From the NCBI GenBank assembly GCA_024636005.1, contig JAGXHV010000032.1, positions 1 to 64,000 on the forward strand: a DNA stretch of 64,000 bases, in the 5' to 3' direction. Under the pieces are notes generated by a model. That model was given only the letters and a program-made list of their open reading frames with translations. It did not search any database and was not told where the DNA came from. The position numbers were made by a program, and so were the translations under genes. Positions within the stretch are counted from its first letter, which is position 1; each line of letters opens with the position of its first letter. Positions 1 through 64,000 of this stretch are shown here, in pieces. This DNA is from Bacillota bacterium. GTDB lineage: Bacteria > Bacillota > Clostridia > Peptostreptococcales > Acidaminobacteraceae.

Positions 1-1
1 G

Positions 2-283
2 GATTTCAATGCTCTGGCATTAGAAAAAAGAGAGTTTGCCTGCTATACCTTTGCTGGAGATAAAAGTGAGAGTGAATGGCAAGTAAGTATACGAGGCTTG
101 GAAAATGGAGAATTGATTGTATATGAGAACGATCAAGTGATAAAAAAAATTGAGTTCTTGAAAGATCGTGATTATATTACCCTTTCCTTCCCTGGTGTAA
201 AATTGGGTCAATTGGGAGTCCGGAGACTAAAAATAGAAGTTATGTGTGGAGAAGTGGCAGTTGATTGGGTTCAACTTTCTTAA
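2..283 (+). CDS. C-terminal end of an unknown, probably carbohydrate-related protein (5' cut by window edge)
   Basis: The reading frame is open from base 2 to the TAA at 281-283 and gives 93 residues with no start codon that needs to be real; a TTG at 98 is internal. The fragment is rich in beta-strand-like alternation and ends in VAVDWVQLS. A closing Asp-Trp-x-x-Leu strand of this kind is common in carbohydrate-binding or jelly-roll modules at the C-terminus of glycoside hydrolases. The next gene downstream is a GH5-like TIM-barrel protein, which fits a carbohydrate context. The family cannot be named from this fragment; the beta-sandwich assignment is inference. Confidence 0.5.
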   Translation, partial: DFNALALEKREFACYTFAGDKSESEWQVSIRGLENGELIVYENDQVIKKIEFLKDRDYITLSFPGVKLGQLGVRRLKIEVMCGEVAVDWVQLS

Positions 284-295
284 AATGCGGAAACT

Positions 296-415
296 ATGAA
301 AAAATATAACGTAAAAGTCCACATGATAAACGCTCAAGTCTTTAGAAATATGACTCTGTCTGATGCTTTAGTGAAGCTGAAGGCGTCAAATTGGTTAAAG
401 GAAGCTGTTTATTAA
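296..415 (+). CDS. possible 39-residue small ORF
   Basis: ATG at 296 opens a 39-codon frame ending with TAA at 413-415, encoding a basic N-terminus followed by a helix-like stretch with MTLSDALVKLKASNWLKEA. There is only a weak ribosome binding site (GCGGAAAC). It fills most of the gap between the truncated upstream gene and the GH5-like gene. It could be a real small protein, a leader peptide or a gene remnant. No family is recognised. Confidence 0.2.
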   Translation: MKKYNVKVHMINAQVFRNMTLSDALVKLKASNWLKEAVY

Positions 416-457
416 CCCTAATACGACTAGAAAAAAATGTAATAAAAAGGAGCAGAT

Positions 458-1726
458 ATGAGTAAGACTCAGTATAAAATTTTAGGTGAAGATTTTTACA
501 TTAATAATAGACTTACTTATTCAGAAATTCCTGAAAGTGACAGCAAAGTACATGGTTTGCTGTTTAACGGCAGGTGGATTCAAGGCATTTTTAATGACAT
601 AAATCCAGACAATATGAATAAGTATGATCGATTTGGGAAGAAATTTGACTGTGATCAAAATACAGATGATTTAATTCGCAATTTACCACAATGGTATGAA
701 AAAGGCATACGAGCAATCACTGTTGGATTACAAGGTGGTGGACCGATTTTCACATATTCGGATTGGACCGTTATTGATACAGGTTGCTTTTCGAAAGATG
801 GGAAAGACATGAGCGATCAACACAAGAAAAACTTGTTGAAAATTATTAAGGCATGTGATGAGCTGGGGATCTTAGTTATTGTGAGTATTTTATATCAAGC
901 CCAGGAACATTTATTTAGAGATGGCGTTGCAATTGTTCAAGGAGTGAGAACTGCTTGTGAATTTTTGGCAAATACTTGCTATGATAATATTATCATAGAA
1001 GTTGCTAATGAACACAACGTTGGCAATTTTTCAAAACATCCAATGATAGGAACATCAGAAGGCATCGCAAATCTTATAAATCTCGCACGTGAATGGTCAA
1101 ATGGAAGATTTGCTGTAGGTTCTAGTCCTGGCGGTGGCGACTTTGATAAAATTATTGGTGACAATAGCGATGTAATCCTAATTCATGGAAACACTTTAAG
1201 AAGACAGGAATATTATGATTTTATTTGTAAAATTAAAAGCGTATGTCCAAATAAGCCAATTGTATGCAATGAAGATTCACAGATGTTTAGTCAGTTGGCA
1301 GTAAGTTATGCAACACATACATCGTGGGGCTATTACAATAATTTTACAAAACAAGAACCACCTACAGATTGGAGTATTACAAAAGGAGAAGATTACTTCT
1401 TTAGCAAACGACTCGAAATGCTTATATTGGCTAAACCGGAAATCGAAAATGAGTTCTATTTGCAAGGTTTCGAAGAAAACTGTGATATAGACGGAAGGTA
1501 CTATGTTAAGTTAGCGAGTTTATATCCTGAAAAAATCAATTACGTTGAATTCTACGAGGATGAACATTTGATTTATACAGCGTTTGATGAGCCGTTTATG
1601 CTTTACAGTCTTACAACATGGATACAAAATCCTTATATACCAACAAATGGAGCTGAAGTTTTTAAAGCAATTGTCTTTCTCCACGATGGGAGAAAGTTAG
1701 AAATAACAACAGAAATAGAGAGGTAA
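458..1726 (+). CDS. glycoside-hydrolase-like TIM-barrel protein (GH5/clan A type)
   Basis: This 422-residue protein has no signal peptide. It starts at ATG 458 after an AAGGAG ribosome binding site. It reads as an (alpha/beta)8 barrel: a strand ending IIIEVANEH around residues 178-186 resembles the clan GH-A strand-4 motif with acid/base Glu185 after Asn, and VCNEDS around 269-274 could hold the nucleophile Glu272. Between them lies DVILIHGNT, a typical strand-6 position. The C-terminal ~100 residues look like a small beta-domain, as often appended to such enzymes. The absence of a signal peptide points to an intracellular glycosidase or to a protein acting on an imported sugar. The substrate cannot be inferred. 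The clan A assignment rests on the two Glu motifs and their spacing only. Confidence 0.55.
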   Translation: MSKTQYKILGEDFYINNRLTYSEIPESDSKVHGLLFNGRWIQGIFNDINPDNMNKYDRFGKKFDCDQNTDDLIRNLPQWYEKGIRAITVGLQGGGPIFTYSDWTVIDTGCFSKDGKDMSDQHKKNLLKIIKACDELGILVIVSILYQAQEHLFRDGVAIVQGVRTACEFLANTCYDNIIIEVANEHNVGNFSKHPMIGTSEGIANLINLAREWSNGRFAVGSSPGGGDFDKIIGDNSDVILIHGNTLRRQEYYDFICKIKSVCPNKPIVCNEDSQMFSQLAVSYATHTSWGYYNNFTKQEPPTDWSITKGEDYFFSKRLEMLILAKPEIENEFYLQGFEENCDIDGRYYVKLASLYPEKINYVEFYEDEHLIYTAFDEPFMLYSLTTWIQNPYIPTNGAEVFKAIVFLHDGRKLEITTEIER

Positions 1727-2050
1727 AATAATAGGACAAGAAAATATTCGATTATAACAGGATTTATGGGAGCTGTGAGAGACAGTTTTGTTTATATTTT
1801 GTTCCTTATATGATTTTAATAAAGAGTTCGATGAGTAATTCTTAAATTTTTTCTAAATATCAGTTCAACTATTTCCTATGGTCACCACCAATTTAGATTT
1901 AAAGATAGTGGAAGAAAACATATTGTTTGAGCATTAATTGAGCATCAGATTGCATATGATTTTTAACAGAATCATTAGCGATTCTTTTTTTAAAACTTGA
2001 CAACATTGATAAATGGACAAAAATGGAAAAAAGCGAATATCAAATGAATA

Positions 2051-2079
2051 TTGACATTCATAATAGAAAGGAATATAGT
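2051..2079 (+). promoter_or_regulatory. predicted sigma-A promoter, orphan
   Basis: TTGACA at 2051-2056 and TATAGT at 2074-2079 are separated by exactly 17 bases. This is close to consensus, but only broken coding remnants follow before the terminator at 2339. Confidence 0.45.
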
Positions 2080-2338
2080 TATTACATGAGATGATGTTCT
2101 AAAAATACAATAGTGAATTTTCAACAAAGAAATTGGCAGAAGAAGTATCAAAAAACATGTTTCAGAATAAGGATATATAATATTTCTATAAATTATTTTT
2201 ATGCAAATATCTGAATGAATACATAATAGTACACATAAAGAGAATATAATTCATGCTAAAGTAAATATGAAATTAATATTGGGAACTGTGATCTCGAGGA
2301 ATCATTTGGACGCTTTTCCTCTTGGGAGTTAACAGCGT

Positions 2339-2370
2339 AACCGACCTTTTATTTAGGTTGGTTTTTTATT
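2339..2370 (+). terminator. rho-independent terminator
   Basis: An 8-bp stem (AACCGACC with GGTTGGTT, one G-U pair) around a 9-base loop is followed by a run of six T. It closes the transcript from the orphan promoter region and lies just before the GGDEF/PAS/HD-GYP remnant. Confidence 0.7.
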
Positions 2371-2396
2371 GTGTTCTTTTGGCCATTCCATTGGGT

Positions 2397-3449
2397 TTGA
2401 GATTCTTAAAAAAACAGTGCAATTAATCAAGAAAGCATGTCGGACGGAAGATATTATAGCAAGATTTGGAAATGAAATGACACAAGCAGATTCACAAAGA
2501 TGGCACAAAAGGATGGTGGAGTGCTGATGCTGTAAAGCTTACAGAAAACCGATTTATGGGTTTTGTTAAAGACATTACTGATCAGATGCGGGCAGAAGAA
2601 GAAACTCTGGAAAGTCAAAACTTCTTAGTGAACTTATTAGAGGCTATTCCAGCACCGGTTTTTTATAAGGATATTGAAGGTCGATACTTAGGATTTAATA
2701 TGGCCTATGAGGATTTCTTCGGCAAGTCAAAGGAGGAGTTGATTGGTAAGAATGTTTTCGACATCAGCCCAGTGGAATTGGCTACGGTCTACCATGCTAA
2801 GGATGAAGAGTTATTCAAACGACTGGGAATCCAGACATATGAGACTCAAGTCAAAGACGCTCAAAGCATTTTTCATGATGTTGTCTTCAACAAAGCCTCC
2901 ACAGTTGACTCCTTTGGCTATGAAACTAAAAATGATGAGAAAGAAAAAATTCAAGATACATTCAAAAAATATAAGAGGGAGCAGTCGCATTCAATTAAAG
3001 TTAGCAAAATCTGTGAAGGCATTGCAACCAGGATGGATTTCAATGAACATGATGTCTCTCAGATAAGAACAGCTGGGCTTATGCATGATATTGGGAAAAT
3101 AGATATTGAAGAAGAATTCAATAAAATCAAGAGGCATCCTGAAAAAGGATATAGAATAGTAAGGATAGTGAAACAGTTTACTGAAATAGCCAAGTATGTT
3201 CTGCAACATCATGAGAAATGGGATGGTACAGGATACCCAAGAGGACTTAAAGGCGAAGAAATTTCTGTACCAGCAAGGATAATAGCAGTCGCAGATGCCT
3301 ATGATGCTATGACTACTAATAGAGTATATGCAAAAGCGTTAAGTAAGGAAGAAGCCATAAATGAAATAAAGAGATGTTCTGGTACACAGTTTGACCCCGA
3401 AATTGTAGAGGTGTTCATGAAAATATTGGTAACTGAATATATTACCTAA
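2397..3449 (+). pseudogene. scrambled GGDEF / PAS / HD-GYP signalling protein remnant
   Basis: Three pieces of a c-di-GMP-type sensor lie in a row but not in one frame. At 2398-2480 a frame reads FEILKKTVQLIKKACR and then IIARFGNE, the middle of a GGDEF domain that stops before the active site. A frame opening at 2481 reads DGTKGWWSADAVKL, the end of a PAS domain. It continues from ATG 2556 into a second PAS (about residues 20-105 of the 297-residue frame) and then, after an abrupt join near residue 115, an HD-GYP domain with HDIGK and HHEKWDGTGYP. The HD-GYP is about ten residues short after HDIGK. The 2556 frame could still be translated, but it lacks an own ribosome binding site. The missing GGDEF half, the frame change and the internal deletion argue for a pseudogene. 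Confidence 0.7.
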
Positions 3450-3623
3450 CAGTCAGCGAAGAACAAAAAACAGAGACACCTGAGACATCTGGAGTTCCTG
3501 TAGACGGAAGACCCTAACTGCAAATCTTAGAAAGGAGTGAGTCCATTGAATTCAGGAAGTACTATACTACATTAAGAATAGGTTATTTAAAAAGGTATAA
3601 AGAACTAAAAGGAGATGTGTTTT

Positions 3624-4145
3624 ATGATTAAGAAAAAATTGATAATAATTCTAGTTCTTGTAATGGCGTTAGCTTTTCCTTTAGCGGCGTTCGCAGCGCC
3701 GACGTCTGTGTCGCTCGAGATCACCGGTGGTCTATTGACGATCAGTGTCCCCACAGGCGTTGTTGATCTCGGTACTTTTGTCGACACCGTAGAGGGAGGA
3801 ACCATCAGTACGCAACTGGGCGAGGTACAGGTTAGTGACGCCCGAAACGCTGCCGCCGGTTCAGGCTGGGTTGCTAGTGTCATTTCTACCGCCTTCACAC
3901 CGGCGGCGGGACCGACGATTGCTGCTAGTGCTATCGGCTATGAAGTCGGAGTAATTACTAAGGTCGGCACCGCCACCTATACTGCGAACAATCCGAGCGA
4001 CCTCACCGCAGTCAGCCCGGCTGTCACGGCAACAGGGATCACCGGCAACAACTCGGCCACCTGGAACCCGACCATTGTCGTGACGATTCCCGGCGGCATG
4101 GCCATTGGAGTGTACACTGCCACGATCACCCATTCAGTCCTATAG
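3624..4145 (+). CDS. secreted WxL-like surface protein, GC-rich mature part on AT-rich signal peptide
   Basis: The protein has 173 residues from ATG 3624, placed 9 bases after AAAAGGAG; an in-frame ATG at 3615 is too close to the site. Residues 1-25 are a typical Firmicutes signal peptide (MIKKK, hydrophobic core, cleavage after AFA). The mature part is Ala/Thr/Val/Gly-rich with VSDARNAAAGSGWVASV and a closing GNNSATWNPTIVVTIP...TITHSV. This is the pattern of small secreted proteins that resemble WxL proteins in actinobacteria and Chloroflexi and pair with a DUF916-like partner, as here. The WxL tripeptide itself is not strictly present. Base composition jumps from about one-third to about 60% GC just behind the signal peptide, so the mature domain appears foreign. 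The likely role is a cell-surface protein. The exact family is uncertain. Confidence 0.65.
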   Translation: MIKKKLIIILVLVMALAFPLAAFAAPTSVSLEITGGLLTISVPTGVVDLGTFVDTVEGGTISTQLGEVQVSDARNAAAGSGWVASVISTAFTPAAGPTIAASAIGYEVGVITKVGTATYTANNPSDLTAVSPAVTATGITGNNSATWNPTIVVTIPGGMAIGVYTATITHSVL

Positions 4146-4176
4146 CAACATGTGGACCTGGTGGCTGGTTGGCTGT

Positions 4177-4248
4177 GCTGATCAGTTGGAATATGAAGGC
4201 TTTAGTCGCGAACAAGCAGTTTATGGAGTGTAACAGAATGGTTTTTAA
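4177..4248 (+). pseudogene. remnant of an Ltp-family (PF07553-like) lipoprotein C-terminus
   Basis: Between the two GC-rich genes a short frame reads ADQLEYEGFSREQAVYGV, stop, QNGF, stop. This matches the repeat of Ltp/host-cell-surface lipoproteins common in Firmicutes (L-x-Y-E-G-F-S-x-E-x-A-x-Y-G-V-x-x-x-G). Here a TAA replaces one codon in the repeat, and nothing upstream is left of the gene. It is most simply the tail of a host gene whose body was lost or replaced. Confidence 0.5.
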
Positions 4249-4268
4249 ATAATGGATCAACTCTCGCA

Positions 4269-4309
4269 AACTAGAAGTAGGCATGTAAAATGTATGTCTA
4301 CTTCTAGTT
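4269..4309. repeat. long inverted repeat
   Basis: AACTAGAAGTAG at 4269-4280 is perfectly complementary to CTACTTCTAGTT at 4298-4309. With G-U pairs the stem extends inward to about 17 bp around a short A-rich loop. No T-run follows on either side, so it is not a standard terminator. It sits in the AT-rich spacer between the two foreign-looking genes. Confidence 0.7.
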
Positions 4310-4373
4310 GTATCAGGCGACAAGAGTCCCTATTTTTCAAAAAGGCAAAAGAATGAGAAGGAGATGCAATAAT

Positions 4374-5393
4374 ATGATTAATAGAAAGTTGTTAGTTAGA
4401 CTTTTTTTTGTAATTTGCTGTATTTTTGCCGCAGTGGTCCAAGTGCCGGTACAGGCATCGGCTGAGGCTCTTCATCTAGGTGTCTCGGACCCCAGAGGAG
4501 GCATCGGGGTCCGGCTCCTACCCGAGCCAGGGGACGCGGGTAGGGACCCCCGAGCACAGTTATATATCGTTGAACATCTCCCACCAGGATCGGTGCTCAG
4601 TCGCCGCATCGAGGTTATCAACACCACGCAGGACCCCGCCACCGTATCGCTGTATGCCGCTGGCGCCACGATTGAAGATGGACACTTCGTGGGAGCGGAC
4701 GATCGCAGCGCGAATGACCTGTCGACGTGGAGTTCTGTGCTCCCTGCCAGTGTGGACCTCCCGGGCGGCGGCAGCGCGATTGTCACCGTGATGATTACCG
4801 TGCCCTCTGATGCCGAACCGGGGGAGCGATTCGCGGCGGTGTGGGCTGAGGTCCGCTCTGGCACCACTTCAGGAATCTTGCAGATCAACCGGGTAGGGAT
4901 CCGTCTCTATGTCTCGGTGGGACTAGGTGCGGCTCCTGCTTCGGACTTCACAATTGTGTCACTGACAGCCCAGCGATCACTTGACGGCTTTCCTTCAGTG
5001 GTCGCGACTGTACGCAACACCGGCGGCCGGGCGCTCGACATTGTGGGCTCACTCGAGCTGCTGAATGGCCCAGGAGGGCTTCGAGCAGGACCATTTCCAG
5101 TCAACCTCGGCACTACCCTCTCAGTTGGGGACATTGAACAGGTGACCATCGAGCTTGATCAGCGTATTCCCAATGGCCCGTGGGACGCGGAGTTGACCTT
5201 GCATAGTGGGCTACTTGAAAGAAGCGCGAAGGCACTCATCACCTTTCCGGAATCCGGATCGGAGCTACCGGTACCGGCGACGGACACAACAGGGGCAAGA
5301 TGGCCTTTCGCCGTCGCCGCTGGCTTCATCCTGCTCGTCGCACTCCCCATACTCCCCACACTCTGGCGACACCAGCGCCGAACAAGAATCTAG
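4374..5393 (+). CDS. DUF916-like (WxL-interacting type) membrane-anchored surface protein
   Basis: The protein has 339 residues from ATG 4374 with AAGGAG ten bases upstream; the frame is open from 4308 but without a better site. The order is: signal peptide (1-~28, AT-rich codons), two beta-sandwich domains (about 30-175 and 180-290), Pro/Thr-rich linker, one C-terminal transmembrane helix (WPFAVAAGFILLVALPILP) and a basic tail RHQRRTRI. This is the architecture of DUF916/WxLIP proteins that bind WxL proteins on the wall. The preceding gene encodes the candidate partner, 228 bases upstream. Codons after the signal peptide are strongly GC-rich (many CGC, GCG, CCG), unlike every other gene in the window except its partner. 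This indicates acquisition from a high-GC donor, with the signal peptide being of host character. Confidence 0.65.
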   Translation: MINRKLLVRLFFVICCIFAAVVQVPVQASAEALHLGVSDPRGGIGVRLLPEPGDAGRDPRAQLYIVEHLPPGSVLSRRIEVINTTQDPATVSLYAAGATIEDGHFVGADDRSANDLSTWSSVLPASVDLPGGGSAIVTVMITVPSDAEPGERFAAVWAEVRSGTTSGILQINRVGIRLYVSVGLGAAPASDFTIVSLTAQRSLDGFPSVVATVRNTGGRALDIVGSLELLNGPGGLRAGPFPVNLGTTLSVGDIEQVTIELDQRIPNGPWDAELTLHSGLLERSAKALITFPESGSELPVPATDTTGARWPFAVAAGFILLVALPILPTLWRHQRRTRI

Positions 5394-5560
5394 TGAGACA
5401 CCCTCTTGAGTCCTATTAAAGACTACGATAAATGTTGCGAAGAATTCATGAAATAAGGCTGAGCTATTTGTTTCAAAGAATGTCCATGTACTACCGGTAA
5501 TTATGAAAAAACAAAAAAGCATACCAAATAGAGTAATAATTAATAACGTAAGGAGAACTT

Positions 5561-5806
5561 ATGAGAGGAATCGAATTGGGCATCTTGATTAGAGGAATAA
5601 TTGTGAATGTAAATCTTTTTATTAGTTCGAAAGTCGAGAATCATGGGTTCAAACATTGTCAGTACGAATATTTTCTTCATATATTCAGCAGTCCGGACAT
5701 TAACCAAATGGAATTGGCACGATTAAAAAATGTCGAAAAAGCAAGTGTGACAAAAGCACTTAAAATTGTAGATGATTTAATGGATGTCAAAACAAAGACA
5801 ATATGA
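5561..5806 (+). pseudogene. truncated MarR-family regulator
   Basis: The 81 residues carry the start of a MarR winged helix: helix-turn-helix text INQMELARLKNVEKASVTKAL is followed by VDDLM and an early stop. The wing and dimerisation helix (another ~60 residues) are missing. An AAGGAG site precedes ATG 5561. It is probably inactive. Sequence behind the stop (5807-5860) still reads like a decayed helical continuation in another frame. Confidence 0.5.
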
Positions 5807-5859
5807 AATGATGAAGAAACAACGTCCCTCATAGAAAATGCGACTTATGATATGGATTA

Positions 5860-5868
5860 TGCTATAAT
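5860..5868 (+). promoter_or_regulatory. extended -10 promoter for the DEAD-box helicase
   Basis: TGCTATAAT is a perfect -10 element with the extended TGn. No clear -35 box is seen at the right distance. It lies 45 bases before the helicase start. Confidence 0.4.
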
Positions 5869-5913
5869 AAACCTTATTACTAGAATAGACAAGCGATTCT
5901 TAAAAGGAGAAAT

Positions 5914-7221
5914 ATGTTATTTGAAGATTTAAATTTAATTGAACCAATAAAGAAAGCCTTAAAAACAAAAGGGTTTACAAAGCCAACACCAATACAATCT
6001 AGAGCTATACCATCTCTTCTTAAGGGAATGGATTTATTGGGTTGTGCTCAAACAGGCACTGGTAAAACTGCAGCTTTTGCTATTCCAATATTGCAAGGTA
6101 TATCATTACAGCATAAGGCTTCAGCAAACCATAGACAGATTCAAGCACTGATAATAGCACCAACAAGAGAGTTAGCTATACAGATAGCAGACAGTTTTGA
6201 AGAATATGGGGAGAATTTGACTCTTAAAACACTAGTGATCTACGGTGGAGTTTCTCAAAATCCTCAAACAAAAGAGTTAACAAAGGGAATAGATATACTT
6301 GTTGCCACACCTGGCAGACTACTGGATTTAATAAACCAAAGATTTGTTAGTTTGAAAAACGTGAAATATTTTGTGCTTGACGAGGCAGATCATATGCTGG
6401 ATATGGGTATGCTTCAAGATGTGAGAAAAATAATTGCGCACCTGCCAAAAGAAAAACAGACAATGTTTTTCTCAGCTACCATGCCAGCCGAAATTGAAAA
6501 ACTTGCCAATTCTATTTTAAAAAGCCCTATCAAAGTAATGGTTACACCGCCATCTTCTACAGTTGAAATCATAGAACAAGAAATATATTATGTTGATCGT
6601 GGAAATAAAGTAAACTTACTTATTGATTTATTGAAAAACAAAGATATAATATCAGCTCTAGTGTTTTCAAGAACTAAGCATGGAGCAAATAAGATTGTCA
6701 AAAATTTAAGTAAAGCGGGGCTTAATGCTGAAGCCATTCATGGTAACAAATCCCAAACTGCTAGACAATTGGCTTTAAACAACTTTAAAGAAAGAAAAAC
6801 CAGAATACTTGTTGCAACAGATATTGCAGCCAGAGGCATTGATATCGAAGAGTTATCTCATGTTATTAATTTTGATTTGCCGGAGGTTCCTGAAACTTAT
6901 GTTCATAGAATAGGTCGTACAGGTAGGGCTAGACGCGGAGGCACAGCAATTTCATTTTGTAGCCAGGCAGAGAAGCCATTATTGAAAAGCATTCAAAAAT
7001 TAACAACAAAATCAATAATAGAAATTAATGACCATGCATATCCTTTAGTAGAAACAAACATAGAAGCGATTGTAAAATCTAATGGTAGAAATACTTCTAA
7101 AAAACCTATGACACAGGACAAACCTAGAAGTATTAGAAGAAACAACGAAATCAAGAAAAAAGTTGCAAGAACTGAAAAACCCCGTTCAAATGTTAAAGGA
7201 TACAAAACGAAGAATGATTAA
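5914..7221 (+). CDS. DEAD-box ATP-dependent RNA helicase
   Basis: This 435-residue protein has all superfamily 2 DEAD-box motifs in order: the Q motif (GFTKPTPIQ), Walker A AQTGTGKT, PTRELAIQ, VATPGRLLD, DEAD with DHMLDMG, SAT, LVFSRTKHGANKI, ATDIAARGID and HRIGRTGRARRGG. RecA-like domains 1 and 2 span about 1-210 and 220-370. The C-terminal ~70 residues are a basic, Lys/Arg/Asn-rich disordered tail, as in RhlE/CshA-type helicases that unwind RNA in ribosome assembly or mRNA decay. Start ATG 5914 follows AAAGGAG. It is a single-gene transcript, ending before the terminator at 7397. Which subfamily (RhlE, CshA, DeaD) cannot be settled by eye; RhlE-like fits length and tail best. Confidence 0.93.
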   Translation: MLFEDLNLIEPIKKALKTKGFTKPTPIQSRAIPSLLKGMDLLGCAQTGTGKTAAFAIPILQGISLQHKASANHRQIQALIIAPTRELAIQIADSFEEYGENLTLKTLVIYGGVSQNPQTKELTKGIDILVATPGRLLDLINQRFVSLKNVKYFVLDEADHMLDMGMLQDVRKIIAHLPKEKQTMFFSATMPAEIEKLANSILKSPIKVMVTPPSSTVEIIEQEIYYVDRGNKVNLLIDLLKNKDIISALVFSRTKHGANKIVKNLSKAGLNAEAIHGNKSQTARQLALNNFKERKTRILVATDIAARGIDIEELSHVINFDLPEVPETYVHRIGRTGRARRGGTAISFCSQAEKPLLKSIQKLTTKSIIEINDHAYPLVETNIEAIVKSNGRNTSKKPMTQDKPRSIRRNNEIKKKVARTEKPRSNVKGYKTKND

Positions 7222-7396
7222 TAATAGTACTTAGGGAATGGATCTTTTTGCACTATATTAAATCTAGAGTATAGACTAACATACTTGACTTTTCAAAATT
7301 TCTATCGCAGTATAGCCACTGTTATGGATTCAAGCAGAGATAGAACACTGTAAAAACTGTGGAAACTGTCTGCTGACAAGAGAATAAAAGTGGTTG

Positions 7397-7441
7397 CCCT
7401 TGAGAATGGCGTATTTACGTTGTTTTCAGGGGTTTCTTTAT
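7397..7441 (+). terminator. rho-independent terminator behind the helicase
   Basis: CCCTTGAGAA (7397-7406) pairs with TTTTCAGGGG (7423-7432) with G-U pairs, and an inner GCGT/ACGT stem adds to it. TTTCTTTATTT follows. The rest of the 342-base gap 7222-7563 shows only the ribosome binding site of the next gene and no recognisable gene. Confidence 0.65.
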
Positions 7442-7563
7442 TTATTGCAAGTTTTCACCGATGGAATAGACCTACGTCCATTAGTTCCCCGAAACTAAGT
7501 GTTTGTAATGTGGATTATAAGGTAAAAAAATAGCATACCAATAAAAATTAAGGAGACCAACTT

Positions 7564-8916
7564 ATGTATTTTAAAAAAATTGAAACTGAAGGACTTGCAC
7601 ATTATTCATACATGATAGGGGATGCAGATGACATTGCAGTAATCGATCCAATGAGGGATGTTGAAGTTTATATGCATGAAGCCAGAAAAGCAGGAATGAG
7701 GATCAAGTATATTTTTGAGACACACAGAAATGAGGACTTTGTCATAGGATCTATGGAGCTGGCTAAAAAAACAGGCGCAACGATATACATTTCTGGCCAT
7801 GAGGACCTGGGTCATGTCTATGGAGAAAAAATCCGAGAAGGATTTAAGCTTTACATAGGGAAGATCAGCATAAAGGCAATTCACACTCCTGGACACACCT
7901 TGGGTCATATGAGCTATGCGGTGTATGAAGAGGGAATCGAGGAAGCGTATATGGTATTCACAGGGGATTGCTTATTTATGGGGGACCTTGGAAGAACTGA
8001 CTTCTATGGAGAGGAGAACCTTGAAAAAATGACAGGACTTCTATATGAGAGTGTTTTCGGAAAGTTGCTCCCGATGGGGGACCATGTGCTTCTGTGTCCT
8101 GCCCATGGTGCGGGATCCGCATGTGGTGACTCCATGGATGAAAGACCTTATTCGTCATTTGGATATGAAAAGGCAACAAATCAGCTACTCAAGGTGAGTT
8201 CCAAGGAAGAATTCATTGAGAAGTTTGCAAGAATGAGAATCAAACCAAGATATTTTGAGCGGATGGAAACCCTCAACGTAAAAGGTGCAGACTTTGTTGG
8301 AAATAGCATTGTACTTAATGCATTGACTGTTGATGAAGTAGCCGAAATGAAAGATGATATTCTTCTGATAGATGCAAGGACAAAAGAGGGTTACATTGGA
8401 GGGCATATTCCTGAATCCATTTATCTGCCCAAAGGGAACCTTACTGCTTTCCTCGGATCCATATACCTCCCCGATAAGAAGATCGCTTTTGTTATTGACA
8501 GAAAAATGGGAGAGATAGAAGAAATCTACTGGCACTGTAAAAGAATAGGGTTTGACAATATGGTCGGGTACTTGCCTGACAGCATTGAAATGTGGCAGAA
8601 AAATGGCCATAACGTAGATCAGCTAGAGACAATATCTGCAAAAGAATACAAGGAAATGCCAAAGGGCGATGATTTTATACTTCTCGACATAAGAGATTAC
8701 AATGAAATGGATGCGAAAGATCCGGATGAGAACAAAGTGAATATACCTCTAAAGAGCCTCTATGAGAGTCTGGATAAGCTAGATAAGAACAAGACTATTT
8801 TCGTTCTTTGTGGCTCCGGTAACAGAGCTACAACCGCTGCTGCATTCCTAAAAGTGAGGGGTTACGATGTAGCTGTCATAACCGGTGGCGCAGAAATGTA
8901 CAGAAATTTTGTATAG
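7564..8916 (+). CDS. MBL-fold hydrolase with two rhodanese domains (persulfide/sulfur metabolism type)
   Basis: The protein has 450 residues. Residues 1-~210 are a metallo-beta-lactamase fold of the ETHE1/glyoxalase II kind: HTPGHTLGH, FTGDCLFMGDLGRTD and PAHGAGSACG are present. The first metal motif is THRNEDF instead of THxHxDH, so two histidines of the usual set are replaced. Two rhodanese domains follow (about 255-345 and 360-450). The first has no cysteine loop and is probably structural. The second has the loop CGSGNRA with Cys416, able to carry a persulfide. ETHE1-type MBL-rhodanese fusions oxidise or transfer sulfane sulfur, and this protein probably acts in the same area in the cytoplasm. 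The altered metal site makes the actual reaction uncertain. An AAGGAG site precedes ATG 7564. Confidence 0.85.
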   Translation: MYFKKIETEGLAHYSYMIGDADDIAVIDPMRDVEVYMHEARKAGMRIKYIFETHRNEDFVIGSMELAKKTGATIYISGHEDLGHVYGEKIREGFKLYIGKISIKAIHTPGHTLGHMSYAVYEEGIEEAYMVFTGDCLFMGDLGRTDFYGEENLEKMTGLLYESVFGKLLPMGDHVLLCPAHGAGSACGDSMDERPYSSFGYEKATNQLLKVSSKEEFIEKFARMRIKPRYFERMETLNVKGADFVGNSIVLNALTVDEVAEMKDDILLIDARTKEGYIGGHIPESIYLPKGNLTAFLGSIYLPDKKIAFVIDRKMGEIEEIYWHCKRIGFDNMVGYLPDSIEMWQKNGHNVDQLETISAKEYKEMPKGDDFILLDIRDYNEMDAKDPDENKVNIPLKSLYESLDKLDKNKTIFVLCGSGNRATTAAAFLKVRGYDVAVITGGAEMYRNFV

Positions 8917-8952
8917 AGACAGTAAAGTGATCTAAAACACGGGAGGATGAAA

Positions 8953-9012
8953 ATGGATTTCTTAATGCTTGAGATCATATATGTTCAAAAGCAGCTTACC
9001 GATTGCTTTTAA
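8953..9012 (+). pseudogene. possible cut-off start of a gene behind the MBL-rhodanese gene
   Basis: GGGAGGATGAAA followed by ATG 8953 looks like a real translation start 36 bases behind the MBL-rhodanese stop. It reads MDFLMLEIIYV, then runs into the antisense C-terminus of the inverted glycosyltransferase and stops after 19 codons. The likely explanation is that a rearrangement bringing in the glycosyltransferase removed the rest of this gene. Confidence 0.35.
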
Positions 9013-9957
9013 ATCTCGTTGTTGAGCAATAAGGTATCCGTTTTCTGTTAAATCTGGAACTATGCCTTCTAATATATTAACTATTTTTTCTTTAAAATCT
9101 TGGATAGTAATGCCTTTATGTACATTTACACCATCTGTCAGCCAGTTTGCATACACAGGAATATCTCTGACCAAAACAGGGATCTTAGAAGCAAGAGCCT
9201 CAAGTAATACAATGCCCTCTGTTTCCTCAAGTGTCAGGAAAAGGAACAAATCACTCCCTAGATATGCATCTCTCAGATCATTTCCGTTTACATAGCCAGG
9301 AAAATGAAGATTCGGTAGTGGATTTTCGATTACTTCCCTTACTGAATTTGGGACAAGATTTAAGTTTGTATATCCAAACCAGAAAAACTGATATTCTGGC
9401 ATTTGTTCTGCTATCCTTACAAAGTCCAAAATCCCTTTTCTTTCAATATAGTGTCCGACTGAAATGATTACTTTTTCTTGTTCCTTCAAATCGTATTGAT
9501 CACGGAATCTCTTGCGTGCATCAAAATTCCGTGCAAAATAATCAGTATCTACGCCATTGGAAAGACTGAAGATAGGTCTGTTTAATCTATAACTCTCTAA
9601 TAATACTTTTGAATACTCCGTAGGAGTAATAATAATATCAGCACTATTATAGCAATAAATTATCCATTTTTTAAAAAATGGTGCAAACAAATTTGAACCC
9701 CGAAAAGAATTTCTAAAATCTTCCATGGTAGAATGTGCGTAGTAAATGACCATTTTTCCTTTCTTTTTTGCCAATGTGCTCATGATTCGGGAATCCGGGA
9801 AAATAGTATTAAGGTGTACAATATCAAAATCATCTCTGAAATCCGTAGTATATGGAATGTTGAGTAGTTTTAATGTTTTTTCCTGATGGCGCACTGCTTG
9901 CCCGACACCGCTTTTATTCACTATCTTTAAAGATCCGGAATACAATAAAACTTTCAT
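8962..9957 (-). CDS. GT4-type glycosyltransferase family 1
   Basis: The 331-residue GT-B protein carries a C-terminal Glycos_transf_1 domain: VIISVGHYIERKG, FWFGYTNLN, HFPGYVNGNDLRDAYLGSDLFLF and the sugar-nucleotide motif EETEGIVLLEALASKIPVL, in which the EX7E pair is visible. The N-terminal half (1-160) contains GVGQAVRHQEKTL, typical of the acceptor domain of lipid-linked or cell-surface glycosyltransferases. It is shorter than most family members (360-400). The start ATG overlaps the stop of a 13-codon leader ORF (see findings). It stands alone and inverted between two forward genes, which suggests later insertion. The probable role is glycosylation of a lipid or surface glycan; acceptor and donor are unknown. 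Confidence 0.85.
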   Translation of the reverse strand: MKVLLYSGSLKIVNKSGVGQAVRHQEKTLKLLNIPYTTDFRDDFDIVHLNTIFPDSRIMSTLAKKKGKMVIYYAHSTMEDFRNSFRGSNLFAPFFKKWIIYCYNSADIIITPTEYSKVLLESYRLNRPIFSLSNGVDTDYFARNFDARKRFRDQYDLKEQEKVIISVGHYIERKGILDFVRIAEQMPEYQFFWFGYTNLNLVPNSVREVIENPLPNLHFPGYVNGNDLRDAYLGSDLFLFLTLEETEGIVLLEALASKIPVLVRDIPVYANWLTDGVNVHKGITIQDFKEKIVNILEGIVPDLTENGYLIAQQRDLKAIGKLLLNIYDLKH

Positions 9958-10166
9958 TTAACATGCCATGCAAAATAAACACATTTAAATCTCATTATGC
10001 ATTTCCTCCTTTAAATTCGTTTGTTCTAAAACTATATACCAATAATCAGAGAGAATCAATCTGAAAGTTTCTAATTTTAGGAAGAGGAGTTGTTATCTTG
10101 ATTAATTATATGAACACTTCTTCCAAGGAGAACATTGTGATAAACTACTTGCAGGAGGATAAAACG

Positions 10167-10808
10167 ATGGAATATGAAGAAGAAAAGGGATTTCATCCCA
10201 TATACATATTAGCGGCGTTATATACTGTGTCAGTATATTTGTTTCCAGTCATATTTTTCAAGGTTAATGGTAATATTAATGATGAATATGGTCTATACAC
10301 ATGGCCATTATTGATCCCTCTTGTTTTTGGTTTAATCAACTTGGCTGTCGTTATCCTTGGGAAAAATTCTATCGGTAGAACTCGATTGCTAAATTGTGCA
10401 ATACTGATCAAATATACCCTGATTCCATTTTACATAATTGGTGGAATTTGTGTTGCTGTTGCCCTGTTGTTAATGTTTACACCAATAGTAATTATGGTAT
10501 TTGTAGGTCCAACAATAGCAGTGTTTTTTTCAGTGCTGGGTTGGCTTGCTATGGTTGGAACAGCACCTTATTCGGTGGCTTATATTGCTGAATCCAATAA
10601 ACAGGGAATCCATGGCAAGAACATATCCGTTATAGCTGGAGTATTTCAATTTATCTTTATGATAGATGTAATTTCATTAATGCTTTTGACCCTAAAAGAG
10701 AAAAAATGTGTAAAAATAACTGTAGCTTTGTTAATTGTGTTAAGTCTTGCTGTTTTGATATCGGGGATTTGGTTAACTGCATCTATTGTTGGAGTTTTAA
10801 TAAGTTGA
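10167..10808 (+). CDS. integral membrane protein of unknown function
   Basis: The start is taken at ATG 10167 because GCAGGAGG lies seven bases before it; the frame is open from 10098 but without a site. The 213-residue protein has a short acidic N-terminus (MEYEEEKG) and about six hydrophobic segments, near residues 8-28, 47-66, 78-105, 107-130, 140-165 and 180-205. No catalytic motif is visible and no family is recognised. It precedes the FHA-FtsW-PBP genes by 39 bases on the same strand and may be cotranscribed with them, so a role in the cell envelope is possible but only from context. Confidence 0.7.
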   Translation: MEYEEEKGFHPIYILAALYTVSVYLFPVIFFKVNGNINDEYGLYTWPLLIPLVFGLINLAVVILGKNSIGRTRLLNCAILIKYTLIPFYIIGGICVAVALLLMFTPIVIMVFVGPTIAVFFSVLGWLAMVGTAPYSVAYIAESNKQGIHGKNISVIAGVFQFIFMIDVISLMLLTLKEKKCVKITVALLIVLSLAVLISGIWLTASIVGVLIS

Positions 10809-10847
10809 AAAACACAATTAATGATAAATTTAAATAGAGGTGATTCC

Positions 10848-11303
10848 ATGTATGAAATAATTGCTATGGTTACCAAATATGTATTAATTTTCTTGATATA
10901 TTTGTTTATTATGAGAATCGCAAGACTAATTTATTTGGATATTAAAACGATGACAGTGTGGGAAGATTCCAAAGTCATAAATCCACATTTAAAACTGATG
11001 TCATCCATCGAGCAACCTGGTGTGAACACGATCACTGAAATTTACCCACTAAAAAATCTGATTACTAGAGTGGGGCGTTCACTGGAATGTGAAATAGTGA
11101 TTTCAGATCCTCACATCTCATCTCTGCATCTACAAATTGAAAAAACGCACCAAGAGTTTATAATCTCTGATTTAGGAAGTATCAATGGAACTTATATCAA
11201 TGATGTAAAACTTTTGAATCCTGTCCTATTAAAAGATGGCGATGAAATATTGCTAGGGATCACAAAATTTGTATTTTCTGAAGGCGGGAAACTGCATGGA
11301 TAA
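10848..11303 (+). CDS. membrane-anchored FHA-domain protein
   Basis: The protein has 151 residues from ATG 10848, preceded by AGAGGTG. The N-terminal helix (about 3-25) anchors it. The forkhead-associated domain covers about residues 60-145, with TRVGRSLECEIVISD, HISSLHLQIE and SDLGSINGTYIND, i.e. the conserved GR, SxxH and NG positions of phosphothreonine recognition. It overlaps the FtsW/RodA gene by eight bases. In actinobacteria and Clostridia an FHA protein next to a SEDS glycosyltransferase and a PBP links Ser/Thr kinase signalling to peptidoglycan synthesis; the same is inferred here. No kinase gene is in the window. Confidence 0.9.
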   Translation: MYEIIAMVTKYVLIFLIYLFIMRIARLIYLDIKTMTVWEDSKVINPHLKLMSSIEQPGVNTITEIYPLKNLITRVGRSLECEIVISDPHISSLHLQIEKTHQEFIISDLGSINGTYINDVKLLNPVLLKDGDEILLGITKFVFSEGGKLHG

Positions 11304-12582
11304 ATTTGTGAATCAAAAATCAAAAAAATCAAAGCCAATTGCTCCGATCCATTTGGTGGCTCTTATAGATCTTATCATATTTGCGCTACTCTCTATTAGA
11401 AGTGGCATTTTTGTACCGTTCATTTTGGCACTTGGAGCCACTAAGGCGGTGCTAACATATTTGACCACAATTATTCTTAGAAAATTTAGAATGGGCGATA
11501 CTTATATATCGCTTATTGTTGCTATGATTTTGAGTATTGGTCTTTCGATGCAACTTAGGTTATCTACAGAGATTGGTGTTAAACAATTCATATGGTTTCT
11601 AATTGGAATGTCCATATATATAGTGACATCTTCTATATACCACCTAGTGTATAAACACATTAGATCCATATGGTTTTTTTATGCTTTGATGATCTTTCTC
11701 TTTATTCTCACTCAAATTATTGGTACTAGTATAAACGGCGCAAAAAATTGGATTATACTGGGGAACTTTTCATTTCAGCCTTCTGAATTCATAAAAATCC
11801 TATTCGTATTTTTCATGGCTTCATTTGTATCAAATCCGGAGGCACTACGTTTAAAAATAGTTGATAAAATGTCACCGCCAAAATGGACTCTAATGGCCAT
11901 GGTTTTTATTGTGCTCGGTTTTTTTGTGCTCCAAAGAGAGTTTGGAACAGCACTTCTTATATTTATGGTCTATTTATCTATGCTTTATGTGTTTGAAAAA
12001 GCAATTATTTTTGTTGGGATCAATGCAATCGGTGCAGGCTTAGCGGCATTTGCAGCGATACAAATAATGCCACATTTACAAGTCAGAATGGATAGCTGGC
12101 TAAATCCATTTGCTGATATTGCGGGAAAAGGGTATCAAATAACGCAATCTCTCTTCGCAATAGGAAGTGGCAGTTTTTTTGGAACAGGTCTTGGACTGGG
12201 TTACCCTCATTTCATTCCAAATGTTGAAACAGACTTTATTTTCTCAGCCATTTGTGAAGAAATGGGCATATTTGGAGGTATTGCAATTATTGTCTTATTT
12301 ATGTTGCTCGTATACCGTGGTATTAAAATTTGTCTACGTCTTCGAGATCCATTTACAAAGTCACTTGCATTCGGCCTGACTATAACGATAGGGTTTCAAA
12401 CATTTTTAATCATCGGTGGTGTAACGAGATTAATCCCACTTACGGGTATAACGTTACCTTTTGTGAGTTACGGCGGTTCTTCTCTAGTCTCCAGTTTCTT
12501 AATAATTGGTCTCCTACAAGCACTTTCAGGATCTATTTTAAGAGAGGAGGTCTTTACTGTTGAAAAAAACGACAACGAATAG
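11296..12582 (+). CDS. SEDS-family peptidoglycan glycosyltransferase (FtsW/RodA/SpoVE)
   Basis: The protein has 428 residues with about ten membrane helices. Family signatures are GAKNWIILGNFSFQPSEF (the conserved GA..W....  QPSE region), an LQREFGTALL segment, ITQSLFAIGSGSFFGTGLGLG and GITLPFVSYGGSS at the end. SEDS proteins polymerise glycan from lipid II together with a class B PBP, which is encoded by the next gene (23-base overlap). The N-terminus overlaps the FHA gene by eight bases, so the three genes are translationally coupled. The set FHA-SEDS-PBP is organised like mycobacterial fhaB-rodA-pbpA. RodA versus FtsW identity is not decided; the neighbour order suggests a RodA-like accessory pair. 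Confidence 0.93.
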   Translation: MDKFVNQKSKKSKPIAPIHLVALIDLIIFALLSIRSGIFVPFILALGATKAVLTYLTTIILRKFRMGDTYISLIVAMILSIGLSMQLRLSTEIGVKQFIWFLIGMSIYIVTSSIYHLVYKHIRSIWFFYALMIFLFILTQIIGTSINGAKNWIILGNFSFQPSEFIKILFVFFMASFVSNPEALRLKIVDKMSPPKWTLMAMVFIVLGFFVLQREFGTALLIFMVYLSMLYVFEKAIIFVGINAIGAGLAAFAAIQIMPHLQVRMDSWLNPFADIAGKGYQITQSLFAIGSGSFFGTGLGLGYPHFIPNVETDFIFSAICEEMGIFGGIAIIVLFMLLVYRGIKICLRLRDPFTKSLAFGLTITIGFQTFLIIGGVTRLIPLTGITLPFVSYGGSSLVSSFLIIGLLQALSGSILREEVFTVEKNDNE

Positions 12583-13996
12583 CAGGATTCTCCAAATTTT
12601 TATAGTGATCAACATACTGTTTTTAAGTTTGATAGTCTATATGAGTTATTTTGAATTATATGGAAAAGAGCCAATAATGGCAAATAGCTACAATAGACGT
12701 CTTAAGGCGAATGAAGATGGCATTATTAGAGGACAAATTTTTGATAGAAACGGTGAGGTTTTAGCTGAAACGAAAATAGTTGACGGGATCTCAAACCGAA
12801 GTTATCCATATAAGCGGCTTTATGCGCATATAATTGGATATAATTCAAATATATATGGAAAAACACTTCTAGAGGCCCAGTTTAATGATACTTTACTTGG
12901 AATAAACGCACTAGGTCTTATTGGGAATGCGATGAGCCTTGTGAAAGGAGAAGATAAGACAGGGAATAATCTTATTTTGACCATTGATCATTCTCTACAA
13001 TCCAAAGCGAGAGAACTTATAGGAGATAACCGTGGAGCTATAGTTGCTTTAAATCCCAAAACAGGTGAGATTCTAGCTATGGTAAGCACACCCGATTACA
13101 ATCCAAATGAGAGTTCCTTAAGAGAAAACTGGGCAGATATATCAACGGGTGAGAATAGCCCACTTCTACCAAGAGCAGTACTCGGTTTATATCCTCCAGG
13201 GTCAACTTTTAAAGTTGTAACAGCTGTTTCTGCAATTGAAGAAGGCCTAATTGACTTTATCGCTGAAGATACGGGTAGCGTCGTGATCGATGGTAAAACT
13301 TTTTCAAATGCAGGCAATAAAGCTTATGGCGAACTCAATATGACTTCCGCAATGGCCTATTCAAGCAATGTCTATTTTTCAAAATTATCAGAGGTACTAG
13401 ACTCAAAGGCCCTATTAAATACTGCCGAAAAAGCAGGATTGAATAAAAGTCTCAGCTTTGATCTACCAACGAAAAAAAGTAGTATTAACCGTGACATTAA
13501 TAGTAAAACTGAATTTGCGGCAACTGTCATTGGACAAGGGAAACTTCTTGTTACACCTCTTCAGATGGCACTCATATGTGCTGGTATTGCAAATGATGGT
13601 GTAATAATGAAACCCTATTTAGTAAAAAAAATATCTGATAAATATGACACGATTCTGACAACTACCCTATCAAAAAAGAGTGGTGTTTTAACAGATTCTG
13701 AGACAGCTGAGCTTGTAAAAGAAATGATGATTGAAGTCGTTAAAAATGGAACCGGTAAAAAAGCCTCCATTTCAGAAGTGGTCGTTGCCGGAAAAACTGG
13801 GACTGCTCAAAATGAAAAATCAAGTCAAGGTCAGGGAAATGATCACGCATGGTTTATCGGCTTTGCTCCAGCTTCAGACCCTGAAATTGCAATTGCTGTC
13901 ATCATTGAAAATCACGAAAAAGATGGCGGTCAATTAGCTGCGCCGATAGCTGGAAAAATAATGTCTGAATGGATCAATAAAAGCAAGAAACAATAA
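12560..13996 (+). CDS. class B penicillin-binding protein (transpeptidase)
   Basis: The protein has 478 residues and starts at TTG 12560 after GAGGAGG, inside the end of the SEDS gene. The order is: one N-terminal membrane helix (8-28), a short dimerisation region with RRLKANEDGIIRGQIFDRNG, and the transpeptidase domain (about 150-475). Catalytic motifs are complete: STFK with Ser215/Lys218, SSN at 268-270 and KTGT at 412-415. It is short for the class and lacks PASTA domains, like PbpA-type enzymes. It cross-links stem peptides outside the membrane and works with the SEDS polymerase upstream. Confidence 0.93.
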   Translation: MKKTTTNSRILQIFIVINILFLSLIVYMSYFELYGKEPIMANSYNRRLKANEDGIIRGQIFDRNGEVLAETKIVDGISNRSYPYKRLYAHIIGYNSNIYGKTLLEAQFNDTLLGINALGLIGNAMSLVKGEDKTGNNLILTIDHSLQSKARELIGDNRGAIVALNPKTGEILAMVSTPDYNPNESSLRENWADISTGENSPLLPRAVLGLYPPGSTFKVVTAVSAIEEGLIDFIAEDTGSVVIDGKTFSNAGNKAYGELNMTSAMAYSSNVYFSKLSEVLDSKALLNTAEKAGLNKSLSFDLPTKKSSINRDINSKTEFAATVIGQGKLLVTPLQMALICAGIANDGVIMKPYLVKKISDKYDTILTTTLSKKSGVLTDSETAELVKEMMIEVVKNGTGKKASISEVVVAGKTGTAQNEKSSQGQGNDHAWFIGFAPASDPEIAIAVIIENHEKDGGQLAAPIAGKIMSEWINKSKKQ

Positions 13997-14034
13997 ACAC
14001 ATAGTAGGGCTTGAAAAGCCAAGAGGAGGCCATT

Positions 14035-15066
14035 ATGCTTTATTTCATGAACGATTACTCAGAGGGTGCACACGAGAAAGTACTGAATGCACTGATCAAA
14101 ACAAATATGGAACAACATGTGGGTTATAGTTTAGATGATATAACGAATGAAGCGACTACGCTAATAAAGAAGAGAATCAATAAACCGGATGCGGATGTAC
14201 ATTTGTTGATAACTGGCACACAGACAAATACAATAGCGATCGCTCATTTTTTACGACCATATGAAGCTGTAATCGCAACTGATCTTGGTCATATCTCGGT
14301 GCATGAAACCGGTGCAATCGAAGCAACGGGTCATAAAATAATCGAAATGGAATCGAAGGATGGTATACTCACTGCAGAAATGATTGATGCCGCAATTTTA
14401 AAGCATGCAGACGAGCATTGGGTATTGCCAAAATTGGTTTATATTTCAAATGCTACTGAAACTGGGACCATTTACACGAAATCGATGCTGGAAGAGATAA
14501 GAAAGGTATGTGACAAACACGGACTGTATCTTTATTTAGATGGTGCAAGACTTGCCAATGCACTTATGTGTTCGGATAACGATATGACGATCGAAGATGT
14601 AGCTTCTCTGACGGATGCTTTCTCGATTGGCGGTACAAAAAACGGCATTCTTTTTGGAGAAGCTCTAGTTGTCACTAACAACCGATTAAAAGAACACATG
14701 AGATATTCAATTAAGCAAAGAGGTGCTCTTCTTGCAAAAGGCAGATTGCTTGGGGTTCAGTTTAAAGCGTTGTTTGAAGATGATCTGTATTTTGAAATCG
14801 CAAAACACACCAATGAAATGGCAACTATTTTGAAAAACGGCATTTTAGAACTTGGTTATGAACTTGTGACCAATCCGTCAATAAACTTGATTTTCACGAT
14901 ACTTCCAAATAGTGTTCATAACAAACTTTCGAAACACTGTTATTATGAAGCGGAACATCCTTATGATGAAAATAATATGGAAGCTAGATTTGTTACTTCT
15001 TGGGCGACTCCAAAAGAAGATGTTTTGGAACTGCTTAGACTTTTGAAAGAGTTCAAGGCTAATTAA
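14035..15066 (+). CDS. ltaE: low-specificity L-threonine aldolase
   Basis: The protein has 343 residues from ATG 14035, five bases after AAGAGGAGG; an in-frame TTG at 14011 lies before this site and is unlikely. It belongs to the beta-eliminating lyase / threonine aldolase PLP fold: TGTQTNTIAIAHFL near 65, HISVHETGAIEATGHK near 90, and LYLDGARLANAL with the PLP-binding Asp. SIGGTKNGILFGEALVV follows, whose Lys forms the Schiff base. The reaction is L-threonine (and allo-threonine) to glycine and acetaldehyde in the cytoplasm. It stands behind the cell-wall operon with a 38-base gap and ends at a strong bidirectional terminator. Relaxed stereospecificity is typical for the family but cannot be read here. 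Confidence 0.88.
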   Translation: MLYFMNDYSEGAHEKVLNALIKTNMEQHVGYSLDDITNEATTLIKKRINKPDADVHLLITGTQTNTIAIAHFLRPYEAVIATDLGHISVHETGAIEATGHKIIEMESKDGILTAEMIDAAILKHADEHWVLPKLVYISNATETGTIYTKSMLEEIRKVCDKHGLYLYLDGARLANALMCSDNDMTIEDVASLTDAFSIGGTKNGILFGEALVVTNNRLKEHMRYSIKQRGALLAKGRLLGVQFKALFEDDLYFEIAKHTNEMATILKNGILELGYELVTNPSINLIFTILPNSVHNKLSKHCYYEAEHPYDENNMEARFVTSWATPKEDVLELLRLLKEFKAN

Positions 15067-15107
15067 AAAAAATGATATGAGAGCAAATGCTTTCATATCA
15101 TTTTTTT
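15065..15107. terminator. bidirectional terminator between convergent genes
   Basis: The A-tract plus TGATATGA (15066-15080) pairs with TCATATCA plus T-tract (15093-15107). The A-run and T-run make it work on both strands, serving ltaE and the SLH-M23 gene. Confidence 0.85.
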
Positions 15108-15119
15108 GGTTCAACAGTA

Positions 15120-16589
15120 TCATTTCATAAGTTCCAAATAATTATTTTTGGTGATGCTTTGACCATAGATCATGTAACCCGGTTCAATATTGAATCGGTA
15201 ATAAGACATCGTGAAATGAAGATGTGGACCAGTGGAGAAACCTGTTGATCCAACTTCTGCAATCAATTGTCCACGTTCTACCATTTCGCCTTCAGTAACG
15301 TGTAATTTGTCTAGATGAAAATAAACACTGAATAGTCCTTCTCCGTGATCTACAACAATGCTGTTGCCAGTCAAGACAAGTGGCATTGAAAGCATGACTT
15401 TTCCCGCGTTGGTTGAAAGCACTTCTGTATTTCTCGGTGTTGCGATATCGATACCAGCATGTCTGTAATTGGTAAGTGAACCGTTGACATATCGTGACTC
15501 ACCAAATTCAGTGGTAAGTCTGCCTTTAGTCGGTAATAGAAAAGGCTCTGTGTAATACTTTACTGGGGAAGAGACATCACGTGAAGGGTAGAAATACTTA
15601 TAATACTCGGTATAGGCGTCATCTGTTCTCGTACTGGATTCAACACTTGTATCGACTGTTAGATTTTGTACTCTGAATTTTCTTTGAACGACTTCAATTT
15701 CTCTTGTTGATGTAGCACCGGTTTCATTATTTGTGAATTTAAGGCTATAAACACCTGGTGAAGTGCTGTAGTTGGTTGGAATATATCCTTCCATAACACC
15801 ACCTGCATCATACCACTTGAAATCTGGATATAAGTCTTGATCAAGTGATATTTCGAAGGCATGATATACTGTGATCTTTAATAAATCACCCTGAGTGAGT
15901 GTTGTTTTTGAAAGTATGATATTCTCGGAAAGACTCGCATTTGTTATAATGCCCATTTTTGTAAGCAGTTTGTAGGATATTATGGCAGCCTCTGCCCTTG
16001 TGGCAGAACGTTTTGGAGCAAATGTTCCATCTGGATAACCTGATATGAAATCCAGTGCGACTGCAGCCATTGCTTTTTCAAAATAACCCGCTGTTACTGC
16101 ACTAAAATCACTCAGTCTTGAACTTGCTTCATTCAGAACAGAAGGATCAACAAAACCTCCCGATTTCAGGTATGCGTTCACAACAATACTTGCCATTTCT
16201 TCTCGGGAGATGCTTTTGTCAAATGCCTGAACGTCCATATTCCCGTATTCATTTGAAACGATAAGACCACTGCTGAGTGCAGTTTCGATATAGGGTTGTC
16301 CCCAGTACTCATCTTCTGATCGACTTCTTAGATCAAGCCCTTGTGAATTGACAATAATAGCAATAAACTCAATTCTTTTGATAGTGCTATTAGGTTTGAA
16401 AGAACCGTCCGGATAACCAGAAACAGCATTGTAAGTTGCAACCTTTTCTATATAAGATTTTGCCCAGTGGTTCTCGATATCACTAAAATTTGTAGCAAAA
16501 GAAGGTGCTGAGACGGTTGCTGTGGAAACAACAATTACCACAATTGCCAGAATTAAATTGAATATTCGTTTTCTATATTTATATGCCAT
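15120..16589 (-). CDS. SLH-domain surface protein with M23 peptidase (LytM) domain
   Basis: The 489-residue secreted protein has a signal peptide (1-~32). Three S-layer homology domains follow, at about 33-85 (HWAKSYIEKV, GYPDGSFKPN), 90-145 and 155-210 (GYPDGTFAPKRSATRAEAA), then a beta-rich linker (230-330). The M23/LytM domain spans about 360-475 with HAGIDIATP (zinc His and Asp), VVDHGEGLFSVYFHLD and GPHLHFTM (zinc HxH). All expected zinc ligands are present, so it should be an active glycyl- or D-alanyl-type endopeptidase. The SLH repeats fix it to secondary wall polymer. The likely role is wall remodelling or daughter-cell separation. It is monocistronic and convergent with ltaE. Confidence 0.92.
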   Translation of the reverse strand: MAYKYRKRIFNLILAIVVIVVSTATVSAPSFATNFSDIENHWAKSYIEKVATYNAVSGYPDGSFKPNSTIKRIEFIAIIVNSQGLDLRSRSEDEYWGQPYIETALSSGLIVSNEYGNMDVQAFDKSISREEMASIVVNAYLKSGGFVDPSVLNEASSRLSDFSAVTAGYFEKAMAAVALDFISGYPDGTFAPKRSATRAEAAIISYKLLTKMGIITNASLSENIILSKTTLTQGDLLKITVYHAFEISLDQDLYPDFKWYDAGGVMEGYIPTNYSTSPGVYSLKFTNNETGATSTREIEVVQRKFRVQNLTVDTSVESSTRTDDAYTEYYKYFYPSRDVSSPVKYYTEPFLLPTKGRLTTEFGESRYVNGSLTNYRHAGIDIATPRNTEVLSTNAGKVMLSMPLVLTGNSIVVDHGEGLFSVYFHLDKLHVTEGEMVERGQLIAEVGSTGFSTGPHLHFTMSYYRFNIEPGYMIYGQSITKNNYLELMK

Positions 16590-16748
16590 TTGCCCAACTC
16601 CTCTTCAAATAGATTCACACTAGACTTTTAGTCGTGGATTATTGTCATTATATCCTATCTGTATTACAGTTGTATTACATTATATAATGAGATAATGCAA
16701 TTGACTAGACGCTACTCATGTAAAGAAAGTTCTATTTTAAAGAAGTTA

Positions 16749-16757
16749 TGTTATAAT
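16749..16757 (+). promoter_or_regulatory. extended -10 promoter of the CorC/CNNM gene
   Basis: TGTTATAAT gives a perfect -10 with extended TGn, about 80 bases before the coding start. No clear -35 is visible. Confidence 0.35.
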
Positions 16758-16835
16758 AATAACAAATAAATGTTGTAAGGCGCTTCCCGTGGGTAAAATT
16801 GGAATATATGTTAACGTACTTTAAATATTAGGGAG

Positions 16836-18146
16836 ATGAAAATTTTGATTAATAAAATAATATTTCTACTTGTATTAATAGCGGTAAACGCTTTCTTTGC
16901 CGCATCAGAAATTGCACTGATATCATTAAATGACAACAAGATGAAGCTCATGGCTGAAGATGGTGATAAAAAAGCATTGCAATTAATGAAGTTGTTAGGC
17001 GAACCAGGTAGATTCCTGGCGACAATTCAAATTGGAATAACATTGGCGGGTTTTTTAGCGAGTGCATTTGCAGCCGAATCTTTTGCTGATCCTATTGTAG
17101 CTAGTCTTATGGGACTCAATCTCCCTTTTTCAGAATCTTTGTTAAGAGTAACAACAGTTGTAGTGATCACAATAATTTTGGCCTACTTTACACTTGTTCT
17201 TGGTGAGCTGGTGCCCAAACGTGTCGCAATGAAAAAATCGGAAGGTATTGCTTTTTTTGTTGTGACGCCACTGACCATATTATCAAAAGTGACTAATCCA
17301 TTTGTCAAGTTCTTAACCGTTTCGACCAATTTTTTCGTGAGATTGTTTGGGATAGACCCTAATTCAACCGATGAAGCAGTGACAGAAGAGGAAATAAGAA
17401 TGATGGTGGATGTGGGTCAAGAAAAGGGAACAATAAATGAGCGAGAGAAAATAATGATTAACAATATATTTGAGTTCAATGATAAAATGGCTGGGGATGT
17501 TATGACTCATAGAATGGAACTCGTAGGAATACCATATAATATTGAATGGAAAACACTTCTAGATTTCATAAAAGATGGGCGTTACTCTAGGTATCCAATT
17601 TATGATGAAAGCATTGATAACATCATAGGAATATTACATGTTAAAGATCTACTCAAATTAATTTCTGAGGACAAAGTAGATGAGTTCAGACTGGGTTCAT
17701 TGATCAGAAAACCGATATATGTGCCTAGGAAGGAAAAAATCGATAAATTATTCCTGGATTTACAAGTAGCCAAAACTCATATTGCAGTTGTACTGGATGA
17801 ATATGGTGGAACTGCAGGGATTGTGACATTAGAAGATCTTGTTGAGGAAATCGTAGGTAATATATTTGATGAGTACGATAAAGATGAGGATAAAGAAATC
17901 AAAAAAATTGATGAGGCGACCTATGAGGCAAGTGGAATGATTAGTCTCTATGAATTAGAAGGACATCTTGACGCTGAATTACCAGTTCATGAGTATGACA
18001 CACTAAACGGTTTTTTAGTCAGCTTGTTTGGATCAATTCCTCCAAAAGACAAAACAAGTGAAGTGGAGTTCAAAGGTTTACATTTTCAAGTGATAGAAGT
18101 GACAAATAAACGTATTGTAAAAGTGATCATTAAGGTCCGTGAGTGA
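16836..18146 (+). CDS. CNNM/CorC-type hemolysin-family membrane protein (DUF21 + CBS + CorC_HlyC)
   Basis: The 436-residue protein has an N-terminal DUF21/CNNM membrane domain (about 1-190) with the SEIALISLNDNKMKLMAEDG signature and LVLGELVPKRVAMKKSE. A CBS pair (about 205-330) contains VMTHRMELVGI, RYSRYPIYDESIDNIIGILHVKDLL and VVLDEYGGTAGIVTLEDLVEEIVG. A CorC_HlyC domain (345-430) ends the protein. Family members transport or regulate Mg2+/Co2+ or other divalent cations. An alternative start is TTG 16845, better spaced from GGGAG. It probably forms an operon with the following ATPase (25-base gap). Confidence 0.92.
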   Translation: MKILINKIIFLLVLIAVNAFFAASEIALISLNDNKMKLMAEDGDKKALQLMKLLGEPGRFLATIQIGITLAGFLASAFAAESFADPIVASLMGLNLPFSESLLRVTTVVVITIILAYFTLVLGELVPKRVAMKKSEGIAFFVVTPLTILSKVTNPFVKFLTVSTNFFVRLFGIDPNSTDEAVTEEEIRMMVDVGQEKGTINEREKIMINNIFEFNDKMAGDVMTHRMELVGIPYNIEWKTLLDFIKDGRYSRYPIYDESIDNIIGILHVKDLLKLISEDKVDEFRLGSLIRKPIYVPRKEKIDKLFLDLQVAKTHIAVVLDEYGGTAGIVTLEDLVEEIVGNIFDEYDKDEDKEIKKIDEATYEASGMISLYELEGHLDAELPVHEYDTLNGFLVSLFGSIPPKDKTSEVEFKGLHFQVIEVTNKRIVKVIIKVRE

Positions 18147-18171
18147 ATCATGATGATGGGGGAGACAATAA

Positions 18172-20607
18172 ATGCAAAATTTTGAAAAGTTGGGTGTATT
18201 TTATTTAGGCAAAGAATATGATGTGGATAGCAAAACGGTCAAAGAAGATCTTGTGCTATTAAAATCGAAGGATTTAACAACACATGCTGTAATCATCGGT
18301 ATGACAGGAAGCGGAAAGACTGGTCTGGGAATAGGAATCATTGAAGAAGCAATGATTGACAATATCCCCGTGATTGCCATCGATCCCAAAGGTGATATGG
18401 GGAACCTGGCTTTGACTTTTCCTAAGCTCCGTGGAGAAGATTTCCGTCCATGGATCAATCTTCAAGAAGCCTCAAACAAGGGACTTTCGGCAGATGAATA
18501 TGCTGAGTCACAAGCGGATTTGTGGAGAAAAGGGCTTTCTGATTGGGGGCAGGATGGGACTAGAATTGAAAAACTTCGCAATGAAGCTGATGTGAAAATT
18601 TATACTCCAGGAGGATCGGCAGGCATCGGTGTGTCGGTGCTCAAATCATTTAACGCACCAACTCAAGCAATAATTGATGATAAAGAATCATATAGAGATC
18701 GCATCAGTGTTACAACCATCAGTTTGCTCTCGCTAATAGGCATTGAGGCTGATCCTTTCAAAAGTCGAGAGTATATTTTGATATCCAATATTCTAGAATA
18801 CAATTGGAACTCAGGGAAAAACCTCGGGCTCCCAGAGTTGATCAACGCAATTCAAAAGCCTCCAATGGACAAAGTTGGTGTCATGGACCTAGAGAGCTTT
18901 TATCCTTCCAAGGACAGGCTCTCACTTGCGATGATGCTTAACAATCTCTTGGCATCACCTGGCTTTGAAGCTTGGCTTGAAGGCGAGGCACTTGACGTCA
19001 ATCGATTCTTCTATGATGAATCCGGAAAGCCTCAGGTATCCATCTTCTCAATTGCCCATCTCTCAGAAAGTGAGCGTATGTTTTTTGTGACCATGCTGTT
19101 AAATGAAGTGTTGTCGTGGGTTCGCAGTCAACCTGGGACTGGAAGTCTTAGAGCAATTCTGTATATGGATGAACTGTTCGGTTATCTTCCACCTACAGCC
19201 AATCCACCTTCTAAGAGTCCCCTATTGACACTGCTCAAACAAGCTCGTGCATATGGACTCGGACTAGTGCTTTCAACTCAAAATCCTGTGGACCTTGATT
19301 ATAAAGCGTTATCGAATGCAGGAACTTGGTTTATCGGTCGTCTCCAAACGGAACGTGACAAAGAAAGGGTACTGGCAGGACTTGAAGGAGCAGCCGCAGG
19401 AGGCAAATTTGACAAATCCCGAACCGAGCAAATACTGGCGGGTATTGGTCAGAGGGTATTTTACCTTCATAGTGTACACGAAGATGAACCTATTATTTTC
19501 AACACGAGGTGGGTTCTGTCCTACTTGGCTGGGCCACTTACAAAAAATCAGATTAATGCTCTCCCTTCCAACAATATAGTACATAAAGCGGTGACAGATT
19601 CAACTGAACCAGTCAGTATAAAATCTGCTAGAAATTTAAGTACCATAAACCAAGATATGAGCCATGAAAATGAATTGACTTCAGCTGCACCGATTTTACC
19701 ACCTCAAATAAAACAAGTGTATATTCCTGCAAAGCTTGGAAATGGTGGAAGAATAGTCTATACACCTTCAGTGATAGGTATGGCAGATGTACTTTATAGC
19801 AATACAAAGCATAAAGTATCGGTTTCACAAAGCTATACAATGTTGACACCGATTCACGATGGACCAGTAGCTCTGGACTGGAGCGAGTCAGAGACACTTG
19901 ACATTGGGATTCATGAACTGGACTCGAACCCCCTTGAAGGATTGTCATTTGAAGGTTATCCGGCTGCTGCGACAAATGCGAAAAATTATGATGCTTGGAA
20001 AAGACTTCTGACACAATATATTCGCACCAACATGAGTCTTAAGCTTTTGTCATGTCCTGGGTTGAAGGTCATTTCAGAATATGGTGAAGATGAACGTGAC
20101 TTCCGTATACGATTACAGCATTTGGCTCATGAAAAACGAGATGAAGATTTGGAGGCAATGAAGAAAAAATACGCTTCTAAGATTCAAACGCTTACTAATA
20201 GAAAGCAACGAGCAGAGCAGGCAGTTGAGAAGCAAAGCAGCAAAGCCACACAGAGAAAAATGGATGCTGCCGTTTCAGCAGGAAGTGCAATACTTGGTGC
20301 ATTATTAGGGCGAAAAAGCATCAGTTCGACATCAGTTTCCAAGATTGGAACCGCTGTTAAAAGTACATCTCGTGCTTTAAAAAGCGGAGAGGGAATTGAG
20401 CAGGCAAGGGAACTTCTGGAGTCCATTGAAGTTCAGCTTGAAGAACTTCTGCTAGAACTTGAACAACAACTTAGTGAGATTTCAGATCATTATGATGTAA
20501 TGAAAGAACAACTCGAGGAAATTGAAATAAGAGCTATTAGTGAAAATATTGCAATTCATTTAGTGGGTCTAGCATGGGTTCCATATAAAAAAGGTGATAC
20601 AGCGTAA
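18172..20607 (+). CDS. HerA-like ATPase (DUF853/DUF87 type) with C-terminal coiled coil
   Basis: The 811-residue cytoplasmic ATPase has Walker A GMTGSGKTGLG near 44-54, then IAIDPKGDMGNLAL. Walker B is ILYMDELFGYLPP near 330, followed by LLTLLKQARAYGLGLVLSTQNP, the sensor/Arg motif of HerA-FtsK ATPases, and NAGTWFIGRLQTERDKERVL. Residues ~640-780 form Lys/Glu/Gln-rich coiled coils flanking a short Ala/Gly segment (SAGSAILGALLGRKSI), which could touch or insert into a membrane. HerA relatives move DNA or remodel complexes. No NurA nuclease gene is nearby, and the upstream neighbour is a membrane cation protein. Unlike classical HerA (500-600 residues), it is long and C-terminally extended. The function is unknown. 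Confidence 0.8.
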   Translation: MQNFEKLGVFYLGKEYDVDSKTVKEDLVLLKSKDLTTHAVIIGMTGSGKTGLGIGIIEEAMIDNIPVIAIDPKGDMGNLALTFPKLRGEDFRPWINLQEASNKGLSADEYAESQADLWRKGLSDWGQDGTRIEKLRNEADVKIYTPGGSAGIGVSVLKSFNAPTQAIIDDKESYRDRISVTTISLLSLIGIEADPFKSREYILISNILEYNWNSGKNLGLPELINAIQKPPMDKVGVMDLESFYPSKDRLSLAMMLNNLLASPGFEAWLEGEALDVNRFFYDESGKPQVSIFSIAHLSESERMFFVTMLLNEVLSWVRSQPGTGSLRAILYMDELFGYLPPTANPPSKSPLLTLLKQARAYGLGLVLSTQNPVDLDYKALSNAGTWFIGRLQTERDKERVLAGLEGAAAGGKFDKSRTEQILAGIGQRVFYLHSVHEDEPIIFNTRWVLSYLAGPLTKNQINALPSNNIVHKAVTDSTEPVSIKSARNLSTINQDMSHENELTSAAPILPPQIKQVYIPAKLGNGGRIVYTPSVIGMADVLYSNTKHKVSVSQSYTMLTPIHDGPVALDWSESETLDIGIHELDSNPLEGLSFEGYPAAATNAKNYDAWKRLLTQYIRTNMSLKLLSCPGLKVISEYGEDERDFRIRLQHLAHEKRDEDLEAMKKKYASKIQTLTNRKQRAEQAVEKQSSKATQRKMDAAVSAGSAILGALLGRKSISSTSVSKIGTAVKSTSRALKSGEGIEQARELLESIEVQLEELLLELEQQLSEISDHYDVMKEQLEEIEIRAISENIAIHLVGLAWVPYKKGDTA

Positions 20608-20663
20608 TCAAATGATCAAGCAAAACCTCTTTGAAATTTCAAAATAGAATAATCAGGATCACT

Positions 20664-20699
20664 AAAACCATCACACAATCGATTGTGATGGTTTTTTTT
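20664..20699 (+). terminator. rho-independent terminator
   Basis: AAAACCATCACA and TGTGATGGTTTT form a perfect stem around an eight-base loop, followed by eight T. It ends the CorC/ATPase unit. Confidence 0.9.
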
Positions 20700-20872
20700 G
20701 TGCATAAAAACAAACAAGACATGACCAATTAGAATTAAAATGACTTTTTTGTGAGTTTAGGCACATGTGTAACTTGAATAATATTGATAGACTTAACTGG
20801 AAACAATCGGGGAACCGATGCGGACTGTAGTTGAGAGAATTTTCAGCTGGATTTGAATTTTTGGAGGTAAAT

Positions 20873-21937
20873 GTGATACAAAAATTTTTCGTAGGTTTGA
20901 TTCTAATTCATGGACTCATGCATTTATTAGGGTTTGTTAAAGCATCAGGTTCAACTGATGTAAGTAAGTCTAAAGCTGCTTTATGGGTGGTTTGTTCAGC
21001 TTTTTTATTTTTTACAGCTATTTTGATTATACTGAAATTTGACTGGTGGTGGACTACTGCATTTCTTGCAATTGTACTATCACAAATATTAATTGTTATG
21101 ACATGGCAACGTTCGAAATTAGGAACAATCACAAATTTTATTATATTATTGGTTGCTATTATGGGATTCTCGCTTTGGAATTTTAATGCAGATTTGAAAC
21201 AAGAAAGAATAGCTCTCTTATCAGGAAATAGCGTTAGTCAAGAAGTGATCACAAAAAACTCAATGGATAGTTTGCCGGTTCCTGTAAAGCGATGGCTTGA
21301 TTATTCTGGTGTTGTTGGGAGAAAACAAATTGATACCGTCTATCTTAAACAAAAGGGTTTAATGAAGTTGAAACCCGATCAAAAGGACTGGATTGAATCG
21401 GATGCAGAGCAGTATTTTACTGTTGATCAACCCAAATTCATTTGGAATGTAAAAACATCAATGATGGGAATACCCGTTGTTGGAAAGGATGTGTTCAAGG
21501 ATGGTCAAGGATCGATGCACATCAAATTGGGAGGTCTTTTGTCAGTTGTGGATGTTTCAAACCATTCAAAAATAAATGAATCAACGATACAACGTTACTT
21601 AGGAGAAATCATTTGGTTTCCATCAGCGGCACTGAGTGATTACATTAAGTGGGAACCAATTGATAATAATAGTGCTTGGGCCACTATGTCATATGGTGGA
21701 AGTACTGGCTCCGCAGAGTTTCATTTTGATGATACTGGAAAACTGACACATTTTATTGCTTTAAGATATAGGGACATAGAGGACGAGAGTCCAACTGAAT
21801 GGGTGGCAACGGTAAAAAAATATGACAGAGTGAACGGTCTAAACATACCAACGAAATTGGAAATATCTTGGAGTCTTGAAGCTGGCAAGTTCACATGGTA
21901 TAAATTTGAAGTCTATGATGTGCTATACAATAACTAA
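20873..21937 (+). CDS. membrane protein with DUF6544-like C-terminal domain
   Basis: The start is taken at GTG 20873 because TGGAGGT stands seven bases before it; the frame is open from TTG 20831. The 354-residue protein has four membrane helices in the first ~105 residues (LILIHGLMHLLGF, then three more) and a soluble beta-rich C-terminal part (about 125-354). The latter contains LPVPVKRWLDYSGVVG, VYLKQKGLMKL, YLGEIIWFPSAAL and VNGLNIPTKLEISW. These match my memory of DUF6544/DUF6920 proteins, widespread and uncharacterised in bacteria. It is monocistronic, with a 114-base gap to the ABC genes downstream. Confidence 0.6.
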   Translation: MIQKFFVGLILIHGLMHLLGFVKASGSTDVSKSKAALWVVCSAFLFFTAILIILKFDWWWTTAFLAIVLSQILIVMTWQRSKLGTITNFIILLVAIMGFSLWNFNADLKQERIALLSGNSVSQEVITKNSMDSLPVPVKRWLDYSGVVGRKQIDTVYLKQKGLMKLKPDQKDWIESDAEQYFTVDQPKFIWNVKTSMMGIPVVGKDVFKDGQGSMHIKLGGLLSVVDVSNHSKINESTIQRYLGEIIWFPSAALSDYIKWEPIDNNSAWATMSYGGSTGSAEFHFDDTGKLTHFIALRYRDIEDESPTEWVATVKKYDRVNGLNIPTKLEISWSLEAGKFTWYKFEVYDVLYNN

Positions 21938-22051
21938 AGTTAAGCAAATCATAAGCAAATGATAAAAGGTATGTAAGGAAGCTCTGATATTCTTACAATG
22001 TAAAATTAAACGTTATCAGAATGGAAAACCATTGATTAAAAGGAGTGTCAT

Positions 22052-22993
22052 ATGATAGAAACTAAAAATTTAGGAAAAGCATTTGGATCTGTAAAGGCGG
22101 TTGAAAGTGTAAGTCTTTGTGTTCCAGAATATTCAATACTTGGTTTTTTGGGGCCTAATGGAGCTGGGAAAACCACATTTATGAAAATGCTTATGGGATT
22201 AGTAAAACCTTCTTCGGGAAGTGGAACTGTATTTGGATTGGATATTGTCAAGGACAGTGTCAAAATAAGAGAACGTGTGGGTTACCTTTCACAAAACCCA
22301 AAATTCATTGATCATATGACTGCACGCGAAAACATCTTGTTAATTGCGAGATTTTTCAATATCGGAAATGATCAAGATGTATTAAATCGATGTAATTCAT
22401 TATTGAAAAAGGTTGGACTCGAGCATAAGGCCAATCGACCTGTAAAAGGGTTTTCAGGAGGCGAAAAGCAAAGACTCGGCATTGCCATTGCACTAGTCAA
22501 CAATCCTGAACTGTTGATTTTGGATGAACCGGCTGCTGCCTTAGATCCAGTTGGACGAGAAGATGTACTGGAGATCATAAAAAGTTTGAAAGGGAACACA
22601 ACTGTGTTTTACTCCACACATATTTTAGATGATGTTCAGAGAGTCAGCGACTCGGTGGCAATATTGAATAATGGGTCATTGGCTACGGTTGGTCCAATTG
22701 AGAACATTATAGGTGGAAACAAGGGACCCATATTTTCAGTAACTGTAAATGAAGCTGAAGATCGTTTGATACGATCACTTGATCAATTCCCATGGATTAC
22801 AGACGTATTGGTTCGTGAGAACGATCAGAGAACAACTACCTTGAAAATTAGTGTTCAAGATGAAGAAATCGCTGAAAAAGATTTGTTGCGACATATTTTA
22901 CTTGACCAAAATACAACCGTGTTGGAATTTAACAAAGAAAAACATGAATTGGAAGATGTTTTTATGGATATTGTAAAAAGGAGAATAGTATGA
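22052..22993 (+). CDS. ABC transporter ATP-binding protein (CcmA/drug-export type)
   Basis: The 313-residue protein has Walker A GPNGAGKTT near 35-43, Q-loop YLSQNP, signature GFSGGEKQRLGIA, Walker B LLILDEPAAALDP and switch His in YSTHILDDVQ. The C-terminal ~90 residues are the extension typical of DUF4162-like ABC-2 export ATPases. It overlaps the permease gene by four bases (ATGA). Together they form an exporter, or an importer-like ABC-2 system with unknown substrate, in the cytoplasmic membrane. AAGGAG precedes ATG 22052. Confidence 0.92.
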   Translation: MIETKNLGKAFGSVKAVESVSLCVPEYSILGFLGPNGAGKTTFMKMLMGLVKPSSGSGTVFGLDIVKDSVKIRERVGYLSQNPKFIDHMTARENILLIARFFNIGNDQDVLNRCNSLLKKVGLEHKANRPVKGFSGGEKQRLGIAIALVNNPELLILDEPAAALDPVGREDVLEIIKSLKGNTTVFYSTHILDDVQRVSDSVAILNNGSLATVGPIENIIGGNKGPIFSVTVNEAEDRLIRSLDQFPWITDVLVRENDQRTTTLKISVQDEEIAEKDLLRHILLDQNTTVLEFNKEKHELEDVFMDIVKRRIV

Positions 22994-23772
22994 GAGGTTT
23001 GAGTACGTTAATTTATAAAGAAAATATTGCCTGGTGGAGAACGAAGAAGTGGATGGTGAACTCCCTAGTATGGTCACTTCTTATATGCGGTCTGATGGCC
23101 AATCTGTTGTTCATACCGACAATAGCGAACATGGCCACTGAAACGGAACTCGTTCAAGCTGGTGGCATTACCGCCTATGTCATATCGATTGGACTGTCCG
23201 CACTTTTTGAGTTTGGCATGGCAGCAATAGGAATTGGTGTCATCATTTTAACTTCGGATTCTTTTGTTGGAGAATTTGAAAGTGGCATATGCACTTGGAT
23301 GTTGTCAAAACCAGTGAATCGAAAATCATATGTGTTATCAAAATTGATTTCAAATGCTATGGCAATATTCATTCTACTGATTGCACTTCCTTCAACAATT
23401 GCATACTTGATGCTGTCTTATCGAATGAGTGAATTTTTTCCATTGATCTCATTTTTAAAAGGAATTGGAATCATGTCGGTCCATACTTTATTCTATTTGA
23501 CATTGACAATGGTTTTGAGTGTTTTCACCAAGAATAGGGTGCTCGTATTAGCGGTGGCTCTTGCATCTGCTCTCGGTGGAAGTATAGTAGGCAGCATCAT
23601 TCCTCAATTGTTACATGTGACTCCTTGGATGCTTCCAAAACTAGCTTCTGTGATTGTTTCAGGGGATGTTCCGGCAATCGGGTTTGGATTAGGGTCATTG
23701 ATTACGAGTGTTATATGGTCAATAGTGTTTATTGTAGCGTCACTATGGAGGTTCGAGAAAATGGATTTGTAA
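22990..23772 (+). CDS. ABC-2 type transporter permease
   Basis: The 260-residue protein has six predicted helices (around 20-45, 60-90, 110-130, 145-170, 180-205, 235-255). The segment SDSFVGEFESGICTWMLSKPVNRKSYVLSKL between helices 2 and 3 is the typical cytosolic coupling motif of ABC2_membrane_2 permeases. It overlaps the ATPase gene by four bases, so translation is coupled. Substrate unknown; such pairs often confer peptide or antimicrobial resistance. Confidence 0.88.
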   Translation: MRGLSTLIYKENIAWWRTKKWMVNSLVWSLLICGLMANLLFIPTIANMATETELVQAGGITAYVISIGLSALFEFGMAAIGIGVIILTSDSFVGEFESGICTWMLSKPVNRKSYVLSKLISNAMAIFILLIALPSTIAYLMLSYRMSEFFPLISFLKGIGIMSVHTLFYLTLTMVLSVFTKNRVLVLAVALASALGGSIVGSIIPQLLHVTPWMLPKLASVIVSGDVPAIGFGLGSLITSVIWSIVFIVASLWRFEKMDL

Positions 23773-23783
23773 GGAGGTCATTT

Positions 23784-24743
23784 GTGAAAATTCTTGTTTA
23801 TGGTGCGGGGGTTATTGGGAGCATATTTGCTTGCAAGCTTGCAAATGCAGGAGTTGATGTGACGCTTTTGGCTAGAGGTTCTCGGTATCAGGAGCTTTGT
23901 GATCAAGGTGTTATCATTCAAGATGTCAATTCAGACGTTCTTTCGGTTAAGAAACTTAAGGTTATTGAACAGTTGGATGAGGGGGATTATTATGATTATA
24001 TCATCATAGCTATGCAGAAACCCCAGGTAGCAAGTATTTTAAATATAATTAAAAACAATTGTTCACCCAACATCGTTTTCATAGTAAATAATGCACTCGG
24101 ATATGACCAGTGGGCTAAAGAAATTGGAGCAGAAAGGTTAATGATCGGATTTCCTTCTGCGGGTGGTGAACGGGTTGAGGGAACAGTAAAGTACTTTGTT
24201 GGTCGAGGTATCATCAGACTCTTTCAAACAACCACTTTTGGAGAATACAAGGGTACTCATTCAAAAAGAGTTGGAAATCTGATTCAAGTCTTCAATGAAG
24301 CCGGTATACCATCAGTATATTGTGAAAAAATGGATTTATGGCAAAAATATCATGTGGGAATCGTGACCTGTATAGGGAATATTCTGTATAAGTATAATGG
24401 AAACAATTATGAACTTGCAAAGAATTCTAAAGATATAAAACTAATGCTTCAAGGCATAAAAGAAGGATTTTTAGTGCTAAACGCTTTAAACTACCAGGTT
24501 ACTCCATTTAAGTTAAATTATTTCAAATTACCGAATGCTTTATTGATATTGATATTCAAACCTCTGATGGGAAGTAGATTGGCTGAAATCACGATGTCAA
24601 AGCATGCTATGGCAGCAATAGAAGAAATGAAATGTTTACAGGATGAATTTGATTCTTTAATAGTTCAAAGTGGAATAATAACACCAGCTATAGATGAATT
24701 AAAAGGATATTTATACCATGATTTTTATGGGAGAGCATTATGA
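23784..24743 (+). CDS. ketopantoate reductase (ApbA/PanE)-family oxidoreductase
   Basis: The protein has 319 residues from GTG 23784, six bases after AAGGAGGT; the frame is open upstream into the permease gene but without a site. The N-terminal Rossmann fold has VYGAGVIGSIFACKLANAG (GxGxxG), VTLLARGSRY and DYIIIAMQKPQ. The C-terminal helical domain (about 175-310) carries EKMDLWQKYHVGIVT, where PanE has its catalytic Lys. Identity to true PanE is weak and the usual substrate-binding residues are not obvious, so it may reduce another 2-keto acid. It shares four bases with the CPBP gene downstream. This is the first of two such paralogues in the window. Confidence 0.75.
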   Translation: MKILVYGAGVIGSIFACKLANAGVDVTLLARGSRYQELCDQGVIIQDVNSDVLSVKKLKVIEQLDEGDYYDYIIIAMQKPQVASILNIIKNNCSPNIVFIVNNALGYDQWAKEIGAERLMIGFPSAGGERVEGTVKYFVGRGIIRLFQTTTFGEYKGTHSKRVGNLIQVFNEAGIPSVYCEKMDLWQKYHVGIVTCIGNILYKYNGNNYELAKNSKDIKLMLQGIKEGFLVLNALNYQVTPFKLNYFKLPNALLILIFKPLMGSRLAEITMSKHAMAAIEEMKCLQDEFDSLIVQSGIITPAIDELKGYLYHDFYGRAL

Positions 24744-25549
24744 GTGAAAAGTATACCATCAAAGAAATCTCATTGTTTTTAGCCATTACCTTTATATTGA
24801 CTTGGGGTATATGGCTTTTAGCATTGTCAAAATTGAATTTAACACTATCCAATGAAACATTAATTCTGATTGGTACATGGATCCCTTCATTTGTTGGGAT
24901 TCTGATGACGTATAAAAGCAATGGAATAAATGGATTGATAAAACTGGTCAAATCAATATTTAACATCAGAATCAGTGTGAAATGGTATTTGTACATTTTT
25001 GGAGTCATGCCAGCAATAATGGCGATTGCTTATGTTTATTTGAGTTTATCTGGTAGCGCCATTCCAAAGTCTGAATTTCCTCTTTATGCCTTCCCTTTGG
25101 TATTTATGTACATCATGATTCTAATGGGCCCTCTGGGTGAAGAAGCGGGTTGGAGAGGATTCCTTTTTAAGAAGATGATCTCAAGATATACTCCTTTTTA
25201 TGCAAGCGTAGTTGTAGGTCTGATTTGGTCTTTATGGCATTTGCCACTATTCTTCATGGAGACCACTATTCAAGCCAAACTTGCAAATGATTACAACTTC
25301 ACTTTAGCCTTTTGTGGGTATATCATTTACACGTTGATGATTACAATACAAATATCAATAGTATACATTAATACCAAAGGCAATATTTTAGCTGTAATCT
25401 TATTCCATACTATGGCAAATGCTTCATTGGGGATGATGCCTTTGATTCTTTCAAAATCAGGAGCTACAGCTGTACTGGTAATTATGATTATTGTGACGGT
25501 CATTTTAATGGTTTTTAATAGAAATAAGTTGCTTGACAAGATTGAGTAA
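24740..25549 (+). CDS. CPBP-family intramembrane glutamic protease (Abi/CAAX-like)
   Basis: The 269-residue protein has seven to eight membrane helices. Motif 1 GEEAGWRGFLF and motif 2 SLWHLPLFF are complete, and motif 3 appears as VILFHTMANAS. These hold the Glu-Glu, Arg and His residues of CPBP (Rce1-like) proteases. In Firmicutes such proteins are tied to bacteriocin self-immunity and peptide processing. It is the last gene of the ABC-PanE-CPBP unit (four-base overlap with the gene before) and its 3' end contains the -35 box of the MarR promoter. Confidence 0.9.
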   Translation: MSEKYTIKEISLFLAITFILTWGIWLLALSKLNLTLSNETLILIGTWIPSFVGILMTYKSNGINGLIKLVKSIFNIRISVKWYLYIFGVMPAIMAIAYVYLSLSGSAIPKSEFPLYAFPLVFMYIMILMGPLGEEAGWRGFLFKKMISRYTPFYASVVVGLIWSLWHLPLFFMETTIQAKLANDYNFTLAFCGYIIYTLMITIQISIVYINTKGNILAVILFHTMANASLGMMPLILSKSGATAVLVIMIIVTVILMVFNRNKLLDKIE

Positions 25550-25559
25550 AAACTATACT
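25533..25559 (+). promoter_or_regulatory. promoter of the marR-nmrA pair
   Basis: TTGACA (25533-25538) and TATACT (25554-25559) are separated by 15 bases, a little short. The -35 lies inside the CPBP coding end. The palindrome that follows touches the -10, an arrangement fitting repression by the MarR protein encoded just downstream. Confidence 0.45.
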
Positions 25560-25584
25560 ATGTAGTTAACCTAACTAACTACAT
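25560..25584. promoter_or_regulatory. palindromic MarR-type operator
   Basis: ATGTAGTTA and TAACTACAT form perfect 9-base arms around the 7-base spacer ACCTAAC. The element sits between the -10 box and the ribosome binding site of the marR gene, the usual place for an autoregulatory MarR operator. Confidence 0.7.
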
Positions 25585-25593
25585 GGAGGAAAT

Positions 25594-26016
25594 ATGGATC
25601 AAAATCTAATAACAAGCGCAGATGCACTTGGAATGTTTTGCAGATTGCATATGAATACTAAAAGAAATTTACCTATCCGACCAAGTGAAATGGGCGTTCT
25701 GATTTTCACACAAAAGCAACCCACACCAGTCACACCACTTATGATCAGTCAATTTTTAAAAATCACCAAACCCTCAGTGACTTCTTTGATTACTGCTTTG
25801 GTTAAAAACGGCTATTTGAATAAGGAAGCGTCTGCTGTCGACAAGAGAAGCTACACGCTACTAATCACAGAAAAAGGCGAAAAGCTTGTTGTAAACACAT
25901 TTGATGAATACTATAAATCCATCGAGTTGCTTAAAGAAAAAATGGGTGACGAGCAATTCATTCAATTTATTGAATTGATTCAAATTGCCAATTCTATATG
26001 GGATGAGGTGGAATAG
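25594..26016 (+). CDS. MarR-family transcriptional regulator
   Basis: The 140-residue winged-helix protein has an N-terminal dimerisation helix, HTH with PLMISQFLKITKPSVTSLITALVKNGYL (about 48-75), wing with SAVDKRSYTLLITEKG, and a C-terminal helix for dimerisation. The conserved D-K-R of the wing is present. GGAGG precedes ATG 25594. The stop is followed directly by the NmrA-like gene (no gap), so it very likely represses that gene and itself through the palindrome at 25560-25584. The inducing ligand is unknown. Confidence 0.93.
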   Translation: MDQNLITSADALGMFCRLHMNTKRNLPIRPSEMGVLIFTQKQPTPVTPLMISQFLKITKPSVTSLITALVKNGYLNKEASAVDKRSYTLLITEKGEKLVVNTFDEYYKSIELLKEKMGDEQFIQFIELIQIANSIWDEVE

Positions 26017-26874
26017 ATGAAAGTTCTAATTACGGGAGCTTCAGGGAACGTGGGAAAATATGTGGCGCAGGAACTCCTTAAAATGGGTGAGGATGTTGTT
26101 GTTGCTGGAACAGATCCTAAGAAACTCAATAAGCTTTTCGGTGATGAAGTCAAATCTGTTGAACTGGATTTCACGAATCATGAGACGTTTGACTCAGCAC
26201 TCAGCGGTATCGACAGGGTATTCTTAATGAGACCACCACACCTTGGGAAACCGGAAGATCTTTATCCTTTTATTGATGCTGTGAAAAAAAAACCGATCAA
26301 ACTTTTATCTTTTTTATCTTTGATGGGTGTTGAAAAGAATACAATCCCGCCTCATCATAAGATCGAAAAGTACATTGAGGCGCTAGACATTCCTTTTTCA
26401 CACATAAGACCAGGTTTTTTTATGCAGAATGTATCCGGTATCCATTCAATTGAAATCAAAGAGAATGATACGATCTTTGTACCCGCAGGAAGAAGCAAAA
26501 CCAGTTTCATTGATGCATCCGATATTGGTCTCGCAATAGCGACGGTCTTACATGAACCAGAGCAACATAAAAAATCAGCCTATACAATAACAGGATCTGT
26601 TGCACTCGATTACTATCAAGTCGCTGAGATCATAAGCGAAGTGACTGGAAGAAAAATAACCTATGCCAAACCTGGTTATTTGAGATATAGAAATCACTAT
26701 ATCAACCATCGTGGTTTGGACAAAGGTTATGTGAACGTTACTGTGGCACTGTACTTCATGACTAGAATGGGAACTGCTGAAGCCACAACAGATGAATTCT
26801 TCAAACTGACTGGTAAAAAGCCAAAGACCTTCGAAGAATTTGCGAGAGAAAATATCGAAGCTTTTATGAATTAA
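26017..26874 (+). CDS. NmrA-like NAD(P)-binding protein (atypical SDR)
   Basis: The 285-residue protein has the N-terminal Rossmann motif TGASGNVGKYVAQEL and then VVAGTDPKKL, FDSALSGIDRVFLMRPP and SFLSLMGVEKN. It belongs to the NmrA/SDR_a5 group, in which the Tyr-Lys catalytic pair of classical SDRs is absent; HHKIEKYIEALDIPFSHIRPGFFMQN is the usual replacement region. Such proteins reduce quinones or sense NADP(H). It directly follows the MarR gene. Its last 11 bases overlap the convergent ABC-F gene. Confidence 0.88.
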   Translation: MKVLITGASGNVGKYVAQELLKMGEDVVVAGTDPKKLNKLFGDEVKSVELDFTNHETFDSALSGIDRVFLMRPPHLGKPEDLYPFIDAVKKKPIKLLSFLSLMGVEKNTIPPHHKIEKYIEALDIPFSHIRPGFFMQNVSGIHSIEIKENDTIFVPAGRSKTSFIDASDIGLAIATVLHEPEQHKKSAYTITGSVALDYYQVAEIISEVTGRKITYAKPGYLRYRNHYINHRGLDKGYVNVTVALYFMTRMGTAEATTDEFFKLTGKKPKTFEEFARENIEAFMN

Positions 26875-28609
26875 TACTACTGATCAGCATTTCAAGTTCA
26901 TCAGCGTAGACTTTAGCGAGTTCAAAATCGGTCTCTTGTAAAGCTTTTTCAATTTTGGTTTCAATGGATTTCTTTTTTTGCTCAAATTCCAAATAATCTT
27001 TGTCAAAATGACTGTCGTAGATCATTTTTCTGAATTTGCGAATGCTCATTTTTCGAATGGTCTTATTCTCAATGATCAAAACGTAATCCATACAATTTGC
27101 AATCGTATAGTAATCATGGGAAATCATCAGTACAGCACCGGTATAGTCATCAATCGCTTTTTCAAGTGCCATTTGTGAATAGGTGTCCAAATGACTAGTG
27201 GGTTCATCAAGTAATAGGAAGTCAGACTTCACAGCAGAAATTTTTGCGATTTGAAGGATATTCTTTTCTCCACCGGATAACGTTCTGATTGTTCTGTCAA
27301 GAACATCTTCGTTGAAACCATATTTAGCGACATGTGACCGGATTTCACCGGATGATTTGAATCCAATATCAAAAAACTCTTCAAGGACTGTATTGGAATC
27401 ACAAAGCATTTCGCCTTGAACCTGTGACAAATAAGCTACAGTGGCGTCTTCGTGGATTTCGATGGCGCATGAATTGTTTTTGAAGAGCGCTCTGAACAAA
27501 GTCGTTTTTCCGGTGCCGTTGGAACCGATGAGAGCGACTTTTTCACCTGCTCCAATTTCAAAACTGACATTTTCAAGGAGTATTTCATCAAAACTGGCGC
27601 TATAATCCTTTACTTTCAGTATGAATGTATCGTGAAGTCCATGAGCTGAATTAAGCTCAATATCAGGTTTTTTGATATCGACAAAAGGTGCTTTTATTCT
27701 TCGTGCTTCAAGTCGTTCCTGTATTTTTACTCTCGCATACAGTGCTTTTCCTCTTGACGCCTCCGCGTTGCTGGATGCAATCAATCTCAATTTATGGATC
27801 ATTTGATCATTTCTTTCAATCTCTTCATCATCTGCGATTGAAAGTTCCTGAAGCTCAATTTTCTTTTGAAGTAGTGTGAGGTTGTATTCGATATACCCGC
27901 CATCGAATTCCTGCAACTCAGTATTTTCAAGATGGATGATCTTATTGAAACAATGGTTCAAAAGATACCGATTATGCGTAACAACCAAAAGAATCCCTTT
28001 ATGTGCGTTGATGAGATTCTTCAGAGCGGCTAGGTTTTCAAAATCCAAAAATACGTCGGGTTCGTCCATTATCATCAGATCTGGTTGCTTCAGCATTTCT
28101 TTAATGACTTGGATGAGTTTGAATTCACCGCCACTGAGCATTGATACAGACATGTCCCTGGTTTTGTTTAGGTTTGCAAGATTCAGTTTTTTGTTGATAT
28201 TGCTTTCATAGTCATCCCCACCGATGGCGTTAAATACATCCAGTGCATGCTGATATTTTTCAAGCAAAACATCTATTTCAGTTGAAGTTTCCATAGCGGT
28301 TCCTAAAGATTCGAGTTCACTACGAAGTCTCAGAAAGTCTTCACCGATATATTCGAATACGGTGATTTTTTTTGTGTGATCATGCTTTGGGAACTGACTG
28401 ACATAGCCAATTTTACAGTGCTGATCCAGTTCAATTTTTCCATCGAACATATACTTTTCAGGATCCATGATCATTTGAATCAAGGTGCTTTTTCCACTAC
28501 CACTGGTGCCAATGAAAGCTGCGTGTTGGCCATCTTCAAGTGTGAATGAAATCTTGTTGAATAAATCTTTTTGTGGAAATGAGTAAGACAAGTCATTAAT
28601 TTTTATCAT
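26864..28609 (-). CDS. ABC-F family ATPase (ribosome-associated type)
   Basis: The 581-residue protein has two ATPase domains and no membrane segment. NBD1 has GTSGSGKST, SMLSGGEFKLIQV and LMIMDEPDVFLD; NBD2 has GSNGTGKTT, TLSGGEKNILQIAKI and LLLDEPTSHLD. The inter-domain linker (about 250-310) is charged and includes RGKALYARVKIQERL, where ABC-F proteins insert the P-site tRNA interaction motif. A C-terminal coiled coil (530-580) follows. Its relatives include Vga/Lsa/OptrA-type ribosome protection proteins as well as housekeeping EttA-like factors. NBD1's VGYVSQFP fits the resistance-type group slightly better, but this is not certain. It follows the RsmH-like gene by 19 bases on the same strand and forms an operon with it. 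Confidence 0.88.
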   Translation of the reverse strand: MIKINDLSYSFPQKDLFNKISFTLEDGQHAAFIGTSGSGKSTLIQMIMDPEKYMFDGKIELDQHCKIGYVSQFPKHDHTKKITVFEYIGEDFLRLRSELESLGTAMETSTEIDVLLEKYQHALDVFNAIGGDDYESNINKKLNLANLNKTRDMSVSMLSGGEFKLIQVIKEMLKQPDLMIMDEPDVFLDFENLAALKNLINAHKGILLVVTHNRYLLNHCFNKIIHLENTELQEFDGGYIEYNLTLLQKKIELQELSIADDEEIERNDQMIHKLRLIASSNAEASRGKALYARVKIQERLEARRIKAPFVDIKKPDIELNSAHGLHDTFILKVKDYSASFDEILLENVSFEIGAGEKVALIGSNGTGKTTLFRALFKNNSCAIEIHEDATVAYLSQVQGEMLCDSNTVLEEFFDIGFKSSGEIRSHVAKYGFNEDVLDRTIRTLSGGEKNILQIAKISAVKSDFLLLDEPTSHLDTYSQMALEKAIDDYTGAVLMISHDYYTIANCMDYVLIIENKTIRKMSIRKFRKMIYDSHFDKDYLEFEQKKKSIETKIEKALQETDFELAKVYADELEMLISSINS

Positions 28610-28628
28610 AATATTACCTTTCGTTTGG

Positions 28629-29690
28629 TTAAGCTTTTATGGCCCAACGGAGTTTGGCGGATCGAGCTCGGCTGTTGGTATGGCATTCTTCGGCTGATGG
28701 CCTGATGGGATCCGGTGCGATTTCCTTGTAAATCCCTTCCCGCAAATATTTCTTAAAGGATTTCTTCACCAGACGGTCTTCTCCTGAATGAAACGTCAGA
28801 ATCGCTACACGTCCTCCTGAAGCAAGGACGTTCGGTAGTTTTTCAAGGAAATCATAAAGCACTTCAAATTCACTGTTGACATCAATTCTAATAGCCTGAA
28901 AGCAACGTTGACAAGATTTTTTCACTTCTTCATCTCTTGTGCTTTCCGGAATAAATCTTAAAGCGGTTTTTATGATTTGCATCAGATGAGTGGTTGTAGT
29001 GATCTCATGTCCTTTTTTGATTTCAGATATGATGGCCTTGGCAATCACTTCAGCGTGGGGTTCATCGGAATTCTCGAACAGCATGCCCACGAGTTCATCT
29101 TTTGATATTGTTTTTAAGCGCTCTGCTGCAGAAATACCAGATTCAGGATTTAAGCGAAGGTCTAGTGGACCTTCACTTTTGAATGAAAATCCTCTCTCCG
29201 GATTATCGATTTGCATGGAAGAAACCCCTAAATCTGCGAGAACAAAATCCAGTGGCCCTGACTCTAGTGCGACCTGATCGATGCACGAAAAATTCAGTTG
29301 CTTGATGGTCAGTATCTCAGGACCATATCCTAAACGTTCAAGTCGTTCTTTGGTTCGTGGGAGTTCAATGGGATCAACATCCATGGCGTACAAACAGCCA
29401 GACATTTCAAGCCGTTTCAGCATTTCCAGAGTGTGACCTCCGTAACCAAGGGTTGCATCAAGTCCAGTTTCCCCAGGTTTGATATCTAGTAATTCAAGAA
29501 TCTCATTCACACAAATGGAACGATGCATCCCTGCTGGGGTGTTGCCTTTTTGGATTATTTTTACAACATCCTCTGAATACTTCTCAGGTTGGAGTTCTTT
29601 ATATTTGTCTTTGAAAGTTTTGGGATGAGTACCTTTATAGCGTACACGACGCTGGCGTTTTTGACCTTGATCATCCATGGTTGAACTCAT
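28629..29690 (-). CDS. RsmH-like SAM-dependent methyltransferase (paralogue outside the dcw cluster)
   Basis: The 353-residue protein carries RsmH/MraW motifs: HRSICVNEILELL, LDATLGYGGHTLEML (SAM loop), VLADLGVSSMQIDNPERGFSF, GPLDLRLN, IRIDVNSEFEVL and LTFHSGEDRLVKK. RsmH methylates N4 of C1402 in 16S rRNA. Compared with the standard 310-residue enzyme, it has a ~60-residue N-terminal extension (HPKTFKDKYKELQPEKY) and variants such as GYGGHT for GGGGHS and FHSGEDR for FHSLEDR. Its location next to ABC-F, without mraZ, ftsL or ftsI, marks it as a second copy seen in several Clostridia. It may act on the same or a different rRNA base. Confidence 0.82.
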   Translation of the reverse strand: MSSTMDDQGQKRQRRVRYKGTHPKTFKDKYKELQPEKYSEDVVKIIQKGNTPAGMHRSICVNEILELLDIKPGETGLDATLGYGGHTLEMLKRLEMSGCLYAMDVDPIELPRTKERLERLGYGPEILTIKQLNFSCIDQVALESGPLDFVLADLGVSSMQIDNPERGFSFKSEGPLDLRLNPESGISAAERLKTISKDELVGMLFENSDEPHAEVIAKAIISEIKKGHEITTTTHLMQIIKTALRFIPESTRDEEVKKSCQRCFQAIRIDVNSEFEVLYDFLEKLPNVLASGGRVAILTFHSGEDRLVKKSFKKYLREGIYKEIAPDPIRPSAEECHTNSRARSAKLRWAIKA

Positions 29691-29849
29691 TTTTCCTCCA
29701 TATGATTTTTATGCTATCATATCACAGATTCGCCTATATGAATGTTAATTTATCGGTTACTTTTTATTTTTAAGGGTAATTAAGTAAAGGGACCTATAGT
29801 AAAAGTGTCAACCTTATAAAGTGTAGTTATGTATTAAGGAGGAAAAAAA

Positions 29850-31451
29850 GTGAGTATGTTTTGTTATCAATGTCAAGAAGCCGCAAAAAATACTGGATGT
29901 ACAGTAAAAGGTATGTGTGGCAAAGAAGCGGAAGTTGCAAAACTTCAAGATGTGTTGATTCACACTTTGAAAGAAATCTCTGTAGCCGTTGTAAAAGGAA
30001 AGATAAATGTCGGTGAAATTACTGAGGCCAATCACCAAATGCTCAAAAGTTTATTTATGACCATTACAAATGCCAACTTTGACGACTGGGCAATCGAACA
30101 GCAAATCAAGAAAATGATTGCAATTGGAAATGAACTCAAAGGCGATATCACACCATACGATTCAAAAGCGTCTATGCTTGAAAAAGCTGAATCCATCGGT
30201 GTTTTGGCGACTGAAAATGAAGACATTCGCTCTTTGAGAGAATTGATCATTTATGGACTTAAAGGTATGGCGGCCTATACCGAACATGCTCTCAATATCG
30301 GGAAAGAAAGCAAAGAAATTTATGAGTTCACTTATGAGGCGTTGTCGGCGACTCTTGATGATTCGCTTTCTGTTGATGATTTGGTGAAAATGACATTGAA
30401 AACAGGAGAATATGGTGTCAAGGCGATGGCACTGCTGGATGAAGCGAATACATCCAAATATGGTCATCCTGAAATCACCAAAGTCAATATCGGTGTAGGA
30501 AAAAATCCTGCCATTCTAATATCTGGACATGACCTTACAGATCTTGAGCAACTACTTGATCAAACCAAAGGCACAGGTGTGGATGTTTATACCCATGGTG
30601 AGATGTTGCCTGGACATTATTATCCCGCTTTCAAAAAGTATGATCATTTTATAGGTAACTATGGCGGTTCATGGTGGAAGCAAGTTGGGGAGTTTGAATC
30701 CTTCAACGGACCAATTCTATTTACAACCAACTGTATCGTACCTCCTAAGAGTGATGAGGTCAGAAAGAGAATCTTTACAACCGGTTCATCTGGATATCCT
30801 GGCTGTCTCCATATCATACCTGAGCCCGATGGTAAAAAAGACTTTTCAGCCATAATTGAAATGGCGAAAAAATTGCCTTCACCTGATGAAATCGAAACAG
30901 GAAATATCGTGGGTGGATTTGCTCATAATCAAGTCATCGCACTAGCTGATCAAGTGGTGGAAGCAGTGAAATCCGGAGCAATCAAGAAGTTTATCGTTAT
31001 GGCCGGATGCGATGGTAGAATGAAGTCTAGAGAGTATTACACAGAGTTTGCTGAAAAACTTCCAAAAGATACAGTGATTCTTACAGCTGGATGCGCCAAG
31101 TTCCGTTACAACAAACTGGATCTGGGTGACATCGGAGGAATCCCTAGAGTACTTGATGCCGGTCAATGTAATGATTCTTACTCACTTGCAGTGATTGCGC
31201 TCAAACTCAAAGAAGTATTCGGACTGGATGATATCAATGAGCTTCCAATAGCATATAATATCGCATGGTATGAGCAAAAAGCTGTTATAGTTCTGTTGGC
31301 ACTACTTTACCTTGGGGTCAAGAACATTCACCTAGGTCCGACACTTCCTGCATTTTTATCTCCAAATGTGGCAAACGTTTTAGTGAATACATTTGGCATT
31401 GCTGGAATTGGAACAGTTGAAGACGATATCTCAATGCTTGTTACAAATTAA
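29850..31451 (+). CDS. hcp: hydroxylamine reductase / hybrid-cluster protein
   Basis: The 533-residue protein starts at GTG 29850 after AAGGAGG. N-terminal cluster cysteines are CYQCQEA, C17 and C23, the short-spaced [4Fe-4S] set of class I/II Hcp. Hybrid-cluster ligands are seen as [40 protein letters not shown] and near-terminal WYEQKA. It acts as a cytoplasmic NO/hydroxylamine reductase in nitrosative stress defence. No hcr (NADH oxidoreductase) follows, as usual in strict anaerobes. The gene is monocistronic, ending at a strong terminator. Divergent from rsmH-like; no clear HcpR or FNR site was found in the 160-base gap. Confidence 0.95.
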
Positions 31452-31461
31452 TTCTTATGAT

Positions 31462-31503
31462 ACAGTGTGTGGTGAAGTTCAAATCATCACACACTGTTTT
31501 TGT
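31462..31503 (+). terminator. rho-independent terminator of hcp
   Basis: ACAGTGTGTG(G)TGA pairs with TCA(T)CACACACTGT around an eight-base loop, followed by TTTTT. Confidence 0.88.
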
Positions 31504-31639
31504 AATGCATATAAAAAATTATAATTATGGATATTTCCCAATAAAATGCGTGAAGTAAACGCTTCGAAATGGTAAAATAGGAAAGGATATATAAAAGCAA
31601 TGTGCTTGAACATAAAATATAATTAAGAGGAGATGTATT

Positions 31640-32956
31640 ATGAGTAAACCAATTCTCTCAGCTCACTTCGAATCAAGAAAGCCATCTGACGTGCGTTTGG
31701 CTCAAATGAAATTCGATGAACGTAAAGTAAAACCTGAAGCGGTGATTAACGTAGGTATAGGAAATGTTTCTCTCCCTACCAATCCAGCTATGATGAAAAG
31801 ATTGTTTGCACTTAATGCACCAGACAGTCCTTTTGCTCAGGGTGTGATCAGATATTCCGGTACAGCGGGTACAGTTGAATGTCAAAATGCATTTAAGAAC
31901 ATTCTTGATTGTGAAGGGTTTGACACTAGCAAGTTACACGTACAGGTCACAGATGGTGGTTCAGCTGGAATGGAACTTTTATTGATTGGAGTTTGTGGAC
32001 CTGCTGGAACTGATGAAAGACCACTTATGATGATTGACCCAGCTTATACAAATTATATCTCTTTTGCAGAGAGAGTAGGCCGAAAGACAGTTACTGTGAA
32101 GCGTCATTTGGGTGAAGATGGAAAATTCACTTTGCCTGAGCTGGACAAAATCGAAGAGACCATTAAAGCTAACAATCCAGGGGCATTACTTGTTATCCCA
32201 TATGATAATCCGACTGGACAACTTTATAACCATGAAACACTAGTGGAACTTGCTAAACTCTGTGTGAAGTACAACATGTGGATGGTCAGTGATGAAGCTT
32301 ACCGTGAGCTTTATTACGAAGATGGTATTGACCTCGTGAGCATTTGGGGTGTGAACGATGCGGAAGTTCCAGGAATCGAAGGCAGAAGAATCAGTATTGA
32401 GACTGCATCCAAAGTTTGGAATGCTTGCGGACTCCGTATTGGTGCAGTGATTACTGACAGCGCTGAATTCAACAATCGCTCAATAGCTGAATATACTGCG
32501 AATCTATGTGCAAATGTCATTGGACAGTATATTTTTGGAGCACTTGCTCACGAATCAAAAGAAGAGATTTTAGGATGGGCAAGCCATATCCGTGAGTACT
32601 ATAAAGAACATATTGTTAAGGTTTATAATGGTCTCAAGGAAAAAGAGCCTGGTCTTATTGTATCTTCACCGGATGCATCCATTTACTCTGTAATAGATGT
32701 TAGAAATGTTGTTAAACCTGGATTTGATGCCATAGATTTTGTACTTTATTGTGCCCAGGAAGGTTCTGTAAATGTCGACGGCGTTGAAACCACTCTTCTT
32801 GTCGCACCTATGAAAGGGTTCTATGATATCAAGGCTGGAGAAGTAAATCCGGGGAGCACACAGTTCCGAATCTCTTTTGTTGAAACACCTGAGAACATGG
32901 CGAAAATTCCTGAATTGTTTGTTCAACTTTTGAGACAGTTTGAAGCACAAAGATAA
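31640..32956 (+). CDS. PLP-dependent class I/II aminotransferase
   Basis: The 438-residue protein is a fold-type I aminotransferase: VTDGGSAGMELLL near 105, IPYDNPTGQLYNHETL (PLP Asn), VSDEAYRELYY (PLP Asp/Tyr), and ASKVWNACGLRIGA with Schiff-base Lys258. PGSTQFRISFVET near the end supplies the carboxylate-binding Arg. The N-terminus (MSKPILSAHFESRKPSDVRL) is longer and unlike AspC. The substrate is not clear; the family includes aspartate, alanine and branched-chain aminotransferases. Monocistronic, between two terminators. Confidence 0.88.
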   Translation: MSKPILSAHFESRKPSDVRLAQMKFDERKVKPEAVINVGIGNVSLPTNPAMMKRLFALNAPDSPFAQGVIRYSGTAGTVECQNAFKNILDCEGFDTSKLHVQVTDGGSAGMELLLIGVCGPAGTDERPLMMIDPAYTNYISFAERVGRKTVTVKRHLGEDGKFTLPELDKIEETIKANNPGALLVIPYDNPTGQLYNHETLVELAKLCVKYNMWMVSDEAYRELYYEDGIDLVSIWGVNDAEVPGIEGRRISIETASKVWNACGLRIGAVITDSAEFNNRSIAEYTANLCANVIGQYIFGALAHESKEEILGWASHIREYYKEHIVKVYNGLKEKEPGLIVSSPDASIYSVIDVRNVVKPGFDAIDFVLYCAQEGSVNVDGVETTLLVAPMKGFYDIKAGEVNPGSTQFRISFVETPENMAKIPELFVQLLRQFEAQR

Positions 32957-32972
32957 ATTAGATCCATTAAGC

Positions 32973-33010
32973 AGATCCCTCTTGCATATTGCAGCAAGGG
33001 GGATTTTTTT
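32973..33010 (+). terminator. rho-independent terminator
   Basis: GATCCCTCTTGC and GCAAGGGGGATT form a stem with one mismatch/G-U around an eight-base loop, followed by seven T. Confidence 0.88.
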
Positions 33011-33125
33011 ATTTGAAATTTCACGAATATTCTGACAATTGTGTACAAATCTTAAAATATCAGTTCATAGTCATGGGTATATTATTGTGATAAGATTAAA
33101 AAAAACACATAAATACAGGATGGTT

Positions 33126-35561
33126 ATGATGTTATCTTACAAAAGAATCAGGAAATTGGTATTTATTGTTATTATGGCTTCATTATTGATGTTTGCTTTT
33201 TTTCGTTTTTCAAACAACACTTTTGATGAATCCAAACTTAATACTGACAACATTATGGGTCATATTGAAAAATTGTCCTCCGATGAGTTTAATGGACGTC
33301 AGGCGGGGTCGAGTGGAGATTTATTGGCACTTGAATACATAAAAGACTATTTCACTATGATTGGGCTTGAACCTGCTGGGATTGATGATGGTTATTTACA
33401 ACCGTTTTCGGTTTTAATTCCCAATGTGGACACTGACCCTGTTTTTGAGATTGAATCAGATACAGGTACGATACTAAAGTCTTTTGAGATGTATAAAGAC
33501 TTTAGTGTCGTGTTGTCCCCAAATGGAGGAGGCATTGATTATTATGGAGAAATGATTCTGGTCGGGAATGATTTTCTAAGAACGGATCCTGAGGAAATCA
33601 AAGACAGAATTGTAGTGATAGAATTCAACTACCTTAGTCCACGTGTCGTGTCTCATATTATTGAGGCCGGTGGAAAAGGTATTCTTTGTAGTACTGATAC
33701 GAATACATTCAATCCGCCACAGACACGTGAGAAGACTAAATCCTTTGATATTTCAGGTAAAACCAATGAATCTATTTTATTGGGATATATTTCATCGGAT
33801 TCATTTCGATATTTGAATTCTATTATAGAAAAGAATGAAGATCGTACTTTGGAAGAACCCATTGGAATCATTGACCGCGTAAGAATCAAGATTGATATTG
33901 ACTATCCAGTAGTCGAAACAGCAAACGTATTGGGTAAAATTAATGGTAAATCATCAAAAGAAAGTATACTCCTTATTACAACAAACATAGATGGTTTGGG
34001 AATTGGAACAGGAGAAAATCACTTCCCAGGGGCCATAAATAATACTTCAGGTATTGCAATAATGCTTGAAATGGCAAGAACTATGACCCAACAAGAGACT
34101 CTACCTGACCAGACGGTTGTCTTCGCAGGCTTCAATGGTCAAGAGCAGCAACTTTCAGGATCGGGTCATTATATCGATTATCCGATCTATCCACTTGAGC
34201 AGACCACGGTCATTCATATTGAATACATCGGAAAAGCATCGTTTGAAGGACTCAGTATTGCCTCAGACCCGATCAATGGTACGATTATCAAAGATAGAAT
34301 CAGCAAATATGCTGATGATATGGGGCTTCTGACTGTGCTGAACCCTACTGGTTATGGTGTGATCACTCAACTTTCGAACAAGAAAGTCCCTTCTGTGCAA
34401 CTTAATGACAGCAGTAGGACACAGAACTCATATGAAGATAGTTTTGAGAATGTAGATGAAAAGACCATTGATAACTCTGCGAATGTCTTACTCCATTATA
34501 TCAAAAGAGATGTTTACAAAGATTCAGGAATTGATTATTTGAATTCCGTGGAGATATTTCTTCTTGTTTTGATTGCATTCGCTGGATTACTTAGTTATTT
34601 GATTGTCAAAGGGTACAATGCTTTTCCAAATAGGATCATTGCAGGCAACCGTATTGAAGATTTATATTTTTCTACACCTGTTTTAATGGTCAGAAAGTTC
34701 TTTACGACAGTACTGCCATATTTTCTAGCAGTATTTATGTTATCGCTTCTCGCAAATATCGATCCTGGAACCAACTTGAAAGTAATCAATGGAGAAGCGA
34801 CCACCAATGTATCCTGGTATTTGACACTAAAGAAAAGTGTGCTCTATTTAAGGTCAATGATTGATTTGGGTACATACCAATCCGATACGGTAGGCAATAT
34901 TTTCAAAGTGATTTACGAGTCTAGCAAACTTAGTATCGCTTTAGTGGCTACATCACTTTTGGTGTCCACAATAGTCGGTATTTTACGTGGAATGGTTGAA
35001 GGGTATAGGTCCAAAAAAGCAAAATTGGGCTCTCTTGCTACGCTCGTCTTTTTTTCTATTCCGGATGTGTTGATTGTATTGCTTGTGCTTTTGGGGTACA
35101 CGTTCATTGCCAGACAGTTCCCAAATATAAAAGACTTTATGCCGCTAAAAGCATTCATATTGCCGCTTTTTACACTTTCAATCATTCCGACGATCTATAT
35201 TTCCAGAATTACATTGATCAGCATTCAAGAAGAGCTCGTCAAAGATTATATTAAAAATGAAAAAGCCAAAGGTTTTTCGAGACGTAAAATAATATTCGTT
35301 GAACTGATGCCTTCAATTTTCTATAAAATTATTGATACCATGCCTACAATCATGACAATGCTTTTATCCAATATGATTGTTGTAGAATACTTGTTCAACT
35401 ATAAAGGCATTTTATATTATTTGATTTATCTGTACGGGCGTCAAGATATTTATAGATTCGTTCCACTTGCGATGACACTTGGACTGATTTTTATTGTCTT
35501 CACCAAAGGGTTTCAGTTGCTTGCAAAAATGATCAATCCACTGAAACGTAAGGGGGTCTAG
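33126..35561 (+). CDS. fusion: degenerate PA/M28-peptidase-like domain + Opp/Dpp-type ABC permease (OppB-like)
   Basis: The start is taken at ATG 33126 behind CAGGA (811 residues); the frame is open from 33039. The order is: TM helix (~12-32), extracellular PA-like region (~110-230), M28-like domain (~270-465), TM helix (~477-497), then a full OppB-type permease (~520-811) with helix LPYFLAVFMLSLL and EAA loop YIKNEKAKGFSRRKIIF. In the M28 part the fold-specific text is kept (GAINNTSGIAIMLEMART, FAGFNGQEQQLSGSGHY), but the metal set is changed. Asn287 stands where the first zinc His is expected, Asn305 for the bridging Asp, Gln339 for the general base, Glu366 for the Asp ligand, and no C-terminal His is found; Glu340 remains. 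The domain is therefore probably inactive. It lies in a four-gene importer operon with no solute-binding protein gene. Inference: the M28-like part captures peptide or another ligand. Confidence 0.85.
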   Translation: MMLSYKRIRKLVFIVIMASLLMFAFFRFSNNTFDESKLNTDNIMGHIEKLSSDEFNGRQAGSSGDLLALEYIKDYFTMIGLEPAGIDDGYLQPFSVLIPNVDTDPVFEIESDTGTILKSFEMYKDFSVVLSPNGGGIDYYGEMILVGNDFLRTDPEEIKDRIVVIEFNYLSPRVVSHIIEAGGKGILCSTDTNTFNPPQTREKTKSFDISGKTNESILLGYISSDSFRYLNSIIEKNEDRTLEEPIGIIDRVRIKIDIDYPVVETANVLGKINGKSSKESILLITTNIDGLGIGTGENHFPGAINNTSGIAIMLEMARTMTQQETLPDQTVVFAGFNGQEQQLSGSGHYIDYPIYPLEQTTVIHIEYIGKASFEGLSIASDPINGTIIKDRISKYADDMGLLTVLNPTGYGVITQLSNKKVPSVQLNDSSRTQNSYEDSFENVDEKTIDNSANVLLHYIKRDVYKDSGIDYLNSVEIFLLVLIAFAGLLSYLIVKGYNAFPNRIIAGNRIEDLYFSTPVLMVRKFFTTVLPYFLAVFMLSLLANIDPGTNLKVINGEATTNVSWYLTLKKSVLYLRSMIDLGTYQSDTVGNIFKVIYESSKLSIALVATSLLVSTIVGILRGMVEGYRSKKAKLGSLATLVFFSIPDVLIVLLVLLGYTFIARQFPNIKDFMPLKAFILPLFTLSIIPTIYISRITLISIQEELVKDYIKNEKAKGFSRRKIIFVELMPSIFYKIIDTMPTIMTMLLSNMIVVEYLFNYKGILYYLIYLYGRQDIYRFVPLAMTLGLIFIVFTKGFQLLAKMINPLKRKGV

Positions 35562-35563
35562 CC

Positions 35564-37825
35564 ATGAAAAAAATGAATCTGCCACTTTTGCTGGGTAGCG
35601 TAGTTTTGATAGTGATCCTTTTGGTGATGATGTTTCCAGAAATGTTTGTCGATCAAAGTCCCTATACTATACAACATACGAGATTTCTTCATGGAGATGG
35701 GAAACTTTACATTGAAAGAGCACCGTTTCCTCCGGCCAAAGATTTTATACTTGGAAGTGATCATTTGGGTCGGGATATATATAGTTACATTATTTATGGT
35801 ACCCGTCTAACTATAACGCTCAGTGTGATGATTGCCATAGGACAATTCTTGGTGGCAATACCGATGGCATTATACGCCGGTTTCGGAAATCGAGTTGCCA
35901 AATCTGTCATATTGCAGACTGGTGTGATTTTTTCTGCTATCCCAGCATTGCTGATTGCCATAATAGTATTGAAACTGGACTTTTTCGTTGGACTTGAGAA
36001 ACAAAAATCCATAATTGCCTTTATTGTTGTTTTAACAAGCGTGAGCTGGCCAAGGCTTGCGGGTCTGATTTTAGAAAGAGTAGAAGCGATACTTACTCAG
36101 CCGTTTATCCGAGGGGAAGTCGCTATTGGAAAAAGATATTTCAAAATCGCGATGGAGAATGTTTTACCACATTTGGCTCCAGAGATGATCATTTTGTTTT
36201 TTATGGAAATCGCACGAAACCTGTCTATGATGATGCAACTTGGAATATTTGCGGTATTTGTTGGAAATTTAGGTTTGATCAGTGATGCTTCGGCGGGTAT
36301 CCCTATCAATTTGACTGTAAGTTTTGAACCTGAGTGGGCAAGTATGCTGAGTACATCCAGAACTTTAATCAGTACAGCGCCTTGGGCGATAATTTATCCC
36401 GCACTGGCTTTCTTCATCAGCGTACTCGGGTTTAATTTGTTTGGAGAAGGGCTTAGAAATACCATGCAAAAAAAAGATTCTCGTGCTGTTTTACTGTTTA
36501 GAAAAATAATTTCATTCGATTTTAAGTATATTTGGAGAAATAGTGAAAAAAAAATAAAAGTGAAAATGGCCATTTGGACAATCGCCTTCACATTTTTATT
36601 AGGGCTGTTTACTTGGATCAACAACGAAGATTACAGTATCGGGTACAGGACCGATTCATCAGAATTGCCTGAACAGGTTGTCATTGGTACCGAATCTGCA
36701 GTTAAAACCGCGAATTATATCGCAACCAAGATGTCCGAAATGGGAATTGAACCAATAAAAAACGAAAGTTATTTGATGGGTTATGATATTGGACCATCTT
36801 ACCTCATTGAATCTCAATTGTTGAGGCTGAACGTCCCAGGAACCCCCATTGAATTAAAAAAAGATTCGGATTATGCATTTATGACCTCAGGCAATATAAG
36901 TGAAACCGGACCTATTTATGATGCAACACGAGAGGATATGTTTGATCTCCAGGATTATAGTCAATTTGAAGGTCATTATGTTTTACTGGATAAATCCTAC
37001 TACAACGATAGTGCAATTGGATATTTCATTGACAACATCACTCAAAATGTCAATATTAAAGGCATCCTACTTATAGCGAATAAAGATGAGAAGCTTGAAA
37101 ATGTTATTGTTCATGCGAGCGAGGAATTGGCGGTTATAATCGTTTCCAGAGAGGCTTCAAAAAAAATGATTGAATATCCAGACGTTAGCATTACCATCGA
37201 AACTGTGGTTAAACCCATTGATTCAATGGGTTACAATGTCGTTGGAATCTATAAGGGGACCGATAAGAACATAGGAGATGAAGCCATCGTCATCGGAATG
37301 AATTACAATTACCTTGAGAGCAACAATAAAGAAGTTCTTGAATTTAATCTCAAATTGATGGAAAAACTTTGTGGTCTCGCTACCAACAAGAGGTCCATTA
37401 TTTTCATGTTCTTGGATGGTACCATCAATGAAGAACAACACGGTATACACTATATTGCTCAGGATTTCCCATACAGTTCTCAAAAAGTTCAAGTATACAT
37501 CGACCTTACAGGGATTCGAACCACAGAATTTGGAAAAGTGGAGTTTAGTACTGCTCAAGCACCAATCACAAGACAATTTTCGTGGAGTCTTGGGCATCAT
37601 CTCAATAAAGAACTGAATAACAAAGATTTTGATCTCCAGCAGCTTGAGGCTATGTTTATTAATGGGGAGTACTATTTTACGGGCAGTATCGCTGATAACG
37701 CTCTCTTCTGGAACCGCGGCATGCCAACCATCATCATCGGAACCTTGCGAGCTGAAGAAAACAAGAAAAATCTTGAGGATCTAGGTGCTATCATTCTTGA
37801 AGTCATAAGTAAAAACAACTATTAA
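35564..37825 (+). CDS. fusion: Opp/Dpp-type ABC permease (OppC-like) + degenerate PA/M28-like domain
   Basis: The 753-residue protein has the opposite order to its neighbour. OppC-type permease occupies residues 1-~305: TM1 with LLLGSVVLIVILLVMMFP, PFPPAKDFILGSDHLGRDIYSYIIYG, EAA loop GEVAIGKRYFKIAMENVLPH, and end FNLFGEGLRNTM. A further TM helix (~333-352) leads outside, then come a PA-like region (~400-520) and an M28-like domain (~555-750). In the M28 part NYN (580-582) replaces HxD, the GAND motif is absent, FLDGTINEEQHG (616-627) keeps two Glu, YIDLTG keeps the Asp, and no terminal His is visible. A zinc peptidase activity is very unlikely. Two bases separate it from the first permease gene. 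Both external domains would face each other over the transport pore. Confidence 0.85.
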   Translation: MKKMNLPLLLGSVVLIVILLVMMFPEMFVDQSPYTIQHTRFLHGDGKLYIERAPFPPAKDFILGSDHLGRDIYSYIIYGTRLTITLSVMIAIGQFLVAIPMALYAGFGNRVAKSVILQTGVIFSAIPALLIAIIVLKLDFFVGLEKQKSIIAFIVVLTSVSWPRLAGLILERVEAILTQPFIRGEVAIGKRYFKIAMENVLPHLAPEMIILFFMEIARNLSMMMQLGIFAVFVGNLGLISDASAGIPINLTVSFEPEWASMLSTSRTLISTAPWAIIYPALAFFISVLGFNLFGEGLRNTMQKKDSRAVLLFRKIISFDFKYIWRNSEKKIKVKMAIWTIAFTFLLGLFTWINNEDYSIGYRTDSSELPEQVVIGTESAVKTANYIATKMSEMGIEPIKNESYLMGYDIGPSYLIESQLLRLNVPGTPIELKKDSDYAFMTSGNISETGPIYDATREDMFDLQDYSQFEGHYVLLDKSYYNDSAIGYFIDNITQNVNIKGILLIANKDEKLENVIVHASEELAVIIVSREASKKMIEYPDVSITIETVVKPIDSMGYNVVGIYKGTDKNIGDEAIVIGMNYNYLESNNKEVLEFNLKLMEKLCGLATNKRSIIFMFLDGTINEEQHGIHYIAQDFPYSSQKVQVYIDLTGIRTTEFGKVEFSTAQAPITRQFSWSLGHHLNKELNNKDFDLQQLEAMFINGEYYFTGSIADNALFWNRGMPTIIIGTLRAEENKKNLEDLGAIILEVISKNNY

Positions 37826-37851
37826 TCATTTTTTTAGGGGGCACATGTCAT

Positions 37852-38814
37852 ATGAATAATAAACTTCTTGAAGTCACAGACCTGAAAGTGTCTTTTTATC
37901 ACGAAACCGGAAAAGTTCAAGTGGTAAGAGGCTTTGATATGAGCCTCGATAACGGTGAGATTATTGGAATCCTTGGTGAATCCGGAAGTGGAAAGACTGT
38001 TTCCGCTACAGCGATTTTGAAACTGGAAGAAGATGATGTGAGTTGTATTGATTCAGGTACGGTTATTTTTAAAGGGTTGAGTTTATTGGACCTTCCAGAA
38101 ACTGAACTGAGAACAATCAGAGGCAATAGGATTTCGTATATATTTCAAAATGCTTCAAGTGCGCTAAACCCATATAAAAGTATAGGAAAGCAGTTGAGTG
38201 AAGTGCTTAAGAACCATAAATTACGCTATTCAAAGGAGATCGTTCTGAGTACACTCAGCGAAGTTGGGATTGAAGATGTTGAGATGGTCTATGACATGTA
38301 TCCGTTTCAGCTCAGTGGAGGACAAAATCAAAGAATCATGACTGCTCAATGTATCATCAGCAAACCTGATCTGCTGATTGCGGATGAACCAACAAGTTCA
38401 ATAGACGCTTCGTTAAGAAAAATAGTACTCGATTTGCTGAAGGAAATTAATAGGAAAACAAACATGTCGGTAATCATTATTACACATGATTTTGATGTTG
38501 CCAAATATCTATGTAATAGGTTGATAATCATGTATGGTGGTCTTGTTGTTGAAGAAGGCACTATAGATGAAATCTTCAAAGATCCGTTTCATCCTTACAC
38601 AAAGGAATTGATTGTGTGCGCAAGCTCGTTGACTCGTGGAGATGATATCGTCTATACTCTTGAAGGATTTCCACCTACGCCATTTGAATTTGGGAATGAA
38701 TGTCCTTTTGCAAATCGATGCAAGGTGAGGTTGCCTGAATGTACGTCAGGAATTCCACGTACTTTAGAGATTGGAAAGAGGAAAGTGCGCTGCATCAGAT
38801 TTGAAGAGAGGTGA
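37852..38814 (+). CDS. oligopeptide ABC transporter ATP-binding protein (OppD/DppD-like)
   Basis: The 320-residue protein has Walker A GESGSGKT, Q-loop YIFQNASSALNP, signature QLSGGQNQRIMTAQ, Walker B LLIADEPTSSIDA and switch IITHDFDVA. The C-terminal oligo_HPY region has YTLEGFPPTP and CPFANRCKVRLPEC, the cysteine set that binds a [4Fe-4S] cluster in Dpp/Opp ATPases. This end is found only in peptide/nickel-type importers, which supports assignment of the fused permeases to that class. It lies 26 bases behind the OppC fusion. Confidence 0.93.
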   Translation: MNNKLLEVTDLKVSFYHETGKVQVVRGFDMSLDNGEIIGILGESGSGKTVSATAILKLEEDDVSCIDSGTVIFKGLSLLDLPETELRTIRGNRISYIFQNASSALNPYKSIGKQLSEVLKNHKLRYSKEIVLSTLSEVGIEDVEMVYDMYPFQLSGGQNQRIMTAQCIISKPDLLIADEPTSSIDASLRKIVLDLLKEINRKTNMSVIIITHDFDVAKYLCNRLIIMYGGLVVEEGTIDEIFKDPFHPYTKELIVCASSLTRGDDIVYTLEGFPPTPFEFGNECPFANRCKVRLPECTSGIPRTLEIGKRKVRCIRFEER

Positions 38815-38818
38815 TTTA

Positions 38819-39601
38819 ATGTCTATAATTGCGTTAAAAGTAGAAGGGCTATCCAAACATTTCATAATCAAAAGGAGTGTTTTTTCAAAGAAGATAAAAA
38901 TAGATGCAGTCAAGAAAATTAATTTTGTAGTAAAACAGAATGAATCTATGGGTTTGATTGGTGAGAGTGGTTCAGGCAAAACGACCATAGCAAACATGTT
39001 GCTCAAACTCATTGATTCTAGTGAGGGGAGCATTGAGCTCTTTGGAGTGGATATTACAAATTTGAATGGGGAAGCAATGAGAGCGCATAGAAAAGACATT
39101 CAAATCATCTTTCAATACACCCATGCAGTCTTGGACCCTAAAATGACTATTGAAGAACTGATCAAAGAACCTTTGGTAATCCATCAGATTGTTAAAGAAC
39201 ACGATCTTGATGAAGAAGTGGATAGACTGCTTCAGATGGTGGGCCTTTCCATATTGGAAAGAAAAAAATTCCCATCACAATTGAGTGGAGGACAGAATCA
39301 AAGGATTATAATCGCACGAGCAATAGCCACGAGGGCAAAACTCATCGTTTGTGATGAACCTGTTTCTGCACTCGATGTATCCGTACAGGGCCAGATTTTG
39401 AATCTTTTAGTGAAACTCAAAGAAGAATTGGGACTTACCTATGTATTGATTACTCATGACCTTAGTGTCGTCAAACACATGTGCAATCGCATAGCGGTCA
39501 TGTATCAAGGGGAAATTGTGGAAATTGGAGAAACCGAGAAAGTACTTTCAAATCCTACGAATCCTTACACAAAGAAGTTGATAGCGTCTATTTTAGATTA
39601 A
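38819..39601 (+). CDS. oligopeptide ABC transporter ATP-binding protein (OppF/DppF-like)
   Basis: The protein has 260 residues from ATG 38819, seven bases after AGAGAGG; the frame is open from 38771 inside oppD. It shows Walker A GESGSGKTT, QIIFQYTHAVLDPKMTIEELI (typical OppF Q-loop region), QLSGGQNQRIIIARA, LIVCDEPVSALDVSVQGQ and LITHDLSVVKHMCNRIAVMY. It is shorter than usual OppF (about 310) because the oligo_HPY tail stops at NPTNPYTKKLIASILD. The spacing to the upstream gene is four bases. It completes the ATPase pair; no OppA-type gene precedes or follows. Confidence 0.93.
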   Translation: MSIIALKVEGLSKHFIIKRSVFSKKIKIDAVKKINFVVKQNESMGLIGESGSGKTTIANMLLKLIDSSEGSIELFGVDITNLNGEAMRAHRKDIQIIFQYTHAVLDPKMTIEELIKEPLVIHQIVKEHDLDEEVDRLLQMVGLSILERKKFPSQLSGGQNQRIIIARAIATRAKLIVCDEPVSALDVSVQGQILNLLVKLKEELGLTYVLITHDLSVVKHMCNRIAVMYQGEIVEIGETEKVLSNPTNPYTKKLIASILD

Positions 39602-39624
39602 AAATGAAAAGGAAGGTGGAAGCA

Positions 39625-40827
39625 ATGGCAATCAAAAATATATCCATTATCGGTATGGGAGCACTTGGCATTCTCTTCGGCCAGCATTTTACTGAGATAA
39701 TGGGAAATCAATCCGTTGCATTTGTTGCGAATGAAAGAAGAATCGAAAAATTTAAGCAAACAAGAGTAAATTGTAATGGTAAAGAGTGTGACTTCAGGAT
39801 GGCATCCGACAGGCTAGAAGATAAGCCTGCAGATTTAGTAATCTTCGCAGTAAAATCCACTGCTCTGGAAGAAGCACTGGAAACTGCAAAACATCAGATT
39901 GGCAAGGATACGATAATCATATCGCTATTAAACGGTATTTCAAGTGAACAAATCATCGGAGCCAGATATGGAATGGAAAAAATTATCCACTGCGTAGCAC
40001 TTGGAATGGATGCAGTCAAGACGGACAATGACCTCACCTATACCAAAATGGGTCAACTGTGTGTGGGCATTTTACCGGATGAAACCGATAAATCCAATCA
40101 ACTGAACGCACTTTGTGAGTTCTTTGATGAAGTTAAACTTCCATACACCAAAGAAGATGATATCCTACACAGATTATGGAGCAAGTTCATGCTCAATGTC
40201 GGCGTGAATCAGGCAGTCATGGTCTACGAAGGTACATATGAGACGATTCAAAAACCTGGGGAAGCCAGAGAAGTGATGATCGGGGCCATGCGTGAAGTGA
40301 TGGAACTCGCTCATTATGAGGGGGTAAATCTTACCATTGATGATCTTAAGGCTTACGTTGATTTGATGGGTACGCTTTCACCAGAAGGGATGCCATCCAT
40401 GCGTCAGGATGGTCTTGCATCAAGAAAATCCGAAGTGGAATTGTTTTCTGGGACAGTTTTGAGACTCGCGGAAAAACATAATTTGACGCTTCCAATCAAC
40501 GCAATGCTTTATGAAAAGATTCGCGATATGGAAAGAGGCAAAGTTGTACAGTCAGGATTTTTTGATGCTTCAGAAAACCATCTGGATGATGTGCTTGCTG
40601 AGCTTAAGGCACATTCTGATCATGACGACAAAATAATCAGAAGCATAATACAGTATGAGATTGAAAAGTCTTATTCGGTGGATGCAAAAATAAAAATCAT
40701 CCAGTGTTTTGACCAAATAGATCCAACTCCTGATCTGAAATTAGAAATGACCCAATTTGTCAGAGCAAATGCCAATCATCCCAACAGCAAAGTCAGACGA
40801 GAAGCGAGAATATATTTGAATGGATAG
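39625..40827 (+). CDS. ketopantoate reductase (PanE/ApbA)-family protein with C-terminal extension
   Basis: The protein has 400 residues from ATG 39625 after GGAAGGTGGA. The N-terminal Rossmann part has SIIGMGALGILFGQHF, DLVIFAVKSTALEEAL and ISLLNGISSEQIIGARYG. The C-terminal domain contains HRLWSKFMLNVGVNQ with the catalytic-Lys position of PanE and PSMRQDGLASRKSEVELFSGTV, as in active ketopantoate reductases. About 95 additional residues (305-400) follow: Asp/Glu/Lys-rich helices with DAKIKIIQCFDQIDPTPDLKL and HPNSKVRREARIYL, resembling HEAT-repeat helices. Reaction of PanE: ketopantoate + NADPH to pantoate (coenzyme A route). No panB/C nearby. It is 23 bases behind oppF, maybe cotranscribed. 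Confidence 0.83.
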   Translation: MAIKNISIIGMGALGILFGQHFTEIMGNQSVAFVANERRIEKFKQTRVNCNGKECDFRMASDRLEDKPADLVIFAVKSTALEEALETAKHQIGKDTIIISLLNGISSEQIIGARYGMEKIIHCVALGMDAVKTDNDLTYTKMGQLCVGILPDETDKSNQLNALCEFFDEVKLPYTKEDDILHRLWSKFMLNVGVNQAVMVYEGTYETIQKPGEAREVMIGAMREVMELAHYEGVNLTIDDLKAYVDLMGTLSPEGMPSMRQDGLASRKSEVELFSGTVLRLAEKHNLTLPINAMLYEKIRDMERGKVVQSGFFDASENHLDDVLAELKAHSDHDDKIIRSIIQYEIEKSYSVDAKIKIIQCFDQIDPTPDLKLEMTQFVRANANHPNSKVRREARIYLNG

Positions 40828-40830
40828 ATA

Positions 40831-40875
40831 AAACCCCTGGATGATGCCGATGTGGCATACTTCAGGGGTTTTTTT
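40831..40875. terminator. bidirectional-capable terminator
   Basis: AAACCCCTG (40831-40839) pairs with CAGGGGTTT (40863-40871), with an inner ATGCC/GGCAT stem and seven T following. It lies between the convergent panE-like and formimidoylglutamase-like genes. Confidence 0.85.
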
Positions 40876-40877
40876 AA

Positions 40878-41894
40878 TTAATCATATAATGCTGAAAGGT
40901 TATTCTCTTCTGCCAGAGTGGTGACTATGGTGTAGATAATTACTGACGCCAAACTTGACGTGACTTGGTCATGGTCGAAGCGTGGTGAGACTTCAGCAAT
41001 ATCAAAACTCATTAGTTTCCCTGATTTGATGATGTGCTTGATAAGTTTGAGCACCTTTTCCGGGTGAAGTCCAAGAGGCTGCGCAGCACTTACACCTGGA
41101 GCATAAGAAGAAGAAATCACATCCGCGCATAGGGTGAGATAAATGCTGTCATTTTTTTTGATGAAGTGGTCCAGTCGCTCTAGAATTCCCCAGATGTCGG
41201 CACCATCGATGTCTTTTGCAAGCATATAATCCACGCCAAGTTGATGAGCGGTTTTGAATAAGTCAATTGTATTGCCGCTTTTTTGTATACCGACACATAA
41301 ATAGCGGAATGGATAATTGTTTTGTGAAGAATAGTCCGCAATTTGTCTGAACATTGTTCCAGAGGAGCCACCATTTGGATATGGCCTAAGGTCGAAGTGT
41401 GCATCAAAATTAATGATGCCTAGCGCATTTTGACTGCTATTTTGAGTCATATGACGGTGTAGTCCATGATAATGACCGAGTGCTACTTCATGACCTCCGC
41501 CAAGAACAATTGGAAAGAGACCGAGTTCAAGAATCAGATTGATAGCGTTTGAAAGTGTCGCCTCTGCGCTTTCCAGATCCTCATCTATCGGACGGATATT
41601 TCCCGCATCATAGAGTTTCAGTCCTTGATCAAAAGAACAGGGTCTGTTCATGAGTTCTCGTCTAATGCTCTCAGGACTGTTTTCAGCGCCGATACGACCG
41701 TTGTTACGCTTTACACCTACATCGCTGCAAAAACCAAGAAATGCAATTCCGAATTTATGATTCAAGTCTTCTTTCCTGATTTCTCTCAGGTCGATGGTTT
41801 GCACCCACTGATGCCACCTAAAGGCATCAAAATTGTCTTCGCTGTCGATTCGACCTTTCCAATAATCAGATGGAATAGGACTGTATTCTTTCAT
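40878..41894 (-). CDS. ureohydrolase family protein, formimidoylglutamase (HutG)-like
   Basis: The 338-residue protein has the binuclear Mn fold: VLGGGHEVALGHYHGL, IINFDAHFDLRPY, and LCADVISSSYAPGVSAAQPLG near 255-274. The wording of the last motif and the SSGTMFRQI segment fit formimidoylglutamase better than arginase or agmatinase. The usual D-x-D of the third motif is C256-A-D258, so one metal Asp is changed; I am unsure whether this is usual for the subfamily. Reaction if HutG: N-formimidoyl-glutamate to glutamate and formamide in histidine breakdown. No other hut gene is near; the gene is alone. Confidence 0.8.
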   Translation of the reverse strand: MKEYSPIPSDYWKGRIDSEDNFDAFRWHQWVQTIDLREIRKEDLNHKFGIAFLGFCSDVGVKRNNGRIGAENSPESIRRELMNRPCSFDQGLKLYDAGNIRPIDEDLESAEATLSNAINLILELGLFPIVLGGGHEVALGHYHGLHRHMTQNSSQNALGIINFDAHFDLRPYPNGGSSGTMFRQIADYSSQNNYPFRYLCVGIQKSGNTIDLFKTAHQLGVDYMLAKDIDGADIWGILERLDHFIKKNDSIYLTLCADVISSSYAPGVSAAQPLGLHPEKVLKLIKHIIKSGKLMSFDIAEVSPRFDHDQVTSSLASVIIYTIVTTLAEENNLSALYD

Positions 41895-42033
41895 AGGATC
41901 ACGCTCCTTGACTTATATTAGTGATTGTTGAGGACATTATATCAGAATAGAGTGGTTTTATCGTCTATTTGAACGAAACTCAAATAATATTATGGTAAAA
42001 TGGTTTAAGAATCATTATAGAAAAGGGTGACCC

Positions 42034-43107
42034 ATGGAATGGAAACAATGTTTGACCGCTTTTGAGAAGTCGGTATATATCAAATTCATAAAAACACTTT
42101 ATAAGGATGATCCATTTTATGTGGACTATTCAACACCGATACTTATTGAGATCTTCGCTGAAAAATCACCGTTTTCCAGAAATTTGTGGTACGAATCCTA
42201 CTTAATTATGCACTCTGGCGAATTGGTGGGAGTTTTGACATATCTGATCCATAAACATTATTGTGATGTGCTCCAAATCGCATTTTTGGAGTTTCTCGAT
42301 ATCGACGGATTACCACAGTTGATTCTAGATCATGCGGGTCTGATCGCAAAAGATAAAGGCGTCAAGGAAATCGTGATCGGATTAAATGGTCACGTCAATT
42401 ATGGTCTGGGATTATCAGTGGAACAATCCCATCGCCCAACATTTGGCTCTGTTTATACAAAAGCTTATTACAGCAAACATTTCAAGGAGCTTGGCCTAGA
42501 AGAAACGAGGCTGGTCTCTTTTCAGTATCCTTGGGAAACGAAAGAATTTCCCATGTCGATGGAAAAGAAAAATAGATTTTACGAGAGATTCAATTTTCGA
42601 ATCATGCGGAAAGAAACTTTTGATCGTGATATTGAGATTTATACTGCTCTTAACAACAAATGCTTCGGGGAACACCCATTTTATTTCCCGAGAACAGTTG
42701 AAGAAGATCGATTCTTATTCAAGGATCTGAAATATTTCATGGAGAAAGGCAGTTTGATTTTTGCTGAAGACGATGGAAAACCCATAGGTTTTTTACTTTG
42801 GTATCCTGATTGGGGTGAGATTATGCACCGGGGTGAGACGCTTTCGGTCATTACTTTCATCAGAAAGATTTTTTTCGGTAAAAAAGTGAAGGGCTTTAAG
42901 ATCGTTGAATGGGCTGTTCTACCTGAATATAGAAGAAAAGGGGTTCCAGTCGGTTTGTTGGCTCACTGTTTTGAAATGGTTAAAGACAGACAATTCACAA
43001 AGTGTACAACGAGCTGGATTGTTGAGGCCAATAAGGATTCAAGCGGATTTGGAGACAAATGGGCTGAGCCTTATGAGCACTATGCAGTTTACACATTGAA
43101 ACTATAA
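42034..43107 (+). CDS. GNAT-fold acyltransferase-like protein, first gene of the radical SAM operon
   Basis: The 357-residue protein has two GNAT-like halves. The C-terminal half (about 195-350) shows IFAEDDGKPIGFLLWYPD and VEWAVLPEYRRKGVPVGLLAH, the acetyl-CoA motif Arg-Arg-x-Gly-x-x-x-Gly-Leu. The N-terminal half (40-160) has YESYLIMHSGELVGVLTYL, a GNAT beta-strand pair without a clear acyl-CoA loop. It stands first in an operon of eight genes and the next ORF starts directly behind its stop. It probably transfers an acyl group to the pathway product or a carrier; the acceptor is unknown. The start ATG 42034 has a weak site (AAAAGGGTG). Confidence 0.7.
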   Translation: MEWKQCLTAFEKSVYIKFIKTLYKDDPFYVDYSTPILIEIFAEKSPFSRNLWYESYLIMHSGELVGVLTYLIHKHYCDVLQIAFLEFLDIDGLPQLILDHAGLIAKDKGVKEIVIGLNGHVNYGLGLSVEQSHRPTFGSVYTKAYYSKHFKELGLEETRLVSFQYPWETKEFPMSMEKKNRFYERFNFRIMRKETFDRDIEIYTALNNKCFGEHPFYFPRTVEEDRFLFKDLKYFMEKGSLIFAEDDGKPIGFLLWYPDWGEIMHRGETLSVITFIRKIFFGKKVKGFKIVEWAVLPEYRRKGVPVGLLAHCFEMVKDRQFTKCTTSWIVEANKDSSGFGDKWAEPYEHYAVYTLKL

Positions 43108-44046
43108 ATGAGGACAATGATTATGATGAACCCGTTTCTGAAAGAAGAGCTATGGCCTGTACTGGAAAAAACCCACGATGGTGAGTGTGAAAGACACGTC
43201 ACAGGTAGTGCTGTATTCACCACTTATTACACCAAACTCAATCTGCTGTCTTTTCAGAAGGGAAAGATTCAAAAAAGAGTAAGGATCTTAGGACTACCAC
43301 CTTCCATATCGCTTGGAGGTTTTGAGGTGGAGAACGGACAAGGACTTGATGAAATCCAGGAGTGGTTGACTGACCAAAACGGACATACCCTCGTGATTAA
43401 TTCAGAGGATCCCCTCGCAGGTAATTTCTCTTGCGTTCCGACTTTGCCCTCAGTGATCGTCGATAATAGATTTGAGAGTTTTGACCATTATTTGAATGAG
43501 CTCAGATCGCATTACAGATATAGGGCAATCAAAGCCATGAAAAAATTTGAAGGCATTGTTCAAAAGCAAAATGAACCTTTTGATAGGGCACTTTATGATT
43601 TGTATGACGCTGTATTTCAAAACTCCGATTATCCTCTTGCAAAGAACGATATGATTTTTTTTGAGCAGTTCCCAGGAACAATCGAGCAATTTTATTTTGG
43701 AGACACACCCCTTGGATTCTGTCAGTATTATATTGCTGAGGACACACTCTATTTCATGTTTTGTGGAATCAATTATAAATTGCTGAAAACTTATGACACA
43801 TATTTGAATATGCTTTTGGTCATCATTCGAAGGGGAATAGAGGCAGGTGTCAAAAGGATTGATCTTGGTCAAACCACAGAGACCATCAAACAAAAGCTTG
43901 GTGGAACATTGAAGCCACTGTATATATGCCATTATCACAAGAATCCGTTGACCAGAAGACTTATGAAAAATGTCATGCCGCTACTGGGATACACTGCACC
44001 GAAGGTTCAATATCATATCTTTAAAAATAATGGGGATCAATCATGA
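43108..44046 (+). CDS. BioF2/FemAB-like GNAT-superfamily protein
   Basis: The 312-residue protein resembles the Acetyltransf_6 (PF13480) layout, with the second GNAT lobe at about 140-300: SHYRYRAIKAMKKFEG, LGFCQYYIAEDTLYFMFCGINYKLLKTYDTYLN (strand and helix pattern) and RIDLGQTTETIKQKLGG, the usual end motif of such domains. These proteins add amino acids or acyl groups to glycans, lipids or peptides. The gene abuts its upstream neighbour with no gap and overlaps the methyltransferase by four bases. No precise substrate can be given. Confidence 0.65.
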   Translation: MRTMIMMNPFLKEELWPVLEKTHDGECERHVTGSAVFTTYYTKLNLLSFQKGKIQKRVRILGLPPSISLGGFEVENGQGLDEIQEWLTDQNGHTLVINSEDPLAGNFSCVPTLPSVIVDNRFESFDHYLNELRSHYRYRAIKAMKKFEGIVQKQNEPFDRALYDLYDAVFQNSDYPLAKNDMIFFEQFPGTIEQFYFGDTPLGFCQYYIAEDTLYFMFCGINYKLLKTYDTYLNMLLVIIRRGIEAGVKRIDLGQTTETIKQKLGGTLKPLYICHYHKNPLTRRLMKNVMPLLGYTAPKVQYHIFKNNGDQS

Positions 44047-44639
44047 GTATTTGGAATTTGTATGAAAAGACATATGAAAAACTTTGGGTTCAGCATATAT
44101 CTCTTAGACCGACCAGAAAAGCGGTGATCAGAGCACTCTCTAGTTTACATTTGCCAGAGAACACGCTGCTTGATATGAGTTGTGGTACGGGTCAGTTGCT
44201 TGATGATCTAAAAAGAGATTTGCCTGAAATTAAATGTATGGGTGTGGAACCGTCATTAATGAGACGCGCTGCGGCCTCCAAAGGTCATAAAATTCTTGAG
44301 AGCAATGTAGAGCATTTTGAATCCACTGAAAAATTTGGATGTATCGTGTGCACTCACGCATTTCCATACTTCTCGGATCAGCAAGACGCCATTTCCAGAT
44401 TTTCAGAGCATACGCTTCCTGGTGGATATCTGATTATCGCTCATGCTGAGACAAAAACAATATATGATCTACTCATGCTAAAGATTGTGAAACTAACAAC
44501 TTCAAAAGCGAATTATCCGGCACCTTCAAAGATGAAAGAGCTTTTGGAACCTTATTATAAAATATGTGACGTGGTAGAAATCAATGCTTGGTACGTCCCA
44601 AGCATCACAATGTATGTCGCGCGAAAAGGTGAATTATGA
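44043..44639 (+). CDS. class I SAM-dependent methyltransferase
   Basis: The 198-residue protein has motif I LLDMSCGTGQLLDDL near 40-54 and motif II CMGVEPSLMRRAA. The post-I Asp is replaced by Glu-Pro in a UbiE/Methyltransf_11 setting; post-II motif CIVCTHAFPYFSDQ and motif III GGYLIIAHAE follow. It is short, without an N-terminal extension. It overlaps both neighbours by four bases (ATGA), so it is fully coupled into the operon. The methylated product is unknown. Confidence 0.85.
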   Translation: MSIWNLYEKTYEKLWVQHISLRPTRKAVIRALSSLHLPENTLLDMSCGTGQLLDDLKRDLPEIKCMGVEPSLMRRAAASKGHKILESNVEHFESTEKFGCIVCTHAFPYFSDQQDAISRFSEHTLPGGYLIIAHAETKTIYDLLMLKIVKLTTSKANYPAPSKMKELLEPYYKICDVVEINAWYVPSITMYVARKGEL

Positions 44640-45964
44640 AAATCGTACTATTGCGCCCAAAACCAGATTCAGAAACCATTGGACTCCAGCATGTCATGAT
44701 CTGTGAGCCGCTTGAACTTGAGTATGTAGGCGCAGTTCTTGAAAAAGATCACCAAGTGGTGCTCTATGATATGATTCTTGAAAAAAAGACTATTGAAGAA
44801 ATCATCGCTATTGAGATGCCCGACATGGTTTGCATGACCGGTTACATTTCTCATGTGAATATCCTGATGGATTACAGCAGTAGGATCAAACTGATCAATG
44901 ATAGGATATTGACTGTGGTCGGGGGCGTTCATGCAGAGGTCATTCCTGAGGATTTTGAAAAAGGTTCGTTTGATTACATCATTTCCGCCAATCCGCTGGA
45001 TCATATCGTATCCATTGCAAATGGCACCGTTTATCCAAGAATCATCAAAGCTGTGAAATCGAGAACATTTGAGTACTCGCATCCTGCAAGACATCTTGTA
45101 GACCGTTACAGAAAAGACTACTATTACATGTTTCACAATCCGTGCAGCCTCATCAAGACCTCTTATGGTTGTCCATACAATTGTTCGTTTTGCTTTTGCA
45201 AGGCCATCACGGACGGGAAATATTTCACAAGGCGAGTTGAAGATGTGATTGAGGAACTAAAAACGATTGATGATGAAGAAATCTATATTGTGGATGATGA
45301 CTTCCTTTATGATGAGAAGCGGTTGACAGCTTTTTGCGATGCTGTTGAGGCACATCAGATCCACAAAAAATACTTAGTATACGGTAGAGCGGATTTCATT
45401 GCGGAACATCCGGAAATGATGAAAAGACTTAAAGGTGTCGGTCTTCGTGCGGTGATTGTTGGGCTGGAATCTTATTCGAATAAAGATCTTGACAGCTATA
45501 ATAAGAACAGTCAAATAGGTGCGAGCATCGCTTGCATAGAATTGCTCAATGCAATGGATATTGAATGCTATGGGACGTTTATCATTGGACTGGACTGGAG
45601 AAAATCAGATTTTAAATCACTTAGACACTTCATTGTTCAGACAGGGATCCAGTTTGTGAATCTTCAGCCACTTACACCAATGCCGGGAACCAGTTTGTAT
45701 GAAAGTACTAAGAAAGATTGGATTGTCAAAATGGATGATTTTGCCAAATGGGATATGGCTCATCTGGTGCTTCAGCCTGAACACCTATCCATAAGGCGAT
45801 ATTATTTTGAAATCGTCAAACTCTATTATAGAGTGACTCTAAGACCTACAATGGTCATCAGAGCGCTTAAAAAATATCCATTCAAGGAAAACATCAAACT
45901 AACCATCGGCGCAAACAGAGTGATGTGGCAGTATATCAAAAGAATAATAAAGGGGCAACCATGA
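44636..45964 (+). CDS. B12-binding-domain radical SAM protein 1
   Basis: The 442-residue protein has an N-terminal cobalamin-binding-like Rossmann domain (1-~135: LRPKPDSETIGL, DMVCMTGYISHVN, TVVGGVHAEVIPEDF), a radical SAM barrel (~165-370), and a C-terminal helical part with basic/hydrophobic residues. The cluster motif is C179-x3-C183-x2-C186 in GCPYNCSFC. YIVDDDFLYDEKRL and VIVGLESYSNKDLDSYNK are the usual barrel segments. Like many B12-type radical SAM proteins, it lacks the DxHxxG loop. It probably methylates or rearranges an unactivated carbon. HpnJ-like and BchE-like proteins share this layout. Four-base overlaps on both sides. Confidence 0.87.
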   Translation: MKIVLLRPKPDSETIGLQHVMICEPLELEYVGAVLEKDHQVVLYDMILEKKTIEEIIAIEMPDMVCMTGYISHVNILMDYSSRIKLINDRILTVVGGVHAEVIPEDFEKGSFDYIISANPLDHIVSIANGTVYPRIIKAVKSRTFEYSHPARHLVDRYRKDYYYMFHNPCSLIKTSYGCPYNCSFCFCKAITDGKYFTRRVEDVIEELKTIDDEEIYIVDDDFLYDEKRLTAFCDAVEAHQIHKKYLVYGRADFIAEHPEMMKRLKGVGLRAVIVGLESYSNKDLDSYNKNSQIGASIACIELLNAMDIECYGTFIIGLDWRKSDFKSLRHFIVQTGIQFVNLQPLTPMPGTSLYESTKKDWIVKMDDFAKWDMAHLVLQPEHLSIRRYYFEIVKLYYRVTLRPTMVIRALKKYPFKENIKLTIGANRVMWQYIKRIIKGQP

Positions 45965-47280
45965 AAAAGAAAATCTTATTGATTCAACCCTCTCCTTATG
46001 CACCGGATGGCAATGTAATCAAGAAAAAAAGGCTTCATTTCGTTGGTCTATCACTTCCGCTTATCGCAGCATTGACGCCGGACAACTATGAAGTAGAGCT
46101 CATATATGAAACCATAGAAGAAATTCCATGGCACACGGAAGCTGAAATCATAGGTATATCCTCCATGGGACACGGTGTGCATAGAACCATCGACATCGCA
46201 AAAGGCTTTAAGGCTCTTGGTAAAACAGTGGTTCTAGGGGGTTATATGGTCAGTCTTTTGCCTGAAGAGGGGCTTAAATACGCAGATGCGGTGTTTGTTG
46301 GTGATGTGGAGACTTCATGGGGAATCTTCCTAAGTGATTATGAGACAGGTTTGATCAAGACAGTTTATGATATGCCGCTTACCGAGTATTCTCCACCTTT
46401 ACCGCGCTATGAACTGATTGCACATAAGAAAATTGGGAGTTTTCTACCTGTGCAAGCCGGCAGAGGTTGCGTGAACCATTGTTCTTTTTGCTCGGTGGCA
46501 TGCCTCTATCAAGGGCGCTATTTAAAAAGACCTGTTGATGAGGTCATGAGAGATATAAAAGAAGTCAGGAGACTGGGGTACAAACAGTTTTTACTGCTCG
46601 ATGACAATATTTTTTCAGACCGAGTTTATACGAAGGCACTGTGCGAGGCGATTAAACCTTTGAAGATGAAGTGGATGACGCAATGCACTGTGACCATAGG
46701 AGACGATGTGGAGCTGCTCAGGCTCATAAAGGACAGCGGGTGTATCGCACTCTCTTTTGGTCTCGAGAGCATTACACAGAGCAGCCTGGACGGCATGGAT
46801 AAGCCTTGGGCCAAAGTCAGTGAATATGAGAGGTTGATCAAGGCAGTCAGAGATGAGGGGATTCAGGTTTCGACAGAGATGGTGGTCGGGGCAGATGGTG
46901 ACACACTCGAATCCATTAAAAACACAGCCAAATTCATCAATGACCTTAAGATTGCAGTGCCTCGTTTTTATATTTTGACACCGATCCCTGGAACACTTTT
47001 TTTTCATCAGATGAGCGATGAAAATCGAATTTACAATAAGGACATCTATTCATATAATGGGGCTGAGGCTGTTCATATCCCCAAAAACATGTCTCCTGAG
47101 GAACTTACAGATGCATACTGGGCGCTTTATAAGGAGGTTTTCAGTTATAAGAACATCATAAAGCGGACGGTTTTTCAAAAAGGATTTTTCGTGAATCCAC
47201 TTTTGTCAGTTTTTTATCTGTACATCAATCTTTATTATAGGCATCAGATCTTTAGGGGAATCACCCCGAATATAATTTAA
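45961..47280 (+). CDS. B12-binding-domain radical SAM protein 2
   Basis: The protein has 439 residues from ATG 45961 (after AAGGGG), overlapping the previous gene by four bases. The N-terminal domain (1-~135) has LIQPSPYAPDGN, GLSLPLIAALTP and IGISSMGHGVHRTIDIAKGFKALGK. The radical SAM motif is C170-x3-C174-x2-C177 in GCVNHCSFC. LLLDDNIFSD, LSFGLESITQSSLDGMDK and FYILTPIPGTLFF follow. The long C-terminal tail carries two aromatic, hydrophobic segments that may attach to the membrane. It differs clearly from the other three in its N-terminus and is more like the HpnJ/HpnR branch. Confidence 0.87.
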   Translation: MKKKILLIQPSPYAPDGNVIKKKRLHFVGLSLPLIAALTPDNYEVELIYETIEEIPWHTEAEIIGISSMGHGVHRTIDIAKGFKALGKTVVLGGYMVSLLPEEGLKYADAVFVGDVETSWGIFLSDYETGLIKTVYDMPLTEYSPPLPRYELIAHKKIGSFLPVQAGRGCVNHCSFCSVACLYQGRYLKRPVDEVMRDIKEVRRLGYKQFLLLDDNIFSDRVYTKALCEAIKPLKMKWMTQCTVTIGDDVELLRLIKDSGCIALSFGLESITQSSLDGMDKPWAKVSEYERLIKAVRDEGIQVSTEMVVGADGDTLESIKNTAKFINDLKIAVPRFYILTPIPGTLFFHQMSDENRIYNKDIYSYNGAEAVHIPKNMSPEELTDAYWALYKEVFSYKNIIKRTVFQKGFFVNPLLSVFYLYINLYYRHQIFRGITPNII

Positions 47281-47292
47281 TGAGGAGCGGAC

Positions 47293-48666
47293 ATGAAAAT
47301 TCTTTTGGTCAGACCTTGGGTGAATAAGAACATCACAACAGTAAAGAATTACTTGTTTGGAGAACCTATGGGTCTCGAATGCTTTTCTACGCTTTTAAAA
47401 GAGAATGGTGTGGAGGTGCTACTTGTGGATTTCATGGTGGAGACAAAAGCCGCCGTTGAAACCTATCTGAAAAGTTTCAGACCGGATGCGGTGGGCATCA
47501 CTTCACAATGCACTGATGTCGAGAACGTCAAAGAGATTGCAAAAGCAGTGAAACTTTACTGTAAAACGACTCCGGTCCTGGTCGGTGGGGTTCAAGCATC
47601 CTGTTTCCCGAATGCCTTTTTTGTACCCGAAGTGGATTATGTATTCAAGTCAACCACGCGTAAAAATGTAAAAGAGGTTTTAGAGGAACTTATAGGCGGT
47701 TCAAATCTCGAGCAAATCGAGGGCATCTATAAAAAATCACACGATTATATCAATGAAGGTGAATTTTGCTACAACGAATATGTCGTTCCTGATCGCAGCT
47801 GCACTGAAAAATACCGAAAATCCTATAAATATGTAGGGTATCAACCATGTGCCATCGTTCAAACCGCCTATGGTTGCAGAAACAGATGCACGTTTTGCAT
47901 ACGCTGGAAAATTGAAGGCGGTGAGCTGAGGGAAGTGCCTATTGCTGAAATTGTCGATCAGATTGCCGCTCTAAGTGAGCCTTATGTGATGATCTGTGAC
48001 AATGATTTTCTGATCAACGCATCGAGACTTCTATCATTTTGTGATCTACTCGAAGCCAGGGGCGTTAGAAAAGAATTCATTTGTTATGGCAGTGTGAATA
48101 GCATTCTTGAAAAACCTGAGCTGATGTCCAGACTTAGAAGAAGCGGATTGGTGGCAGTGATTGTGGGCTATGAAGCTTTTGAAAACAAGCAATTGTCGAT
48201 TTACAACAAAGCGTCGACCATAGATGACAACGAGAAGGCGACATCAATACTTAAAGCAAACGGCATCGCATGTTGGGGGTCGTTCATCTTACATCCGGAC
48301 TGGACAAAAAAGGATTTCAAAAAACTGCTGGATTACCTTGATTATCTGAAACCTGAACTCGCCACTTTTTCACCTCTGGTTCCACATCCCATGACGCCAC
48401 TGTATGAAACCTATAAGGATCGTCTGCTTTATGATGCTGATGATTACGACAAATGGAATTTTGGAGATGTGCTCATCCGTCCATCCAAGATGAGTCTCAA
48501 GGCTTACTACTGGGAAGTGCTTAAGCTCAGTCTCAAAATCAACGGGAATTTTTACAGCGTCAGGTATACTCTGAAGGCATTTCCTATAACAAACACCTTG
48601 AAAATGATCACAGGATTCAATACTCTTTTTGCCATTTACATTAAAAATATGCTGACGAGGAGATAA
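47293..48666 (+). CDS. B12-binding-domain radical SAM protein 3
   Basis: The 457-residue protein has LVRPWVNKNIT and FGEPMGLECFSTLLKENG, a B12-type domain with GITSQCTDVENVKEIA and VGGVQASCFPNAF, and the radical SAM motif C195-x3-C199-x2-C202 in GCRNRCTFC. ICDNDFLINASRL, VIVGYEAFENKQLSIYNK and LVPHPMTPLYETY mark the barrel. It is nearest in appearance to protein 1 and protein 4 (same LRP/VRP opening and E-P-L/M-E/G-L segment). It is 12 bases behind protein 2 with GAGGAG before the ATG, and two bases ahead of protein 4. Confidence 0.87.
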   Translation: MKILLVRPWVNKNITTVKNYLFGEPMGLECFSTLLKENGVEVLLVDFMVETKAAVETYLKSFRPDAVGITSQCTDVENVKEIAKAVKLYCKTTPVLVGGVQASCFPNAFFVPEVDYVFKSTTRKNVKEVLEELIGGSNLEQIEGIYKKSHDYINEGEFCYNEYVVPDRSCTEKYRKSYKYVGYQPCAIVQTAYGCRNRCTFCIRWKIEGGELREVPIAEIVDQIAALSEPYVMICDNDFLINASRLLSFCDLLEARGVRKEFICYGSVNSILEKPELMSRLRRSGLVAVIVGYEAFENKQLSIYNKASTIDDNEKATSILKANGIACWGSFILHPDWTKKDFKKLLDYLDYLKPELATFSPLVPHPMTPLYETYKDRLLYDADDYDKWNFGDVLIRPSKMSLKAYYWEVLKLSLKINGNFYSVRYTLKAFPITNTLKMITGFNTLFAIYIKNMLTRR

Positions 48667-48667
48667 A

Positions 48668-49972
48668 ATGAAAGTATTGCTCGTGAGACCAGAAGTGCCC
48701 AATCTATTCAAATATGCGAATTTGATCACATGCGAACCCCTTGAGCTGGAGTACCTTTATACTGAAATCACAGCCCTTGGACATAGTGCACTTATTTTTG
48801 ATGGCGTATTGGATAAGAAAGAATATGTAAAAATTCTTGAAGAATTTGGTCCTGATTTAGTTGCCATCACGGGGTACATCACTCAAGAGAATTTGATGAA
48901 AGCATATGCGCTCGAGGCCAAAAGACACAATCCACACGTTCTGACTGTGGTGGGAGGTGTCCACGTACAGCTCAATCCAGAGCGGTTCAAAGTGAGAGGT
49001 ATCGATTATATCTTTCGGAGTGAATCCATGAAAGCTTTTGGAGCATTATTGGATGCACTTGCAAGTGGGAATAGTGTTTTAGAGCCAATTAATGGGTTGA
49101 TGTATAGAGACATGGACGACTGGATAGAAAATGCACTCAATCCAGCGGATATTGACGAACTTTCTATTCCAGACCGATCCTATTTTTATACCCATATGGA
49201 AAGATACAATTATTTGGACCTGAACGCCGTGGCAACCATCAAAACTTCATTTTCATGTCCTCACAACTGTAACTTTTGTTACTGTACAAAACTTGGAGGT
49301 GGGGTTTATAACGCAAGGAACCTCGATTTGGTCATAGAAGAACTGGTTGGAATCGGTTCTGAAAACATCTTGATTGTAGACGATGATTTTCTCGCGGATA
49401 TAAGTCGAACTGAGCAGTTTGTGAAGCGGGTCGAAGAAGCAGGACTGAAAAAAAACTATATCTGCTATGCGAGAGCGGATGCTGTAGCTGAAAGTCCACA
49501 GCTGATCAAAGATATGGCTGAGATAGGCTTCAAATATTTCATTGTGGGACTTGAAGCCATCACAGATATGGATTTGAAGAGTTATGACAAAATGACGACT
49601 GAAGACATCAACCGTAGATGTATTGAGAATATACATGCTACAAGTGCAGAGGTTATAGCACTCATGATGATTTCACATAAAGCAACCAAAGATGACTTTA
49701 AGGATCTGTACAGATGGGCAAAAGAAAATAAACTCAATTATACTACCGTATCTATTTTTACACCAATACCAGGAACTCCATTATATGAAATTCATAAAGA
49801 TGAGATCACAAGTAAGAAGATTGAGCATTGGGATTTTCTGCATTTGGTACTGAAGCCGGAAAATATGAACAAGTTCCAGTTCTATTTTCATTTTATAATG
49901 CTTTCTTATAAACTCTACAGATATGGGAAAAAAACTGGTGGATTCGATTTCAGAAAGAAAAGCCAAGAGTGA
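48668..49972 (+). CDS. B12-binding-domain radical SAM protein 4
   Basis: The 434-residue protein has LVRPEVPNLFKYAN and CEPLELEYLYTEITALGH, near-identical in pattern to protein 1, then AITGYITQENLM and VVGGVHVQLNPERF. The radical SAM motif is C197-x3-C201-x2-C204 in SCPHNCNFC. IVDDDFLADISRT and FIVGLEAITDMDLKSYDK follow; IPGTPLYE marks the end of the barrel. Its last codons (KKSQE) are encoded by AAAGCCAAGAGTGA, which repeats the arm of the terminator 65 bases downstream. It is the last gene of the operon. Confidence 0.87.
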   Translation: MKVLLVRPEVPNLFKYANLITCEPLELEYLYTEITALGHSALIFDGVLDKKEYVKILEEFGPDLVAITGYITQENLMKAYALEAKRHNPHVLTVVGGVHVQLNPERFKVRGIDYIFRSESMKAFGALLDALASGNSVLEPINGLMYRDMDDWIENALNPADIDELSIPDRSYFYTHMERYNYLDLNAVATIKTSFSCPHNCNFCYCTKLGGGVYNARNLDLVIEELVGIGSENILIVDDDFLADISRTEQFVKRVEEAGLKKNYICYARADAVAESPQLIKDMAEIGFKYFIVGLEAITDMDLKSYDKMTTEDINRRCIENIHATSAEVIALMMISHKATKDDFKDLYRWAKENKLNYTTVSIFTPIPGTPLYEIHKDEITSKKIEHWDFLHLVLKPENMNKFQFYFHFIMLSYKLYRYGKKTGGFDFRKKSQE

Positions 49973-50036
49973 GCACTTGAGGGTTCGGAATTGAACTGAG
50001 ACGCTAATAAGTTTCCTTCGGAAACTTAACTACGCG

Positions 50037-50073
50037 AAAGCCAAGAGTGCGAGCACTCTTGGCTTTATTTTAT
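50037..50073. terminator. strong terminator at the end of the radical SAM operon
   Basis: AAAGCCAAGAGTGC and GCACTCTTGGCTTT form a perfect 14-bp stem with a two-base centre, followed by ATTTTAT. A second, smaller perfect hairpin (AAGTTTCC-TTC-GGAAACTT) lies at 50009-50027. The A-rich left side makes it usable from the opposite strand too, where the GNAT-nitrilase gene ends. Confidence 0.85.
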
Positions 50074-50075
50074 AG

Positions 50076-51623
50076 CTATTTTAAATCATTCAACCGCTCT
50101 TTGAGTTCATAGAGATCGATTCTTCTATTTTTTAGAAGTGTGACTGTTCCAGAATGTCTTGAACGTTTGAGCAGTTCGAGATCGACATCTCCAACGATTA
50201 CAGTTTCAATGTTCGGTGTACATTCTGCCATAATGCCATCTCTAGGGAAAGAAAAATCAGAAGGCGTGAAAATAGCGGACTGCGCATATTGGATATCCAT
50301 GTTCTCAACATGGGTCAGGTTGCCGACAGTTCCCGCAATAACAGTATAAACCTGATTCTCAACAGCTCTAGCTTGAGCGCAGTATCTAACGCGCATATAC
50401 CCTTGACGTTCATCCGTACAAAATGGAGTGAATATGATATTGGCGCCTTTTTCAGTAACGATTCTGGCGAGTTCAGGAAATTCGATGTCATAACAAATCA
50501 AAATTGAAATTTTACCGCAATCCGTATCAAAGACTTTAATGGAATCACCCGTGGTGATGCCCCACCATTGTTGTTCGTTTGGTGTGATGTGAAGCTTGTA
50601 TTGCTTGTCTATTGTCCCATCTCTTCTGAAAAGATAAGCGATGTTATAGATTTGTCCGCCTTCCTCAACAAAATGAGAACCTCCGATGATATTGACATTA
50701 TATTTGACTGCGAAATCCGTAAAGATCTGAATGTATTGTTCCGTGAATGTAGTTAACATTTTTATGGACTTAGATGGTGTGTCCTGATCCATGAACGAAA
50801 GCAACTGTGTCGTAAAGATTTCTGGAAATACGACAAAGTCAGATTTGTAGTTGGATGCGACATCCACGTAATACTCGCATTGATGTGAAAATTCCTCAAA
50901 CGAACGAATTTTTTTCATCATATATTGTATGACACAGATTCTTACGGGCATTGCAGTTTTAAAATGTTGCTTACCTTTGGACTGATATTCTATGTTGTTC
51001 CATTCCATCAATGTCGCATACTGAAGTGATGCTTTGTCATCAGGCATGTATTTTTTTATGACTCGTTTCAAAACGAATTCACTCTTAAGCTGGAAAGAAA
51101 GAATTGGGTCATAAATATTGAGTACGGTGACTTCCCTCACATATTCTTTGGGACTCATTTTGTTTGCATAGTCCTTGTACCCTGGAATCCTACCGCCGAT
51201 TACTATACTTTTCAGGTTCAATTGCTGAACCAATTCCTTGCGTGCCTCATAAAGTCGTTTACCGATTTTCATATTTCTATAATCGGGATGGACCATGATT
51301 TCAATGCCATAAAGGTTGTAACCATCAGGATTGTGGTTCGTGATATAGCCATTGTCAGTAATCTCATCCCAGGAGTGTTGATCGTTATACTCATCAAAAT
51401 TGATGATCAGGCTGGAACTGGAACCAATAATTTCACCATCGTATTCCACACAAATCTGACCTTCAGGAAATATCGCATGATGACTTTCAAGCTGAGAGAG
51501 TTTCCATAGCTCCATATTTTTAAAACATTTTTTTTGCAGTTCTATTATGGAATGAAAATCCTCTCTTCTTATCTGACGTATGATAATTTTTTTTTCAAAT
51601 TTTGATAAATCAATGTTTCCCAT
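50076..51623 (-). CDS. bifunctional GNAT acetyltransferase / carbon-nitrogen hydrolase (nitrilase-like amidase)
   Basis: The 515-residue protein is in two parts. Residues ~10-190 are a GNAT domain: IRQIRREDFHSIIELQKKCF, GIEIMVHPDYRNMKIGKRLYEARKEL (acetyl-CoA loop) and GGRIPGY. Residues ~225-510 are a nitrilase-fold CN hydrolase with Glu in VVFPEIF, Lys in YKLHITPNE and Cys in ILICYDIEFPELARI, so the Glu-Lys-Cys triad is complete. The fusion is known across bacteria but its substrate is not established. It hydrolyses an amide or nitrile in the cytoplasm and may acylate another. It is divergent from the 1156-residue gene and monocistronic. Confidence 0.9.
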   Translation of the reverse strand: MGNIDLSKFEKKIIIRQIRREDFHSIIELQKKCFKNMELWKLSQLESHHAIFPEGQICVEYDGEIIGSSSSLIINFDEYNDQHSWDEITDNGYITNHNPDGYNLYGIEIMVHPDYRNMKIGKRLYEARKELVQQLNLKSIVIGGRIPGYKDYANKMSPKEYVREVTVLNIYDPILSFQLKSEFVLKRVIKKYMPDDKASLQYATLMEWNNIEYQSKGKQHFKTAMPVRICVIQYMMKKIRSFEEFSHQCEYYVDVASNYKSDFVVFPEIFTTQLLSFMDQDTPSKSIKMLTTFTEQYIQIFTDFAVKYNVNIIGGSHFVEEGGQIYNIAYLFRRDGTIDKQYKLHITPNEQQWWGITTGDSIKVFDTDCGKISILICYDIEFPELARIVTEKGANIIFTPFCTDERQGYMRVRYCAQARAVENQVYTVIAGTVGNLTHVENMDIQYAQSAIFTPSDFSFPRDGIMAECTPNIETVIVGDVDLELLKRSRHSGTVTLLKNRRIDLYELKERLNDLK

Positions 51624-51686
51624 GTATTAACCCCTTTCAAATATTCATATGAGTATGTTTACCCAATTTCATGAAAGAATACCCAC

Positions 51687-51715
51687 TTGATTAAAGAGAG
51701 AACAAGAAGTATAAT
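51687..51715 (+). promoter_or_regulatory. sigma-A promoter of the large PEPCK-like gene
   Basis: TTGATT (51687-51692) and TATAAT (51710-51715) with a 17-base spacer, 38 bases before the start. AGGAGG follows as ribosome binding site. Confidence 0.6.
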
Positions 51716-51753
51716 TGTTAAAATAAATTAATAAATCTAAAATAGGAGGCGTT

Positions 51754-54700
51754 ATGAGCATAAGAAAACGATTGGGAATAGAGTTCGGAAATATCGATCC
51801 GATTACAACAAGTGAAGATAGGATCAAATATATAAATTTAAAATTGGCATCTCTTGGCCTGCCAATTTATAAATCAAAAGATGATGATAATGCGTCCGGG
51901 TCTTATTTCATTGATCTCTTTGATGACATCATACAGGATTACAAAGAAAAAACTAGAATGGTGGATATTCATGAAATCGGGATTCACAAAAGGATCAATC
52001 AATTTTTCAAGGGCTATTTCGATGAATTTGGTGAAGAGCCAAAAGTGGTTGAAGATTATTTCACCTTGGATCATTATGGACTCGCTAGAGAAATGTCACT
52101 ACCACCTGAAGGCAGTACTTTCTTCAATGAATACATCAGCAGTTATAGGATCAAACAAGGGGTGCTTAACAATCCTAGAAATGACAGACGAACAACTAAG
52201 GGATCTTTCCATATTGCTGAGGGCGGTTTGCCAATCCCATATGACAAAAAAGCCGTCCCCAAAGAAGTTTTTCTCAAATTGTACAATGAAGCTATCAACC
52301 CACCCGAATCACTCAAGATTTTACCATTTACATCAGAGCAGAGTGAACCCGCGAAAACTTTCGTTTCATTGATGCTTAAACCTATAGTTTCTCCAAAAGT
52401 GCCTGGAGTATTGGATGAAAAGACTATGGAAGTCCTTTTTATAGCACCCGGAAGTCTCGTCTCCAACTTGGATTTTGTCGAGTCAGTATTTGGAAATGCT
52501 GGTGATCCGAGTTATCACAGCAATGATGCCGGACTTGATTTAAATGGATGGTCTGGCCATACTGGATTCATTTTACTCGCTCCTCATTTGAGCAAAATGA
52601 GAAAAATAGATCTTGGACTTCCTCATTATGATATGGCAACGGAAAGACAGCGACGAGATGGTATGTGTTATAAAGATGAAAATGAACTTTATAATGAGGG
52701 TCAGGCGTTTAAATTGACTTGCCGTGACAAGAGCGGAGTGGCTGTGACTTTGATCGCAGACAATTACTTCGGGTATTCCAAAAAAGAGATCAAGACCCAA
52801 ATCAGTTTTGCCGCTAACCTTCTCGGAAATGTCGAAGAGGAACACGCCGGAGGAACAATAGCATATCCTCAAAAGAATCTTGGTGAGAATTATACCGCCA
52901 AAGAGGACAAAAGTGTCTCCGGGTACAATTTTGAAGAAGTCATTAAGGAATTTGGAGATATGATGGAGCTTCATGACGATTATTATGGAGTGGACAAAAA
53001 CAACAAGCAAATCATATATCTTCCTGAGAATGTGGAGATCGATCTCCATAAGACTGAAATCAAATGGTATTATCAAAGCCGTGAAATAACTCTGAAATTA
53101 TCACCTGCAAATATATATATCCTTCCAAACGGTGAAAAGATCCATATGGAAAAACACCCTGCCGCACCTGCTTGGAAAATGGTGGGAACGGCTGCTGAAG
53201 GCACGTTTTGTCATAAACCATGCACAGTGTCGGGTGGAGGAAAATCCGAGATCTCAAAATCCATCAGCAATTCCATAATTTATGGTACTTATTATGTCCA
53301 CGACCTTGCAAAAGACCTTGATAACGTAGAGCGGATTTTCAATTATGATTACAGGAAGCGTTGGAGAGACTTTCCAGACCGCGAAAGAGCGTCAAGAACG
53401 ATCCTATCAATCGATAGGACACTTGGATCAGTAATCAAACTGTTGTCACCATCACCAGCTTATACAGATGAATTCAATGCTTATCTGGAGGCTATTCCAA
53501 ACCACGTCAAAGCACTTGTGTTCATGATCAAAAGGTTTTATCGTCAGTCATGGGAAAATGACTGGAGGAAGCACTTTACTGTGGATCATATCAATGGGAA
53601 GCCTGGAAATGAAATCAATTTCAACAACAGGAGAATCAGACCGAGTTATTTAAGAGTCGGTTTTGAAAACGATGACGCGTGGCGAATTTTCAAACTGAGA
53701 ATAGACTTCATGCCAAGCGAAAAAATCCAAATGGAAGATGACGTCACAGCCTCAGTCCTTATTCCAGCGAGACAATTATCACATCTCAATCCACAATATA
53801 CAAACGGTAGTTACAAGTTTTCCACCAATTGCGAGTATAGATTTTTCCAAAGACCGGACGAGGCCATCAACAAAGGTTATGACAAACAAGCGGAGAGGGA
53901 TCTATCCAGTAGGAACCTATTCGCCACAAATTATCAACCTTTGACAAAGAAAGACGTCAAAGCCATACAAGATGATGTCATGGGATACATTGATTATACC
54001 CAGCCTGTAAGAACTCATATAGAAGAGTTTCTTGCAGGGGAAGATGAGTATTGTGTGGTTTCCTCAGAACCTAGAATTGTCGATGGAAAACCAAGCAAGA
54101 ATCCCCGCTATCTCGAACATCGATCAGACTTTATTGATCCTCTTAAAACCTATGTTTCTCATATTGGAGCGAGACTTGCAAGGAAAATACCGCTCGATAA
54201 GCCTGTGTTGATGCCAGTGAACGCAATTCTTGCCGGGAGAAGAAATAATCCGCCTGGTATGGAAGGTGACAAAAAAATATTGCCATTAAGTGTTTATAAT
54301 CCAATTCATTATCAGGAATTACCAGAGCTTTTCATGGACTTCATCAGCAGCTTGACCGGAAAATCGCCTTCGACAACCGGTGCAGGATCTGAAGGAGCGC
54401 TCACTAAGGCACCATTCAACATGTTGCTGCCAATTCATGATGTCAACAATGCATTGTTATCGTACATTCTAGGGGATTACGCTGTATTCACAACGCCCGC
54501 AGGATATATTGGCGCAAATGTGAAAGTTGATCATGACATCTCTATTTTAATACCTGAAATTTGGTCGAGGTTGTCAGAAGAGGAATGTAGACCGGAACAC
54601 TTGATTGGTGAAGGTTCATTCGAAAAAATTGAGGACTTCACGTACAATGGGATTCATGTCCCTGCCAGCAGATTGGGTTATAGGATGACAGAAGTGTTTT

Positions 54701-55224
54701 CTTATAAATATCTGGGTAAGATTTTTGATGAGCCTCAGACCGTTTTCAACGAGGAAATCCTGAAACCGGAGACACAGAGTATGGATGCATTTGTGGATGG
54801 TATAATCAATATATCAAATGGTCATAAGAAAGCGGCACTGGATTATTTTGAAGATGGTAGTATTGAACTTGCGATTCCTCCGCTCAAAGCATTATTGACC
54901 ATCATGGCAAAAGGATCCTATGATGGTCATACCATCGAATCAAAAGAAGTACGTGATCTCTTTGATAAAAACGTTGTCCTATCCAGTGAGTGGTATACAG
55001 AGCGGCTAAAAAACAAACAACTCATTGACATTAGACTGATTCAAAAGAAGATTCGCAACCTGGAAGAATTTGTTTCAGATCCAATCAACAAATCAATAAT
55101 CAAAGAGTTTCATTATGATGAAAAACTTGAACAGGCTAAAGCAGATCTAAAACACATTGAGTCCGAACAATATCTCGAATCGCTTGTTGGCACTATTGGA
55201 GCCGATGGAGCTACACTTAACTAA
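51754..55224 (+). CDS. 1156-residue conserved protein, candidate PPi-type phosphoenolpyruvate carboxykinase
   Basis: The protein is soluble, without signal peptide or membrane helices. Length fits the PPi-dependent PEPCK family (about 1130-1150 residues) described from Entamoeba and Propionibacterium, which converts PEP + CO2 + Pi to oxaloacetate + PPi. Features compatible with PEPCK-like nucleotide/phosphate handling are a Gly-rich loop TVSGGGKSEISKS (about 491-503), AGLDLNGWSGHTGFILLAPHL near 260-285, TTGAGSEGALTKAPFNM near 870-885, and a C-terminal charged coiled coil (1080-1140). The ATG follows AGGAGG and a good promoter; a terminator follows the stop. I cannot align it from memory with certainty, so the name rests on length, the GGGKS loop and general resemblance. 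The alternative is an uncharacterised giant enzyme. Confidence 0.5.
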   Translation: MSIRKRLGIEFGNIDPITTSEDRIKYINLKLASLGLPIYKSKDDDNASGSYFIDLFDDIIQDYKEKTRMVDIHEIGIHKRINQFFKGYFDEFGEEPKVVEDYFTLDHYGLAREMSLPPEGSTFFNEYISSYRIKQGVLNNPRNDRRTTKGSFHIAEGGLPIPYDKKAVPKEVFLKLYNEAINPPESLKILPFTSEQSEPAKTFVSLMLKPIVSPKVPGVLDEKTMEVLFIAPGSLVSNLDFVESVFGNAGDPSYHSNDAGLDLNGWSGHTGFILLAPHLSKMRKIDLGLPHYDMATERQRRDGMCYKDENELYNEGQAFKLTCRDKSGVAVTLIADNYFGYSKKEIKTQISFAANLLGNVEEEHAGGTIAYPQKNLGENYTAKEDKSVSGYNFEEVIKEFGDMMELHDDYYGVDKNNKQIIYLPENVEIDLHKTEIKWYYQSREITLKLSPANIYILPNGEKIHMEKHPAAPAWKMVGTAAEGTFCHKPCTVSGGGKSEISKSISNSIIYGTYYVHDLAKDLDNVERIFNYDYRKRWRDFPDRERASRTILSIDRTLGSVIKLLSPSPAYTDEFNAYLEAIPNHVKALVFMIKRFYRQSWENDWRKHFTVDHINGKPGNEINFNNRRIRPSYLRVGFENDDAWRIFKLRIDFMPSEKIQMEDDVTASVLIPARQLSHLNPQYTNGSYKFSTNCEYRFFQRPDEAINKGYDKQAERDLSSRNLFATNYQPLTKKDVKAIQDDVMGYIDYTQPVRTHIEEFLAGEDEYCVVSSEPRIVDGKPSKNPRYLEHRSDFIDPLKTYVSHIGARLARKIPLDKPVLMPVNAILAGRRNNPPGMEGDKKILPLSVYNPIHYQELPELFMDFISSLTGKSPSTTGAGSEGALTKAPFNMLLPIHDVNNALLSYILGDYAVFTTPAGYIGANVKVDHDISILIPEIWSRLSEEECRPEHLIGEGSFEKIEDFTYNGIHVPASRLGYRMTEVFSYKYLGKIFDEPQTVFNEEILKPETQSMDAFVDGIINISNGHKKAALDYFEDGSIELAIPPLKALLTIMAKGSYDGHTIESKEVRDLFDKNVVLSSEWYTERLKNKQLIDIRLIQKKIRNLEEFVSDPINKSIIKEFHYDEKLEQAKADLKHIESEQYLESLVGTIGADGATLN

Positions 55225-55232
55225 AATCTAAG

Positions 55233-55267
55233 AAACAACTTCACTTGACGGTGAAGTTGTTTTTTTG
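55233..55267 (+). terminator. rho-independent terminator
   Basis: AAACAACTTCAC and GTGAAGTTGTTT form a perfect 12-bp stem with a six-base loop, followed by further T. Confidence 0.92.
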
Positions 55268-55345
55268 GGTATGATATACTTAAATTGTTCAAAATCTAAT
55301 TGTGAAGTTGATAGTGTTGTAAGTTGTTTGCTTAGGAGGTATAGT

Positions 55346-56779
55346 ATGACTTTTGAAAAACTTTATGTAGGTGGAAAATGGATCCCTTCTGATTCTGGAG
55401 AATGGATTGAAGTTGAAAATCCCGCAACTAGGGGAATAATCGGTAGGGTTCCAAGAGGTAATGCAGTGGATGTGGACCTTGCAGTGAAAGCAGCTTCACT
55501 AGCATTTCAAGATTGGTCTAAGACGACTGTAAAAGTGCGAATTGGCTATATGGAAAAAGTACTCGAATACATGTTGTCTCAAAAGCAGGTCTTGATCGAA
55601 CTTGAAACACAGGAACTTGGAGCACCGGTGAAGTGGGCTGAAAGGGCACATGTGAATGGTCCCATAGGAAGGCTTGAAAACTACATTCGTCTAATCAGAA
55701 ACTTCGAGTTTATAACTGAACTAAAGCATGCCAAGGTCGTCAAAGAACCTATTGGTGTGATCGGTTGCTTGACACCATGGAACTATCCGCTCGGTCAAGT
55801 TATGCAAAAGATAGTCCCGGCAATCCTTTGTGGCAACACAGTTGTTTTAAAGCCCTCGCAAATTGCACCTCTATCCGCAGGAGTACTTGCAAAGGCATTT
55901 GAATATGCCGGTGTGCCCGGTGGTGTCTTCAATTTAGTGACGGGACGTGCAGGAGAAGTGGGCAATGCTCTTGCACTTCATGAAAAGGTAGATATGATTT
56001 CATTCACCGGATCGACAAAGGGTGGCATAGAAGTTGGAAAACTCGCGCTTGAAGGAGTGAAGAAAATCGCACTGGAACTCGGTGGAAAATCAGCCAATGT
56101 CATCCTAAAAGGTGCCGACTATGAAAAAGCTGTCAAGACGGGACTCAGTTCGTGTTTTGATAACACGGGACAGACCTGTGCGGCTTTGACGCGTATGCTT
56201 GTGCCTCGTGATGAACTCTCTAGGATTGAGGCGATGATAATTGAACATGCCAGAACCTTTGTTGTGGGTGATCCAAAACTTGAAACCACTCACATTGGAC
56301 CGCTTGCGAGCTTGAAGCAATATGAGAAAGTGAAAGGATATATTGAATTAGGGATCAAGGAAGGGGCAAGGTTGATAGTAGGTGAAGTTCCAGGAGCTAT
56401 AGACTCAGGGTATTTTGTAAGTCCTTGTGTGTTCACTGATGTGAAAAATGATATGAAAATTGCACAGGAGGAAATATTTGGTCCTGTGATTTGTGTTATT
56501 CCATATGATTCCATCGAAGAGGCTATTGAAATATCAAATGATACAGTCTATGGTCTTTCGGGTGCGGTATTTGGACCAGATGATGACGCCAAAAGAGTAG
56601 CAATGGCAATGAAGACAGGTTCTGTCTCCATCAATGATGGAAAAAGAGATATTGATGCTCCTTTTGGAGGTTATAAACAATCGGGAATCGGTAGAGAAGG
56701 TGGCACATACGGTATTGATGAGTTTCTTGAGATTAAAGCAGTTTTTGATGAAGAAAGCAAAATCATAGCAATTGATTAA
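55346..56779 (+). CDS. NAD(P)-dependent aldehyde dehydrogenase
   Basis: The protein has 477 residues from ATG 55346 after TTAGGAGGT; the frame is open from 55265 across the terminator, so the longer form is excluded. ALDH fold: LTPWNYPLGQVMQKIVPAI (NAD loop), SFTGSTKGG, catalytic Glu244 in LELGGKS and nucleophile Cys278 in GQTCAA, 34 residues apart as in the family, then EEIFGPVICVIPY and PFGGYKQSGIGREGG. Broad-range ALDH; substrate unknown. 16 bases ahead of the AEC-transporter gene, so uptake or efflux of an acid and aldehyde oxidation may be linked. Confidence 0.93.
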   Translation: MTFEKLYVGGKWIPSDSGEWIEVENPATRGIIGRVPRGNAVDVDLAVKAASLAFQDWSKTTVKVRIGYMEKVLEYMLSQKQVLIELETQELGAPVKWAERAHVNGPIGRLENYIRLIRNFEFITELKHAKVVKEPIGVIGCLTPWNYPLGQVMQKIVPAILCGNTVVLKPSQIAPLSAGVLAKAFEYAGVPGGVFNLVTGRAGEVGNALALHEKVDMISFTGSTKGGIEVGKLALEGVKKIALELGGKSANVILKGADYEKAVKTGLSSCFDNTGQTCAALTRMLVPRDELSRIEAMIIEHARTFVVGDPKLETTHIGPLASLKQYEKVKGYIELGIKEGARLIVGEVPGAIDSGYFVSPCVFTDVKNDMKIAQEEIFGPVICVIPYDSIEEAIEISNDTVYGLSGAVFGPDDDAKRVAMAMKTGSVSINDGKRDIDAPFGGYKQSGIGREGGTYGIDEFLEIKAVFDEESKIIAID

Positions 56780-56795
56780 GTAGAGGAGATAAGCG

Positions 56796-57746
56796 GTGAT
56801 CGACAATCTTATATTCAGTTTAAGTAGCGCATTGCCAATATTCTTCGTTATGATTATAGGCTATTATCTAAAACGAAGAGCAATCATTGATGATCAATTC
56901 GTTAAAGCGGCGAATATGTTGGTTTTCAATGTTGCCCTGCCAGTAAAGATATTTAGTGATGTTTACAGTTCATCTATTGAGGAGTATTTCGATACCCGTT
57001 TTGTACTGTTCATCATCATAGGTACTGTATTCAGTGTAATGATTTCATGGGGGATGGGCGCACTATTTGTTAAGGATAAAAACAAACTCGGTGCGTTCAT
57101 CCAAGGTTCATTTAGAGGCAACTTCCTTTATATTGGACTTTCGCTAATGGAAAATGTCACTGGTACCATCGGTCTCAAAGCACCTCTAGTCATTGCTCTG
57201 ATTATTCCGCTCTATAATATACTCGCAATTGTTGTACTTTCATTTTTAGAGGTGAACAGAAAGTCAGGAGTTGAGATCAAAGGAGTTGTCAGAAATATCA
57301 TAGGCAATCCGATGATCATCGCAGTTGCACTAGGCATGGTGGTTTCACAATTCGGGTTGAACCTACCACTCATCATGACTCGAACAATGAGCTATTTTGA
57401 AGTCGTCGCCACACCACTTGCTTTGATCGCCATTGGAGCATCGTTCAAGTTTGGTAATATGAAGGGCAACTTGAAAACAGCTTTGCTCGCCAGTTTGCTT
57501 AAGCTGGTCGTGTTACCTGCAGTTGCAGTTATTTCCGCCATTGCCATGGGATTTGGAAATGAGGACGTGTTCTTGATTTACATCCTATTTGGTGTGCCAA
57601 CTGCCACAATCTCATATGTTGTGACCGTTGTCATGAAAGGTGATCATGACCTGGCATCCAATATCATAATGGTTTCAACTCTTCTTTCGAATGTTTCCAT
57701 GACATTATATGTCTTTATCTTCAAAACTATAGGATATTTGAACTGA
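56796..57746 (+). CDS. AEC-family (auxin efflux carrier/malate permease-like) transporter
   Basis: The 316-residue protein starts at GTG 56796 after GAGGAG. Ten helices in two five-helix halves: FVMIIGYYLKRRAIID at the start, MLVFNVALPVKIF in helix 2, RGNFLYIGLSLMENV in helix 4, TPLALIAIGASFKF opening the second half, and FGVPTATISYVVTVVMKGD near the end. AEC proteins move carboxylates such as malate. It is cotranscribed with the ALDH. Confidence 0.88.
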   Translation: MIDNLIFSLSSALPIFFVMIIGYYLKRRAIIDDQFVKAANMLVFNVALPVKIFSDVYSSSIEEYFDTRFVLFIIIGTVFSVMISWGMGALFVKDKNKLGAFIQGSFRGNFLYIGLSLMENVTGTIGLKAPLVIALIIPLYNILAIVVLSFLEVNRKSGVEIKGVVRNIIGNPMIIAVALGMVVSQFGLNLPLIMTRTMSYFEVVATPLALIAIGASFKFGNMKGNLKTALLASLLKLVVLPAVAVISAIAMGFGNEDVFLIYILFGVPTATISYVVTVVMKGDHDLASNIIMVSTLLSNVSMTLYVFIFKTIGYLN

Positions 57747-57837
57747 AAAGTTAAATTTGTTTTACGAAACTATGAACTTTAATTAAAATTTTTTTTGTAA
57801 CATGTTGTAACAATTTGTCGGAATATGTAGGATGAAT

Positions 57838-57856
57838 GGTATATCGTTAGTATACC
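57838..57856. promoter_or_regulatory. small inverted repeat upstream of the TRAP operon
   Basis: GGTATA and TATACC are separated by seven bases (TCGTTAG), 113 bases before the TAXI gene. It could be an operator for a dimeric regulator. The arms are only six bases, so chance is possible. Confidence 0.25.
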
Positions 57857-57968
57857 GAATGTATTTGTAAGAGAACATGAGTGACAAATGATGCAATTTG
57901 TTATCGTCAATCTTGCAAAGTGGGTATTAGGGGACTCTATTTATTAATGATTTAAACAGGAGGAAAGT

Positions 57969-59006
57969 ATGAAAAAAGCATTTTCGTTATTGATGGTATT
58001 GATTTTATCGTTCTCTCTTTTGGCAGGCTGTGCCAATGAACCAGAAGTAGTAGCAGAAACACCTGCGGAAACTACTGCAGCAGAAGAAACACCTACAGAA
58101 GAACCAGCACCGGTTGATGAACCTGTTTCATTTGACGACATATTCGTAAATATCGGTACTGGCGGTACTGCAGGTACTTACTTCCCACTTGGAGGAGCAT
58201 TTGCAGAAATCTGGAACCAAAATATCGACGGCATCAACGCAACTGCACAAAGTACTGGTGCATCTGCTGCATACATCAACTTGTTGATGGATAAAAAAGT
58301 AGAAGTTGTTATCGTACAAAACGATACTGCACTCTATGCTTACGCTGGCGAAAAAATGTTCGAAGGTCAAACATTTGAAGGCATCAGAGGCCTTTCTACA
58401 TTATACAGCGAGCCACTTCAAATTGTAACTTCCGATCCTACTATTAAAACTGTTGCCGACCTTAAAGGTAAGAAACTTGCTGTAGGCGCTATCGGTTCAG
58501 GTGTTGAAGCCAATGCAAGACAAATCATTGCAGCGGCAGGTATGGATTTTGAAACAGACATCGATGCAAAATTCTTATCATTTGCTGAAGCATCAGCAGG
58601 ACTAAAAGACAAGCAAGTTGATGCAGCTTTCTTGACAGCTGGTATTCCAACAGCAGCAATCCAAGACTTATCAGCACAAAACGATGTATTCATTGTTGCT
58701 ATTGAAGGCGATATTGCTAACACACTCAAAACAGACTACAAATTCTTTACTGATTATGTCATTCCTGCAAACACTTACAAAGGTCAAACTGAAGATGTAA
58801 ACACATTAACTGTTAAATCAATGCTTGTTGTATCTACAGAGATGAGTGACGAATTGGCGTATGAACTCACAAAACAAATCTACGAAAACCTTGACCGTGT
58901 TCTATTGGCCCATAACGTAGGTAAATTCATCACACTTGACACTGCACTTGATGCAATGCCAATTCCAGTACATCCAGGTGCTCAAAAGTATTTCGACGAG
59001 CAATAG
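57969..59006 (+). CDS. TAXI-family TRAP transporter solute-binding lipoprotein
   Basis: The 345-residue protein has a lipoprotein signal peptide with lipobox LLAGC (Cys near 22), an acidic Thr/Pro/Glu linker (23-55), then the TAXI family domain: VNIGTGGTAGTYFPLGGAFAEIWN, TAQSTGASAAYINLL, VEVVIVQNDTALYAYAG, GIRGLSTLYSEPLQIVT and LKGKKLAVGAIGSGVEANARQI. It captures an organic acid (glutamate or other carboxylates) outside the membrane for the fused TRAP permease two genes on. GGAGG precedes ATG. It is the first gene of a three-gene operon. Confidence 0.95.
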   Translation: MKKAFSLLMVLILSFSLLAGCANEPEVVAETPAETTAAEETPTEEPAPVDEPVSFDDIFVNIGTGGTAGTYFPLGGAFAEIWNQNIDGINATAQSTGASAAYINLLMDKKVEVVIVQNDTALYAYAGEKMFEGQTFEGIRGLSTLYSEPLQIVTSDPTIKTVADLKGKKLAVGAIGSGVEANARQIIAAAGMDFETDIDAKFLSFAEASAGLKDKQVDAAFLTAGIPTAAIQDLSAQNDVFIVAIEGDIANTLKTDYKFFTDYVIPANTYKGQTEDVNTLTVKSMLVVSTEMSDELAYELTKQIYENLDRVLLAHNVGKFITLDTALDAMPIPVHPGAQKYFDEQ

Positions 59007-59041
59007 GATCCAATTAGCTAAAGATAGAGAGAAGGGAAGAT

Positions 59042-59545
59042 TTGTTTAGAAGAATTGTCATCGCGATACTTGGTCTTATATTAGGGGTGTTGTTGGTGTT
59101 CACTGGACTTCAGGATCGAACCGTTTTGATCGTGGAAGAACAGTCTTCAGGGGTGCAGCATGAGCTTTATCCCGCTGATGACCACTTTGTGCTGAGTTAT
59201 GTCCATTCGGTACTTCTGACACCCGTAGATGAATATTTTATCATAACGGAAGACAATGATTTGATACTCCAAAAGACTGTTTATGAGTCTTTTGGAGTAG
59301 GACTTCCCTATGAACAGATCAATGATGCGGATTTTGAAATAGTAGATGGTAAGTTTATTTTATATTTGGAGCGGCAGTTTAAAAGTCTCAATATGATTAT
59401 TTCGCCAATACCCAAGCACAGCATCACTGTCAATGGTGAAACATTTCAGTTTAATGAGATGCTTGAAGTACAGGAACAATCTATCAAGATTTTTACAATA
59501 GATAAGAAAGTCTTTAAAATTGGCAACTATTCGGTTGTCCTATAG
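59042..59545 (+). CDS. DUF1850-domain protein
   Basis: The 167-residue protein starts at TTG 59042 after GAAGGGAAG. An N-terminal membrane helix (3-22) is followed by a beta-rich extracytoplasmic part with FVLSYVHSVLLTPVDEYFIITED and YESFGVGLPYE, typical of DUF1850 proteins, which are found between TAXI binding proteins and fused TRAP permeases. The precise role is unknown; it probably assists the transporter. Confidence 0.85.
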   Translation: MFRRIVIAILGLILGVLLVFTGLQDRTVLIVEEQSSGVQHELYPADDHFVLSYVHSVLLTPVDEYFIITEDNDLILQKTVYESFGVGLPYEQINDADFEIVDGKFILYLERQFKSLNMIISPIPKHSITVNGETFQFNEMLEVQEQSIKIFTIDKKVFKIGNYSVVL

Positions 59546-59559
59546 GAAGGAACGGTGTC

Positions 59560-61518
59560 ATGTCTGACTTGAATTTAAAAAAACAAACAGATGCAGTGTC
59601 AGAAGGCTCCCCAGATGACCTGCTCAGAAAATATGACAAAGGTTCGGATTTCAGAATATTAAGTGGCATACAAGGAAAGTTGATTATCGGTCTGCTGGCT
59701 TTGTTTTCATTTTTTCAGTTGTATACAGGAATTTTCGGGATATTGGATGCTATGCTTCAGCGTTCGATTCACCTTGCATTTGGTTTGACCTTAGTATATC
59801 TTTTATATCCTTCGAGGAAAAAATTCTCAAGATTCAACCTTCATCCGCTGGATGTCGGTCTGGCGATACTCGCTGGAAGTGTATGTCTTTATGTTTTCTT
59901 TAATTATTCCAATCTGGTATATAGAGCGGGAAGAGTTACAACAACTGATATGATCGTTGGACTTATTGCTATATTTTTAGTGCTTGAAGCAGCGCGTAGA
60001 GTCATTGGATGGCCTATGGTCATTATCGCTTTAACATTTATAGGGTACGCACTTTTAGGACCTAAAATTCCAGGGCCATTGGCACACAGAGGTGTTGCTA
60101 TGGAAGACTTGGTACAACACTTATTCTACACAACAGAAGGAATTTTCGGTATTCCTATTGGGGTTTCATCAACATTTATCTTCATGTTTCTCTTGTTTGG
60201 TGCTTTTCTTGGAAAGACTGGAATGGGTGAGTTTTTTATTGATATCTCAAACGCGATTGCAGGTTCTGCTCCAGGTGGTCCCGCAAAAGTAGCGGTTATA
60301 TCCAGTGCGACAATGGGCACATTATCAGGAAGTTCGGTAGCCAACGTTGTCGGTACGGGTAGTTTTACAATTCCTATGATGAAAAAATTAGGATACAAGC
60401 CTGAATTTGCAGGTGCTGTTGAAGCAACCGCCTCTACAGGTGGACAATTGATGCCTCCAATCATGGGTGCGGCAGCGTTTCTGATGGCAGAATTCACCAA
60501 TATTCCTTATGTCACTATAATAGCAGCGGCTGTAATTCCAGCTGCACTATACTATTTCGGCGTATGGGCTGGTGTACATTATGAAGCCAAAAAACAAGGG
60601 CTTAAGGGCATGTCTAAAGAAGAGTTGCCTAAAGCGGGTAGAGTAATTAAAGAGAGGGGCCATTTAATGCTCCCAATCATCATTGTTATTTACCTACTGG
60701 TTTCCGGATATACTCCGATTAGAGCTGCACTTGGTGCAATTGCTGCAGCTATTGTTGTTTCTTCCTTTAAAAAAGAAACAAGGTTATCACTTAAAGAAAT
60801 TTTCTTTGGACTTGTAGAAGGTGCAAGAAGTGCACTCACTGTTATAGCAGCATGTGCAACTGCCGGTATCATCATCGGAGTTGTCACTCAAACTGGTTTA
60901 GGACTCAAAATGGGCTCATTACTTGTTAGTGTTGCAAATGGTAATCTCTTCTTAACACTTGTATTTACAATGATCACATCGCTCATTTTAGGTATTGGTG
61001 TCCCTACGACAGCAAATTATGTAATAACAGCTACAATTGCTGCACCAGCATTATTGTTACTAGATGTTCCAATTCTTGCTGCTCATATGTTTGCGTTTTA
61101 TTTTGGAATCATCGCAGATGTCACGCCACCAGTTGCACTCGCGGCTGTAGCAGCATCAGGGGTTGCCAAGTCAGAACCAATGCGAACAGGAATTCAAGCT
61201 TCGCGCCTTGCAATTGCAGCATTCATTATCCCGTATATTTTCGTCTACAGCCCGGAACTCTTACTGATTGATGTAACCCTATGGCATTTGGTCTTTATTT
61301 TGACCACTGCAATCATCGGAATCATCGCAGTTGCTTCTGGTTTGACAGGTTACTTCCAGACGGAAATGAATCCACTAGAAAGAATTTTCTTTATTGTCGG
61401 TGGTGTAATGCTTGTAACCACTAGCCCACTTTACAATGCAATTGGTGCGGTAATGCTTGGAATCGCGATCTTCACACAATTTAGAAAGAAAAAAGCTACA
61501 GTTTTGGTACAAGCTTAA
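59560..61518 (+). CDS. TRAP transporter fused permease (4TM/12TM)
   Basis: The 652-residue protein combines the small DctQ-like part (helices within ~40-150) and the large DctM-like part (~150-640). Signatures are GKTGMGEFFIDISNAIAGSAPGGPAKVAVISSATMGTLSGSSVANVVGTGSFTIPMMKKLGY, shown here only by ends GKTGMGEFF and IPMMKKLGY, then QLMPPIMGAAAFLMAE, ILGIGVPTTANYV and GIIADVTPPVALAA. The TAXI type uses a single fused permease. It drives Na+ or H+ coupled uptake of the ligand bound by the lipoprotein. Operon end at the terminator 61563. Confidence 0.95.
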   Translation: MSDLNLKKQTDAVSEGSPDDLLRKYDKGSDFRILSGIQGKLIIGLLALFSFFQLYTGIFGILDAMLQRSIHLAFGLTLVYLLYPSRKKFSRFNLHPLDVGLAILAGSVCLYVFFNYSNLVYRAGRVTTTDMIVGLIAIFLVLEAARRVIGWPMVIIALTFIGYALLGPKIPGPLAHRGVAMEDLVQHLFYTTEGIFGIPIGVSSTFIFMFLLFGAFLGKTGMGEFFIDISNAIAGSAPGGPAKVAVISSATMGTLSGSSVANVVGTGSFTIPMMKKLGYKPEFAGAVEATASTGGQLMPPIMGAAAFLMAEFTNIPYVTIIAAAVIPAALYYFGVWAGVHYEAKKQGLKGMSKEELPKAGRVIKERGHLMLPIIIVIYLLVSGYTPIRAALGAIAAAIVVSSFKKETRLSLKEIFFGLVEGARSALTVIAACATAGIIIGVVTQTGLGLKMGSLLVSVANGNLFLTLVFTMITSLILGIGVPTTANYVITATIAAPALLLLDVPILAAHMFAFYFGIIADVTPPVALAAVAASGVAKSEPMRTGIQASRLAIAAFIIPYIFVYSPELLLIDVTLWHLVFILTTAIIGIIAVASGLTGYFQTEMNPLERIFFIVGGVMLVTTSPLYNAIGAVMLGIAIFTQFRKKKATVLVQA

Positions 61519-61562
61519 TTAGCCTTCTTAAAATTCAATAAATATTGCATTTAATAATGCGC

Positions 61563-61620
61563 AAAAGCCAAATTGTATCTGTCCTGGTTTCAGGAAGATC
61601 CAATTTGGCTTTTTTCTTTT
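61563..61620. terminator. terminator between convergent genes
   Basis: AAAAGCCAAATTG and CAATTTGGCTTTT form a perfect 13-bp outer stem, with an inner TCCTG/CAGGA stem in the loop, followed by T-rich sequence. The A-run at the left makes it active on both strands. Confidence 0.88.
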
Positions 61621-61639
61621 GGAAAGTTATAAGCTTTAT

Positions 61640-62974
61640 TTATAATCCTTGCATGAGGAATGGCATCATTTGCATCATTTCACTGATTCCATTCAGGATT
61701 TCAGTCCGTTCTGCTTCAGGTAACTGCTGAGCATTGACTTCAAGATCTGTCATCAAAGTGTTGAAAGCTTTGCTTCCTAAAATATTAGAGTATGCATTGG
61801 TGATTACTGTCTGTGCAATCTCTGAAGTTTTCTGTTGGTCTTCCATGAGAATTTTGATGTCTTCTGTGTTTTGGGCTTCAATGGAATTGATAATGACATC
61901 GTCATCGAAAGCGTTATAAGTGTAGATTTGTTTGACACTGATAAATACGGAAAGCATGTCGATTTCCATTGCTCTAATCAGGTTGTTCGAATCTATCTTC
62001 AGAAGGAGATCATAGTTCATTGATATTCCCATGGATTCATAGTCAGTACCGATTGTACTATATGCGTTGATCATCTCATCAATCATTTTGTCGAGCTCTT
62101 CGTCGTAATTGGCTTTTAAGGATGTTTGCATGGATTTCGCTTCTGATTCGGTCATGGAAAGTTTCAAATAGTCACCTGATTCAACAACAGTGTCGACAAC
62201 TTTGTAAATACGGTCTTTTATTAATGCTTGCATCGCTTCATCATCCTTGAACATGACAATAAGCGCTTCCATTTTTTCAAATAAAATCTTCATGTCTACA
62301 GGCAAAAGATATTGATCCACTTTGTGAGTGCTAACGATGCCTTCATAAGTGGTTTCAAGTGTGCCATCTTCGATCTTTTGCAATGATTCTTCAAGATACT
62401 CCATTAAAAAATCTTCATATTGCTTGAAGTTTTTCTCAGCGGATTTGTAAAGTGCATCATCGTCCTCAGTTATTATGGTTACATAACGGTCGAAGTCCAT
62501 TTTATCCGCTTCGTTTTCCATGTCATATGAAAACATTCGATCAAAGAGCTGTTCTGAACCGAATGCAATAGTCCAAGGTTTGAAGATCATACTCATATTG
62601 AGTAATGGATCATTCTTATAATTCATCTCAATTTTATAGTCCATGTATGTAGGAAGTGTGGATTGGTCACGTGCATAGGTCATATCATAAACTATTTTGA
62701 AGTTGGATAGAATGGAATTCATGTAATTGCCCATTGCCACAGGATCTTCAGAAGTATCAAATACACCAAGTTCATCAGCTGCCACTTGGTCGACAGACAT
62801 GGTCATGGTAGCAGTTGCATTTGTTTTTTCAAGTTCACCTGTTTTTTTCATGGCATATAGTACGTGTGTCGCTGGATTCATTTCAGCCAATTTGCCAACG
62901 ATGAATGGGGTGGCAAATGCTACTCCAGCAGCAAGTATGATGACGATTATGGCAACAATATAACTTTTTTTCAC
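61640..62974 (-). CDS. membrane-anchored extracytoplasmic protein of unknown function
   Basis: The 444-residue protein has an N-terminal helix (5-27, uncleaved anchor or signal) and a long soluble part rich in Asp, Glu, Met and Lys. Its pattern suggests a helix/beta LolA-like or DUF6583-like fold: ATATMTMSVDQVAAD, KIVYDMTYARDQSTLPTYMDYKIEMNYKND and NMSMIFKPWTIAFGSEQLFDRMF describe it only in part. No catalytic motif is visible. Similar N-terminal ATxTMxMxxD segments occur in proteins that bind lipid or report envelope stress, but this is weak. It is divergent from the LysM-nucleotidase gene. The start ATG follows AAGGAG. Confidence 0.65.
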   Translation of the reverse strand: MKKSYIVAIIVIILAAGVAFATPFIVGKLAEMNPATHVLYAMKKTGELEKTNATATMTMSVDQVAADELGVFDTSEDPVAMGNYMNSILSNFKIVYDMTYARDQSTLPTYMDYKIEMNYKNDPLLNMSMIFKPWTIAFGSEQLFDRMFSYDMENEADKMDFDRYVTIITEDDDALYKSAEKNFKQYEDFLMEYLEESLQKIEDGTLETTYEGIVSTHKVDQYLLPVDMKILFEKMEALIVMFKDDEAMQALIKDRIYKVVDTVVESGDYLKLSMTESEAKSMQTSLKANYDEELDKMIDEMINAYSTIGTDYESMGISMNYDLLLKIDSNNLIRAMEIDMLSVFISVKQIYTYNAFDDDVIINSIEAQNTEDIKILMEDQQKTSEIAQTVITNAYSNILGSKAFNTLMTDLEVNAQQLPEAERTEILNGISEMMQMMPFLMQGL

Positions 62975-63146
62975 GATTAGATCTCCTTTTGTTTTTATTT
63001 TAGTTTAACATTATTATAGCAATAAAAAAAACTTTAGTAAAATGTTACAAAAATGTCTTAAAGGATTGCAGTGGCATATATAAAACTATAGAATAAAGCT
63101 ATGAGACCCATAACAATTATTTTATATGTAGAAGAGGAGGCACAAT

Positions 63147-64000
63147 TTGAAAAGAAAAATTTCTATTTTGATGGTATTGGTTCTAGTACTTGGCTTAATG
63201 CCCACATTTGCCGCGGAATATGTGATTGAATCCGGTGATATGCTATGGAAAATTGCAAAAGATCATGGTATGGATTATGAAACATTAGCCAAGGTCAATG
63301 GAATTGAGAATCCAAACCTGATTTTTGCTGGGGATACGCTCAATGTTAATTTGGTCAAAAAAATTGATGTTTTGACAACCAATGATTTTCACGGTAATTT
63401 AGTTGGTGGTTATGAATCAGGTGCTGCAAAGTTGGCTGCATACATTGAATACTATACTTCTATGAATGAAGAGGGCACTATCGTTTTGGATGCGGGCGAT
63501 TCTTTCCAAGGCACGCCGATGTCAAACCTCCTTTACGGTGCACCAGTTGTAACATTTTTCAATGCAGCAGGTTACACTGCGACAACTGTTGGAAACCATG
63601 AGTTTGACTGGGGTATTGAAACTATTGTAGAAACAATGGAAGAAAACGGTGCAAAATATCAACTGTTGACATCCAATGTTTATAAAGATGGTGTATTGGC
63701 TTCTTGGGCGACACCTTACATGATCAAAGACGTTGATGGCGTTAAAGTTGGAATCATCGGAATGTCCACTCCTGATACTGCCGTTACTGCACATAAGGAT
63801 TTTGTTGGTGAATATACTTTTGAAGATCCGATTGAAATTGCGACAGCATTGATTCCTGAACTTGAATCGAAAGGTGCTGAACTTGTAATCGTATTATCAC
63901 ACTTACCAGCTTACCAAGATTTTGACACAAATGAAATCACAGGTGAACTGGTAGATTTTGCAAATGCTATGACAGGTATTGATGCAGTAGTTGGTGGTCA
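63147..64000 (+). CDS. LysM + 5'-nucleotidase/2',3'-cyclic phosphodiesterase (3' cut by window edge)
   Basis: The start TTG 63147 follows GAGGAGG by seven bases; 284 complete codons are visible. Signal peptide (1-~23, ending FAAEY) is followed by one LysM domain (~24-70: YVIESGDMLWKIAKDHGM, NLIFAGDTLNV). The metallophosphatase domain of the UshA type follows: LTTNDFHGNLVGG (metal Asp, His), VLDAGDSFQGTPMS, VGNHEFDWG and LSHLPAY. The metal ligands seen so far are complete. It hydrolyses extracellular nucleotides for phosphate or nucleoside uptake. The C-terminal 5_nucleotid_C domain lies outside the window. The LysM should hold the enzyme on peptidoglycan. Confidence 0.9.
   Translation, partial: MKRKISILMVLVLVLGLMPTFAAEYVIESGDMLWKIAKDHGMDYETLAKVNGIENPNLIFAGDTLNVNLVKKIDVLTTNDFHGNLVGGYESGAAKLAAYIEYYTSMNEEGTIVLDAGDSFQGTPMSNLLYGAPVVTFFNAAGYTATTVGNHEFDWGIETIVETMEENGAKYQLLTSNVYKDGVLASWATPYMIKDVDGVKVGIIGMSTPDTAVTAHKDFVGEYTFEDPIEIATALIPELESKGAELVIVLSHLPAYQDFDTNEITGELVDFANAMTGIDAVVGG

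Follow-up and report, generated by a model that had tools for sequence, protein, structure and literature searches.

The closest described counterparts of the gene pair analyzed here are the Lactobacillales clusters encoding small WxL proteins and WxLIP (DUF916-DUF3324) proteins (PMC10599100, PMC9772566), in which, as at this locus, the gene for a small secreted β-type protein adjoins one for a two-domain protein; the latter has a membrane helix at its C terminus, a feature that is predicted for the product at this locus. A WxL gene cluster is defined by the grouping, within a few genes, of one WxLIP gene and two or more WxL genes, and in the proposed model the WxLIP protein is membrane-anchored and holds its WxL partner (PMC10599100). 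A second counterpart is the actinobacterial pair of a hypothetical protein and a DUF916 domain-containing protein, found on the Arthrobacter plasmid pA58H3 and on a plasmid of Streptomyces sp. NBC_01650, which shares with the present pair both genes, their order and homology along the whole mature proteins; unlike the present pair, it is GC-rich throughout, has two dissimilar leaders and a short spacer, and carries no Ltp fragment. Transferred genes can also capture promoters or targeting signals, as in the gain of transit peptides during endosymbiotic gene transfer. There too a foreign coding body receives a recipient-type start and targeting signal, whereas the case described here is bacterial, has its join inside a Sec signal peptide, and repeats that join in both genes of an operon with related leaders. 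In a narrow search of the open-access literature, which does not establish absence, no bacterial operon was found described in which related leaders had provided new starts twice. The locus is a real and unusual composite, and we consider it likely that an actinobacterial operon was transferred horizontally and that each of its two genes then received a new head from one of two related low-GC leaders, joined on within the core of the signal peptide.

The window, that is, the whole 64,000-nucleotide stretch of DNA that was analyzed, is part of a 102-kb contig in a draft assembly of 2.54 Mb (174 contigs, 77% complete), whose gene content suggests a host belonging to Bacillota. Gene 1 (3624–4145, + strand; ATG at 3624, stop codon at 4143–4145) encodes 173 amino acids and gene 2 (4374–5393, + strand; ATG at 4374, stop codon at 5391–5393) encodes 339. 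In 60-base windows the GC content of both genes rises from 20–25% to 55–65%, and maximum-likelihood breakpoints were placed at 3684 in gene 1 (2-log-unit interval 3660–3687) and at 4428 in gene 2 (interval 4425–4430). The AT-rich start of gene 1 (3624–3683, +; codons 1–20) is 25% GC and is followed by sequence of 59% GC, while that of gene 2 (4374–4427, +; codons 1–18) is 20% GC and is followed by 61%. Beyond the breaks, GC3 is 0.62, compared with 0.35 ± 0.05 (maximum 0.45) in the 44 other ORFs of the window, and on this measure the two genes take first and second place among 1,288 ORFs sampled across 1.45 Mb of genome sequence. They also rank first and second among 799 ORFs of that sample for the GC dip at the 5′ end, which measures 0.34; the next value is 0.23 and the mean 0.05. 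The abrupt change from AT-rich to roughly 60% GC that the original prediction had reported for both genes was thus recovered by windows, breakpoints and genome ranks alike; the break is genuine, and it is exceptional.

The breaks fall within the signal peptides, at a slightly different place from that first proposed. The signal peptide of gene 1 reads MIKKKLIIILVLVMALAFPL/AAFA and that of gene 2 MINRKLLVRLFFVICCIF/AAVVQVPVQASA, the slash marking the break in each. The AT-rich start of gene 1 therefore takes in the n-region and the greater part of the hydrophobic core, leaving the GC-rich remainder (3684–4145, +) to encode the end of the signal peptide and the mature WxL-like protein; in gene 2, the AT-rich start covers the first half of the signal peptide, and the GC-rich remainder (4428–5393, +) supplies the second half with its cleavage site ASA, the WxLIP-like body and a predicted C-terminal membrane helix. 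Given these positions, the composition step lies within the hydrophobic core and the cleavage site in the GC-rich part, so that a join exactly behind the signal peptides, as originally claimed, gives way to one inside the core, after codon 20 of gene 1 and codon 18 of gene 2.

The GC-rich bodies are of actinobacterial type. Identity to the nearest homologues is 64–66% for gene 1 and about 50–62% for gene 2; tblastn gave 67–72% identity between gene 1 and L065, L066 and L076, and gene 2 has matches in Actinomycetota with E values down to 4e-94 and identities of 44–62%, with some match in 46 of the 397 genomes sampled from that phylum and further homologues on Arthrobacter and Streptomyces plasmids. 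Within its own phylum gene 2 yields just partial matches of 25–39% identity; there is no match to it among 60 relatives, and none to gene 1 among 398 other Bacillota genomes. Many actinobacterial carriers share the gene order, with gene 1 upstream of gene 2. In phylogenetic trees in which many inner forks lack resolution, gene 2 is placed inside the actinobacterial group as sister to L069 (support 98/95), and gene 1 groups with L065, L066, L068 and L076. The original prediction had counted close relatives with the same genes and uniform composition as evidence against it; the only close homologues found are actinobacterial and GC-rich throughout. The pair, nested in the donor group, atypical in composition and absent from relatives in a limited genome sample, thus appears to have been acquired from Actinomycetota by horizontal transfer. 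No closer donor was found within the family of one homologue carrier, and no phage carrier of the pair was found in viral contigs or phage records. Residues invariant among the homologues are retained at 16 of 17 positions in gene 1 and 58 of 62 in gene 2, the exceptions being conservative, and both bodies have therefore stayed under selection.

Two features of the actinobacterial copies are recorded here in their own right. On the mobilizable (MOBF) Arthrobacter plasmid pA58H3 (L091:4161–9748) the homologous pair has a gene of the recombinase family on either side, an arrangement that would be plausible for a carrier. The gene 2 copies in L076:1320–3700 and L069:2300–3500 are interrupted or frameshifted, the two halves in L076 lying about 1.1 kb apart; the actinobacterial gene is sometimes disrupted or misassembled.

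Comparison with protein families places the two products at the margin of the WxL system. Gene 1 scores 16.5 bits against the WxL domain PF13731 (E = 0.0086), below the curated cut-off of 25, and in place of the two Trp-x-Leu motifs its conserved tryptophans read WVA and WNP; among its homologues, 5 of 12 match the domain (best E value 1.6e-6). Gene 2 has no match to PF06030 (WxLIP_PGBD) even at E = 1, while 5 of its 9 homologues do (best 2.9e-4), and its profile reaches only E = 0.56 against the solved EfmWxLIP1. A hydrophobic stretch with a basic tail at about residues 305–336 of gene 2 is modeled as a helix in a low-confidence prediction, the single-sequence structure models of both proteins being poor (pLDDT 41 and 46). 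A single small-protein gene adjoins gene 2, fewer than the two WxL genes of a defined cluster. The actinobacterial homologues thus resemble the Lactobacillales system through distant profile similarity to PF13731 and PF06030, and the window pair departs from it in having no Trp-x-Leu motifs, scores under the Pfam cut-offs, and a cluster with just a single small protein and without a large WxL protein. Of the WxL-like and DUF916-like identities first assigned, distant kinship stands and family membership does not: judged by these profiles, the window proteins are only distant kin of WxL and WxLIP. Distant versions of the pair, with a small β-type secreted protein beside a DUF916-like gene, were also seen in other Bacillota (L003, L004, L006 and L011), which suggests that a two-gene surface module is widespread beyond WxL clusters.

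The AT-rich leaders have a history different from that of the bodies. Leader copy 1 (3583–3664, +) consists of 41 untranslated bases with a Shine-Dalgarno sequence (AAAAGGAGATG), the start codon and about 14 codons, and leader copy 2 (4333–4414, +) likewise of untranslated bases with a Shine-Dalgarno sequence (AGAAGGAGATG), the start codon and about 14 codons. The two are homologous, aligning over 82 bp, untranslated DNA included, with 60 identities in 81 positions and one single-base gap in each. The alignment scores 32. Pairs drawn from all host leaders (314,821 of them) average 9.0, and the 10,153 signal-peptide leader pairs of the same genome average 9.6, with none of the latter reaching 32; the highest score in 5,000 dinucleotide shuffles was 22. 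The untranslated part alone exceeds 98.6% of shuffles (its score is equaled or passed in 70 of 5,000) and the coding part 99.8% (in 7 of 5,000). Coding sequences of the actinobacterial homologues have a GC content of 58–77% in their first 60 bases, with the exception of the start of gene 2 on the Arthrobacter plasmid (47%), and no likeness between the two leaders of a pair was found in nine pairs (lowest shuffle fraction 0.05). Because the homologues begin GC-rich, the window leaders are alike and the actinobacterial leaders are unlike each other, leaders and bodies must differ in history, and the two window leaders most likely share an ancestor. The alternative in which unrelated low-GC signal-peptide leaders were captured independently, their likeness owing to chance and shared constraint (Shine-Dalgarno sequence, Lys codons and AT-rich hydrophobic codons), gains something from the constraints that both leaders share with low-GC secreted genes in general, as well as from one unrelated host pair that scores 31. 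It is nonetheless improbable: only 2 of all host leader pairs score at least 30, that pair and a true repeat (score 93), and the signal-peptide pairs and both shuffled partitions given above also stand against it.

Different ancestry of the 5′ part and the body, together with an in-frame join, places both genes among cases of 5′ leader capture by gene fusion. Foreign mature domains placed twice behind low-GC export leaders, as the original prediction proposed, are strongly supported by the actinobacterial bodies, the GC-rich starts of the homologues and the mutually homologous leaders. Its further claim that the export signals are native to the host is unproven, as a DNA search of the host's own genome (77% complete) and 36 relatives recovered no source copy, and no gene leader in 1.45 Mb resembled them (scores of at most 21), so that no source gene was identified within that range. 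Three candidates for a wider origin were discarded. The leaders are not a piece of a longer duplication, since 3430–3582 and 4143–4332 are no closer to each other than shuffles; the leaders of Ltp genes are unlike those of the window; and a 27-bp exact match of 4401–4427 to a Geoalkalibacter plasmid is intergenic and T-rich and was taken as chance. No sigma-70-type promoter was recognized upstream of gene 1 or gene 2.

The spacer between the genes is also unusual. At 228 bases it compares with about 0–40 bases in most actinobacterial pairs (72 on the Arthrobacter plasmid and about 160 in L067), and in many of these gene 2 starts 0–15 bases past the gene 1 stop codon. Described at first as AT-rich, it is so for most of its length, except for the first 35 or so bases: a stretch of about 34–35 bases directly 3′ of gene 1 (4146–4179, +) is 60% GC and is possibly a leftover of the original start of gene 2. 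It is followed by the truncated 3′ end of a putative Ltp-family lipoprotein gene (4180–4250, +), which retains its own stop codon and is also interrupted by one nonsense codon. This segment matches Pfam PF07553 (Ltp) at E = 0.007 with 16.9 bits, under the 23.2-bit cut-off, and gives an ungapped 73-nt DNA alignment with the Ltp gene of L221 that runs through the stop codon. No Ltp gene was found in the host's own genome or its genus mates, and the low-GC block of about 250 bp, Ltp tail included, may therefore have arrived by a mobile element instead of coming from the host. Next comes a hairpin (4269–4309, unstranded) with a 17-bp stem, a 7-base loop and no T tract, which has a folding z-score of −5.8. 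A search for RNA families gave no match. Gene tail, hairpin and the next gene's leader make up an ordinary low-GC locus layout, here joined into gene 2. As a repeated element the hairpin was rejected, being single-copy in the sampled genome, where perfect hairpins are common. Among these, perfect 31–32 bp hairpins sharing GGGGACAGGTCAAAA (L106:11041–11106, L140:4192–4256 and L198:4624–4692) look like dispersed-repeat or mobile-element palindromes.

A further rival would have the whole pair transferred and only its 5′ ends reshaped in place, through AT mutation pressure together with selection that favored weakly structured mRNA and a signal peptide of host type. Stretches of 18–20 AT-rich codons are about as long as the region in which start-site structure matters, and host genes do have a small dip of their own at the 5′ end (mean 0.05). 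A dip of 0.34, however, is far beyond the range of the genome, and the bodies are just half-way to host GC3; neutral change cannot complete codons 1–20 yet leave the codons that follow. Nor does this account give any reason for the leaders to be alike, untranslated part included, or explain the Ltp tail in the spacer. The suggestion in the original prediction that selection re-shaped both signal peptides leaves the same point unexplained, an 82-bp leader with untranslated DNA common to two unrelated genes, and we judge in-place reshaping to have little chance of being correct. An assembly or binning artefact, to which a 77% complete draft of 174 contigs might be prone, is very unlikely indeed, as 1.8 kb of sequence would have to contain four false joins with AT-rich DNA between, including two that keep the reading frame at corresponding points of the signal peptides. 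The GC-rich parts also have an intermediate GC3 (0.62) and not a donor-like 0.76–0.94, and the leaders are diverged copies, which no assembler makes. Selection-only reshaping and misassembly are both, then, unlikely.

The composition breaks, the separate ancestry of bodies and leaders, the leader homology and the Ltp tail lead us back to the transferred operon with two new heads. On this sequence evidence, an actinobacterial two-gene surface operon, encoding a small WxL-like secreted protein and then a membrane-anchored WxLIP-like partner, would have entered a low-GC lineage, where both genes lost their GC-rich starts and gained an AT-rich leader comprising an untranslated stretch, a Shine-Dalgarno sequence and the first 18–20 codons. 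Each join would have been made by in-frame, illegitimate recombination at a point in the signal peptide's hydrophobic core. The leaders would derive from one sequence, either captured once and then copied before the second gene or taken from two paralogous low-GC genes, and leader 2 sits in the block of about 250 bp that holds the Ltp gene tail, the hairpin and the leader. The order of these events is conjectural, and the re-heading may have taken place in this lineage or in an earlier host of low GC; no intermediate was found. The new starts would provide a translation start readable by the host and a Lys-rich n- and h-region of a Sec signal, with cleavage site and body staying actinobacterial, and expression and export would presumably improve. 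Following the WxLIP model, the gene 1 product is predicted to be secreted, and the gene 2 product to be anchored by its C-terminal helix at the cell surface and to hold it; similar ribosome sites would favor matched expression of the two. One counterpoint to this account is that the leader likeness amounts to 74% in AT-rich, functionally constrained sequence. Body GC3 lies about half-way between the donor-like range and the host value of 0.35, and the leader copies have diverged by 26%; both observations suggest an old event, and both speak against misassembly. A donor of lower GC than those sampled would shorten this GC3-based clock.

Two obstacles confront a GC-rich secreted gene that enters an AT-rich host: its start is structured and poorly initiated, and its signal peptide is foreign. 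The locus looks like a fossil of both being overcome at once, with the signal-peptide core as the place where a join is tolerated. This suggests that acquired secreted proteins may be put to use through the gain of a new start. Whether low-GC bacteria recurrently join short AT-rich leaders in frame within the signal-peptide core of GC-rich secreted genes, and can copy the leader to a sister gene, is a more speculative extension, which we regard as possible though doubtful. Were it true, almost any in-frame join in the core would work, partner proteins would be made from matched starts, and a genome scan for signal peptides that contain a GC step would turn up many composite genes. The locus thereby offers a simple genome-wide test, namely a search for genes with a composition step inside the signal peptide.

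The surroundings of the pair show further irregularities. Downstream, a DEAD-box helicase gene (5836–7221) is 89–90% identical in two congeners (L021 and L022), and the flanks upstream of it in the three genomes are unrelated except for about 80 bp; an empty site was not found in either congener. The locus is a variable place, where illegitimate joins may be common. Between the pair and the helicase, a MarR-like ORF (5561–5806) matches positions 5–39 of a 59-position profile before an early stop and is probably truncated. Upstream of the pair, the PAS match of a PAS and HD-GYP ORF (2556–3449) covers positions 2–48 of a 113-position profile and its HD domain is about 15 residues short, so that the ORF looks internally shortened; further upstream, at about 2400–2490, a short GGDEF-like stretch (RFLKKTVQLIKKACRTEDIIARFGNEM-like) lies among stop codons.
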